A DNA stretch of 44,924 bases from Sporomusaceae bacterium (GTDB taxonomy: Bacteria > Bacillota > Negativicutes > Acidaminococcales > JAJUGR01). A model generated the notes under the pieces. It was not told the origin of the DNA. It searched no databases and saw only the letters and a program-made list of their open reading frames with translations. The position numbers were made by a program, and so were the translations under genes. Positions 1-44,924 of this stretch are shown piece by piece (the first letter of the stretch is position 1; each line of letters begins with the position of its first letter). The DNA is taken from NCBI GenBank assembly GCA_029265905.1, contig JAJUGR010000020.1, positions 1-44,924 of the forward strand, in the 5' to 3' direction.

Positions 1-33
1 GAATATTGGCATAAGAGAGCGAATTAATTTCAT

Positions 34-95
34 AGAAGACATCACCTCTGAGTAATCATTTTGGTTACTCGTCCTGGCGGACGGTGTTGTCTTCT
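34..95. repeat. Three-way-junction inverted repeat, possible terminator
   Basis: Outer arms at 34-46 and 83-95 pair over 13 bp with one mismatch. They enclose two perfect small hairpins, 50-55 with 65-70 and 71-74 with 79-82. The fold is possible on both strands. It lies 45 bases beyond the stop of the stalk-domain gene, so a terminator role is the simplest reading, although neither side has a clean T-run. Confidence 0.5.
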
Positions 96-139
96 TCTAT
101 TTCCCCCTCAAAAACCCCTACAATAATTTTACACTAACT

Positions 140-1330
140 TCAGCCGTAGACGAACTGCACTTCATTCGTGTCGATGTTCACCCGGACATTGCGGCTGGAC
201 AAAGGCGTCACGGCTGGATTGATCGCCACCGTGTAGACCCAGCGGTCCGTCATGTCCAGCTTATCAACCGGCGTATAGGACTCAAACGGACCAAGTTTAA
301 AGTAGGAAACGCCGTAAATGTAGCTGGGGTTGCCCACACGCCGCAGGACATTGTTCTCTTTGACATACAGGTTGCCGGGCTGCCGATCGGAAATGCGGTC
401 CAATAGCACCGTAACATTGCCGAATTGCTTGGAATACGTCTTGTTGCTGATCGTCGGCGCAGTGATGATCGTCCCGCCGTCAAGCGCCTGCACTTCGTTC
501 GTATCAATATTGATCCTGACGTTTTTGCTCGTGATGGGCGAAACGGACGGATCTACCGCCAGCGTGTAGACCCAGCGGTTGGCAAACTCCACCTTGTCGA
601 CGGCCGTATATTCCCCATACGTGCCCGCCTGCAGGTAGCCAACGCCGTAAATGAAATTGGGATTGCCGATTCTCCTGATCACGTTGTTTTCCTTCACATA
701 CAAATTGCCGGGCAGGTTGTTGAACGCGCGATCAAAAATCACCGTCACGCCGCCAAAATCCTGCGAAAAAATTTTCTCGCCGGTCGTGGGGGTGGTCGTG
801 CCGGTTTTGCCCGCTTTTGAATTGATGACCAGGCCGCTAACGGGGTCAAAGCTCGACGCCCAGCCAAATTCGTCGACCATATAGCGCCAGGTCAGCGGAA
901 AGTAGGTGATGTCGCGGAAGACCAATAGCGGATAGGTTTCATTCTTGTTGTCGATGTCCTTGCCGTTCACGCGGATGCGAAAATCCGGCAGCACCGCCTT
1001 GTCCAGCACGGCGCTCGAATAGCCGCGGTCCGGATTATAGGCGGTTTGGACGCTGGCCTTGTTGACCTGCAGGCCGCTGTCGGCGCTCCACTTCGTCTCA
1101 AGACCCAGAAAACGGCTGTCATTGTAAGTCATGGGCACATAGGTGATGTCCCGATAAACGATAATCGGGTACAGCCGTTCATTGTTGTCAATCCGCACGT
1201 CATTCATGGTGATTTTAAACGTTGGCAGGCTCACGCTGACGGCCTGCGCCGCAACGTCGGCCGGCGCCATGCCGAGCAGGAGAGCGATACCGCAGACGGC
1301 CAGAACGATTTTTTTCACAAACCCTTTCAT
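140..1330 (-). CDS. Exported stalk-domain protein with tandem C-terminal repeats
   Basis: The 396-residue product starts with a signal peptide: lysines at 2-7, a hydrophobic core at about 8-22 and Ala-rich cleavage positions near 26-30. Two segments, about 37-92 and 115-172, share the pattern 'YP-(I/L)-(I/L)-V-(Y/F)-RDITY-(V/F)-P', which is typical of the copper-amine-oxidase-like N-terminal (stalk) domain found in many Firmicute surface proteins. After a Thr/Gly linker, two copies of another repeat follow (about 192-282 and 303-394), each with 'PGNLYVKENNV', 'RWVYT' and 'NIDTNEVQ'. The start is backed by GAGGTGG upstream. It is probably secreted or cell-wall associated. I see no catalytic motif, and its binding partner cannot be told from the sequence. 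Confidence 0.85.
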   Translation of the reverse strand: MKGFVKKIVLAVCGIALLLGMAPADVAAQAVSVSLPTFKITMNDVRIDNNERLYPIIVYRDITYVPMTYNDSRFLGLETKWSADSGLQVNKASVQTAYNPDRGYSSAVLDKAVLPDFRIRVNGKDIDNKNETYPLLVFRDITYFPLTWRYMVDEFGWASSFDPVSGLVINSKAGKTGTTTPTTGEKIFSQDFGGVTVIFDRAFNNLPGNLYVKENNVIRRIGNPNFIYGVGYLQAGTYGEYTAVDKVEFANRWVYTLAVDPSVSPITSKNVRINIDTNEVQALDGGTIITAPTISNKTYSKQFGNVTVLLDRISDRQPGNLYVKENNVLRRVGNPSYIYGVSYFKLGPFESYTPVDKLDMTDRWVYTVAINPAVTPLSSRNVRVNIDTNEVQFVYG

Positions 1331-1371
1331 GCTGCCACCTCGCCTTACGCTTATTCCTCTTCTTAGTTAAA

Positions 1372-1400
1372 ATCTTATCACGGACCGCCAAATTATTCAA
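1372..1400 (-). promoter_or_regulatory. Sigma-A-type promoter of the stalk-domain gene
   Basis: Read on the minus strand, TTGAAT (1395-1400) is followed after 17 bp by TAAGAT (1372-1377). It sits about 40 bases before the start codon. Confidence 0.55.
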
Positions 1401-1423
1401 TTTTCAGACCATTTTGGTTAAGC

Positions 1424-1461
1424 AAAAACCCTTGCCCCGGCCGCCAGCCCAAGACAAGGGT
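1424..1461 (-). terminator. Terminator of the ECF operon
   Basis: On the minus strand ACCCTTG pairs with CAAGGGT around a GC-rich interior and is followed by TTTTTG. It lies directly after the ecfT stop. Confidence 0.75.
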
Positions 1462-1467
1462 GATGAT

Positions 1468-2136
1468 TCACGCAAAACGCAAGACAGCGCCGCCCGCCGT
1501 GACCAAGGTCAGGAGCAATAAAAAAGCGTAATCGGCGACGTGAAGCGGCTGCAGCACCAGCGTCTGGTGCGCCTGTCCGCCAAAGCCCTTGAGTTCCAGG
1601 CTGAGGGCCAGGGTCTCGGAACGGACGATTGCCCGCAGCACCAGGGGCTTGACGACCGCCAGGCAGGCCAGGCAGCGCCGGATCGGATTGCCGCTATTGG
1701 AATAGCCGCGGCAGGACTGCGCATCAAGCGTCGCCTTGCTGTCGGCCAAAAAATCCGGAATGAAGCGCAGCGCCGCCGTCAGCATGAAGGCGTATTCGCG
1801 CGGCAGGCGGAATTTTTCCACCAGGGCCTGGGTAATATCCTGGATGCGGGTCGTGGCGAACATGCACAAAAAGCTCGTTGTCATCACCATCATCCTCAAG
1901 CCCCCCAAGAAAGCCGTCACGACGTCGTCGCTGAACAACAGCTGCAGGCCGACCATCAAGCCGGCGAACAGCAGCAAACTGGCCAGCGCCAGGGCCGAAG
2001 AACGTTCCGGCTTAGCGGAAAAGAGCATGAGCACTTCCAGCAAAAGAAGTCCGGCCAGGACCGGCGCCGGCAGCAAAAACGCCCACAGCGTCACGGCCAT
2101 CGTTGCCACTATTTTTGAAAACGCCGTCAGTTGCAT
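1468..2136 (-). CDS. ecfT: ECF transporter transmembrane component EcfT
   Basis: This is a 222-residue membrane protein with about five hydrophobic segments. It carries the cytoplasmic coupling-helix features of EcfT/CbiQ proteins: an Arg-Phe-Ile-Pro stretch, and two Ala-Arg-Gly-like elements that here read 'SCRGYS' and 'ELKGFG'. EcfT scaffolds the two ATPases and the substrate-binding S component. The frame is open further upstream, but the ATG at 2136 is preferred because GGAGG lies 8 bases before it. It overlaps the end of the upstream ATPase gene by 10 bases, which suggests translational coupling. It is the last gene of the operon and a terminator follows. Confidence 0.88.
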   Translation of the reverse strand: MQLTAFSKIVATMAVTLWAFLLPAPVLAGLLLLEVLMLFSAKPERSSALALASLLLFAGLMVGLQLLFSDDVVTAFLGGLRMMVMTTSFLCMFATTRIQDITQALVEKFRLPREYAFMLTAALRFIPDFLADSKATLDAQSCRGYSNSGNPIRRCLACLAVVKPLVLRAIVRSETLALSLELKGFGGQAHQTLVLQPLHVADYAFLLLLTLVTAGGAVLRFA

Positions 2137-2954
2137 GATCCGTTCCTCCGCATTTTTTCTATCAAGACCTGGCACAGCGCCGCCGCGTCCGCGGGCGCCG
2201 CCTCACCCGGCAGCAGCGCGCCGGCTACGGCAGCGACCGCCGGACAGCTCAGGCCCCACTCGGCCAGCGGGTGGCTGCCGGCAAACAACGCTTGCGGGGC
2301 ACCGTCGAATGCGACCGAACCTTGCGCCATGACAATCGCCCGGCCGGCGTAGCGCAAGACGGTCGACATGTCGTGGGTGATCAGGATGATCGTCACACCC
2401 TGCTCTTCGTTCAGGCGCTTGAGCACCGACAGCACCGCCTCTTTTTCGATCGCGTCCTGACCGCCGGTAATCTCGTCCAAAATCAATACGCGCGGCTTCA
2501 AGGCCAGGGCCGCTGCCACAGCCAATCGCCGCTTCTGCCCATACGACAATGTGCGCGGATACGCGTCGGCCAGTTCGGCTAACCCCGTCAATTCCAGCGC
2601 CCGGTGCACGCGCCGCTTGACCTCTTCGGGCGCCACGCCTTTGGCCGCCGGCCCGTAGGCGACTTCTTCGGCTACCGTCTCCGCCAGAATCTGCAAGTCC
2701 GGGTTTTGAAACACGTAGCCGACGGTACCGGCCACGTCGGAGGGCTTTTTGCCCTTCAGCGATTCGCCGTCCACCAGCACGCGTCCGGCCGTCGGCTGCA
2801 GCAGCGCCATCATCACTCGGCTGAGCGTCGTTTTGCCGCTGCCGTTGCGTCCGACCAGCGCGATGAATTCGCCCGGCGCGATCGTCAGGCTCACTTGGTT
2901 CAGCGCCTTTTGGTTCCGTTTATAGCAAAAATCAACCTGTTCTACGTTGATCAT
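2127..2954 (-). CDS. ECF transporter ATPase (second ATPase gene)
   Basis: The 275-residue ABC ATPase has all the standard motifs: Walker A GRNGSGKT at 35-42, Q-loop glutamine at 83 inside 'VFQNPDLQ', signature LSYGQ at 136-140, Walker B LILDE at 157-161 and the switch histidine at 194. The 'NPDLQ' Q-loop is typical of EcfA/CbiO energising subunits. It overlaps the neighbouring ATPase gene by 23 bases and ecfT by 10, so the four genes form one tight operon. It should pair with the other ATPase to power the tryptophan-type S component encoded upstream. Which copy is EcfA and which EcfA' was not resolved. Confidence 0.9.
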   Translation of the reverse strand: MINVEQVDFCYKRNQKALNQVSLTIAPGEFIALVGRNGSGKTTLSRVMMALLQPTAGRVLVDGESLKGKKPSDVAGTVGYVFQNPDLQILAETVAEEVAYGPAAKGVAPEEVKRRVHRALELTGLAELADAYPRTLSYGQKRRLAVAAALALKPRVLILDEITGGQDAIEKEAVLSVLKRLNEEQGVTIILITHDMSTVLRYAGRAIVMAQGSVAFDGAPQALFAGSHPLAEWGLSCPAVAAVAGALLPGEAAPADAAALCQVLIEKMRRNGSCN

Positions 2955-3816
2955 ATTCTTCCGTTTCCCCTTTTGTCAGCACCGTTTGCAGCGCGGCCGC
3001 CGCCTCCGCTGCCGTGCGCCATTCGCCAAGCTTTCGATTCAGGTATGCTTCCATCGTGAATTTAATCTGCCACAAGTCCGGCACCAGCGCACGCAGCTCC
3101 GGTTTGGTCCACAAGGCGGAAAACGCCTCGTCAAGCGCCCCACAGGCCGCCACCCGCCCGTCGACCACCGCCAGCATCTGCGTGGCGTAGGGCAAAACAT
3201 AGGCCAGTTCATGTTCGACCACGATCACGGTCAGGTTGTAGTCGCGCCGCAATTCATCCAGCATCCGGTAGAGCGATTCCGCCCCTTCCGGATCAAGCGC
3301 CGAGGCGGCTTCATCCAAAACCAGCACGTCCGGCTTGTAGGCCAGCACGGACGCGATCGCCAAACGCTGGCGCTGTCCACCGGACAATTCGTCCAGGCGA
3401 AGCTTCTCCTTGCCCGTCAAACCGACCTCATTCAGCGCCTTTCGCATCGCAGGCAGCGCCTCGGCCGGCGCCAAGCCGCGGTTGTAGAGGCCAAACAGGA
3501 TTTCCTCTTCGACGGTCAGGGAAACCAGCTGGCTCTCGTAGTCGTCGAGCACCAGCCCGACAAAGCGAGTCAAGTCGGCAATCCGCTGGCCGGCCGTGTC
3601 CTCGCCGTCCACCAGCACGCGCCCCGCCGAGCGGCCGCCGTAGTAGTTCGGCACAATCCCGGCCATCGCGCGGCAGATCGTGCTCTTGCCGGCGCCGCTC
3701 GGACCGGTGATCACAGTGAAGGAGCCGCGCGGCACAACAAACTCAATTTCATTCAAGACTGGCTCCGTCTTGGGGTAAGCGTAGGAAAAGCACTCAAAAA
3801 CGACCGCCTCGTTCAT
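2932..3816 (-). CDS. ECF transporter ATPase with atypical Q-loop
   Basis: The 294-residue ABC ATPase has Walker A GPSGAGKS at 38-45, signature LSGGQ at 144-148, Walker B VLVLDE at 164-169 and switch histidine 202. The Q-loop differs from the family: where ECF ATPases usually read 'VFQDPxxQ', this protein reads 'VLDDYESQ', so the metal-contacting glutamine is replaced by Asp91 while the later glutamine (Gln97) is kept. An extended C-terminal segment of about 60 residues follows the ATPase core. The ATG overlaps the stop of the S-component gene in a four-base ATGA, so the two are translationally coupled. It is probably the partner of the more canonical ATPase downstream. Confidence 0.88.
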   Translation of the reverse strand: MNEAVVFECFSYAYPKTEPVLNEIEFVVPRGSFTVITGPSGAGKSTICRAMAGIVPNYYGGRSAGRVLVDGEDTAGQRIADLTRFVGLVLDDYESQLVSLTVEEEILFGLYNRGLAPAEALPAMRKALNEVGLTGKEKLRLDELSGGQRQRLAIASVLAYKPDVLVLDEAASALDPEGAESLYRMLDELRRDYNLTVIVVEHELAYVLPYATQMLAVVDGRVAACGALDEAFSALWTKPELRALVPDLWQIKFTMEAYLNRKLGEWRTAAEAAAALQTVLTKGETEEYDQRRTG

Positions 3817-4388
3817 TGGCCGTCCCCTTCATGCAGGCGGAACAGCCGCTCGGCCGGATAGTACAATAGCTGGGTAATGACCATGTTGGCCGCCGCGGTG
3901 ATGAAGACAACCGGCATCAGCACGTACACGTATGCGTGCATCGGCATGCCGACGACAAATTTCAACACCGTGATAAAGGTCATGCCGCTGGCCACCGTGG
4001 TCAAGAAAGTCGTCACGGCCGGCCGCAATTTGAACGTCGCCAAGCGTCCGGACAAGAAGGCGTGCACCAACAGCGCGCAAACAACGGCGCCGACAGTTTC
4101 GCTCAAGAGGTTGCCATACGGGAAGGCAGACTTCGAGGTGGGGATATTGATCGCGCCGGCAACAAAGCCAATGCCGAGCGCCTGCTTGACAGTCGGGCGG
4201 GTCAGGTTGATCGCCAGGGCGTACATGGAAATCGTCCAGTTTGGCGTAACGCCGCCGAAGCTCGGGCTCACAAAATGCAAAATGGCACCGATAGCCAACA
4301 GCAGGGCCGTAACCGCAAGCCAACGGTGCTGGCTCCCTTTAACCGGTTCTACGTCTTTTAATTGCACACGATTCTTGTTGTCCTGCAT
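3813..4388 (-). CDS. trpP: ECF S component, TrpP-like tryptophan transporter
   Basis: This is a 191-residue membrane protein with about five or six hydrophobic segments. Its early part, 'GAILHFVSPSFGGVTPNW', resembles the start of the Bacillus TrpP family. The assignment rests mostly on context: it is the first gene behind a T-box with a UGG (tryptophan) specifier, and it is followed by two ECF ATPases and EcfT in overlapping frames. The S component would bind tryptophan and dock on the EcfT-ATPase module in the membrane. GGAGG lies 8 bases before the ATG. Tryptophan or a close precursor is the likely substrate. The gene symbol is by family resemblance only. Confidence 0.75.
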   Translation of the reverse strand: MQDNKNRVQLKDVEPVKGSQHRWLAVTALLLAIGAILHFVSPSFGGVTPNWTISMYALAINLTRPTVKQALGIGFVAGAINIPTSKSAFPYGNLLSETVGAVVCALLVHAFLSGRLATFKLRPAVTTFLTTVASGMTFITVLKFVVGMPMHAYVYVLMPVVFITAAANMVITQLLYYPAERLFRLHEGDGQ

Positions 4389-4411
4389 AACAGCGACCTC
4401 CTTTTTTTGAT

Positions 4412-4711
4412 AAAAAAAATAAACTTCTCATCCCTATATGTAGGGACGAGAAGTATTCTCGCGGTACCACCCTGCTTGACCGGCTGTAGACCGATCCGCT
4501 TCGTTCAAGGTACGAGGCGCACACGCCTGATACCCGCTTCTTAGTAACGACAGAAGATGCCGGCGACGCCTACCCCACTTTGTGGATCGGATCGCATCTC
4601 CCAGGCCCATTCGTCAAACCGCCGGACGCCGAACTCTCACTGCCATCGGCTCGCTTTACTCCGCTTTGCTTGATTACTCTCCCCGGTCACAGATGTTGCT
4701 TGTATGAAACT
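4412..4711 (-). promoter_or_regulatory. Tryptophan-type T-box leader with terminator
   Basis: The minus-strand leader carries the diagnostic T-box AGGGTGGTACCGCG at 4460-4473. This is followed by a terminator hairpin (4423-4454, ACTTCTCGTCCCTA paired with TAGGGATGAGAAGT) and a T-run at 4412-4420. Upstream lie a stem-I-like region with GAGAGTAATCAAGC and an apical element of the form GATGGCAGTGAGAG. In the stem I 3' side, GACGAATGG places UGG (4607-4609) after GAA, a usual position for the specifier codon. Uncharged tRNA-Trp should therefore stabilise the antiterminator and switch on the transporter operon. The specifier was assigned by eye, without folding. Confidence 0.88.
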
Positions 4712-4717
4712 GAGATA

Positions 4718-4746
4718 AGTATAACAAAAGAAAAACAGTCTGTCAA
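4718..4746 (-). promoter_or_regulatory. Sigma-A promoter of the T-box/ECF operon
   Basis: On the minus strand, TTGACA (4741-4746), a 17-bp spacer and TATACT (4718-4723) form a near-consensus promoter. The predicted start is near 4711, just before the T-box leader. The -35 hexamer lies inside the hairpin that ends the aroD transcript. Confidence 0.85.
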
Positions 4747-4776
4747 CCGTTTGCCGCGCTGAAGCAGACTGTTTTT
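4731..4776. terminator. Terminator after aroD, overlapping the ECF promoter
   Basis: Perfect 12-base arms AAAAACAGTCTG (4731-4742) and CAGACTGTTTTT (4765-4776) make a hairpin with T-runs on both strands. It ends the aroD transcript on the minus strand. The remaining 4777-4940 holds nothing I can recognise. Confidence 0.6.
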
Positions 4777-4940
4777 TACACAAGGCGTTTTTGCGGCAGT
4801 AAAAGCGGTACACATGTTACACCAAATAGTCTCTGCGCCTGTTACAACGGAGGATTTTTTCGTCACGCGGGCATAGCCGTCAGCGGCGTGCGAGGCAATC
4901 TGCTCATGCCGCACATTGATGAAACGGATTTTTTCCTTAT

Positions 4941-5699
4941 TTATTTTTCATCCATTGAACGGTCGATAATATCCAAGACGGCCTGCAGATCCTCAATCGG
5001 CACCTGCCCTGGCGCCGAAGCTTTTGCGCCAACCGCAAAAGTGAGTGCTGAACCAAACACGCCGCCGACCATTCGGCTGATGGCGCCGTATTTTCCCATC
5101 GACATCGTAATCAGCGGGATGCTAAGCTGGCGCTTGGCAAGCACTGTAGCATTGAGCAAGGCCAATACATCTTCAAGTGATTTCGGCATGACAGCCACTT
5201 TCGCTACATCCATTTTCTTTTGCTCTGCTTCAATCAGCTTTAGAACAATCTCCTCGCAGCTCGGCGTAAAGTCGAAATTGTGGAACGAGCCGATCATTTT
5301 TTTGCCGCAGACAGCGCTTGCCTCTCTTAAGTATCGGATGTGATCATGAGCATTGCGCAACTCACAGTCCACATATTCGATCGCCGTTTTTCGGCAAATC
5401 TCGGCATTCAGTTCGATGACTTCCTGATCGGTGAGCATTATCGTCTGGCCGCCTTCATGCCACGAGCGAATGGTGAACAGGAGCGGCGTGTCGCCGGCAA
5501 TATCCTTCAAGGCAGCGGCTGTTTTTAACACGGCGGCGTCATCGGCCAATTCGGCGAAGAAATCGGCCCGCCACTCGATGATGTCGGGCCGTTTCCCCAA
5601 CACCTGTTGCAACTGCTCCACAAGCTGTTCTTCATTCATGCCGACAAGCGGTGTGCAAATCATAGGGCGCGCGTCTTGTCCAATGCTGTTCATCGTCAT
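4941..5699 (-). CDS. aroD: Type I 3-dehydroquinate dehydratase
   Basis: The 252-residue enzyme converts 3-dehydroquinate to 3-dehydroshikimate through a Schiff base. The type I active-site set is visible: Glu42 and Arg44 in 'EWRAD', Arg78, the general acid/base His140 in 'GSFHNFD', Schiff-base Lys167 in 'DVAKVAVMP', Arg209 in 'GAISR' and Gln232 in 'SAPGQ'. A TTG lies three codons upstream, but GGAGG is nine bases before the ATG at 5699 and almost touches the TTG, so the ATG is preferred. The start lies five bases after the thioesterase stop. It is not in a shikimate-synthesis cluster; it sits in a LysR-controlled block with a flavoprotein and a carrier, so a catabolic role (quinate or shikimate use) is possible. 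That role is inferred. Confidence 0.92.
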   Translation of the reverse strand: MTMNSIGQDARPMICTPLVGMNEEQLVEQLQQVLGKRPDIIEWRADFFAELADDAAVLKTAAALKDIAGDTPLLFTIRSWHEGGQTIMLTDQEVIELNAEICRKTAIEYVDCELRNAHDHIRYLREASAVCGKKMIGSFHNFDFTPSCEEIVLKLIEAEQKKMDVAKVAVMPKSLEDVLALLNATVLAKRQLSIPLITMSMGKYGAISRMVGGVFGSALTFAVGAKASAPGQVPIEDLQAVLDIIDRSMDEK

Positions 5700-5704
5700 C
5701 TTTA

Positions 5705-6163
5705 TCAACCTCCAACCTTATTGTTCTTCAAGGCGCCGCCGGCGCTAAGAATAGTCCTGGCCCGCACTTGCAACGCTTCCTCTTCTGGTGTATCCGCTGT
5801 AACTGTAATGCCATGGGGGGTCGGCCGCCCGGCTGCGTCGACATTGACGAACGTCAAAAAGCCGTCAACAACAAATTCATCTTGGGGGTGAATAACCAGC
5901 TTTACATACACGGTTAAACTGGTTTTTCCCGCCAGGACAATCTGGCTCTCCGCCCGGACGATGCTGCCTTTCTTGACCGGGCGGGTGAAAACCATGCCAT
6001 GGATTTTAGCACAAACCGTCCTTTCCGGCGCCGTAACTGAGGCGGCGGTGATAAAGCCCGCTTCGACAAACCACTCCGCCCCCCTACCCGCAAACAGCGT
6101 GCCATGGTGGTTGAGGTCGCAGCCTTTTACGAGCCGGCACATGGATGCTTTCGTCATACTCAT
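5705..6163 (-). CDS. Acyl-CoA thioesterase, hotdog fold
   Basis: The 152-residue protein resembles the YciA/BACH-type acyl-CoA hydrolases: 'NHHGTLFAGRGAEWFVEAGF' near the N-terminus matches the family's 'N..GTLFGG..L.W.D' active-site pattern, followed by 'VCAKIHGMVFTRPVKKGSIV'. It would cleave an acyl-CoA to free CoA and acid in the cytoplasm. GGAG lies about 9 bases before the ATG. aroD follows after five bases and its ribosome-binding site is embedded in the last codons of this gene. An inverted repeat identical in layout to the one in front of the LysR gene lies 116 bases upstream. The acyl substrate is unknown. Confidence 0.82.
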   Translation of the reverse strand: MSMTKASMCRLVKGCDLNHHGTLFAGRGAEWFVEAGFITAASVTAPERTVCAKIHGMVFTRPVKKGSIVRAESQIVLAGKTSLTVYVKLVIHPQDEFVVDGFLTFVNVDAAGRPTPHGITVTADTPEEEALQVRARTILSAGGALKNNKVGG

Positions 6164-6278
6164 TTTCGCATTCTCCTTCGTTACCCATTAGCCAAACAAA
6201 AAGTCGGAATTTTAATTGTTTTCATGCATAATCATATCGCCTATAAAACCGCGATTGAAATACCTGTTCGTTATCAGA

Positions 6279-6299
6279 TTAATAAGACGCGCTTATCAG
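6279..6299. promoter_or_regulatory. Putative LysR operator upstream of thioesterase-aroD
   Basis: TTAATAAG-N6-TTATCA is present here and again at 7420-7440 in the LysR/flavoprotein intergenic region with the same 6-base gap. A further overlapping half site TTATCAG starts at 6271. The rest of the 6164-6485 gap holds a weak promoter-like region (TTTCAA-18-TATGAT on the minus strand) and the LysR terminator. Confidence 0.55.
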
Positions 6300-6422
6300 T
6301 TACAGAATCAGACATACATTAAGTTGCCAAAAATGTTCGCACTCTGAACCATCCGCCAAGCAGGGACTGCTTATCCCCCTATTATGCTGAGGCATGCCAC
6401 GCCGCACGATACACCCAAACAG

Positions 6423-6474
6423 AACAACCCTCTAAAGCAGCCACAGATTACCGTGGTTGCTTTAGAGGGTTGTT
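6423..6474. terminator. Terminator downstream of lysR
   Basis: The 17-base arms AACAACCCTCTAAAGCA and TGCTTTAGAGGGTTGTT flank a smaller CCAC/GTGG stem. The T-run is strong on the plus strand and weaker on the minus strand, where the LysR gene ends just upstream. Confidence 0.65.
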
Positions 6475-6485
6475 TTTCTTTTGCC

Positions 6486-7394
6486 CTATTTTACGTTTGG
6501 CGCCTCAATTGCTTTTACCCATTCCAGGGCGAAGGCGCGCAACGCATCAACAGTCGGGTTTTGCTGCGTGCGCTTTAGCGTGGCCAGCACGGTAGATTTA
6601 TCCGGCGGGTTCTTCAGGCGCACGATCCTGACCCCCGGCTCAGCGTACAAAGCAGCGACGCGGGACGAAAAAAGCGCCACGCCGACCCCGTCGCCGATCA
6701 GGCTCATCACCGTCTCAACCTGGCTGCATTCGCAAGCGGCTTGCGGTTCAAACCCGGCCGCCCGGCAGGAGTGAAACAGGATGCCGGCCGCCCCTGTCGT
6801 GCTGTTGGGGAAGATGAACTTTTCATTCTTTGCTTCGCTCAAGTCGATCAGTTCCTTCGCCGCAAAAGGGTGGGTAGCGGGCACGACCATGACCAGTTCA
6901 TCAACGATCAACGGATAAAAATTCACCATGCTCGTATCTTGCCCCACTGGTGGGGTGAGAATCGCCGCATCGATTTTCGAGGCACAGAGCTGCTCAAACA
7001 GAACGCAGCTGCCGCCCTCGATGATATGAATGTCAAGGCCCGGGTGTTTTCTTTGAAACGCGGTAATCAAGGAAGAGAGCTTCAGCCTGCCGATGACCGG
7101 CATGGCGCCGATGACAAACTTGCCCTTCAGCAGGCCGGCCTGTTCTTGCATCGCATTGTGAATCAGTTCAAGTTCGTTCAATATGTTTTGGGCATGTTCA
7201 ATAAACGTCCGTCCGCTACGCGTCAGCTCAACATTCCGCGTATTGCGTTCAAACAAAGCCACGCCCAGTTCTTCTTCCAATTTATTAATCTGCTGTGACA
7301 AAGCCGGTTGGGATAGACACATTTCTTCAGCGGCGCGGGTGAAATTCCGGTGCTTTGCCACCGCCACTGCATATCTGATCTGGTGCAGTTCCAT
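6486..7394 (-). CDS. LysR-family regulator
   Basis: The 302-residue protein has the N-terminal winged helix-turn-helix of LysR regulators ('NFTRAAEEMCLSQPALSQQI', about residues 17-36) and a C-terminal periplasmic-binding-protein-like effector domain from about 88 onward. The start at 7394 gives the usual 'MELHQIRY' N-terminus; the alternative ATG four codons upstream touches the GGGGAG and is unlikely. It is divergent from the flavoprotein/MFS operon and followed on its own strand by thioesterase-aroD. Matching inverted repeats sit in both control regions, so it probably autoregulates and controls both operons. Its effector is unknown. Confidence 0.9.
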   Translation of the reverse strand: MELHQIRYAVAVAKHRNFTRAAEEMCLSQPALSQQINKLEEELGVALFERNTRNVELTRSGRTFIEHAQNILNELELIHNAMQEQAGLLKGKFVIGAMPVIGRLKLSSLITAFQRKHPGLDIHIIEGGSCVLFEQLCASKIDAAILTPPVGQDTSMVNFYPLIVDELVMVVPATHPFAAKELIDLSEAKNEKFIFPNSTTGAAGILFHSCRAAGFEPQAACECSQVETVMSLIGDGVGVALFSSRVAALYAEPGVRIVRLKNPPDKSTVLATLKRTQQNPTVDALRAFALEWVKAIEAPNVK

Positions 7395-7419
7395 AACGTT
7401 CGCCATCTCCCCTGCACAA

Positions 7420-7440
7420 TTAATAAGCTGCCGTTATCAA
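7420..7440. promoter_or_regulatory. Putative LysR operator in divergent intergenic region
   Basis: TTAATAAG-N6-TTATCAA forms an almost perfect dyad (TTaATAA / TTATcAA) 26 bases upstream of the LysR start, and matches the site at 6279-6299. Confidence 0.55.
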
Positions 7441-7573
7441 TTGTATAACAAAGAGGTATTTCTGCATAGCTTTTATTTTGATTATGATAAAGAAGGCGAA
7501 AAGATTCTGAAAAAACAAAGTGTTCGTAATTGCAAGCAATCTGCATTCGTGCACATAGGAAAGGCGAAGGGTG

Positions 7574-8842
7574 ATGCGAGTGACTGAAAAAAAACCTCTT
7601 GTTTATGACGTCGTTGTTGTCGGCGGCGGTTCGGCAGGCGTTGCCGCCGCGGTTGGCGCGGCTAGCTGCGGGGCTAAAACGCTGCTGCTTGAACGAAACC
7701 CTTTTTTAGGCGGCCAAGCGACAAATTGTTCCATCCCAACTTACGATGGCTTTTTTACGCGGGCGGAACCATACCAGCAGGTCGTCGGCGGGGTCGGGCA
7801 GCAAGTCATCGACAAGTTGTCGAAGATGAAGGCTTGCCAGCCGCCGCTCCGCTCCCCATGGGGAAACGTCATGCTGCCCGTGAATAACGAGGCTGTAAAA
7901 GTGGCGCTCGACGCCTGTGTCGAGGAATCGGGCGCCGCTTTTTTACTGCACACCCGCGTCATCGGCGCGAGCGTCAGTGATGGCCGGATAACAGCACTTG
8001 AATGCATCGATGACAGCGGAAAATTCACCGTTGAAGCAGATGCTTTTATCGATGCCAGCGGCGAATGCAACCTCGTCGCCATGGCGGGCGGCGAGACCTT
8101 TACTCCAAAGCCTGATGACATGCAGGTGGGAACACTGCTCATTCGGTTTGGCGGCGTTTCTGCCGCTGCCGACCTCCGGCCCCAGTGCTTCAAGGATGCG
8201 ATAACAAAAGCTAAGGCGCAAGGCCTGGGGCCCTTCAGTAAGGATTCCGGCTTTGTGATGCGCGTTCCCGGCTCGCAGGACGTCATTGCCATTCTTGCCA
8301 ACGAACGGGTCAACGGCTTGGACTCCGCCAGCCTGACGGCGGCGGAAATCGGCGCCCGCAAGCAGTCTCGCGCATACCTGGACGCGCTCCAAAAATTCCT
8401 GCCCGGTTTTGAACAGGCCTATATAAACCAAACCGGCCCTCAAATCGGCATCAGGGAGACGCGTCATGCCACGGGCGAATACGTCATTACCGGCGACGAC
8501 GTGGTTCAGGCAAGGCGCCACGAGGATGCCGTTGCGCGAGGCTGCTGGCCGGCCGAACGGCATTCTGACGCGGGAGCGCTGGCGTCGTATCAATGGGTGC
8601 TGAACGATTCCTATTATGACATTCCCCTGCGCGCCTTGAAGAACGCCAGCCTGAATAACCTGTGGGGCGCTGGCCGGGCCGTCTCCTGCGATCTGGTCGC
8701 ATTCGCCTCTCTCCGGGTTATGGGCACCGCCTTTGCGACGGGCCACGCCGCAGGCGTCGCGGCCGCGCTCCATGCTAAAACGGGCTGTGCGGAGCCCACT
8801 CAAGTACGCCACGAGTTGTTACAGCAAGGCGCTATGATTTAG
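7574..8842 (+). CDS. FAD-dependent oxidoreductase (FAD_oxidored type)
   Basis: The 422-residue flavoprotein opens with a Rossmann fingerprint, 'DVVVVGGGSAGVAAA' near residues 12-26, followed by an acidic ribose-binding residue in 'LLLERNPFLGGQATN'. A C-terminal 'LWGAGRAVSCD..A..SLRVMGTAFATGHAAG' matches the second FAD contact of the FAD-dependent oxidoreductase family PF12831. I see no heme or iron-sulfur motifs, so it should be a soluble single-cofactor enzyme. The start is uncertain: ATG at 7574 (AGGAAAGG nine bases before) or GTG at 7580 (GAAGGG eight bases before). It forms an operon with the MFS carrier 29 bases downstream. The substrate may be what the carrier imports; quinate-like compounds are suggested only by aroD nearby. 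Confidence 0.82.
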   Translation: MRVTEKKPLVYDVVVVGGGSAGVAAAVGAASCGAKTLLLERNPFLGGQATNCSIPTYDGFFTRAEPYQQVVGGVGQQVIDKLSKMKACQPPLRSPWGNVMLPVNNEAVKVALDACVEESGAAFLLHTRVIGASVSDGRITALECIDDSGKFTVEADAFIDASGECNLVAMAGGETFTPKPDDMQVGTLLIRFGGVSAAADLRPQCFKDAITKAKAQGLGPFSKDSGFVMRVPGSQDVIAILANERVNGLDSASLTAAEIGARKQSRAYLDALQKFLPGFEQAYINQTGPQIGIRETRHATGEYVITGDDVVQARRHEDAVARGCWPAERHSDAGALASYQWVLNDSYYDIPLRALKNASLNNLWGAGRAVSCDLVAFASLRVMGTAFATGHAAGVAAALHAKTGCAEPTQVRHELLQQGAMI

Positions 8843-8871
8843 TTTCAAAAAGTAGGAGGAGAGAAAAGTTT

Positions 8872-10098
8872 ATGACGATTAAAGGTGTGGAAGTTACCAA
8901 AACGCAAATCGGGGTTTTCCTCATGGTGTGGGCCATCTACCTGCTGTCCTTCACCGAACGCCTGGCGCTGCCGCCGGTGCTGCCGCTCATCTCCAAGGAC
9001 CTTGGGCTCTCTGCAACCCAGGCAGGCAGTTATATGACCGCTTTTTACATGGGCTACGTCTGCACCCAATTGCCGGGCGGCCTGCTGACAGACAGGTTCG
9101 GCTACCGCAAGGTCCTGATGGGCTCGCTACTGGCCATCGGCGGGGCGACCGCACTCATGTACACCGTCTCCAGCTATGAGATGGGCTTTTTCTTCCGGGT
9201 GCTGGCCGGCGTCGGCTCCGGTTCCATCTTCTCGTCCTGCATGCGGGCCATCTTCGAGTGGTTCCCGGGGAAAGGGCGCGGAACAGCCGTCGGCATTTTG
9301 CAAACCGCCACTTCCTTCGGCCTGATGTTTGCCAACTTGTTAATCCCCTACGTCTCAAAAGAGCATGATTGGCGGGTCGCCTTTCTTGTAACCGGTATTT
9401 TGCCGTTATTCGTCCTTATTTTCGCCTGGTTGTTCCTGAAAGAAAAGAGCACCGCCGATGAGCGGGCGGAAAAACGCGCCGCACAGTCAAATGATTTTTG
9501 GCAAGACGTGCTAAGCCTCACCAAAAACCGCAACCTAATGGTGCTCGCCTTTTCCGGTTTTTTCGCCATGGCGGCAACTTGGGGCACGGCTACCTGGGCC
9601 AATACGTATATGAATAAGTCGCTGCACATTTCGCTTGTCACGGCCGGTGCGTTGATGTCCACGTATGGATTGGCCGGCGCAATCTGCAAGCCCATTTCCG
9701 GCATTCTTTCCGACATTTTTTACAACAAGAAGAAGTATCTGATTTGCATCCTGCTGTACTGCCTGGCGCCTTGCCTGCTTTGGTTCGGCTCCAATACAAA
9801 CGCACAGCTATTATATGTTCTTGTCCCGATCTTAGGCATCTTCGCCTTTGTTTACAGCCCGGTGATGAATACGCTTATCGGCGAACTGGTTCCGCTGCGG
9901 CTGGCCGGCACTGCCGCCGGGTTCGTCAACACTTGCTGGCAGCTTGGCTCTTTGTTCGCGCCCTTCACAATCGGCCTGGCGCTGGACGCAACAAACAACA
10001 ATTATTTCTACGCCTTTGCCATCCTGGCCCTGTGCGCCTTCCTCTCCGGTTCGATCATCCTATTCATCAAGCAAAGCCAAATTGAAAAGACCGCCTAA
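8872..10098 (+). CDS. MFS transporter, anion:cation symporter-like
   Basis: The 408-residue protein has about 12 hydrophobic segments and the MFS motif A between TM2 and TM3 ('GGLLTDRFGYRKV'). The start is preceded by AGGAGGAGAGAAAAGTTT. Its layout resembles organic-anion MFS carriers (ACS-type), but no residue fixes the substrate. It is the second gene of the LysR-divergent operon, directly after the flavoprotein, so it likely imports the compound that this enzyme oxidises or reduces. A weak hairpin (10120-10146, followed by TGTTTT) lies after it and is the only likely terminator before the next gene. Confidence 0.85.
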   Translation: MTIKGVEVTKTQIGVFLMVWAIYLLSFTERLALPPVLPLISKDLGLSATQAGSYMTAFYMGYVCTQLPGGLLTDRFGYRKVLMGSLLAIGGATALMYTVSSYEMGFFFRVLAGVGSGSIFSSCMRAIFEWFPGKGRGTAVGILQTATSFGLMFANLLIPYVSKEHDWRVAFLVTGILPLFVLIFAWLFLKEKSTADERAEKRAAQSNDFWQDVLSLTKNRNLMVLAFSGFFAMAATWGTATWANTYMNKSLHISLVTAGALMSTYGLAGAICKPISGILSDIFYNKKKYLICILLYCLAPCLLWFGSNTNAQLLYVLVPILGIFAFVYSPVMNTLIGELVPLRLAGTAAGFVNTCWQLGSLFAPFTIGLALDATNNNYFYAFAILALCAFLSGSIILFIKQSQIEKTA

Positions 10099-10119
10099 CC
10101 AATCCCCCGCAGACCGCAC

Positions 10120-10152
10120 GACTTGCCACTTCCGCAAGAGCAAGTCTGTTTT
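10120..10152 (+). terminator. Possible weak terminator after MFS gene
   Basis: GACTTGC and GCAAGTC pair around a 13-base loop, followed by TGTTTT. The stem is short. Confidence 0.4.
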
Positions 10153-10231
10153 AGCCCGAACGGGTTTGAAAACAGGGTTCCTCAAGCTTTTGTCGAATCC
10201 TTAAGACAAAAAAATGTTGCGGGGTGATAGT

Positions 10232-11062
10232 ATGAGTTTTGGACTCTCGGATTTATTGTGGATCTTCTTTTTACTGATGACCGTCATGCCGATGTTGCAA
10301 AAGCGGAATGTGGCCGTGCAGCGCTTCCGTCTGCTCCGGCAAATTGAGGAAAAGCGCCAATCCCGGGTCATATCCCTGATTCACCGGCAGGAAGCGATCA
10401 ATTTGCTCGGCATCCCCATTAGCCGCTACATCAACGTCGAAGATTCCGAACACGTCTTGCGCGCCATCCGCCTAACGCCTAAAGATATGCCGATTGACTT
10501 AATTCTCCATACGCCCGGCGGATTGGTGCTGGCTTCTGAGCAAATCGCGCGGGCCTTGCAGCAGCACGAGGCCAAGGTGACAGTGTTCGTGCCCCACTAT
10601 GCGATGTCGGGCGGCACGATGATCGCCTTAGCGGCAGATCAAATTATTCTGGATCAAAATGCGGTGCTGGGGCCAGTCGACCCGCAGTTGGGACAATACC
10701 CGGCGGCGTCCATCCTCAAAGTCGTCAAGCAAAAGCGCATTGACCGCATCGATGATGCGACGCTGATCTATGCCGACCTCGCGGAAAAAGCCATGCGTCA
10801 GGTGCAAGAGTTTTTAAAAAGCATCCTGCTTGACAAAATGCCTGACGACAAAGCCGAGGCGGTAGCCCGTATCCTTTCCGAAGGGCGCTGGACGCACGAT
10901 TACCCGATCACCTGTGAACGGCTGCGCGAGATCGGCATTCCGACGATTTGCAACGACATGCCGCTGGAAGTATACCAGCTGATGGAGCTGTACCCGCAGC
11001 CGGCGCAGCAGCGCCCGTCCGTGCAGTACATCCCTCTGCCGTACGACAACAAGAAGAACTGA
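10232..11062 (+). CDS. SDH-type serine protease-like membrane protein, ClpP fold
   Basis: The 276-residue protein has one N-terminal membrane segment (about 3-20) and a ClpP/crotonase-fold domain of the serine dehydrogenase proteinase family (PF01972). 'HTPGG' at 93-97 supplies the oxyanion region and Ser126 in 'AMSGGTM' is the likely nucleophile; 'LGPVDPQLG' follows as in SppA-like proteins. The first ATG in frame (10214) has no ribosome-binding site, whereas GGGGTG lies 5 bases before 10232. Family members are predicted membrane-anchored cytoplasmic proteases whose substrates are mostly unknown. It is a single-gene unit between two hairpins, convergent with the P-type ATPase. Confidence 0.85.
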   Translation: MSFGLSDLLWIFFLLMTVMPMLQKRNVAVQRFRLLRQIEEKRQSRVISLIHRQEAINLLGIPISRYINVEDSEHVLRAIRLTPKDMPIDLILHTPGGLVLASEQIARALQQHEAKVTVFVPHYAMSGGTMIALAADQIILDQNAVLGPVDPQLGQYPAASILKVVKQKRIDRIDDATLIYADLAEKAMRQVQEFLKSILLDKMPDDKAEAVARILSEGRWTHDYPITCERLREIGIPTICNDMPLEVYQLMELYPQPAQQRPSVQYIPLPYDNKKN

Positions 11063-11063
11063 C

Positions 11064-11101
11064 AAAAGGCACCTTGCGCTTGTGAGCGCAGGGTGCCTTT
11101 T
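11064..11101. terminator. Bidirectional terminator
   Basis: AAAAGGCACC-TTGCGC pairs with GCGCA-GGGTGCCTTTT around a six-base loop between two convergent genes, with T-runs on both strands. Confidence 0.85.
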
Positions 11102-11135
11102 CATCAGCGGTTCCTCTCGCAACGATCAAACCCGT

Positions 11136-13790
11136 CTATTCCGGCTCCTTCATAAACAGCTTGCTGATTTCATTCAGCACCAACGGCACAGCGCTCAGCG
11201 CCAGCACCAAGCCCCAGTCATGAACAGGCAGGTTTTGCACCTTGAAGGCGTTGGCGAACAGCGGAATCGAGATCACGCCCAGCTGCAGAATAAGCCCGAT
11301 AGCGATCGCGCCGAGCAGATACAGGTTGGAGAAAACCCCCAGCTTAATCAGCGGCTTGTGCAGGCTGCGCATGGACAGCGAGAAGAACAGCTGCGTGCCG
11401 GCCAGCACCACAAAGGCCATCGTCCTGGCGTTCGTCATCACGTGGTCGGGAATGTCGTCCGCGCTCAGGCTGTAGCCGTATTCGGCCAGACCGAGGTAAA
11501 ACGCCAGCAGCGTGAGGATACCGATCAACACGCCGCCGATCACCGCCCGCGCGCCCGCGCCGTGGGCAAAGAAGCTTTCCTTGGGATCGCGCGGCTTTTT
11601 GCGCATGACGTCTTTGTCGCCGGGGTCGATGCCCAAGGCGATCGCCGGGAAGGAGTCCGTCACCAGGTTGATCCACAGGATCTGGGTTGCCAATAGCGGC
11701 AGCGGCCAGGAGAACAGCACGGCGCAGAAGATGGCCACCACTTCGCCCAGGTTGCACGACAGCAGGAAAATCACGGACTTTTTGATGTTGTTATAGATAT
11801 TGCGCCCCTCTTCGATCGCGTGTACGATCGTCGTGAAGTTGTCGTCAGTCAAGATCATGTCGCTGGCGCCCTTGGACACGTCCGTGCCGGTGATCCCCAT
11901 CGCGACGCCGATGTCGGCGATCTTGAGCGACGGCGCGTCATTGACCCCGTCGCCGGTCATCGAGACAATGTTGCCGTGCGACTGGAAGGCCTGCACGATT
12001 TTCACCTTGTGCTCGGGCGAGACGCGGGCAAACACGCGCAAGTTCCGGCTGCGTTCGCGGAACGCCTCGTCGGACAATTGGTCCAGTTCGCTGCCGGTGA
12101 TGCTTTCTGACATCGACGAGGCGATGCCCAGTTCCTTGGCGATCGCCACCGCGGTGTTTTTATGGTCGCCGGTAATCATTACCGGCGTAATGCCGGCTCG
12201 CTTGGCGTTGGCAATCGAGTCCTTGACCTCCAGGCGCGGCGGATCGATCATGCCGACCAAGCCGATCACCGTCAGGTTAGTTTCCATGTCCGCTGCCGGC
12301 ACTGGCGCGTCCGCATCCTTGAACGCCGCCCCCAGCACCCGCAGGGCCCGATCGGACATCTGTTCGGCCATCTTCAGGTAATCGTCTTTCAGCGCTTGCG
12401 TCAAGGGGACCACCTGGCCGTTGACGAGCGCGGTTGTCGCCAGGCGCAGAATGTTGTCCAGCGCGCCTTTGGTGTGCACCCGATACCGCGTGCCTTCCTG
12501 GTTTAACGTCGACATCAGCTTGCGGTCCGAATCAAAGGGCTTTTCATCCAAGCGCTTATGGGCGGTCGTCAGGGCCTTGCGCGTCAATTCATGCTTCGCG
12601 CCCAGCACCACCAGCGCAACTTCCGTGGGATCGCCCGTGCCTTCGCCATTTTCATACGTCGCATCAGAGCACAGTACCAGGGTCTTCATCAGCTCCGCCG
12701 CATCGGGATTGGCCGGCGCCAGCCCCTCGCCGTCGTGCGGCACAGCAACCATCCCGCCGGCGGTGTAATACTCGACGACGGTCATTTTGTTTTGCGTCAA
12801 TGTGCCCGTCTTGTCCGAGCAAATGATGCTGACGCAGCCGAGCGTTTCCACGGCGGGCAGCTTGCGGACGATTGCGTTGATTTTCGACATGCGCGTCACG
12901 CCAAGCGCCAAAACAATCGCGACAATCGCCGGCAATCCTTCCGGAATGGCGGCCACCGCCAGGCTGATCGCGGTCAGGAACATTTCAAACAAGGGCCGCC
13001 CCTGCACGACCGCGATCAGAAAGATCAGCGCCGTGATCCCCATGGCGATGTAGCCGAGCGTCTTGCCCAGCTCTTCCAGGCGTTTTTGCAGCGGCGTCAG
13101 GCTGTCTCCCTCGGCGTCAAGAATTTTGGCGATCATGCCGATCTGCGTCTCCATCGCCGTCGCGACGACAATGCCCTCGCCGCGCCCGTACGTGACGAGC
13201 GTGGACATGAACGCCATGTTAGCCTGATCGCCGAGCGGAGTCCGGGGATCGGCAAACACCGCCTTGGCATCCTTCTCCGTTGGCACCGATTCGCCCGTCA
13301 GGGCCGATTCCTCGATTTGCAGGTTGGCGCTTTCAATCAGCCGCAAGTCAGCCGGCACGTAGCTGCCGGCATTGAGGATGACGATGTCGCCGACCACCAG
13401 ATCCTCGGAGTTGATTTCCACGATTTTTTCATCCCGGCGCACCAAGGCCCGGGGCGTTGTCATTTTTTCCAAGGCCTCCAGGGCCTTTTCCGCCTTGTTT
13501 TCCTGAATCACGCCGATCGCCGCATTCAAAAAGACGACAAACAGGATGATGATCGTATCAACCCACTCGCCGACCGCCAGGGTGATCACCGCGGCGCCAA
13601 ACAGTACATAGATCAGCATGTCCTGGAGCTGGGCGACAAACAGCTCGAGCAGGTTTTTTTGCGGCTTGCCCTTCAGTTTGTTCGGCCCGTACTGAGCGAG
13701 CTTTTCCTGCGCCTCAGCCGCCGGCAGCCCGATTACGGGATTAACCTTCAACTCTTTAAGAATGGCTTCGACAGATTTTCCAAACCACAT
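11136..13790 (-). CDS. Calcium-type P-type ATPase (P2A)
   Basis: The 884-residue cation pump has an N-terminal cation-ATPase domain, actuator motif TGES at 165-168, phosphorylated Asp326 in 'CSDKTGTLT', 'MITGDH' and the hinge '[12 protein letters not shown]'. The transmembrane ion site looks SERCA-like: 'PEGLP' at 283-287 (Glu284), 'NLGEVVAIF' and 'NLVTD' with Asn, Thr and Asp, matching the positions of SERCA Glu309, Asn768/Glu771 and Asn796/Thr799/Asp800. These point to calcium export from the cytoplasm, although manganese cannot be excluded. The start has GGAGG seven bases upstream. It is followed by a shared terminator and appears to be transcribed alone. Confidence 0.93.
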
Positions 13791-13941
13791 GTCAACACCT
13801 CCATCACCTCATTATCAAGTCGGCATGCGTGACAACCGCCTTAGCTCAAGTCAATCGATAGACTAATTTACATTATTCCCGCTCGCTCAATAACTTTCCT
13901 GCCCAGAACACGCTACCGAAACACCGCCGGCGCAATAGAAT

Positions 13942-13993
13942 AAAAAAAGCAGCCCTCTCCTCCCATTTAAACATCGGGAAAAGATGGCTACTT
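13942..13993 (-). terminator. Terminator after terC
   Basis: On the minus strand AGTAGCC-TCTTTTCCC pairs with GGGAGGAGA-GGCTGCT around an AT-rich loop, followed by seven T. It separates terC from the P-type ATPase gene. Confidence 0.75.
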
Positions 13994-14003
13994 TAAACAG
14001 GTA

Positions 14004-14726
14004 TCAATTTTCCGGATTCGAAGCTGCAAGCTCGTCGAAATCGCCATTCACCGACACCATGCCGCCAGCGGCTCGCGTGTTTTGCCAATACCCCAAGCCC
14101 AGTGTTCCCAAGGCCAAGGCTCCGACAAAGGCGACGTGATGGACATCAAGCCAAGACCCTTTTAAAAACGCTTCGCTGACGATCAGCTCGCCGGCCGCGT
14201 ACAGCAATATGCCCGAACCAACATAGACAAACGACGGAAAGCGCTCCAACAGCCGCGACACCAAGCTCGCGCCAAACACCACTAGGGGCAGGCTAATTAA
14301 AAGCCCCAGCAGCAAAAACAAGTATTCATGCTGCGAATTCCGCGCCACCGCCGCCAGGCCCAGCACGTTGTCCATGCTCATGACCGCGTCGGCGATTAAG
14401 ATCGTCTTGACCGCTTCAAACATCCCGGAAGCCGCCTGGCAATTCACGTCCTCCTCTTTGTTGACCATCAGCTTATAGGCGATCCAAACCAGGATGATCC
14501 CGCCTGCCATCTGCAGATAAGGCATTCCCAGCAGGGTTACGGCAACCGAGGTGAACAGGACGCGCAGCAGCACCGCGGCCAAAGCGCCCATCACCATGAC
14601 TTTTTTCTTTAGGTTGTCGGGCAAGCGTTGACTCGCAAGCGCAATAATGACCGCATTATCTCCACTCATCACTAAGTCAACGCCAATAATCCCGCCAAGA
14701 ACCGCAAGGTCGTTCCAATCAAACAT
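14004..14726 (-). CDS. TerC-family integral membrane protein
   Basis: The 240-residue protein has seven or so hydrophobic segments and the two family signatures with buried acidic residues, 'DLVMSGDNAV' near 17-26 and 'DAVMSMDNVLG' near 113-123. This is the YjbE/YkoY-like subgroup of TerC. Several members are linked to manganese export or metalation of secreted proteins, so a metal-efflux role is likely but not provable here. GGGAGG is seven bases before the ATG. It lies 105 bases after tctC on the same strand. I found no manganese riboswitch in that short gap and no T-run terminator, so partial read-through from the tct operon is possible. Confidence 0.88.
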   Translation of the reverse strand: MFDWNDLAVLGGIIGVDLVMSGDNAVIIALASQRLPDNLKKKVMVMGALAAVLLRVLFTSVAVTLLGMPYLQMAGGIILVWIAYKLMVNKEEDVNCQAASGMFEAVKTILIADAVMSMDNVLGLAAVARNSQHEYLFLLLGLLISLPLVVFGASLVSRLLERFPSFVYVGSGILLYAAGELIVSEAFLKGSWLDVHHVAFVGALALGTLGLGYWQNTRAAGGMVSVNGDFDELAASNPEN

Positions 14727-14831
14727 CCTGCAACCTCCCGCTTGTCAGCGATATTCGGCTGTCTAACCAAGCTTTTATGCGTGGCTTTCTTTTTTCCGCC
14801 CACCTGAAGGTGGTTGTCGAAAAGAAGATCT

Positions 14832-15821
14832 TTACCAGCCCATTGTTTTCTTCATGTTCGTCTCGACGTTCTTCATGAAGGCCGTGTAGTCAGCAGAGTT
14901 CTGGTACGAAACCTGCAGGCCCATGCGTTCCATTTCGGCAACATGTTCCGGATCAGCCATCACCTTCTGCAAGGCCGCTTCCAAGCGTTTCACCGCCGCC
15001 GGATCCGTATTGGCCGGGCAGGCAAAACCGCGCGCGGCAAAAGCGGAGACGTCCGTGCCGATCGCTTCCTTCATGGTCAGCGTGTCCGGCAAATACTTCG
15101 ACCGTTCGTCATCCAACACAGCCATGGGGCGCATCGTGCCCTCTTTCGCCAAATTACGGATGTCACCGGCGCCCATCGAAACGATATCAACATGTCCGCC
15201 CATCGCCGTCGTCAACGCTTCCGATACGCCGGAGGTATGAACGGCCTTCATTTTATAGCCCAGCTTTTCGAGCGCGATCAGCGCAATATGATGCTGGGTG
15301 TAGATGCCGGAAGTGGCTACCGACACCTTGCCGGGGTTGGCTTTCACGTATTCCATCAGTTCCTTGACGTTTTTGTACGGCGAATCCGGGCGCACCGCCC
15401 AAGCGGTTGTATCCTGGACGTGGCGGGCCAGCAGCGTCACATTGTTCAGGTTCATGTCGCGCTTATTTTCCGGATTCAGGTAGGAGGTGATGAAAGTCAT
15501 GTTCATCAAAGACAGCGTATACCCGTCCGGTTTCGCCTTCATCATCTTGGTCCAGCCAATCCAGCCGGCAGCGCCAGTCACGTTTTCCACCACAACCGGT
15601 TGGCCGAGTTCCGTTTCCAAGCGCTTGGCCATCAGCCGGGCGCCAACGTCAGAACTGCCGCCGGCCGAGTATGGCACGATCAAGGTAATCGGTTTGTTCG
15701 GATAGTTGCTGGCCGCCGATTTCTTGTCCGCAGGCGCCGACTTGGAGCAGCCGGTCAGCACCGCGCCTGCCAAAACCGCCGCCATGAGCACGCAACCCAT
15801 TTTCTTGAGATTCAGTTTCAT
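14832..15821 (-). CDS. TTT-family solute-binding lipoprotein (TctC-like)
   Basis: The 329-residue protein has a lipoprotein signal peptide with lipobox LTGC at 22-25 and then the Bug/TctC fold starting 'YPNKPITLIVPYSAGGSSDVGAR', with the 'G..GW.G' ligand loop. It should sit on the outer face of the membrane, capture a carboxylic compound and hand it to the TctA/TctB membrane pair. It is third in the order tctB, tctA, tctC, 21 bases after tctA, with AGGGGG before the ATG. The solute is not readable from the sequence. The shared operator with the amidohydrolase operon suggests that it is the substrate or a precursor of that pathway. Confidence 0.9.
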   Translation of the reverse strand: MKLNLKKMGCVLMAAVLAGAVLTGCSKSAPADKKSAASNYPNKPITLIVPYSAGGSSDVGARLMAKRLETELGQPVVVENVTGAAGWIGWTKMMKAKPDGYTLSLMNMTFITSYLNPENKRDMNLNNVTLLARHVQDTTAWAVRPDSPYKNVKELMEYVKANPGKVSVATSGIYTQHHIALIALEKLGYKMKAVHTSGVSEALTTAMGGHVDIVSMGAGDIRNLAKEGTMRPMAVLDDERSKYLPDTLTMKEAIGTDVSAFAARGFACPANTDPAAVKRLEAALQKVMADPEHVAEMERMGLQVSYQNSADYTAFMKNVETNMKKTMGW

Positions 15822-15842
15822 CCTGTTTCCCCCTCTTTCGTT

Positions 15843-17348
15843 TTACATTTCACTGTCGCCTTCAATGCCTTTATCCTTGGCGCCGAAGTAAAGGCTAACG
15901 GCGATGATGCTGATCGCGATGACCAACAGCGTCGCAGAAATCGGCCGCTGGAAGAAGCCCATAAAACTGCCGTTGAAAATCGTCAGCGATTTCATCAGCG
16001 AGGTCTCTAAAATCTTGCCAAGCACATAGGTCAAGAGCACGGGCCCTAACGGGAACTGGACTTTTTTCATGAAGTACCCCAGGATGCCGAAGGCAAGCAT
16101 CATGCCGACGTCAAACAGGCGGTTGTTGATGCTGTAGGAGCCAACGGCCATGATGATCAGGATATTCGGCAGCAGGATTCTAAAAGGGATTCTGGTGATC
16201 TGCGCCCACACATTGGCCAACGGCAAATTCATGACGAGGAGAATCAGGTTGCCGATAAACATGCTGGCGATAACGCCCCAGACGAATTCCGGGTTTTTTT
16301 GCATCAGCGTCGGCCCCGGAGTCAGTCCATGCATAATGAACGCCCCGAGCAAAATTGCGACAGACGGCGAGCTTGGGATCCCCAGCGTAAACAAAGGAAT
16401 CAGCGCCGCGCCGGCGTAGGCGTTGTTGGCCGTTTCCGGCCCCGCCACCCCTTCGATCGCCCCCTTGCCAAAGCGCGAGGGATCTTTCGCCACTTTCTTC
16501 TCAATCGAGTAGCTGAGAATCGTCGGAATGACGGAGTTCGTCCCGGGCACCAGGCCAATCAAAGACCCGAGTGCGCTCCCGCGCAAGATGGACTTGAGCG
16601 CCGGCCCCCACTCGTCCCGTCGCGGCAACATGTTTTGGATCTTGGGCGGCTTCGTCGCCTGAGCATGCAGATTTTCTTCCGCCGTCATAAATATTTCCGA
16701 CAGACCGAACAGGCCCATGGCCAGCGAAACAAATTCCAGCCCGTCCTCCAGGTCTGTCTGCCCGAAGGTAAAGCGCATTGTTCCCGTCACCGAATCGATG
16801 CCGATAAACGCGAGCGTCAAGCCGAACAGCGCGCCGATCAAACCGCGAACCAAGGATTTTCCCATCAAGCCGACCAGCAGCGACAGCCCGACCACCACAA
16901 GGGCAAAGTATTCCGGCGGTCCTAACTTCAACGCTTGCTGGGCGACGAGCGGTCCGACGAAAATCAACAGGCCCAAGGCAAACATCCCGCCGATGAACGA
17001 ACCGATGGCGGCAACCCCCAATGCTGTTCCAGCCCGGCCCTGCCGCGCCATCGGATAGCCGTCCAGGCAGGTGATCAGCGACGCCGATTCGCCCGGCGTG
17101 TTGATCAGCACCGATGTAATCGTCCCGCCGTACATAGCGCCGTAATAGATGCCGGCAAGCATAATTACCGCCGCCACCGGCGACATGCCAAACGTCAGCG
17201 GCAGCAAGAGCGCCGTTCCCGCCGTCGGCCCAAGACCAGGCAGGACCCCGACCAGCATGCCGAACGTCACCCCGATCAAGGCGTACAGCAGATTCCAGCC
17301 GCTTACCGCCGTATCCAGTCCTTGCAGCAAGTATCCCAGTGCTTCCAC
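15843..17348 (-). CDS. TTT-family large membrane subunit (TctA-like)
   Basis: The 501-residue permease has about 12 hydrophobic segments and the family hallmark 'GVLPGLGPTAGTALLLPLTFG' near residues 37-57, plus a second 'PGTNSVIP' motif mid-protein. It is the transport subunit that takes solute from TctC and moves it inward with a cation gradient. The start is GTG with GAGGGGG six bases upstream; tctB ends 12 bases before it. Its length is normal for the family. Confidence 0.93.
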   Translation of the reverse strand: MEALGYLLQGLDTAVSGWNLLYALIGVTFGMLVGVLPGLGPTAGTALLLPLTFGMSPVAAVIMLAGIYYGAMYGGTITSVLINTPGESASLITCLDGYPMARQGRAGTALGVAAIGSFIGGMFALGLLIFVGPLVAQQALKLGPPEYFALVVVGLSLLVGLMGKSLVRGLIGALFGLTLAFIGIDSVTGTMRFTFGQTDLEDGLEFVSLAMGLFGLSEIFMTAEENLHAQATKPPKIQNMLPRRDEWGPALKSILRGSALGSLIGLVPGTNSVIPTILSYSIEKKVAKDPSRFGKGAIEGVAGPETANNAYAGAALIPLFTLGIPSSPSVAILLGAFIMHGLTPGPTLMQKNPEFVWGVIASMFIGNLILLVMNLPLANVWAQITRIPFRILLPNILIIMAVGSYSINNRLFDVGMMLAFGILGYFMKKVQFPLGPVLLTYVLGKILETSLMKSLTIFNGSFMGFFQRPISATLLVIAISIIAVSLYFGAKDKGIEGDSEM

Positions 17349-17360
17349 AATAATCCCCCT

Positions 17361-17810
17361 CTACCAGCCAAATTCATTCACAGGCAACGGTATGCCAAGC
17401 ACAAAACTGAATACAAAGAATACAATTCCAGTTACTATAGCCGAAAACATCATGCTTGTTTTCCAGGAATACCCTCGGGAAAACAGGATAAACAACATGA
17501 TCGTGCTCGTTGTAACAAAACCGGCGTAAGGAACAGCGATGATATAAAAAGCAAATGACCCTACGCAACTGAGCACATTGGCCAACGAAGTTCCTGTTGG
17601 CAGTAGGTCGGAAAATTGCGTGTTGCTCTTTTTAAACGCGGCAACCAGATTGATTGCCGACAGCACTATCATTATTCCACTAGTCCACACTGGCAAGAGG
17701 CCAGGGCCAGGACCATACTCGCCGTAATACTGCAAGCCCGATGCCATTTTAAAGATAACACCGCCAAACAGTATGAAGAAAAGACTGATGTACACCTCTA
17801 CGTTCTTCAC
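17361..17810 (-). CDS. TTT-family small membrane subunit (TctB-like)
   Basis: The 149-residue protein has four hydrophobic segments and the 'GPGPGLLPVW' motif near 33-42, which fits TctB (PF07331). It is first in the tct operon. The start is GTG, with AGGGGGG about seven bases upstream. TctB proteins are poorly conserved, so the call rests on size, topology, this motif and position before tctA. The long leader (17811-18066) holds no ORF or known RNA motif that I can see. Confidence 0.85.
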   Translation of the reverse strand: MKNVEVYISLFFILFGGVIFKMASGLQYYGEYGPGPGLLPVWTSGIMIVLSAINLVAAFKKSNTQFSDLLPTGTSLANVLSCVGSFAFYIIAVPYAGFVTTSTIMLFILFSRGYSWKTSMMFSAIVTGIVFFVFSFVLGIPLPVNEFGW

Positions 17811-18047
17811 TTGATACCCCCCTGCGCATTCATACTTTTACCGGCCATGCGTCAGCCATCCCTCTCTAAAAGAAGCTTGCGATCCACTTTCCCTCAGTTA
17901 CCCCTTCATCACCAGCTCTAAGCGTGTTGGCCATTCCCCCCTTCACAGCGTGTGGCTAGAGCAGTTGCTCATTTTCGCATGATTGGCATTCATGCATTTG
18001 TCTTTACGCGATAGTTTGTGAAAAAAATAATTCTTACTCTAATCTTA

Positions 18048-18067
18048 TGAAAATTTTATTACTTTCA
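18048..18067. promoter_or_regulatory. Putative RpiR operator at the tct promoter
   Basis: TGAAAATTTTATTACTTTCA is a dyad (TGAAA-N10-TTTCA) touching the -10 box. A closely matching block lies in the same place at 22121-22142, downstream of the amidohydrolase -10 box. Confidence 0.6.
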
Positions 18068-18095
18068 TTATATTCACTCTTTCACCGCTTGTAAA
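18067..18095 (-). promoter_or_regulatory. Sigma-A promoter of the tctBAC operon
   Basis: On the minus strand TTTACA (18090-18095), 17 bp, TATAAT (18067-18072). The predicted start lies inside the operator-like dyad, as expected for repression. Confidence 0.75.
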
Positions 18096-18210
18096 GAGTT
18101 TTTTCATTATCCCGCCCTGAAACGAGGCGCAGAAGTCCTTTCCCAGTATACAGTTGCGCGCCCAAAGCATCTGCGCGTGAAGATATCGGCCAAAAGCCTG
18201 GCTTAATCTG

Positions 18211-18243
18211 AAAAAAACGAGCTCGCCAAACGGCGAACTCGTT
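18211..18243 (-). terminator. Terminator of the rpiR-type gene
   Basis: AACGAGTTCGCC pairs with GGCGAGCTCGTT around four bases and is followed by seven T on the minus strand, 20 bases past the stop. Confidence 0.85.
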
Positions 18244-18263
18244 GTGGGTTGCAGCCAAGAACA

Positions 18264-19118
18264 TCATTTCATTACATTGGCTCCAATGGCAACTGACACC
18301 AGCTCAATCTCTTCCAAAAACTTCTTCGTCTTTTCCACATTCTTATTGGCCACGCCGGTCACCAGCAAATCAGCGACAAAAATAGCGCCAATTGCCGAAT
18401 GGTGAAACGACAAGCTATCAAACGAGCACGGCAGAAAAACCTCGGACAGGTTGGCCACGGGCGAAGAATAACCGTCGGTGATGGCCAGAATCTTTGCCCC
18501 GCGCTCCTTTGCCACTTTGGCAATATCAACCGACCGTTTTGAATACCTGGGCAGACAGATCGCAACCACCAGCACGTCTGGCGTCATCTTCGCGACACTT
18601 GACTGCACGCGGCTCGAATTGTGCTCGAACCATTCGCAGTCAAGCCCCAGGCGGTTCAGGCCTTCATTTAAATAAGCCGCCGCGGCGCCGCTGGTTCGGT
18701 CGCCGACAATGCAGATCTTCTTTGCCGACAGAATCAAATCAAATGCGTGGTTGACTTTTTCTTCCGACAAAAAATCAGACGTTTTTTTGATGTTGTTGAT
18801 TTGCAGTTCGGCGCACTTTTGGATTAAGCCACTGCCCCGCTGCCGTTCAATATTTTTTTCCAGCCGGGAAGGGGGCGCCACACGCGTGATGAGCATGCCT
18901 TGCAGTTCCTTTTGAAATTGGCTGAAACCGGAGAAGCCCAAGCCATAGCACAGCCGCATGACAGTGGCTACGCTTACGCCAATCTCGCCTGCTATTTGCT
19001 CAACCGTCATAAACGCAACTTCTGAAGGATGCTTCAAAATGTAATCGCCGACGATTTTCTGCGATGCGGTTAGTTCGCTTATTTTTTCCTCCAACAATGT
19101 CAACACTGATGTACTCAT
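18264..19118 (-). CDS. RpiR/MurR-family transcriptional regulator with SIS domain
   Basis: The 284-residue regulator has an N-terminal HTH_6 domain ('MTVEQIAGEIGVSVATVMRLCYGLGFSGFSQF', about 37-68) and a C-terminal SIS sugar-isomerase-like domain (about 120-260), which in this family senses a phosphosugar or another small acid. The ATG at 19118 has GGAGG seven bases upstream; the longer frame would start at or before the transcription start and is rejected. It lies between the enzyme operon and the tct operon, and both of those carry the same operator-like block, so it is the obvious controller of both. Its own promoter (TTTACA-16-TATAAT, 19147-19174) overlaps a related TGAAAT...TTTACA element. 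Confidence 0.9.
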   Translation of the reverse strand: MSTSVLTLLEEKISELTASQKIVGDYILKHPSEVAFMTVEQIAGEIGVSVATVMRLCYGLGFSGFSQFQKELQGMLITRVAPPSRLEKNIERQRGSGLIQKCAELQINNIKKTSDFLSEEKVNHAFDLILSAKKICIVGDRTSGAAAAYLNEGLNRLGLDCEWFEHNSSRVQSSVAKMTPDVLVVAICLPRYSKRSVDIAKVAKERGAKILAITDGYSSPVANLSEVFLPCSFDSLSFHHSAIGAIFVADLLVTGVANKNVEKTKKFLEEIELVSVAIGANVMK

Positions 19119-19146
19119 AGCAAATCCTCCAACTACATTTGCTAAC

Positions 19147-19174
19147 ATTATACCATTGTCTTTGTATTTGTAAA
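19147..19174 (-). promoter_or_regulatory. Promoter of the rpiR-type gene
   Basis: TTTACA (19169-19174), 16 bp, TATAAT (19147-19152) on the minus strand, about 30 bases before the preferred ATG. Confidence 0.65.
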
Positions 19175-19249
19175 ATTCATTTCAAGCGATAAAAGCTAGA
19201 CGGACAAAATGTTAGTAACACTCTGCCCGCCTAGCTTTACAATGACTAG

Positions 19250-19945
19250 CTATTCATTGTAATATCCGTCAATAATCTCACAGTTGATCGCTTTCAACTC
19301 TTTGTCCAGCCACGGTTTTTCGCGTTTTTCACCGGCTTTGATCGCTTCAAGGGCTTTCGTTTCGTTGGCCAGCTTGGCCTTCGCCTTCTCCAAAATAACC
19401 GGCGCATCTTTCGGATTGATGATGACAATGCCGTCTTTGTCCCCGACGACGATGTCGCCAGGATGCACAATCACGCCGCCGCAGCATACCGGCACGTTGA
19501 TTTCGCCCGGACCGTTCTTATATGGCCCCTTAGGCTGAACCCCTGCCGCATAAACGGACATGTCCACGTGCTTCATCGCCTCGGCGTCGCGAATCGCCCC
19601 GTCGATCACAACGCCGGCAATGCCGTTGACGGCGGCTTGCGTCATCATGATTTCACCGGTAATGGCATTGGCCAAATCGCCTTGGGCGTCAACAATGATG
19701 ACGTCGCCCGGCTGCGCCAATTCCAATGCCTTATGCAAAAACAGGTTGTCGGCAACACGCGCTTTTACGGTAAACGCCGTTCCCAACAGTGGCTTGTCAT
19801 TGTACGGTTTTATTCTTGCGTCCACGCAAAAGAAACGATTCATCTCATCGGCAATGTTGGCGACAGGAATGCCGCTGAAGCCCTGAACAAGCTCTTTATC
19901 CGGCCGATTGATTTTCAAAAAGATTCTGCAACCTGCGTTCGACAT
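19250..19945 (-). CDS. RraA/HMG-CHA aldolase-family protein
   Basis: The 231-residue protein belongs to the family of 4-hydroxy-4-methyl-2-oxoglutarate aldolases and RraA. The active-site stretch 'GVVIDGAIRDAEAM' supplies Arg119 and Asp120, which bind the oxo-acid and metal, and 'GDLANAITGEIMMTQA' supplies the metal/ligand loop around Gly97-Glu98. Such enzymes split 4-hydroxy-2-oxo acids to pyruvate, or decarboxylate oxaloacetate, with a divalent metal. The ATG has AAGGAG upstream. It follows the dehydrogenase gene by 38 bases and ends the operon. A catabolic aldolase is far more likely here than the RNase E inhibitor role, because of the neighbours. Confidence 0.87.
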   Translation of the reverse strand: MSNAGCRIFLKINRPDKELVQGFSGIPVANIADEMNRFFCVDARIKPYNDKPLLGTAFTVKARVADNLFLHKALELAQPGDVIIVDAQGDLANAITGEIMMTQAAVNGIAGVVIDGAIRDAEAMKHVDMSVYAAGVQPKGPYKNGPGEINVPVCCGGVIVHPGDIVVGDKDGIVIINPKDAPVILEKAKAKLANETKALEAIKAGEKREKPWLDKELKAINCEIIDGYYNE

Positions 19946-19983
19946 AATAACAATCTCCTTTGTATTTATAAATTTTTATCCAT

Positions 19984-20853
19984 TCAGTTCCAGGCGGCAA
20001 CAACGTCCTTCCAGCTTTTGGGCGTCTTTCCCGCAAATTTTTCATTCAGTTTTTTGGACGCCAGCCAGGCCAGCCTGTCCGCCGTCGCTTTGGACATCGT
20101 CGGCTTTACGTCGATACTCTCCAGCATTTCGATTACGCTTTCCATTTCGTGCGCGCGACGCTCGGCATGAATGGCGCTCCCGGTCACAAGCCGATTGAAC
20201 GTCTCCTCAAACGGGCAAGCATCCATCGTCGAGGCCAAGGACTCCAGCACCAAATTATCGACCTTCATCAAGGCCGCTGCCTCCAGCACCTCGACAAACA
20301 GCGCCGGCAAGCCCTTCATGAAGATGCTGCGCACAAACTTGATGCCGGTCGCTTCACCAGGGACATCGCTGATTTTATCAAGCTTCATGTGATAGTCTTT
20401 CATCAGGTCGATGAGCAAATCACAGCCATTGCCGCTAATCAGCATCGGCACCTGATGCTTGTACAACGGCAACGAACCCAACATGGCGCCGTCAACCATC
20501 AGCGCGCCTGTTTCCGCTATTTCCTCGGCAATATTCCGTTTTATTTCCGGCGACGCCGCGGAAACGTCGACATACAGCAGCCCTGTTCGCAGATGCGGCT
20601 TCAATTGTTTCGCCGTATCAAGCGCAAACGTGCCGGGCACAGCGACAAACACGATATCCACGTTATCCAACACCGCTTTTTGCGACTCCAGCAACGCAAC
20701 CGATGCCGTTTCGGCACGCTCTTTGACAAGTGCGCCCCTGGCAGCATCATTTTGCAGCACGTCATACGCTACGATGCCATCCAAACCTTCCCCCTTAAGC
20801 CCCCTTGCCACTTCAAACCCAACTTCACCAAACCCAATAAACCCGAGTTTCAT
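19984..20853 (-). CDS. NAD(P)-binding beta-hydroxyacid dehydrogenase-like protein
   Basis: The 289-residue protein starts with the Rossmann motif 'MKLGFIGFGEVG' (Gly7, Gly9, Gly12) and has the family's 'VDVSAASPEIK' substrate loop and a catalytic lysine candidate, Lys172 in 'TGIKFVRS'. The C-terminal helical part looks like the DUF1932 type (6-phosphogluconate dehydrogenase-like). It should oxidise a hydroxy acid or reduce an oxo acid with NAD(P). The start is the ATG at 20853, preceded by AGGGGG; the longer frame adds a non-family N-terminus that runs into the upstream gene. It lies 40 bases after the amidohydrolase and before the aldolase. Confidence 0.85.
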   Translation of the reverse strand: MKLGFIGFGEVGFEVARGLKGEGLDGIVAYDVLQNDAARGALVKERAETASVALLESQKAVLDNVDIVFVAVPGTFALDTAKQLKPHLRTGLLYVDVSAASPEIKRNIAEEIAETGALMVDGAMLGSLPLYKHQVPMLISGNGCDLLIDLMKDYHMKLDKISDVPGEATGIKFVRSIFMKGLPALFVEVLEAAALMKVDNLVLESLASTMDACPFEETFNRLVTGSAIHAERRAHEMESVIEMLESIDVKPTMSKATADRLAWLASKKLNEKFAGKTPKSWKDVVAAWN

Positions 20854-20893
20854 TTTCCGTTGCCCCCTTTGATTTTTTCTTGCTGCCCAATGC

Positions 20894-22045
20894 TTATAGT
20901 TGGCTTTCCAGGCTGGCATACACCACTTTGCCGTTTAACACGGTTAACTGCGGGATGAATACCTGCCGGCAATCTAACACTTCTCCTTTGAAATCCTGCA
21001 GTTGCAAAGGCATTTCCTTAATCCTAAACAGCGCAATGTCCGCATACGCTCCAGGCGCAAGCGTCCCGAGCCGCCCTTCCTGTCCCAATACTTTCGCCGG
21101 CGCAGCCGTGCAGGCGGCTACAACTTCCGGCAAGGTCATGCCCAAATTCAAGTACTTGGTCATGATGAGCGGCATGCCAAAGACCGCTTTATCATACACA
21201 TTGCCCCCAGTTAAATCCGTGCTGATCACGTCCGGCTTAAACCCCGCCGCCATCGCGCGGCGGATGGCGGCAAACGAATAGTGCGCGCGGCCATCCGCAG
21301 TATCGAAAACGACCCCGTCTTCCCGCGCCTTGCGCACGGCTTGGTCAATTTCCCCGGTTTCGTCGACGAGGCAATGTCCCTTGTCCTGATACATGTGGGT
21401 GTAGACGTCGCCGGGTCGAAGATACCCGGCAATTTGCCCCGCACTTCCAGGCGGGTTAGTCGTATGCACAACCACGGGACAGCCCAACTGCGCCGCCATC
21501 GCCACCATTTTCTCCAACGGCGCAAACCCGAAGTCGCCAACAATGTCCTGGCTGGTTCGTAATTTGAGTCCCAGCAGCTCTTTTTCATATTTTGTTAAGA
21601 GCAGGCGGGCCTTATCCAGATCAAACAGGTTTGGATCAACGTTTTCCAATACCCTTGGCAAGGTGCACAACCCCACCGGAGCGACATTCAAATAGGCAAA
21701 GATTCTTACCTGGCTATGCGTAATAACGCCGTCGTGGAAGCTTTCATAATTGGCGATGCCCGCACTGCCTTGGTCAACGGCGGTTGTTACGCCTTGCGGC
21801 AAAAAAGCCGCATCGGGGAAAACCCCGATTTCCGTTCCGCTATGAAAGAGATGCGCATGAAAATCAATAATCCCTGGGAACACGTAGCAACCCGTCGCGT
21901 CGATTGTCCGGCTCGCTTCCAGCGCTGCATGCTTTGTTATGGAAACGACTTTATTGTTCCGGACCAGAACATCGGCCTGTTCGAACACGTTGCTGGCAGG
22001 ATCGACAACCATCCCGCCCTTGATGAGCAAGCTGCCTTTTTGCAT
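20894..22045 (-). CDS. Amidohydrolase, cog3964/EF_0837-type deacylase
   Basis: The 383-residue amidohydrolase-superfamily enzyme has a full binuclear metal site: His63 and His65 in 'DFHAHLF', the probable carboxylated Lys161 in 'LLGLKLRTS', His194 in 'VVVHTTN', His217 in 'VYTHMYQ' and Asp277 in 'ISTDLTGG'. The arrangement and 'HAHLFH' fit the cog3964 group often mislabelled dihydroorotase; to my knowledge characterised members hydrolyse acyl esters of chiral 2-hydroxy acids rather than dihydroorotate. GGAGG is seven bases before the ATG. It is first in the operon with a hydroxyacid dehydrogenase and an aldolase. That order suits release, oxidation and cleavage of a hydroxy acid. The substrate is unknown. 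Confidence 0.85.
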   Translation of the reverse strand: MQKGSLLIKGGMVVDPASNVFEQADVLVRNNKVVSITKHAALEASRTIDATGCYVFPGIIDFHAHLFHSGTEIGVFPDAAFLPQGVTTAVDQGSAGIANYESFHDGVITHSQVRIFAYLNVAPVGLCTLPRVLENVDPNLFDLDKARLLLTKYEKELLGLKLRTSQDIVGDFGFAPLEKMVAMAAQLGCPVVVHTTNPPGSAGQIAGYLRPGDVYTHMYQDKGHCLVDETGEIDQAVRKAREDGVVFDTADGRAHYSFAAIRRAMAAGFKPDVISTDLTGGNVYDKAVFGMPLIMTKYLNLGMTLPEVVAACTAAPAKVLGQEGRLGTLAPGAYADIALFRIKEMPLQLQDFKGEVLDCRQVFIPQLTVLNGKVVYASLESQL

Positions 22046-22120
22046 CCACCCGCCTCCTTCTTAAAGGCTAGATTAGTACCTACTCTTCTGTTGTAATTTT
22101 TTTATCTTTTATATTTCGAA

Positions 22121-22142
22121 GGGAATTTTTATTACTTGAATT
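22121..22142. promoter_or_regulatory. Putative RpiR operator at the amidohydrolase promoter
   Basis: GGGAATTTTTATTACTTGAATT aligns base for base with the block at 18048-18069, sharing the core TTTTATTACTT, and has the same position just downstream of the -10 box. Confidence 0.55.
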
Positions 22143-22168
22143 GTACCACTAGAATCAAGCGCTGTAAA
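22140..22168 (-). promoter_or_regulatory. Sigma-A promoter of the amidohydrolase operon
   Basis: TTTACA (22163-22168), 17 bp, TACAAT (22140-22145) on the minus strand. The same -35 and spacing are used at the tct promoter. Confidence 0.72.
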
Positions 22169-22262
22169 GAGAGAATTTTTGCCCTTTTATATTGTTTTCT
22201 GATATTTGCCCCCCTTCGTTTAAGAAAGCTTGCCGCCACGCCCTAAAGTTTCCCTCTGGCAC

Positions 22263-22309
22263 AAAAAAGAGCCCGTCCAGCGCTCTTTTCAAAGCACCTG
22301 AACAGGCTC
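22263..22309 (-). terminator. Terminator after cheR
   Basis: On the minus strand GAGCCTGTTCAG...CTTT pairs with AAAG...CTGGACGGGCTC, followed by six T. It isolates cheR from the amidohydrolase promoter. Confidence 0.8.
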
Positions 22310-22336
22310 ACATAAAACCAATATAGTCGCACGCCC

Positions 22337-23116
22337 TCACGGCTTGCGGTAGAAGAACGGCCGGTACTGCACATAGCCCATGTCGCGGAAATTCAAAATC
22401 GCCTCGGTGCCGCCGACAAACAGCACGCCGCCCGGTTTGAGCGCGTCGTAGAAGCGCCGGTACAGCTGGTCCTTCGCTTCCTCCGTAAAATAGATGACGA
22501 CGTTGCGGCACAAAATCAAGTCAAAACCGGTTTCAAAACGGTCGAGAAGCAGATTGTGGCGCTTGAATTCAACTTTGCGCTTGATGTCGTCAGACAGCCG
22601 GTACTGGCCGCCTTGCTCGGAAAAATACTTTTTCAACCGCACGCCGGGGATGTTCTTTACTTCATTCGTCGAATATACGCCCTGCTTGGCCTTGGCCAGC
22701 ATTTCAACATCCAAATCAGTCGCCAGAATCTTGTGCTGCACGCCTGGCGTCATCTCGTTGAGCGCCATGGCGATCGAGTAGGGCTCGGCGCCGATCGAGC
22801 AGCCGGCGCTCCAAATCGACAGTTTGGACGATTTGGCCATCAGATCGCCATACACATGCTTTTCCAATTCGTCGAATTTCTCCGGCGTCCGGAAAAACTC
22901 CGTGACATTGATCGTCAGGTAGTCGATGAAATCTTTGTACAGCTTCGGATCGTTGTCGATTTTCGCAAACCATTCCAGGTAGGTTTTGGCGCCGTGCCGC
23001 GCCATGAGGTTCGTAATGCGGCGCTGCATCTGCGCTGGCTTATATTGGTTCAAATCAATCGTCGATTTGTCGAACAGCTTCTTTTTAAACTGCTCCCAGT
23101 CCCGTTCATCGCTCAT
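22337..23116 (-). CDS. cheR: CheR-type protein-glutamate methyltransferase
   Basis: The 259-residue protein has the CheR N-terminal helical domain, then the SAM-binding fold with 'NVTEFFR' (70-76), 'SAGCSIGAEPYS' (103-114) and 'DLILCRNVVIYF'. It would methylate glutamates of chemoreceptors. The ATG at 23116 is preferred over a GTG five codons upstream because GAGGTG sits just before it. No chemoreceptor, cheB, cheW or cheA gene lies in the window, so it is an orphan here. It is 39 bases after an unrelated amidohydrolase and may be read from the same message. Confidence 0.9.
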   Translation of the reverse strand: MSDERDWEQFKKKLFDKSTIDLNQYKPAQMQRRITNLMARHGAKTYLEWFAKIDNDPKLYKDFIDYLTINVTEFFRTPEKFDELEKHVYGDLMAKSSKLSIWSAGCSIGAEPYSIAMALNEMTPGVQHKILATDLDVEMLAKAKQGVYSTNEVKNIPGVRLKKYFSEQGGQYRLSDDIKRKVEFKRHNLLLDRFETGFDLILCRNVVIYFTEEAKDQLYRRFYDALKPGGVLFVGGTEAILNFRDMGYVQYRPFFYRKP

Positions 23117-23155
23117 GTACACACCTCGCACTCAGCTGTATCGGTATCCGCGCCG

Positions 23156-24331
23156 TCAGTCTTCCCCCAGGTCGGTCAACACGCCATCCGTCATGACGTA
23201 CAGCGGCCGCGCCTGCAAGGAGAGCGGAAATTCATTCCAGACAACCAGATCGGCGTCCATCTCCGGCGCAAGCTTGCCGACCCGGTCGTCGACGCCCAGG
23301 ATTTTCGCCGCATTGCTGGTAATCGCCGCCAGCGCCTGGTCTTCCGGCAAGCCGTACCGGCAGGTCAGTCCGGCGTAAACCGGCAAAAAGGCGGACGGCA
23401 ACACCGGATGGTCGCTCATGATCGCGAATGGCACGCCATACTGATTCAGCACATAAGGCGCCTCCCAGCTCCGGTCGCGCATCTCCGACTTGCGCTTGGC
23501 GGTCAATAACGGGCCAAGCACTACCGGCACTTCCTCTTTAGCCAGCACGTCGGGAATCAAGTGCGCTTCCGTCGCATGCTCGACCACCAATTCAATGTCA
23601 AATTCCCTTGCCAAGCGAATGGCGGTGACGATGTCGTCGGCCCGGTGCGCATGGGCGCGAACCGGCATCTCGTGGCGGAGCACCCGGGCGATCGCCTCGA
23701 GGTTGAGGTCAAAGCGGAAATCCTCCGCATCCTGGCGGGCCAGATACTCCCGCGCCTTCAAAAACGCCTCCCGCACCAGGTAGGCGACGCCCATTCTGGT
23801 CGCCGGCGTTTTTTTCTGCTCGCCGTAGATGCGGCGCGGATTTTCACCGAAGGAAATCTTGAGTCCGGCCATCCGCCGCAGGAGCATGTCGTCGACCCGC
23901 GAGGCCGCTTTCGTCTTGATAACCGCGCACTGCCCGCCGATGGGATTGGCGCTCCCCGGCGCGACCATGACGGTCGTCACGCCGCTCCGCCACGCCTCTT
24001 CCAGCGCCGCATCGCGGGGATGAATGGCGTCTACCACATCAAGCCCGGGCAAAACCGGATTGGTCGCTTCGTTGAAATCTTCGCCCGCCCAGCCGTTGCC
24101 TTCGCCGGCAATGCCGAGATGGCAATGGGCGTCGATCAGGCCCGGCGTAATCACCGTGCCCTGCGCGTCAATCATGCGGCAATCAGGCGGCAGCGTAATC
24201 CGGTCGCCGACCGCCACAATTTTTCCTTGTGCCACCACAATCGTTCCGCCAATAATCGGCGCGCCATCCATCGTATAAATGGTCGCTCCCGTCAACGCTA
24301 TCGGTCGCCTGTCACCGCCATAATCGCTCAT
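23156..24331 (-). CDS. Metal-dependent amidohydrolase (imidazolonepropionase-like)
   Basis: The 391-residue amidohydrolase has His69 and His71 in 'GLIDAHCH', 'RAHAHRADD' (His227, His229), 'VVEHATEAH' (His252, His257) and Asp307 in 'IMSDHPV', the usual order for the imidazolonepropionase/prolidase-like subgroup. It should hydrolyse a cyclic or linear amide bond in the cytoplasm. The substrate is unassigned, and no other histidine-degradation gene is present. The ATG overlaps the folD stop by four bases (ATGA), so the two are coupled. Its link to one-carbon genes (fhs, folD) may hint at a formyl or formimino compound, but that is a guess. Confidence 0.8.
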   Translation of the reverse strand: MSDYGGDRRPIALTGATIYTMDGAPIIGGTIVVAQGKIVAVGDRITLPPDCRMIDAQGTVITPGLIDAHCHLGIAGEGNGWAGEDFNEATNPVLPGLDVVDAIHPRDAALEEAWRSGVTTVMVAPGSANPIGGQCAVIKTKAASRVDDMLLRRMAGLKISFGENPRRIYGEQKKTPATRMGVAYLVREAFLKAREYLARQDAEDFRFDLNLEAIARVLRHEMPVRAHAHRADDIVTAIRLAREFDIELVVEHATEAHLIPDVLAKEEVPVVLGPLLTAKRKSEMRDRSWEAPYVLNQYGVPFAIMSDHPVLPSAFLPVYAGLTCRYGLPEDQALAAITSNAAKILGVDDRVGKLAPEMDADLVVWNEFPLSLQARPLYVMTDGVLTDLGED

Positions 24332-25161
24332 TGCTCTTTACACCCCATCACTAATCGTTGCATTACCATCATGCTGCTGACCGTGCCTACGCCGCCCGGC
24401 ACAGGCGTAAGGGCGGAAGCCACCTCCGCCACGCTGCCGTCAACATCGCCGACCAGTTGGTCACCTTCCTGGTGAATCCCGACATCGACCACCACCGCGC
24501 CCGGCTTCACCATATCCGCCTTGATCAAGCGCGGCACGCCCGCGGCGGCGACCAAAACATCGGCTGTCCTGGTCATGGCGCCGAGGTCAGGCGTGCGGCT
24601 GTGGCAAATCGTCACGGTCGCATCGGCCGCCAAGAGCTGCATGGCCAGCGGTTTGCCCACCACGTTGCTCCGGCCGACGACGACGGCGTGCTTGCCCGCC
24701 AGCTCAATGCCGTAGTGCCGCAAAATCGCCATCGCCGAACGCGGCGTGCAGGGCGCCCACGGGCTTTGCCCCAAGGACACGTTGCCGACGTTGGCCGGAT
24801 TGAGGCAGTCGACGTCCTTTTCCACGGCGATCGCCGCGCCAATCGCTGCGCCGTCCAAGCCTTTCGGCAAGGGCATCATCGGCAGGATGCCCTGGATGTT
24901 GTCGTCGACATTCAAGGCCAGAATCGTCGCCATCAGCTGCTGCTGCGTCGTTTCCGCCGGCAGCAGCTTGACCTTCGTCACCACGCCGATCGTAGCAGCG
25001 AGCTTAACGAGCCGGTCCTTATACACATGGGAGGCGGGATCGTCGCCTACCACAATTATTGCCAGCACAATCGGCCCGCAGTTTTTCACCCGCTCCTCCG
25101 CCTGCTGGCGGATTGATTCACGGAGCAAGTCAGCCACAGGTTTGCCTGCCATTCGTATCAT
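24328..25161 (-). CDS. folD: FolD-like protein with altered catalytic residues
   Basis: The 277-residue protein has the two-domain layout of methylenetetrahydrofolate dehydrogenase/cyclohydrolase, with a good NADP site 'VVVGRSNVVGKPLA'. Three standard places differ. In the 'Y-x3-K-x-K' motif Tyr47 is kept but the catalytic lysine is Leu51 (the second Lys is Lys53). The 'VQLPLP' glutamine is Met95 ('PMMPLP'). 'PCTP.G' is 'PCTPRS' and 'GVGPMT' is 'GVGTVS'. The aspartates of 'KDVD' (116, 118) remain. GGAGGGG precedes the ATG. It lies 28 bases after fhs, as expected for folate one-carbon metabolism, but cyclohydrolase activity is doubtful. The symbol reflects homology only. Confidence 0.8.
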   Translation of the reverse strand: MIRMAGKPVADLLRESIRQQAEERVKNCGPIVLAIIVVGDDPASHVYKDRLVKLAATIGVVTKVKLLPAETTQQQLMATILALNVDDNIQGILPMMPLPKGLDGAAIGAAIAVEKDVDCLNPANVGNVSLGQSPWAPCTPRSAMAILRHYGIELAGKHAVVVGRSNVVGKPLAMQLLAADATVTICHSRTPDLGAMTRTADVLVAAAGVPRLIKADMVKPGAVVVDVGIHQEGDQLVGDVDGSVAEVASALTPVPGGVGTVSSMMVMQRLVMGCKEQ

Positions 25162-25189
25162 TTGCGCACCCCTCCCCCATTGCTATTGG

Positions 25190-26860
25190 TTAGAACAGGC
25201 CGCTGATGCGGCCGGCATCGTCAATGTCGATTTTTTCCGCCGCCGGCAGTTTGGGCAATCCCGGCATGGTCATGATGTCGCCGGTCAACGCAACGACAAA
25301 GCCGGCGCCAGCCGATACCCGCACGCCGCGCACCGTCAGCGTGAAGCCGCTTGGCCGCCCCAAGAGCGTCGCATCGTCCGAGAAGGAGTATTGCGTTTTC
25401 GCCATGCAGACGGGCAGGTTGCCAAAGCCCATTTCCGTAAACGTTTTGAGCGAGGCCGCCGCCGCCTTGCTGAACACGACTTCCTTCGCGCCGTAAATCT
25501 CGCAGGCCACGCGGCGGATTTTGTCCGCCAGCGGCAGTTCGTCCTCGTAGAGCGGCTTGAAGCAGCTTTCCTTCGTTGCCATTACTTGCGTCACCAGCTC
25601 CGCCAACTCGCGGCCGCCTTCGCCGCCGCGGGCGAACACGTCGGACAGGGCGACCGGCACGCCCAGCTTCTCGCAGGCCTGGGAGATAACCGCCATTTCT
25701 TCCGCCGTGTCCTGGCTGAAGCGGTTGATCGCCACCACAACCGGCACGCCGAAGCCTTGCACGTTCTCAATATGTTTTTCCAGGTTCACAATGCCTTTGG
25801 CCACCGCCTCGGCATTCGGCGCCGCCAACTCGGTTTTCGGCACCCCGCCGTGCATTTTCAGCGCCCGGACGGTCGCGACAATAACGGCCGCCGCCGGCTT
25901 CAGCCCGGCATAACGGCACTTGATGTCAAAGAACTTTTCCGCGCCCAGGTCGGCGCCGAAGCCGGCTTCCGTAATCACGAAATCGGCGAGCTTCAAGGCT
26001 GTCCTGGTCGCCATGACGCTGTTGCAGCCGTGGGCGATATTGGCGAACGGGCCGCCATGGATCAGGGCCGGCACGTTTTCCAGCGTCTGCACCAGATTCG
26101 GCTTGATCGCCTCCTTCAGCAGCGCAGCCATCGCCCCCTGCGCATTCAGCATGCCGCAGGTGACAGCCTCGCCGGCGTACGTATAGCCGACGACGATGCG
26201 GGCCAGACGGTCTTTTAAGTCAGCCAGGCCGTCGGCCAGGCAGAGGATCGCCATGACTTCCGAGGCCACGGAGATGTCAAAACCGTCTTCGCGCGGCACA
26301 CCGTGCGCCTTGCCGCCCAAACCGATGACGATGTTGCGCAGCGCCCGGTCGTTCATATCCATAACGCGCTTCCAGGTAATGCGGCGCGGATCAAGGTTCA
26401 ATTTATTGCCCTGCTGCAAGTGGTTGTCGAGCATCGCCGACAGCAGGTTGTGCGCCGTCGTCACGGCATGGATGTCGCCGGTGAAGTGCAGGTTGATGTC
26501 TTCCATCGGCACCACCTGGGAATAGCCGCCGCCAGCCGCGCCGCCCTTCACGCCCATGCACGGCCCAAGCGAAGGCTCACGCAGGGCGACAATGACGTTC
26601 TGGCCGTTTTTAGCCATGCCCTGCGCCAGACCGACAGTCGTCGTCGACTTTCCTTCGCCGGCCGGGGTCGGCGTGATCGCCGTCACCAAAATCAGCTTGC
26701 CATCCGGCCGGTTTTCCAGCCGTTTTATCAGATCAAGCGACAGCTTCGCCTTGTAGTGGCCGTAGGGCTCCAGCTCCTGGGGCAGAATCCCGAGTTTGTC
26801 CGCCACTTCAGTAATCAACTGCATTTTCGCTTCCTGGGCAATCTCAATATCGCTTAACAT
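25190..26860 (-). CDS. fhs: Formate-tetrahydrofolate ligase
   Basis: The 556-residue enzyme joins formate to tetrahydrofolate with ATP, giving 10-formyl-THF. The family P-loop '[11 protein letters not shown]' is at about 65-75, followed by '[23 protein letters not shown]' and '[13 protein letters not shown]', and its length is typical. The ATG at 26860 is preferred to a TTG four codons upstream that abuts AGGGG. folD-like and amidohydrolase genes follow within 28 bases and by overlap. The enzyme is used by acetogens and purine-fermenting anaerobes but also widely elsewhere, so it does not prove acetogenesis. No folate riboswitch was seen in the 82-base leader. Confidence 0.95.
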
Positions 26861-26942
26861 TACTCTATACAACCCCTGTCTTTTATAGTCTGCAGCTCTT
26901 CTTGCTTGTTATTCGCGTTTTTTATTGATATTCCTTCCGCAT

Positions 26943-28958
26943 TTAAGGCCAGGCGAACCAGACTTGCACCGTCGTGCCGGGGGCCACAGCCGTTCCCGGC
27001 GCGATTGACTGGCGCACCGCCCGCCCGCCGCCGATCGGATCTAAGGCCAGACCGCGTTCCGCCAAGCGCTCGGCCGCCTCGCGCAGCAGCAGTCCCGTCA
27101 AATCAGGCAAAACAAGCTTGCCGTCCGCCGTTTTGCTGATGCCGGTTGGAGCCAGCCGCACCGGCTCGCCGCCAGGCTTCGTCTGCCCCAGATTGGGCAG
27201 CTCCTCCGGGTGCGAGGGCGGAATGCCCGTATAGACAAGGATCGGTTCCATTAACTCGCGGAACAGCGGCGCGGCAATTTGCCCGCCATAGATTGCCCCC
27301 TGCGGCGTATCGATCATGATCAGCACCGCAAAGCGCGGGTCGCTGACCGGCCCGATGCCGACAAACGAAGCGATGTATTGGCCCGAAGCATACCCGCTGC
27401 CGTCGTCCTTGAGCCGCTCGGCCGTGCCGGTCTTGCCGGCGAAGCGGTAGCCGGGGATCTTCGCCAAGCCGCCGCCGCCCGTCGAAACGACCTGCTCCAT
27501 CATGGCGAAGACGGACCGCGCCGTTTCCTTCGACACAGGCTGGCGCACCACCTCCGGCGCCCGTTCGACAAGCACCTTGCCGTCCCCGTCCATGACCTTC
27601 GCCACCAGGTACGGCTTCATGAGCATGCCGTCATTGGCCATGACGGACAGCGCCCGTAGCAGCTGCAGCGGCGTCACCGCCACGCCCTGGCCGATCGACA
27701 TGGTGCCAACGTCTTCCGGCCGCATCTGCTCCGTGTCAAACAGCAGGCCTTCCGCTTCGCCCTCCAGGGCGCTGTCCGTCACCTGTCCCAAGCCGAACGC
27801 TTTGGCGTAGCGGTTGAGTCGCGCTGCGCCCAGCAGCGTGCCGACCTGAACCATCGTCGTGTTGATCGAGTTTTTGATCGTATCGGTAAACGTGACCCGC
27901 CCGTAGCCTTCGTCGCTCCAGTTGCGGATCATCCGGGCCCCCACCTCGATGTAGCCGGGATCGTTGAAGACGGTGTCCGGCGTCACCAGCTTTTCCTCAA
28001 TCGCGGCGGCCGCCACCAGCGGCTTGAACGTTGAGCCCGGTTCGTAGATGCTGGTCACCGCCCGGTTGTTCCAGGCGGCGGCATCGGCCTTCCAAAACTG
28101 GTTGGGATCAAACGTCGGCCGATTGGCCATCGCCAAAATCTCGCCTGTCTTCGGATTTATAATCAAAATCGTCGTGGCGCGGGCGCGCGTTTTCACCAAA
28201 ATCGAATCCGCCACCTGCTCCGCCAAAAACTGAATATGGCTGTCGAGCGTCAATTGCACCCGGTTTGAATCTTTGGGGCGCGTCGGCGCCAGCACCGAGG
28301 CAAAAATCGGCCGGTCAATGGCGTCTGTCTGCAAGCGCAGCACTTCCTTGCGGCCCTTGAGCACCTTGTCAAGCGAGAGTTCCAGTCCGCTCAGGCCCTC
28401 GTCGTCCGTGCCGGCAAAACCGAGCACCTGGGCCGCCAGCCGCCCCTTGGGATAATAGCGTTTGCTTTCCGGCACAAAGGCGAAGCCGTGCAGCTTGTTT
28501 TCCTTCACCGCTTGCCGGACCTGTTGTTCCACCGCCGGCTCAAGCGTACGCTCAACCCATTCAAAACGGCTGTCGGCCGAAAACAAGGCAAACAGCTCCG
28601 CTTCCTTGCGCTGCAGGATTGGCGCCAGCACCTGCGCCGCAACCTGCTTGGGATTGCGGTTCGGCGCCTGGTTGCCCGGCCACTCCTCCGGCACATCAAC
28701 AATCGACGCCGGATCAACATACAGGGAACGGGCCATCAGGCTCACCGCCAGCTCCTGCCCATTGCGGTCCAGAAGTTCGCCCCGCGGCGCCGTCAGCTCG
28801 ATTTCCGTCAACAACTGCGCCCGTTCCTTTTGCGCTAATTCATCACCGGTCACAAGCTGCAGCCACACCAAGCGCAGCACCACGACCAGGAACAAAAACA
28901 ACAGCGCCTTAATCGCCTTTTTAACCGGTTTATAGAGAGGACTTTTTTGCATACTCAT
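26943..28958 (-). CDS. Class B penicillin-binding protein with PASTA domain (FtsI/SpoVD-like)
   Basis: The 671-residue transpeptidase has a membrane anchor at about 16-36, a PBP dimerisation domain with 'APRGELLDRNG', and a transpeptidase domain with Ser309-x-x-Lys312 ('EPGSTFKP'), the SxN motif at 364-366 ('SIN') and KTG at 509-511. A single PASTA-like domain forms the C-terminal 60 residues ('LPDLTGLLLREAAERL'). It crosslinks septal or spore peptidoglycan outside the membrane. GGAGG is seven bases before the ATG, which lies 12 bases after the SEDS gene. The PASTA tail is usual for SpoVD and for division PBPs of Firmicutes, so either role is possible. Confidence 0.93.
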   Translation of the reverse strand: MSMQKSPLYKPVKKAIKALLFLFLVVVLRLVWLQLVTGDELAQKERAQLLTEIELTAPRGELLDRNGQELAVSLMARSLYVDPASIVDVPEEWPGNQAPNRNPKQVAAQVLAPILQRKEAELFALFSADSRFEWVERTLEPAVEQQVRQAVKENKLHGFAFVPESKRYYPKGRLAAQVLGFAGTDDEGLSGLELSLDKVLKGRKEVLRLQTDAIDRPIFASVLAPTRPKDSNRVQLTLDSHIQFLAEQVADSILVKTRARATTILIINPKTGEILAMANRPTFDPNQFWKADAAAWNNRAVTSIYEPGSTFKPLVAAAAIEEKLVTPDTVFNDPGYIEVGARMIRNWSDEGYGRVTFTDTIKNSINTTMVQVGTLLGAARLNRYAKAFGLGQVTDSALEGEAEGLLFDTEQMRPEDVGTMSIGQGVAVTPLQLLRALSVMANDGMLMKPYLVAKVMDGDGKVLVERAPEVVRQPVSKETARSVFAMMEQVVSTGGGGLAKIPGYRFAGKTGTAERLKDDGSGYASGQYIASFVGIGPVSDPRFAVLIMIDTPQGAIYGGQIAAPLFRELMEPILVYTGIPPSHPEELPNLGQTKPGGEPVRLAPTGISKTADGKLVLPDLTGLLLREAAERLAERGLALDPIGGGRAVRQSIAPGTAVAPGTTVQVWFAWP

Positions 28959-28970
28959 GCTGCCGCCTCC

Positions 28971-30152
28971 TTAACGAACGACCCGCAAAAGCGGTCGTCT
29001 GCGCCGCGGCGCAGGCGGCGGCGCACCGTCGGCTTCATCCGCCGCCTGCGCCTCCTTGATGACGCGGCTCAAAATCGGCAGCGATATGGCCACCACCCCT
29101 AGGTTCACCAGCAGCGAGGTGCCGCCGTAACTGATAAACGGCAGGGGGACCCCGATGACCGGCAGCACCCCGGTTACCATCAGCATATTGCCGGCCGCCT
29201 GGCCGCATAACAGCAACAAGGCGCCCCAAAGCAAAACCGCCTCGCCCGGACGCTTGGCCAACAGACAGCCCTTGGCGTACTGCACCATAAGCAGTACGAA
29301 CAGGGCGATCACCAGCATGGCGCCTACAAAGCCCCACTCCTCGCACAAAACCGCAAAAGCAAAGTCCGTGTGCGCTTCCGGCAGGTAAAAAAACTTGCTG
29401 GCGCCTTGGCCGAAGCCGTTGCCGAGAAACTGGCCGCTGCCGATCGCCATCAGCGACTTGACCAGCTGATAGCCGGTCGTCGTAGCATGCCCCCACGGAT
29501 CAAGCCAGCCCTCAATCCGCCCCATGCGGTAGGCCGCGCCGCGCGTGCCCAAAATGGCCAGCGCCACACCGCCGACCACAATGATCAGCCAGTCGCGCCG
29601 GGTAATGCCGCCGGCCACCAGCACGCCGAAAGCCAGAATAACGATTAATGCCGCCGTGCCCATATCCGGCTGCTTGTAGACAAGAAAGGCAAGGCCAGAC
29701 GCGGCATAAATTGGCCAGGAAAAAATCGTCACCGGCCGGCGGCAGCGCCAGCAGCCAGCTACGTAGTAGGCCCCCAGCAGCACCACCGCCACTTTGGCAA
29801 TTTCCGACGGTTGGAAAGTAAAGCCGCCAATTGCCAGCCAGCGGCGCGCCCCCTTGGCCGCCACCCCCATAAACGGAACCATCGCCAGCGTCACGGCGGC
29901 AAAGCCCGCCGTCGGCCACACCAGCTTGCGCCAATCGATCCCGCCAATCGCCAGCGACAGCAGCACGACCGCCAGGCCGATGGCGCCAAAAAGCCAATAC
30001 CGGATTACGAAATACAGGCTGTTGCCGTGCTCCTGCTGCCCGAGCACGGAGCTAGCGCTGTAAATCGTCAGGCTGCCGATCACCATCAGGGACAAGACCA
30101 AAAAGACGACCGCCTCGACGGGACTGCGCCACAAGCGATTCAAACCACCCAT
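28971..30152 (-). CDS. ftsW: SEDS glycosyltransferase, FtsW/SpoVE-like
   Basis: The 393-residue membrane protein has about ten hydrophobic segments and the SEDS landmarks 'GAKGARRWL'-like ('AAKGARRWLAIGGFTFQPSEIAK'), 'KQPDMGTA' and 'LPFISYGGTSL'. It polymerises lipid II glycan and works with the class B PBP encoded 12 bases downstream. AGGGGG is about seven bases before the ATG, which is 11 bases after the trmB stop. The pair is away from other division (mra/mur/ddl) genes in this window, which are absent. A sporulation or elongation role instead of division cannot be excluded. Confidence 0.92.
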   Translation of the reverse strand: MGGLNRLWRSPVEAVVFLVLSLMVIGSLTIYSASSVLGQQEHGNSLYFVIRYWLFGAIGLAVVLLSLAIGGIDWRKLVWPTAGFAAVTLAMVPFMGVAAKGARRWLAIGGFTFQPSEIAKVAVVLLGAYYVAGCWRCRRPVTIFSWPIYAASGLAFLVYKQPDMGTAALIVILAFGVLVAGGITRRDWLIIVVGGVALAILGTRGAAYRMGRIEGWLDPWGHATTTGYQLVKSLMAIGSGQFLGNGFGQGASKFFYLPEAHTDFAFAVLCEEWGFVGAMLVIALFVLLMVQYAKGCLLAKRPGEAVLLWGALLLLCGQAAGNMLMVTGVLPVIGVPLPFISYGGTSLLVNLGVVAISLPILSRVIKEAQAADEADGAPPPAPRRRRPLLRVVR

Positions 30153-30163
30153 CGCCGTACCCC

Positions 30164-30805
30164 CTATTCAAATCGCACCTGGCAAAAACAAATCGGCTGG
30201 CCAAGGCGGCTGAACTTTGTTTCATATTCCGTCATGGCCGGATTGGGCAGCCCGCTGTTGTGCAGGTCCCAGGAGACAGCCTCCACCACAAGCCCGGCCG
30301 CCTCAAATTCCTCCAGCGAAAAGGCGAACAAGGGCTGATTGTCGGTCTTTAAAAGCAAGCGGCCGCCGGGCTTTAAAATCCGCCGGTAGACCGCGAGAAA
30401 ATTGCGGTGGGTCAGGCGTCGTTTCGCCTGACGATTTTTGGGCCAGGGATCGCTGAAGTTCAAATACAATTGATCGACCTCGCCGTCGGCGAACCATTCC
30501 GTCAGATGTGCGGCGTCGCCGTGGATGAAGCGCAGGTTCTTCGCCTCGCGTTCGTGCGCTTTTAAAACAGCATAGTAGATGACGCCCAATTGCGACTCAA
30601 TGCCAATGAAAGCCGTATCCGGCGCCTGCTCCGACAGGCCGGCCAAAAAAGCCCCTTTGCCGCAGCCAATTTCAAGATGCAGTTCTTGCTGTCCGTCAAA
30701 GGCTTCCCGCCATTTGCCGCGCCGCTCGACTGGCGGCTGCAAATCAACAAGCCCCGCATAATCTAAAATAGCTGATTCAATCCAGGGTTTTCTCCGTAAA
30801 CGCAC
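30164..30805 (-). CDS. trmB: tRNA (guanine-N7)-methyltransferase
   Basis: The 213-residue enzyme methylates G46 of tRNA. SAM motif 'LEIGCGKGAF' (GCGKG at 47-51) and the catalytic 'NFSDPWPKNRQAKRRL' are as in TrmB, ending with 'PAMTEYETKFSRLGQPI'. The start is taken as GTG at 30805: GGTGG is seven bases upstream and it gives the family N-terminus 'MRLRRKPW'; an ATG eight codons earlier lacks a site. It heads a tandem run with ftsW and the PBP gene. Confidence 0.93.
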   Translation of the reverse strand: MRLRRKPWIESAILDYAGLVDLQPPVERRGKWREAFDGQQELHLEIGCGKGAFLAGLSEQAPDTAFIGIESQLGVIYYAVLKAHEREAKNLRFIHGDAAHLTEWFADGEVDQLYLNFSDPWPKNRQAKRRLTHRNFLAVYRRILKPGGRLLLKTDNQPLFAFSLEEFEAAGLVVEAVSWDLHNSGLPNPAMTEYETKFSRLGQPICFCQVRFE

Positions 30806-30890
30806 GTCTAGACCACCTTTTTCATGCAAAAATGCTATGCCTATTATTTTACCCTACCGCGGCAAGCCTGTATAGCCGAAGGCCGGACGA

Positions 30891-30933
30891 AAAAGGCGGG
30901 GAGGCCCGGCCAACGCCGCAACCTCTCCCGCCG
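30891..30933 (-). terminator. Terminator after the AAA+ regulator
   Basis: GGCGGGAGAGG pairs with CCTCCCCGCC around a GC-rich interior on the minus strand, followed by TTTTT. Confidence 0.75.
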
Positions 30934-30950
30934 AAACAACCCGAACCACC

Positions 30951-32828
30951 CTACATTTCTTCTTTTTTGCCGAGATCGTATTTTTTCAAATAGCGATACA
31001 GCGTGACCCGGCTGACATCCAGCATGTTGGCCAGCCGGCTGATGTTGCCGCCCGCCGCCTTCCAGGCTTCAATAAAGGCGTCCCGGTCGTATTTCCACGA
31101 TTTCCCCAGCGTCTTATCGCCCGGCAGCTTTACCTGTTCGGCGCCGATAACCAAGCCCGGCGTATGGAAGAACGCCATTTCCAGAACGGCTTGAAGCTGC
31201 TTGATGTTGCCTGGCCAGCTGAATTTTTTGAGCACCGCCAGCGCATCCGCCGACAACCGCTTGGGCGGCAGCGAGTGCTGCGCCGCAATTTCCGAGACGA
31301 TATGCCCGGCGATCAGTTCAATGTCCTCGACGCGGTTGCGCAGCGCCGGCACGCGCAACGTGATCCGGGACAGCAGCTCGTACAACGGCATGGAGAAAAG
31401 CCCCTTGTCCGCCAGGCGCTTCAGATTGGAGTCGCAGGCGGCAATCACGCGAATATCCGGTTTGCGCCCCTCTTTTTCCGCCTTCTGCTCATTTTCAGCC
31501 AGCACGGCGGCCAGCCTGTCGCCCAACGCCACCGGCATCTTTTCAATCTCATCAATAAACAGCGTGCCGCCGACGGCCAGCTCAAGCTTGCCGGCCACCC
31601 GCGCCGCGCCTTCGCCATAGCCGAACAGCTCCGCCTCCAACGCATCCTCGCTCAGCTTGCCGCACTTGACGGAAATCAAGGCGCCAGCCGCTTTGGCGCT
31701 GGCTTGATGAATGCCATGCGCCAGGCGCTGCTTGCCTGTGCCCGGTTCGCCCTGCAGCAGGATATTCGCATCGCCCCGGGCGACGCGCGCCGCCTTGTTT
31801 TGCAGCGCAACAAACTCTTCCGTTTCCCCAACCATGCTCAGCAGGCTGTAGCGGGCCGAATAGCTCGTCGCATGCGCCACCGTCGTTTTCAGGTCCTCAA
31901 TCGCAGTGGTAATGGCAATGACGCTGTTGACGTCCTCGTCATCCTTCACCGGCACCACCGTGGTGATGTCCTCATAAGCCTTGTCTCGGGCAATCCAGGT
32001 CACTTCCTTGTTATAGGAAGGAATGCCCTGGAAGCCGCGGTTGATGGGGATGTGCTCGTAATTCACGAACACCTCGCTCAAATCCATGTGATTTTCAAGC
32101 CGTTTCTTGCCGCACTGGTTGGCATAAGCCACGCGCCCGCCGGGCTTGACGTGATAAATCGCCATCGGCAGCGCATCCAAGAGGACATGGGAGGCCCGCA
32201 GGCGCTCGTGCATCGACAAAAACTGCTCCAGCGAATAGCGGATGCTCATCAGCAGCGCGATGACGCTCTCGTAGGGCAAATCCGGCTGGTCAATGGAAAA
32301 AACCGATACGATGTATTGCACGCGGCCGTCGACGATCACCGGCGCACTGCAGGCGTCGCCGGTCTGGCATTCCTCAATCCACATTTCCGGTCCGAAGAGC
32401 AAAAACGGCACCTTGTGCTCCTTGGCCACGCTTATGGACGAAGTGCCGATATCCCGCTCGGAAACCCGCGCGCCCTGCACGTCCTCCATGGTCCGCTGAA
32501 AGAACGGCAGCGCGTAATTTTTCAGCACGTAGCTCTCGTCGTCAATCAGCAGCATGCTCAGGTTGTGCATGTTCAAATGCTCGCGGCACTGCTCATAAAT
32601 GCCATCCATGAATTTTAAGGCCGCCTCATGTTTTCTCCGGCGCGCCGCCAATTCTTCCCGGCTCAGCTGAACCAGCTTCGGCATTTTTTCATGCGCCAGG
32701 CCACGGGCCAGACAGCGCTTCCAGGATTCCGCCACCCACGGGTGTATATTCGGGTCCAACACCCCTTCTTCAATAAAACGCCGGTAATATTGCGCCAGTT
32801 TTTCCTTGTTGCGCCGTTCTCGGATCAT
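30951..32828 (-). CDS. AcoR-like AAA+ regulator lacking the GAFTGA loop
   Basis: The 625-residue regulator has a GAF-type sensor (about 65-200), a PAS-like segment (about 210-310), an AAA+ domain (about 330-560) and a Fis-type helix-turn-helix at the C-terminus ('NISRLANMLDVSRVTLYRYLKKY'). Walker A is 'GEPGTGKQ' (360-367) and Walker B 'GGTLFIDEIE' (about 420-429). Between 'ELFGY' and 'KLELA' only 'GEGAARVAG' is found, so the sigma-54-contacting GAFTGA loop is missing and the segment is shortened. It may therefore act without sigma-54, as TyrR-like proteins do, or be a repressor. The ATG at 32828 has GGAGG six bases upstream. Its neighbours give no target. Confidence 0.85.
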   Translation of the reverse strand: MIRERRNKEKLAQYYRRFIEEGVLDPNIHPWVAESWKRCLARGLAHEKMPKLVQLSREELAARRRKHEAALKFMDGIYEQCREHLNMHNLSMLLIDDESYVLKNYALPFFQRTMEDVQGARVSERDIGTSSISVAKEHKVPFLLFGPEMWIEECQTGDACSAPVIVDGRVQYIVSVFSIDQPDLPYESVIALLMSIRYSLEQFLSMHERLRASHVLLDALPMAIYHVKPGGRVAYANQCGKKRLENHMDLSEVFVNYEHIPINRGFQGIPSYNKEVTWIARDKAYEDITTVVPVKDDEDVNSVIAITTAIEDLKTTVAHATSYSARYSLLSMVGETEEFVALQNKAARVARGDANILLQGEPGTGKQRLAHGIHQASAKAAGALISVKCGKLSEDALEAELFGYGEGAARVAGKLELAVGGTLFIDEIEKMPVALGDRLAAVLAENEQKAEKEGRKPDIRVIAACDSNLKRLADKGLFSMPLYELLSRITLRVPALRNRVEDIELIAGHIVSEIAAQHSLPPKRLSADALAVLKKFSWPGNIKQLQAVLEMAFFHTPGLVIGAEQVKLPGDKTLGKSWKYDRDAFIEAWKAAGGNISRLANMLDVSRVTLYRYLKKYDLGKKEEM

Positions 32829-32949
32829 GTTCGTCCTCCTCATGTATTATCGCACGATTGCTTGTAGTGTACTTTTCGTTACATATTGATTCGGCGCAAA
32901 TCGCAAAACTCCTACCGCCAAAAAGCAATTTTATAAGAAAAATGTAAAC

Positions 32950-32975
32950 ACCGGAAGACCAATTTCGTCTCCCGG
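32950..32975 (-). terminator. Possible terminator after the NlpC/P60 gene
   Basis: GCCGGGAGAC pairs with GTCTTCCGGT around seven bases on the minus strand, followed by TTT and ATTTTTC. It lies 130 bases past the stop. The rest of the 32829-33105 gap shows nothing recognisable. Confidence 0.5.
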
Positions 32976-33105
32976 CGCAATAAAACGAACTAACCGCTAT
33001 ACGCAATCCCAGCAAAAGGCAAAAAAATCGCCCGACAATTGTTTTATATTCGCCGAATTAACACACGGCCCCCTTGTTCAGATTGTAAAGTCCCTCCACC
33101 GCGCA

Positions 33106-33777
33106 CTACTCCAGCAAGATCCGGCGCGCCCCCAGGTAGCGCGGCTTCCAGTAAGGATCGTCCAGCCGGCTGAGCATCACGCCCCGGCTAGAAGAGGCAT
33201 GCCAAAAAGCGCCGTTGGCGGCGTAAATCCCGACATGAGACGGACCAGGCTCGCTGGTTGTGAAAAACACCAGATCGCCCGCCCGCAGCGCTTGCCGCAA
33301 AACATACAAACCGCGTTCATATTGCCGATCAGCCGTCCGGGGCAGCGCAACCTTGTGTTTGGCAAAGACGTAACTGACGTAGCCGGAGCAGTCGAAGCCC
33401 TTGTCAGGCGCCGTGCCGCCGTAGCGGTAGCGCGCGCCGTGAAGGGCCGCCGCCGCCGCGACCACATCGCGCCCCTTCACGCCCAGCGGGGCCTGCTTGC
33501 GATAGGCTTCCTCGGCCAGCGTCTGATAGGTTTTGTTGTCCAGTTTGCCATTCGCCGGCAGCTTCGCCTGCGCCTGAAAATGCTTCAAGGCCGCCACCGT
33601 CTGCGCGGTGAGCACGCCATCCTGCCTGTCAACCGGATAACCGGCCGCCACCAGGTTCCGCTGCGCCACAGCCACTTTCCAATTTTTTTCACCCAGACGG
33701 TAGTCAGCCGCTGCGGCAATACCGGCGAACAGCAGGCAACCCGCCAGACAGCAAAGCAAAATGCGCGCGATCTTCAT
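33106..33777 (-). CDS. Secreted NlpC/P60 peptidoglycan hydrolase
   Basis: The 223-residue protein has a signal peptide (about 1-23, ending 'AAAAD'), a peptidoglycan-binding 1-type domain (about 33-90, 'V..AQRNLVAAGYPVD...G..T..TV.ALK.FQ') and a C-terminal NlpC/P60 domain with Cys130 ('FDCSGY'), His181 ('SHVGIY') and His193 ('FWHAS'). It would cleave stem peptides of peptidoglycan in the cell wall. The ATG is two bases after the stop of the signalling gene, with GGTGGG as ribosome site, so the two are cotranscribed and c-di-GMP-type signalling may be tied to wall turnover. Confidence 0.92.
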   Translation of the reverse strand: MKIARILLCCLAGCLLFAGIAAAADYRLGEKNWKVAVAQRNLVAAGYPVDRQDGVLTAQTVAALKHFQAQAKLPANGKLDNKTYQTLAEEAYRKQAPLGVKGRDVVAAAAALHGARYRYGGTAPDKGFDCSGYVSYVFAKHKVALPRTADRQYERGLYVLRQALRAGDLVFFTTSEPGPSHVGIYAANGAFWHASSSRGVMLSRLDDPYWKPRYLGARRILLE

Positions 33778-33779
33778 TT

Positions 33780-35270
33780 CTACCCACCCCAGACATCAGC
33801 CGTTGGCCGCTTCGCGCGGTCAAGCACGGCCAAAAATACGGTTGTCGCCTGCGGGTCCAGTTGCCGCCCGCTCAGCGACTGCAACGCGGCCCGCGCCTCT
33901 TCTTCCGAGCCCCCCGCCAGGTTGCGGCACAGCGCATCATACTGCCTGACGACCGCTAAAATGCGACACTCCAAAGGAATTGCCTCGCCCGCCAGCCCCA
34001 AGGGGTAGCCCGTGCCGTCCCAGTTCTCATGCTGTTTTAAAATCAAATCGGCCACCGGCGCGGCGTCCGGCAACGACAAGGCCAGGCGGTAGCCGACCGA
34101 AGCAGACTGGCGCTGCACGCGGGGATCACGCCCGCTCTGCACGGCGGCGTGGTAGACGAGCACGTTTTCCAGCACGGCCTTGCCGATATCATGGTACTGC
34201 AGCAGCAGGGCCAGCTTGCGCAACCGGTCATCAGTCAGCCCCATTGCCTTCCCCATGAGCAGCGCTTGCGCCGAAAGTTGCCCGGGGTGCGCCTGCCGCG
34301 CTTGATCAAACGCGCGCAACCGCTCCACCACCTGCTGCACAACCTGGTGCCTGGTCATGCGGTGCTTGAGCTTTTTTTCCTGCAAGGCGGCGTTTTGCGC
34401 CTCACAAATCAGTTCCTTGACAACCAGAGGAATGCTGCCGCCAAAAGCCAGGCCAAACGACATCCCTATCGCCATGCCGTTGTCGTACGGCTTGGCAAGC
34501 ACCTGGCGCAGCTGTGCCAGCATCCCCTCCGCCTCCGGCAAGGAGATGCCGGTGCAAACGAGGCCGAAGCTGTCGCCGCCAATCCGAGCCAGCAGGCCTT
34601 CGCCGATGTAGGCGCACCTGAGCAAGGCGGCCGTCCGCTCCAGCACGCGGTTACCGATCTCGGCCCCCAGGGTTTCGTTGACGAACTTGAGTCCGTCAAT
34701 GTCTCCGATGATAATCGCTACCGGCACGTCCTGTCGCTGCTCGATTTCCAGCAGCCGCTCCTCCCACACGCCGCGGTTGTACAAACCAGTCAGGGCGTCA
34801 CGGCGTTCCGCCTGGTTATCCGCCGCCTGCCGCGCGCCCGCCTGCCAACTGTTGAGCAAGCGCGCAAAGCTGTTCGCCGCCGTCGCCATGGCCTGGCGCC
34901 GCTTCGCCGGCAAAACCGGCACGGCCAGGACAGCTTGCATCCAGGCCGCTTCATTCGCGGCTTGGCATGCTTGCTGCACGCGGTGCAAGCATGCCTCCCG
35001 TTGGGCGTGGCTGTCATAAAAGCCGCCCAGGTGCAGGCTCACGCCGCCGGTCAAGGCCGCCGGCTCGGTGAAAACAAGCTGCTGCAGGCCGTATGGGCAG
35101 GGCGGCGAGCAGGCGCCCGCCTTTTTGCCGCAAAACAGGTCGCACAGAGCCGGCCGTCCGGATTTTGCCACTATGGCGCCGTAAGAATCGCTGACCCAAA
35201 AAGCCAGCCCGTCCGCCTGACGCCAATCTTCCAAAAACCATTCCACCATGCCCCAATCAACCCTCGACAT
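33780..35270 (-). CDS. PocR-like sensor, GGDEF and HD-GYP-type signalling protein
   Basis: The 496-residue protein starts with a cysteine-rich sensor region (Cys43, Cys47, Cys54 and Cys58 in 'LCDLFCGKKAGACSPPCPYGL') resembling the PocR ligand-binding domain. A GGDEF domain follows (about 155-295) with 'DALTGLYNR' and 'GDIDGLKFVNETLG', but its signature is GGDSF (231-235). The C-terminal part is an HD-GYP-like phosphodiesterase with His360-Asp361 ('QYHDIGKA') and 'HENWDGTGYP' (414-423). It may make and/or break c-di-GMP; the direction is not clear. The ATG at 35270 has GGAGG eight bases upstream. No membrane segment is seen. It is the first gene of an operon with a wall hydrolase. Confidence 0.85.
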   Translation of the reverse strand: MSRVDWGMVEWFLEDWRQADGLAFWVSDSYGAIVAKSGRPALCDLFCGKKAGACSPPCPYGLQQLVFTEPAALTGGVSLHLGGFYDSHAQREACLHRVQQACQAANEAAWMQAVLAVPVLPAKRRQAMATAANSFARLLNSWQAGARQAADNQAERRDALTGLYNRGVWEERLLEIEQRQDVPVAIIIGDIDGLKFVNETLGAEIGNRVLERTAALLRCAYIGEGLLARIGGDSFGLVCTGISLPEAEGMLAQLRQVLAKPYDNGMAIGMSFGLAFGGSIPLVVKELICEAQNAALQEKKLKHRMTRHQVVQQVVERLRAFDQARQAHPGQLSAQALLMGKAMGLTDDRLRKLALLLQYHDIGKAVLENVLVYHAAVQSGRDPRVQRQSASVGYRLALSLPDAAPVADLILKQHENWDGTGYPLGLAGEAIPLECRILAVVRQYDALCRNLAGGSEEEARAALQSLSGRQLDPQATTVFLAVLDRAKRPTADVWGG

Positions 35271-35442
35271 GCCGCCACCCTCCATTGCTGTGTTGTTTTT
35301 CCGCTCATTAGCCAGTCACGTTGCATATTCTCCGCTTTCCAACCGATTCCTGCTTGCCGATGGGAAGGCGCCATTTCTTTGCAACAAACAACTATGCTAA
35401 AATAAACACAGCTTCCATAACATTGCAAAAGGCGGTGACCCA

Positions 35443-36531
35443 GTGAAAATTGGCGCTCGCATCATTAAAACAGGCATAGCCGTATCCATCACCATGTTTA
35501 TCTGCCAGCTGTTCCAGCTCGAGCCAGCTGTATTCGGCGCGGTTTCCGCCGTGATCAACATGCAGCCGTCCATCTTTTTGACGGTTAAAACGGCCAAGGA
35601 CCATTTTCTCGTCCATGCGCTCGGAGTCAGTACCGCCACCTTGCTCGGCTTCCTGCTCGGCGGCAACCCCCTTTCCATGGGCTTGATCACCATCATCGTC
35701 ATCGTCCTGTATAGAAAAACGGGTCTGCAAACCACCGTATCAAGCGGCGTGGTCGCAGCTGTCTTCATTTTGACTTCCAGCCAGGAGCAATTTTTAACCC
35801 ACGCGTTGATGAGAACGGCCGTCATCTTCACCGGCCTCACCACCGCCATGCTCGTCAACGTCCTGCTTTGGCCGCCCAAGTACGGCGAACAGTTCCGCCA
35901 AAAGCTCGGCGAGGCCAACCAACAGGCGGTCCGCTACTTCAGCCAGGCCCTCCACGACTACGTGCACCTGCAGGATGCTCCGCCCTACGCCAACGACGCC
36001 CAGCGCCAACTGGTCTGCCGCTTGAACGCAGAGGTCCGCACCCTGGCGGACCTCTGCAAAAACGAGGATTCGCTTTTTTCCGCCGCTTCCTCGACGCAGT
36101 ACGAATGGTTCGCCACCGCCAAGCGTCTGCGCGACTACAATGAATCGCTGGCGGAAAAGGCGGACCGCATTTATGCGCTCCTGCCGGTGCGCTACGAGCG
36201 GCGCAAGGAATTGGGCGAGCCGGAAATCACGCCTGAGTTCCGCGGCGTGCTGGAGTTGTTGGGGCAAGGCGACGCGGGCGTCATCCGCGTGAACGAAAAG
36301 CTGCGCGCCGCCCTCTTGTCCGGCCAGACGGTGACGCCGGAGGAAATCAGCGAAGCCTACTGGGAAAAATTAACCGCCGCCATGGAGCACTGGCAGGCGG
36401 AAATCGCCAGCGGCTATTATATCCACGCCTTGATCGAAGTCGCGGTCATCGCCAACGAAATAAAAAGCGCGGCGCGGCAAGCAAAAAAACTGCTCCAGGA
36501 ATGCTTCACCAAGGGGCTCATCGAGCGTTGA
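35443..36531 (+). CDS. Aromatic acid exporter-like membrane protein (FUSC/ArAE_1 type)
   Basis: The 362-residue protein has about four to six N-terminal hydrophobic segments (up to residue about 145, with 'PAVFGAVSAVINMQPS') and a soluble helical C-terminal half. This is the layout of the YgaE/ArAE_1 group of the FUSC superfamily, proposed aromatic-acid or small-molecule exporters. The start is GTG with GGCGGTG just upstream. It is divergent from the signalling gene (157-base gap) and 52 bases in front of the htpG promoter, with no clear terminator between them. The substrate is unknown. Confidence 0.8.
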   Translation: MKIGARIIKTGIAVSITMFICQLFQLEPAVFGAVSAVINMQPSIFLTVKTAKDHFLVHALGVSTATLLGFLLGGNPLSMGLITIIVIVLYRKTGLQTTVSSGVVAAVFILTSSQEQFLTHALMRTAVIFTGLTTAMLVNVLLWPPKYGEQFRQKLGEANQQAVRYFSQALHDYVHLQDAPPYANDAQRQLVCRLNAEVRTLADLCKNEDSLFSAASSTQYEWFATAKRLRDYNESLAEKADRIYALLPVRYERRKELGEPEITPEFRGVLELLGQGDAGVIRVNEKLRAALLSGQTVTPEEISEAYWEKLTAAMEHWQAEIASGYYIHALIEVAVIANEIKSAARQAKKLLQECFTKGLIER

Positions 36532-36550
36532 CAAGACAAACCTTGCTTTC

Positions 36551-36579
36551 TTGACAGGCAGGGTCATTTATGGTAAATA
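36551..36579 (+). promoter_or_regulatory. Sigma-A promoter of htpG
   Basis: TTGACA (36551-36556), 17 bp, TAAATA (36574-36579). The CIRCE element begins five bases after the -10 box and covers the predicted start. Confidence 0.8.
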
Positions 36580-36583
36580 AAAA

Positions 36584-36610
36584 TTAGCACTCTTGTCGAC
36601 CGAGTGCTAA
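36584..36610. promoter_or_regulatory. CIRCE element (HrcA operator)
   Basis: TTAGCACTC-N9-GAGTGCTAA is a perfect match to the HrcA operator consensus. It overlaps the predicted htpG transcription start, so heat-shock repression by HrcA is expected. Confidence 0.95.
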
Positions 36611-36658
36611 CAAACTGGCAGCATAACATTTCGCCAACGACGGAAGGAGCGGTTTTTC

Positions 36659-38542
36659 TTGACTAAAAAAGCGTTTCAAGCCGAATCAAAGCGGCTCTTG
36701 GATCTGATGATCAACTCCATCTACACGCACAGGGAGATTTTCCTGCGCGAATTGATTTCAAACGCCAGCGACGCCATCGATAAGCTGTACTACAGCACGC
36801 TGTCGGACGAAAGCCGCGTCTTCAACCGGGAGGACTACTACATCCGCATTACGCCGGACAAGGCGGCCCGCACTCTGACCATTTCCGACACGGGCATTGG
36901 CATGACCAAGGAAGAGATGGAAGAAAACCTCGGCGTCATCGCCAAAAGCGGCTCCCTGGCCTTCAAAAAGGAAAATGAACTCAAGGACGGCTTCGATATC
37001 ATCGGCCAGTTCGGCGTCGGCTTTTACTCGGCCTTCATGGTCGCGGACAAGGTGACGGTCGTGAGCCGGGCGCTTGACAGCGAAACCGCCTACTGCTGGG
37101 AGTCGAGCGGCCCCGATGGCTACACCGTGGAGAAGGCGGAAAAGGCCTCCGTCGGCACCGACATCATCCTTACGATCAAAGCCAACACGGAAGACGAGGA
37201 GTACGACGAATACCTCGACGAGTACCGCTTAAAAGCCCTTGTCAAAAAATACTCCGACTTTATCCGCTACCCGATTAAGATGAACGTGACCACGCACAAG
37301 CCCAAGGAAGGCAGCGACAGCGAGTTTGAAGAAGTCCGAGAAGAAAAGACCTTGAACAGCATGGTGCCGATCTGGCGCAAAAACAAAAATGAGCTGACGG
37401 CGGACGACTATCAAAACTTCTACACCGAAAAGCACTACGGCTTCGACAAGCCGATCCGCCACCTGCACATCAGCGTCGACGGCGCCGTGCGCTACAACGC
37501 TATCTTGTTCGTACCGGAAAAACCGCCCTACGACTTTTACACGAAGGAATATGAAAAAGGCCTCGAGCTCTACTCCAACGGCGTGTTGATCATGAATAAA
37601 TGCGCCGACCTGCTGCCCGATTACTTCAGCTTCGTCAAAGGCATGGTCGACTCCGAAGACCTGTCGCTTAACATCTCCCGCGAGCTCTTGCAGCACGACC
37701 GGCAGTTGAAGCTGATCGCCAAAAACATCAACAGCAAAATCCAGCGCGAACTGGAGCTGTGCCTGAAAAACGACCGGGAAAGCTACGAGCGCTTCTACCA
37801 ATCCTTCGGGCGGCAGTTGAAATACGGCGTCTACAGCGACTTCGGCGCCCACAAGGACGTGCTCCAAGACCTCTTGCTCTTCTACTCCTCCAAGGAGAAG
37901 AAACTGGTTACCCTCGCCGAGTACGTCGAGCGCATGCCGGAAGAGCAAAAGTACATTTACTATGCCGTCGGCGAATCGTACGAGCGCATCGAAAAGCTGC
38001 CGCAGATTGACCTGGTCGCCGACAAAGGCTACGAAATCCTCTACTTCATCGACGACGTGGACGAGTTCGCCATCCGCGTGATGATGGACTACAAAGAAAA
38101 GGCCTTCAAATCCGTTTCCAGCGGAGATCTCGGCATCGAACCGGAGGAAAAGGAAGAAAAGACCGAGGCCGAAGAGAAGCAACAGCAGGGCTTGTTTACC
38201 GCCATGAAGGAGCTATTGTCCGGCAAGGTCAAGGACGTGCGCGCCTCCAAGCGGCTAAAAACCCACCCCGTCTGCCTCTCCAACGACGGCGAAATCTCGA
38301 TTGAAATGGAAAAAATCCTCAGCGCCATGCCCCACAACGGCGAATCGGTCAAGGCCGACAAGGTGCTCGAAGTCAACCCGCACCACCAGGTCTTCCAGGC
38401 CCTCATCGCCGCGCAAGCGGGCGACCCGGAAAAATTCGCCCTGTACACGAAGCTCTTGTACAACCAGGCCCTCTTGATCGAAGGGCTGCCGGTCGACGAT
38501 CCGGTCGAATACACCAACAACATCTGCAAAATCATGGTCTGA
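36659..38542 (+). CDS. htpG: Molecular chaperone HtpG (Hsp90)
   Basis: The 627-residue Hsp90 has the N-terminal ATPase domain: '[12 protein letters not shown]' with the ATP-contact Asn and catalytic Glu in '[11 protein letters not shown]', 'DTGIGM', and '[15 protein letters not shown]' as lid. Middle and C-terminal dimerisation domains are of normal length. The start is TTG at 36659, with GGAAGGAG nine bases upstream and no ATG nearby; it gives the standard '[15 protein letters not shown]' N-terminus. The transcript starts from a sigma-A promoter covered by a CIRCE element and ends at a strong GC-rich hairpin. Confidence 0.97.
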
Positions 38543-38560
38543 CGGGCGACCGCTCCAAAC

Positions 38561-38598
38561 AAAAGCCCCCTGCCGGCACGCCGGCAGGGGGCTTTTTT
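38561..38598. terminator. Strong bidirectional terminator
   Basis: AAAAGCCCCCTGCCGGC pairs perfectly with GCCGGCAGGGGGCTTTTTT around two bases. It serves htpG and the convergent small membrane protein gene. Confidence 0.92.
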
Positions 38599-38606
38599 CG
38601 CGCGTG

Positions 38607-38933
38607 TCAGGGCAACGGGCGGCTGGCCGGCAGCGATGCGATGACCATCCCGATCAGGCACAGCACCAACAGTTGCAAGGCCAACATGGTCAACCCGGCA
38701 TAATGAACCGGCTCAACGTGCTTAATCCGCCGGCAGTACGCCTGGTAAAGGAACGACAAAACCGCCGTGATGCCCAGAAAAACTGCTGACGTCAGGAAAA
38801 AATCCGGCAGAGGCGGACGCCCGGCCTTGGCCGCCTCGCTATAGACCAAAAAGGCCGCCGACAGAAAATTGCCGATCAGCACCAGCCTGACTTGCAGACT
38901 GCTGTTCACAAGCGCTTGAATGAACTTGAGCAT
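38607..38933 (-). CDS. Small membrane protein of unknown function
   Basis: The 108-residue protein has about three hydrophobic segments (near 13-33, 45-62 and 75-98) and no motif I recognise. The ATG at 38933 is preceded by GAGG eleven bases upstream; a GTG directly before it is equally possible. The ORF extends to an ATG at 38978, but that codon lies within TATAAT (38977-38982 on the minus strand), which looks like its own -10 box, so the longer form is unlikely. It is convergent with htpG and shares its terminator. Confidence 0.6.
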   Translation of the reverse strand: MLKFIQALVNSSLQVRLVLIGNFLSAAFLVYSEAAKAGRPPLPDFFLTSAVFLGITAVLSFLYQAYCRRIKHVEPVHYAGLTMLALQLLVLCLIGMVIASLPASRPLP

Positions 38934-39120
38934 CACTCGTACCGCCTCTCTAACCCAAGCATCTTTTCTACTATTCATTATACGAATACGCCCGCTTTCC
39001 CGCCAGCCAAATTTTCAAAACCGGCACGCGCGGCAGGAAAAAGCCCCGCCGTGCAAAAGGGATTTGGCCGTGTGCTCTAGAATCATGGTATTAAACACTA
39101 CGACAACTACGGAGGCTGGC

Positions 39121-39230
39121 ATGGAAGAACGCGATAAGACGGCGCCAGTTGCAAAAAACTCCATGGCGGCCTGCTGGCCCTGGAAAAGCTGGCCGACGCC
39201 AGCTGCCTGGCAAGCCTGTTCGTCCGCTAA
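39121..39230 (+). pseudogene. Small gene-like unit with a frameshift in an A6 tract
   Basis: GGAGG sits five bases before the ATG at 39121. In the frame as written, the ORF runs on through the hairpin at 39235-39278. If the six-A run at 39153-39158 had one more A, the frame would give a 36-residue product ending '...EKLADASCLASLFVR' at TAA 39228-39230, five bases before the hairpin. That version has much more protein-like composition than the Trp/Pro/Ser-rich read-through. I cannot identify it. It may be a sequencing error, a slippage-controlled gene or a decayed fragment. Confidence 0.4.
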
Positions 39231-39234
39231 CCAC

Positions 39235-39278
39235 AAGCAGGGGCGTCTCAATAAGAATCGATTGAGACGCCCCTGCTT
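39235..39278. terminator. Perfect 18-bp inverted repeat, probable terminator
   Basis: AAGCAGGGGCGTCTCAAT (39235-39252) pairs perfectly with ATTGAGACGCCCCTGCTT (39261-39278) around eight bases. T-runs are weak on both strands. It could serve the small plus-strand unit and the DASS gene, which ends at 39339 on the other strand. Confidence 0.6.
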
Positions 39279-39338
39279 CATCCCCTCGCGGGGCAAGGTT
39301 ATTCAAGTTTTATACCACACGTCCGCCGCTGAAATTCT

Positions 39339-40790
39339 TTAGGCAATGCCGATTATTTTAAACCAGGTAAACAAAGCCGCACTAATGACAAGCGAGCCGA
39401 CAAAGCAGGTGACAAGGGAGTATTTCACTTGATCCAAAATGGAGAAATAGCCGGTGCCAAAATACAGGGTGTTGACCTTGGAGTGAGGCGGCAGCGTAAT
39501 CGTATAAGGCATCGTCATAGCTGCGGCCAGCGCCAGCGGCACCGGATTCATGCCCAGCGTCTTAGCCAGGGCGATGAAAGCGGGTATTAGGATCGTCACC
39601 CGTACGGTTTTGCTTGTGAAGATAAGATGGCTGTACATGCTGAGGAATACCACAATGACATAGACCCAGAAGTGGCTCATGTTTTGCAGCCCCAGCCCGC
39701 TAACCAGGTGCTTGACCAGCCATTCCGCGCCTTTTGATTTGTCCAGCGCGCCGCCGACGGCGTACGCGCCGGCAGCGAAGATCATCAGATCCCACTTGAT
39801 GTTTGCTTCCTTCCAGGTAAGCAACCCGATTTTCGGCAGGAGACAAAGAAGTGCGGCAAGAACGGCGGTCTGCTCCGTACTGATTCCAAAGCCGAACCAT
39901 TGCTTATGGTAATCGCCCGTCGCCCACAACACAACCGTCAGCAGAAAAATGACCATGGCCCTTTTTTCCTGCTCGGAGAAAGCGCCGAGCTTTCTCAGCT
40001 CTTCCTCAAGCGTGCTGATCGCATTGCTGAAATTTAACTCGTCCTTAATCGAAAAAATTTTAAGTCCGAGGAAAAAGATGATAACCATGGTGACGATGGC
40101 GGTTGGCATCGAGGCCAGCAGCCACTGCATATAGCCGATATGTCCGCCCGCCTGCGAGTTAATAAACCCGACGGCGATAATGTTCCCAGCCGTCGCCGTC
40201 ATAACACCCGAGGTGGCCAGAGCATCCGCTTGCAACCCTTGCAGCATCATAACTCTGCCCAGATTGCTCTCGCCGGGCATGGCCTTATATATATCCAGCA
40301 AAATGAGACAAATCGGAACCATCAGCGTGGCGCGGGCCGTTGTTGATGGAACGAAGAAGGCGATCACAAAGTTAATGACGATTAGCGTAAATAGCGTCAT
40401 CCTGGGTGTCTTCCCAAATTTCGTTACCATCCATAATGCAAACCGTCTTCCCAGCTGGGACTTGATAATGGCAGAGGTGAGAACAAAGGCGGACACCATC
40501 AGCCAGATAACCTCATTACCCAGCATGACGAAGGCGTCTTTCTGCTCCTTAACCGCCCCCACCAATGGAAGCAGCAAAATCGCCATGATCGAAGTCAGAT
40601 AAATCGGAATAGGCGTCGTTACCCACAGGATAAGGGCAGATGTAAAAACGGCTAATGACCGCTGCGCCCTCATCCCCATGCCTTCTGGCGTAGGCATCAT
40701 GAGCAAGACCAGAAAAACCATAACGGCGATGGGAATCCCCCATTTTTTCATTAGGGCTTCAAACTTCCCCTGCTTTTTTTCTTGGCTCAT
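39339..40790 (-). CDS. DASS/SLC13-type divalent anion:sodium symporter
   Basis: The 483-residue carrier has about 12 hydrophobic segments. The two family substrate/sodium loops appear as 'PSTTARATLMVPI' near residue 140 and 'TMPYTITLPPHSKVNT' near 430. It should import di- or tricarboxylates or a similar anion. The ATG at 40790 has GGAG eight bases upstream; eleven extra in-frame residues before it lack a site. It follows the ApgM-like gene by 73 bases on the same strand, and the pair is divergent from a LysR regulator. The substrate might be a phosphorylated or sulfonated acid acted on by the partner enzyme, which is speculation. Confidence 0.87.
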   Translation of the reverse strand: MSQEKKQGKFEALMKKWGIPIAVMVFLVLLMMPTPEGMGMRAQRSLAVFTSALILWVTTPIPIYLTSIMAILLLPLVGAVKEQKDAFVMLGNEVIWLMVSAFVLTSAIIKSQLGRRFALWMVTKFGKTPRMTLFTLIVINFVIAFFVPSTTARATLMVPICLILLDIYKAMPGESNLGRVMMLQGLQADALATSGVMTATAGNIIAVGFINSQAGGHIGYMQWLLASMPTAIVTMVIIFFLGLKIFSIKDELNFSNAISTLEEELRKLGAFSEQEKRAMVIFLLTVVLWATGDYHKQWFGFGISTEQTAVLAALLCLLPKIGLLTWKEANIKWDLMIFAAGAYAVGGALDKSKGAEWLVKHLVSGLGLQNMSHFWVYVIVVFLSMYSHLIFTSKTVRVTILIPAFIALAKTLGMNPVPLALAAAMTMPYTITLPPHSKVNTLYFGTGYFSILDQVKYSLVTCFVGSLVISAALFTWFKIIGIA

Positions 40791-40863
40791 TGTATGATCT
40801 CCTTTCATTTTTGTTATGGGCAAAGTAGTTATCGCCTTTCGCAGCTACTTTGAACGAATACAA

Positions 40864-42108
40864 TTAAGCGCCAAATTTTTGCGAAAAGCCCATGAGATCA
40901 ATTAATATATGAAAATAGTCTTTACCGGTAATTCTCCCCAACCCGCCAAAAGAGCAAGCCGTTTCGCCATAGGTCAATTGTTTATCCGCCCGAACGCCGC
41001 TGCCCCAGATTACTGCCGGAACCGGGTCGCCGCTGTGCTCCTTTACTTCGCAAGGAGTGGAATGATCGGCGGTTATGGCGATAAGGGTGTCCGGATGGAT
41101 ATTCGCCTTTATGGCGCTGACCATCTTATCGACTTGCTCAATAAGCGTTTTTTTCCGCGCCCATTGTCCATCGTGCCCGGCTAGGTCAGTAGCTTTTACA
41201 TGTACAAGGACTAGATCATTGTCCTCTAGCAGGTGAATTGCCGCGCTGGCTTTGAGGTCGCCGTTAAAATCATACGATCCCGTAATGCCGGGATGGGTAT
41301 AGTTTTGCATCCCCGCCATTTTTGCTATGGCTTGTACGGTTGCTTCTCCCGATACGGCCGCGCATCTGATTCCTTTAAATCGGTCTTGCAGCGGAGTACA
41401 TTGGGTAACAATGCCCGCCCCACGGGTTAGTATCGCGTTTGCCGGCAGTTGCCCCGCCATGACTCGCTGCTTATTAATAGGATGTTGGTTAAGCACGTCT
41501 CGCGCAATCGTAAGATATTGCTGTACGGCTTGCGCAGTCCTTCGCGCGGCATCGGTTGTGTCAAGCGGCTGTACCGGTTGAATCGCCATGCCCTCGTTAT
41601 TGCCCCCCGGATCAGAATCCGACACATGGGGCGATAGGCTTATTCCTCTCAACACCAATACCGCCCGGTGGTCTGTAGCCGGCGCAAAATGAGCCGTTAC
41701 CGCTTCGTTTAAGGAAATATTATTCAAATGGCTTGCTAATTCAGCCACGCCATCCCTTATTCTACCTGCGCGCCGATCCATGACTTTTCCATCATGATCA
41801 ACCGTCGCAAAATTGCAGCGAAAGGCAACATCGCCGGGAAAGATTTCAAGCCCCGCGCCCAATGCCTCAATCGGCCCACGGCCTGAGTACACGTCAGCAG
41901 GGTCATACCCCAGCATGCACAAATGCCCCACATCAGTCCCGCACGGTATTCCTGGCGCATACGGATCAACCAAGCCGACCACGCCCTCGCTGGCGAGCAT
42001 GTCCAACGTAGGTGTTGCCGCGGCTTCCAACGGGGTACGCCCCCCTAGCTCGCGTATCGGTCGATCGCCTAAGCCATCTATACTGATGAGTACCGCCTTG
42101 CGCTTCAC
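40864..42108 (-). CDS. ApgM-like phosphoglycerate mutase homologue with Thr nucleophile
   Basis: The 414-residue alkaline-phosphatase-superfamily protein resembles the archaeal-type cofactor-independent phosphoglycerate mutase (COG3635): 'LISIDGLGDRP' at the N-terminus (Asp11), 'TPLEAAATPTLDMLA', 'LGYDP...YSGRGPIEALGAG', 'KATDLAGHDG' and 'ITADHSTP' as metal ligands. The nucleophile loop, usually 'PGSDTAHL', reads 'PCGTDVGHL', so the phosphorylated Ser is Thr58. Threonine nucleophiles occur in related phosphodiesterases and phosphonate hydrolases, so it may be a phosphatase-like enzyme. The start is GTG at 42108, with AGGGGG eight bases upstream; the longer frame adds 27 non-family residues. 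Confidence 0.82.
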   Translation of the reverse strand: MKRKAVLISIDGLGDRPIRELGGRTPLEAAATPTLDMLASEGVVGLVDPYAPGIPCGTDVGHLCMLGYDPADVYSGRGPIEALGAGLEIFPGDVAFRCNFATVDHDGKVMDRRAGRIRDGVAELASHLNNISLNEAVTAHFAPATDHRAVLVLRGISLSPHVSDSDPGGNNEGMAIQPVQPLDTTDAARRTAQAVQQYLTIARDVLNQHPINKQRVMAGQLPANAILTRGAGIVTQCTPLQDRFKGIRCAAVSGEATVQAIAKMAGMQNYTHPGITGSYDFNGDLKASAAIHLLEDNDLVLVHVKATDLAGHDGQWARKKTLIEQVDKMVSAIKANIHPDTLIAITADHSTPCEVKEHSGDPVPAVIWGSGVRADKQLTYGETACSFGGLGRITGKDYFHILIDLMGFSQKFGA

Positions 42109-42251
42109 ACACAATTCCCCCTGACTTAGTTTCAACACGTCCCGCCGCCTGGCGCGGGCAATGCAAAAGAATGATGAGGCCTCGCTCATATTAAGTAATT
42201 TAATCTTAGCAGAAGGATTATCGCCAAACCATGCATAATAATTAACCGAAC

Positions 42252-42271
42252 TGATAAGGTTAATATTATCA
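42252..42271. promoter_or_regulatory. Inverted repeat between lysR and the ApgM-like gene
   Basis: TGATAA-N8-TTATCA is a perfect dyad that ends at the ribosome-binding site of the LysR gene. Its half-sites resemble those of the other LysR block (TTAATAAG-N6-TTATCA), but the spacing differs by one. Confidence 0.5.
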
Positions 42272-42281
42272 AGGAGGTCCT

Positions 42282-43196
42282 ATGACAATTCAGCAACTCC
42301 GAACCTTTTGCGCAGTTGTGGAAGAAGAGTCGTTTCACAGAGCTGCGGACCGCTTGTACATGGCGCAGGCTTCCGTCAGCCAGCAAATAGCCGCTTTAGA
42401 AAAGTATTATTCCGTCCGCCTCTTCATCCGAAACGGCCGTTCTTTTTCCATTACGTCAGAAGGACTGTCCCTCTATAAATGGGCTAAAGAAATACTGGCC
42501 TTGATTGATGCGATTCCAGATAAGTTCATGGAATTGCACAGCCAGTCAGAAGGAAAGCTCGTCCTTGGTGCATCCACCCTGGCCGGAAACTATATTCTCC
42601 CGCCTATCCTAAAAAAGTTTAAAGAAACCTTCCCCAAGGTCGAATTATCGGTTCACATTGGTTACGGAAATGAAATGGTGGAGCGGGTACGAAACGGCAC
42701 GCTAGATTTAGCTATAGTCGGCAAAAACGTGCACTGGGCCAATGATCCCGATGTGAAGTTTCTGCCCATAGCCGTCGACAACCTGTCTTTGATCGCAGCG
42801 AAAGGGCACCCCTTAACAAGGCGAGCAATGGTCTATCCCCAGGAACTTGCAGAACCATATACACTCATCCACTCCCGCCCTGGTTCAGCCATGAGGTCAA
42901 TGGTGGAGGATTATTTGCGGCAGGAAAACGTCACGCCTAAGTCGATATTGGAAATGGGCAACCATGAAACAATCAAGAAAGCAGTGGAGCAAGGGCTTGG
43001 CATTGCCCTCATAAGTACGGTTTGTATTTCACGGGAAACGGCAAGCGGCCAATTGGTGAATATCCCCTTGCTTAATCTAGACAAAATTTCCCGGCAGTTT
43101 ATCCTTGTATCAAAGCAACGGCGTGAGTATAACTATTTAGAAAAATCGTTTGTTGACATGTTAACCAACCTGATTTCGCCTAACATCAAAGCATAA
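42282..43196 (+). CDS. LysR-family regulator (second)
   Basis: The 304-residue regulator has the LysR winged helix-turn-helix ('SFHRAADRLYMAQASVSQQIAALE', about 17-40) and an effector domain from about 90 with 'LVLGASTLAGNYILPPIL' as in the CysL/CbbR-like group. AAGGAGG is five bases before the ATG. It is divergent from the ApgM-like/DASS operon across a 173-base gap that contains an inverted repeat, so it probably controls that operon and itself. Confidence 0.9.
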   Translation: MTIQQLRTFCAVVEEESFHRAADRLYMAQASVSQQIAALEKYYSVRLFIRNGRSFSITSEGLSLYKWAKEILALIDAIPDKFMELHSQSEGKLVLGASTLAGNYILPPILKKFKETFPKVELSVHIGYGNEMVERVRNGTLDLAIVGKNVHWANDPDVKFLPIAVDNLSLIAAKGHPLTRRAMVYPQELAEPYTLIHSRPGSAMRSMVEDYLRQENVTPKSILEMGNHETIKKAVEQGLGIALISTVCISRETASGQLVNIPLLNLDKISRQFILVSKQRREYNYLEKSFVDMLTNLISPNIKA

Positions 43197-43204
43197 CGAA
43201 AAGA

Positions 43205-43248
43205 GGGCTGTCGCAAAACAGGTTTTGACAACCTATTTTGGACAGCCC
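43205..43248. terminator. Hairpin between convergent lysR and HD-domain gene
   Basis: GGGCTGTC pairs with GACAGCCC, with an inner CAAAA...TTTTG and AGGTT...AACCT stem. The T-run (CTCTTTTC) is on the minus strand. Confidence 0.65.
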
Positions 43249-43254
43249 CGTTCA

Positions 43255-43725
43255 TTACAGTCCTAATTCCAACAACACTTTTTGCAGCCGCTCGCGCTGC
43301 TCCGGCCGTTCGAGCGACTGCCCGTACTGGTGGCAGTCAAGCACATCGGCGTCTTTGACAATCTCCTCAAGCGGCGTACCCACCGCCTGCTTGCTGCTGT
43401 GGTTTTTCGCCGCCAGGGCCAGGCACTCGATCTCCTCGGCGGAAAAGCCCCCGCATTCGGTTAAAAAGCGTTTCACCGGCTCATAGCCGTTTTCCGCATG
43501 ATTGGCCTGCCGGCCGGTCACGATCCGCCCAAAGTCATGCAGCGAACAGGCGATGGCCGCCAGCTCCGGATTCACACCGCGCTTGACGGCCAGCAATTGG
43601 CCGATTTTTGCGCAGCTGGCCAGGTGAAGCCGCTCCCAGCTCAAGGGATAGTCCCGCTCCCCGTCCGCATAGCTGTCAATTGCCGCCAGCAGCTGCGTTT
43701 GCAAGGTAAAGATTCGATTCATCAT
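43255..43725 (-). CDS. HD-domain protein
   Basis: The 156-residue protein has the HD phosphohydrolase pattern: His34, His63-Asp64 in 'SLHDFGR', His76, His108 in 'KNHSSK' and an Asp in 'VKDADVLD'. It is probably a small metal-dependent phosphohydrolase; the substrate is unknown. Two adjacent ATG codons are possible starts, with AGGAGG six or nine bases upstream. It stands alone, convergent with the second LysR gene. Confidence 0.85.
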   Translation of the reverse strand: MMNRIFTLQTQLLAAIDSYADGERDYPLSWERLHLASCAKIGQLLAVKRGVNPELAAIACSLHDFGRIVTGRQANHAENGYEPVKRFLTECGGFSAEEIECLALAAKNHSSKQAVGTPLEEIVKDADVLDCHQYGQSLERPEQRERLQKVLLELGL

Positions 43726-43798
43726 TTGCCGCCTCCTGGTGCGATGCGTTTATTGTGTCATCATGATAACAAGGGTGCCCGAATAAAGCAAGGCCGCC

Positions 43799-44761
43799 TC
43801 ACACCGGAAAAACAAGCCTGGCGATATAAATGGCAAAGGTAAGCGTAACAGCGCTGAAGATCGTGGAGGCCATCACAACCTGCGCCGAAAAATCCGGAAA
43901 ATTGTCGCATTCCACGGCGATGAGCGCCACGTTGACCGCAGTCGGCACGGCACAGGCAATAAAAACAGCTTGGGCAATAATCCCCGAAAAGCCGAAGATA
44001 TGAATGCCAATCACCGCCAGCACTGGGCTTATGACCAGCCTGGCGAAGGCCGCCAGCGGAACCTCCCGGTTTCCCAGGTCAAATTCGGTCCGAGAAAGCT
44101 GCACCCCTAACGTCAGCAAGGCAATCGGCACCAGTCCGTTGCTCAGATATTCCAGTGCGGGCCAAAGAACGGTCGGCTTCACGTCAAGCCCAAGCCCTTT
44201 TAAGGCAAAAACGACCGGCACTACGTAAATCGTCGGCATTGACAAAATATTCAACAACGACTCTCTGGCTTTAAACTTAGCCCGGCCAGCATAAAAGAAG
44301 CCAACCGTATTGGTGGTTATATTTTGCAGCACCAAAATGACGATCAACGCCGCAATGGCCGTATCCAAATAAGGCGTCCGGCCATCAACAATGTATGGCT
44401 CACCAGAATAAATAAGCGTAATGAGCGACACCCCGATATTGCCGCAATTATTGAACATAACCGCATTGCGAAAGGCATTGCCAAGACCAGGTTCAAGGTG
44501 GCGCACCTTCGCAATTACAAAGCCAACCACATCATTTGCCACCAACATGCCTATGCCGAAGCCCAGTATTTTTATCATCGTTGAATCGATATTGGCTGTA
44601 TATAGATTAACGAACATGAACGCCGGCATAAAAATATAAAAATTCAATTTGCTGAGTGTAAAGATATCAATCGTAAACTTTCTGCTCAAACAAAACCCGG
44701 CCATGATCAGTAAAAAAATCGGCACAATATTATGTCCCAGTATATGCAAAAAAATATCCAT
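43799..44761 (-). CDS. AEC-family permease (auxin efflux carrier type)
   Basis: The 320-residue protein has about ten hydrophobic segments in two halves and the AEC motif 'NCGNIGVSL' near residues 104-112, with 'GVQLSRTEF' in the second half. Bacterial relatives move malate, malonate or other carboxylates. AAGGTGG lies ten bases before the ATG. No terminator is evident in the 73 bases before the HD-domain gene, so the two may share a transcript. The substrate cannot be inferred from the neighbours. Confidence 0.87.
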   Translation of the reverse strand: MDIFLHILGHNIVPIFLLIMAGFCLSRKFTIDIFTLSKLNFYIFMPAFMFVNLYTANIDSTMIKILGFGIGMLVANDVVGFVIAKVRHLEPGLGNAFRNAVMFNNCGNIGVSLITLIYSGEPYIVDGRTPYLDTAIAALIVILVLQNITTNTVGFFYAGRAKFKARESLLNILSMPTIYVVPVVFALKGLGLDVKPTVLWPALEYLSNGLVPIALLTLGVQLSRTEFDLGNREVPLAAFARLVISPVLAVIGIHIFGFSGIIAQAVFIACAVPTAVNVALIAVECDNFPDFSAQVVMASTIFSAVTLTFAIYIARLVFPV

Positions 44762-44842
44762 GTGCGCCTATCCACCTTTAACATGAGTAATTTTCATAAT
44801 TCTGAACCCAGATAAATCAAGGGTTTTAGAGGCAATAAAAAG

Positions 44843-44924
44843 GACTTCACCCCTACATTTGCCGAATTTATCAAGTGACAAACCAATCAAAACCAGCAAA
44901 TGGAGGTTGAAGTCACTATGTATA
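44843..44924 (+). other. Inverted repeat and start of a truncated ORF at window edge
   Basis: GACTTCACCCCTACATTTG (44843-44861) and the complement of 44897-44914 (GACTTCAACCTCCATTTG) form an imperfect inverted repeat. GGAGG within the right arm is followed after 11 bases by ATG at 44919, with only two codons visible. The pattern could be the leader of an insertion-sequence transposase, but nothing visible identifies it. Confidence 0.3.

Follow-up and report, generated by a model that had tools for sequence, protein, structure and literature searches.

Two promoters about 4 kb apart in a 44,924-nucleotide stretch of DNA from a Sporomusaceae bacterium (contig JAJUGR010000020.1, positions 1 to 44,924; hereafter the window) carry nearly the same block of sequence, which raises the question of what recognizes this block and which genes it brings under common control. 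The cluster concerned lies entirely on the minus strand and consists of operon A, with an amidohydrolase as its first gene (20894–22045; Pfam and NCBIfam), a NAD-binding DUF1932 dehydrogenase (19984–20919, likely start 20853; Pfam) and a RraA-like aldolase/decarboxylase (19250–19945; Pfam, and NCBIfam NF004850 above its cut-off), followed by a RpiR-family regulator with HTH_6 and SIS domains (18264–19148; Pfam), whose likely true start at 19115 is preceded by a ribosome-binding site, and by the tct operon encoding TctB (first gene, 17361–17810), TctA (15843–17348) and the solute-binding protein TctC (14832–15821), all three assigned by Pfam. The analysis presented here indicates, with a probability of roughly 0.8, that the RpiR protein whose gene lies between the two operons uses this block as one of a tandem pair of operators and would act as a repressor of both operons.

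The sequence-only reading, which ascribed to both promoters the same -35 box, spacer length, block and block position and placed rpiR between the two operons, is confirmed by direct inspection, the rpiR open reading frame spanning 18264–19148. Both promoters lie on the minus strand; that of tct has TTTACA at 18090–18095 and TATAAT at 18067–18072, and the amidohydrolase promoter TTTACA at 22163–22168 and TACAAT at 22140–22145, each with a 17-bp spacer, and in both cases AGTAATAAAA begins 3 bp past the -10 box. The 22-base blocks (18048–18069 and 22121–22142) are identical at 17 of 22 positions and have in common the 11-mer TTTTATTACTT, which occurs three times in the 2,422,892 bases of the genome, twice at these promoters. 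The third copy (G000:C41:3186–3196, locus L025) is unpaired and lies 5' of an unrelated LivK-type periplasmic binding-protein gene. The dyad proposed within the block, TGAAA-N10-TTTCA, can be read at tct but not at the amidohydrolase promoter (GGGAA...TTGAA), and none of 111 strong sites at related loci contains it in either orientation; not being conserved, it was rejected as the operator.

A motif was therefore sought in the upstream regions of clusters from same-class genomes with this RpiR (13 of 380 at E up to 1e-40), the window being left out and the promoter region of a paralogous cluster from the same genome (C32, see below) being included in the training set. A palindromic model of width 16 with an order-2 background yielded de novo the motif TGTAaTAatTAtTACA, with a log-likelihood of 60.7 and far ahead of any other, and the resulting matrix ranks five window sites 1 to 5 among 44,909 window positions. 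Three other candidates were abandoned: an unconstrained search, which drifted into AT-rich low complexity; TTGAAA-N6-TTTCAA, derived from rpiR promoters and one site in genome G293 and dropped after further promoters gave a TGTAAT/ATTACA consensus; and a third operator half over the conserved -35 TTTACA, whose score was inconsistent (mean -2.3).

Comparison with the related clusters defines the conserved unit as a 16-bp palindrome resembling TGTAATAAWTATTACA, with half-sites TGTAAT/ATTACA and little information in the bases outside the 16-mer among the related-loci sites. Two copies, 29 bp apart, follow each of the tct and amidohydrolase promoters, and one overlaps the -35 box of rpiR, all on the minus strand. 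At tct, predicted operator 1 (AGTAATAAAATTTTCA, 18048–18063, 3 bp past the -10) holds matrix rank 1 and also matches the single-site pattern, and operator 2 (AGAATTATTTTTTTCA, 18019–18034, rank 3, part of the paired pattern) lies 29 bp downstream. At the amidohydrolase promoter, operator 1 (AGTAATAAAAATTCCC, 22121–22136, rank 4), with a poor right half (TTCCC), again begins 3 bp past the -10, with operator 2 (AGATAAAAAAATTACA, 22092–22107, rank 5, paired pattern) 29 bp downstream. The single candidate operator of rpiR (TGAAATGAATTTTACA, 19169–19184, rank 2) ends in six bases that are themselves the -35 box, from which a 16-bp spacer leads to a -10 TATAAT at 19147–19152, and equivalent sites precede rpiR in relatives G293 and G063. 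The second copies at both promoters and the rpiR copy had escaped the earlier reading; since the five best window sites include the second copies, the block first noticed is the first of two. The window sites score 9–13 bits, below most of those in relatives (up to 20). The 29-bp spacing recurs in G073, G076, G293 and G318, and a spacing of 30 bp is found in G068, G310 and the C32 cluster.

Specificity was assessed by whole-genome scans with patterns, the matrix itself being run over window positions. The single-site pattern TGTARTAAAWWTTACA at up to two mismatches matches six genome sites, two of them in this cluster, and at three mismatches falls to background level (61 genome matches versus 77 in the control). 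The paired pattern at up to three mismatches matches exactly two places in the 2.42-Mb genome, the tct and amidohydrolase promoters, and none in the control; the limit was chosen in the knowledge that the amidohydrolase pair requires three mismatches, and no other place in the genome reaches it. A motif scattered through the genome would have spoken against the earlier reading, but these scans did not refute it: the paired motif is confined to these two promoters. Across the 380 genomes of the class, the paired pattern at one mismatch occurs in ten genomes, with none in the control: the matches in the genome of the window (G000) and in G073, G076, G293 and G318 fall inside RpiR clusters, that in G077 belongs to a locus that stops at a contig edge, and those in G005, G010, G174 and G085:C44, distant from any RpiR-type cluster, are probably due to chance. 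In G318, another site pair (L043:1512–1556) lies before a 2-oxoacid:ferredoxin oxidoreductase-like operon adjoining rpiR, and the predicted regulon is therefore larger in that genome.

The same arrangement extends well beyond the class. An earlier contig scan with a single RpiR protein as query gave no matches; a scan with an RpiR alignment collected 51 loci with a closer RpiR, mostly from Bacilli (Bacillaceae, Paenibacillaceae, Staphylococcaceae and a few others), and 23 with remote RpiRs. With the same matrix, site pairs 28–32 bp apart are present in 40 of the 51 closer-RpiR loci, 40 pairs being spaced by exactly 30 bp, and in none of the 23 remote-RpiR loci or the shuffled sequence. The sites stand directly 5' of the RraA-like and DUF1932 dehydrogenase genes in related loci, and these two enzymes form a constant module, while the accompanying carboxylate transporter varies (TTT, DctM-like or CitMHS family, with the sodium:sulfate-symporter family also represented in Negativicutes). 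In an alignment of sixty-one such promoters, a -35 of TTTAC[AT] or TTGACA is separated by about 17 bp from TAnnnT, which is followed after 0–14 bp by site 1 and, after a further 13–15 bp, by site 2; TTTAC[AT] is the commoner -35 (59/61 promoters) but is also common in the background. Genomes reached via unrelated RpiRs served as a blind test of the paired pattern. In Neobacillus cucumis it matched two places, in a region holding a previously unseen cluster with a RpiR of the same clade (55% to a Bacilli member), a dehydrogenase, an amidohydrolase, a MFS transporter and RraA. A second site pair in N. cucumis (L182:5066–5111) precedes an ABC transporter operon adjoining the RpiR cluster. Upstream of the -35 box in three Bacilli loci (L098, L122 and L124), sequences such as TGTAAGCGCTTA and GAAAGCGTTTCA resemble CcpA cre sites, which suggests that these promoters may be under additional catabolite repression. 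One locus, on a contig assigned to Sphingomonas sp. PsM26 (L117), is nearly identical to that of Priestia aryabhattai (L118) and was probably carried into the Sphingomonas assembly by contamination.

The distribution of the sites follows that of the regulator. The window RpiR has an N-terminal HTH_6 domain (PF01418, 60.2 bits, cut-off 28.3) and a C-terminal SIS domain (PF01380, 56.8 bits, cut-off 25), and a tree of 80 RpiR proteins groups all 55 that have the operator into a single supported branch; of its 58 members, the three that lack an operator sit on short or cut contigs. The recognition helix reads GTSTTTIMRL in this branch and GVSVATVMRL in the window RpiR and its nearest relatives, and differs in the remote controls, many of which have xxDATVFRF. 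Sites, spacing, position at the promoters and co-occurrence with this RpiR clade are all directly observed. At the level of sequence, there is thus strong support for the proposal that the intervening RpiR uses the block as its operator and that the block marks the members of its regulon: the predicted sites track the RpiR clade throughout the class and also in Bacilli and Staphylococcus, and resemble the half-site of RccR.

The same genome encodes a second RpiR, 44% identical to that of the window, in cluster C32 (L024:8915–15405), together with a HD protein, two DASS-type transporters, a D-2-hydroxyacid dehydrogenase and a RraA 87% identical to the window copy; the HD gene is preceded by a weaker site pair, spaced by 30 bp and scoring 12.2 and 6.4. 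The window pairs might be bound mainly by this paralogue, or by both proteins, giving a cross-talking rather than private regulon; in favor of this are its position in the same supported branch, its similar recognition helix, the weaker pair before its HD–transporter–RraA operon and the close identity of the RraA copies. This is unlikely, however, given that the window rpiR lies between both operons with a site of its own, and that in the orthologous cluster of G293 the same genes are accompanied by a single local RpiR of this type. Far less probable, and largely refuted, is that the promoters resemble each other through duplication of a promoter region or as carriers of an RNA leader element: they do have CTCTTTACA and spacer length in common as well, and the block is located in the transcribed leader, but the motif forms a palindrome, returns in different classes at a fixed pair spacing amid unrelated flanks that carry little signal, also covers the untranscribed -35 of rpiR, and an Rfam search gave no family match. 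A chance likeness of AT-rich promoter leaders, to which the AT-rich sites and the background-level matches of the single-site pattern at three mismatches might point, is refuted by the five top ranks obtained with an independent matrix, the restriction of the pair to two promoters in the genome and its absence from the control and shuffles.

The predicted operators are placed as would be expected of a repressor. Transcription typically starts about 7 bases past the -10 box, in which case site 1 would extend from about -3 to +13 and site 2 from about +26 to +42; repression rather than activation is favored because the pair covers the transcription start and the early leader. We infer that RpiR dimers bound to the two 16-bp palindromes block RNA polymerase at the tct and amidohydrolase–dehydrogenase–RraA operons, and that they probably form a tetramer by contacts between their SIS domains. 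Cooperative binding is suggested by the fact that dimers 29–31 bp apart would lie near the same face of the DNA, against which it counts that 29 bp corresponds to 2.8 helical turns and not exactly 3. At rpiR, the last six bases of the single site are the -35 box, which fits autorepression, and the regulator probably controls its own synthesis negatively. A pathway metabolite bound to the SIS domain, possibly a carboxylic acid, would then release RpiR from its operators and act as inducer.

Among characterized regulators, the closest parallel is RccR, whose half-sites TGTAGT/ACTACA, measured in Pseudomonas fluorescens (PMC5489143), resemble TGTAAT/ATTACA, the sites of the window and its relatives being of the TGTARTAAAWWTTACA type with R mostly A; this likeness is one of sequence only. 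Both proteins belong to the RpiR family (HTH and SIS), and RccR likewise recognizes a palindrome, of 15 bp (for example TGTAGTAAAACTACA), with paired copies at aceE, and binds its own promoter region (PMC5489143), comparable to the single predicted operator before the window rpiR. In contrast, the aceE pairs are 68 bp apart and a 28-bp site is also used, as opposed to a 16-bp palindrome spaced by 29–31 bp here, and RccR responds to KDPG and controls central carbon targets (PMC5489143), whereas the present genes are for carboxylate transport and RraA and DUF1932 enzymes. HexR of Pseudomonas, also a RpiR-family protein, represses zwf and edd by binding operators close to the start site and beyond it on the downstream side (PMC5489143, PMC5902321), a start-site-proximal position comparable to that of the window sites (PMC5902321), but it differs in its TTGT-N7/8-ACAA consensus, its effector KDPG and its glucose genes (PMC5489143, PMC5902321). 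HexR is the best NCBIfam match of the window RpiR, at 78 bits, far under the curated cut-off of 296 bits. By sequence profile, the nearest solved structures are the RpiR-family entries PDB 4ivn and 3sho (E about 1e-29), of which 4ivn has the same two-domain layout as the window RpiR.

The nature of the effector may be approached through the SIS loop, which as SxSGxT usually binds sugar phosphate. This canonical loop is absent in the operator clade, where x-[P/A/S]-R-Y is found instead, the window RpiR (18264–19148) having LPRY within the residues LPRYSKR. The altered loop, together with the carboxylate transporters, hints at a carboxylic-acid rather than a sugar effector, weakly so because the remote-control RpiRs are mixed at this loop and some without an operator carry similar ones.

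A prior description of this regulon was not found in the searchable literature, a scope outside which most subscription papers and RegPrecise lie. Overall, it is well supported by the comparative evidence that a RpiR-family regulator with paired predicted operators, probably a repressor, governs a module for carboxylate uptake and aldolase/dehydrogenase reactions, a new regulon within a known kind of system, and the same paired predicted switch appears at related acid-degrading clusters in many other Bacillota. More tentatively, and at somewhat less than even odds, a RpiR subfamily widespread in Bacillota and altered in its SIS loop may sense a carboxylic acid in place of a sugar phosphate and, by means of rigidly paired operators, govern an uncharted catabolic pathway built on a RraA-like aldolase, a DUF1932 dehydrogenase and interchangeable acid transporters. 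The predicted regulon, for which exact operator coordinates are now available, would be common to Negativicutes, Bacillaceae, Paenibacillus and Staphylococcus, and links the RraA-like and DUF1932 enzymes, whose roles are unclear, with a single regulator and with carboxylate transporters; their substrate may therefore be approachable via the compound that releases the repressor.
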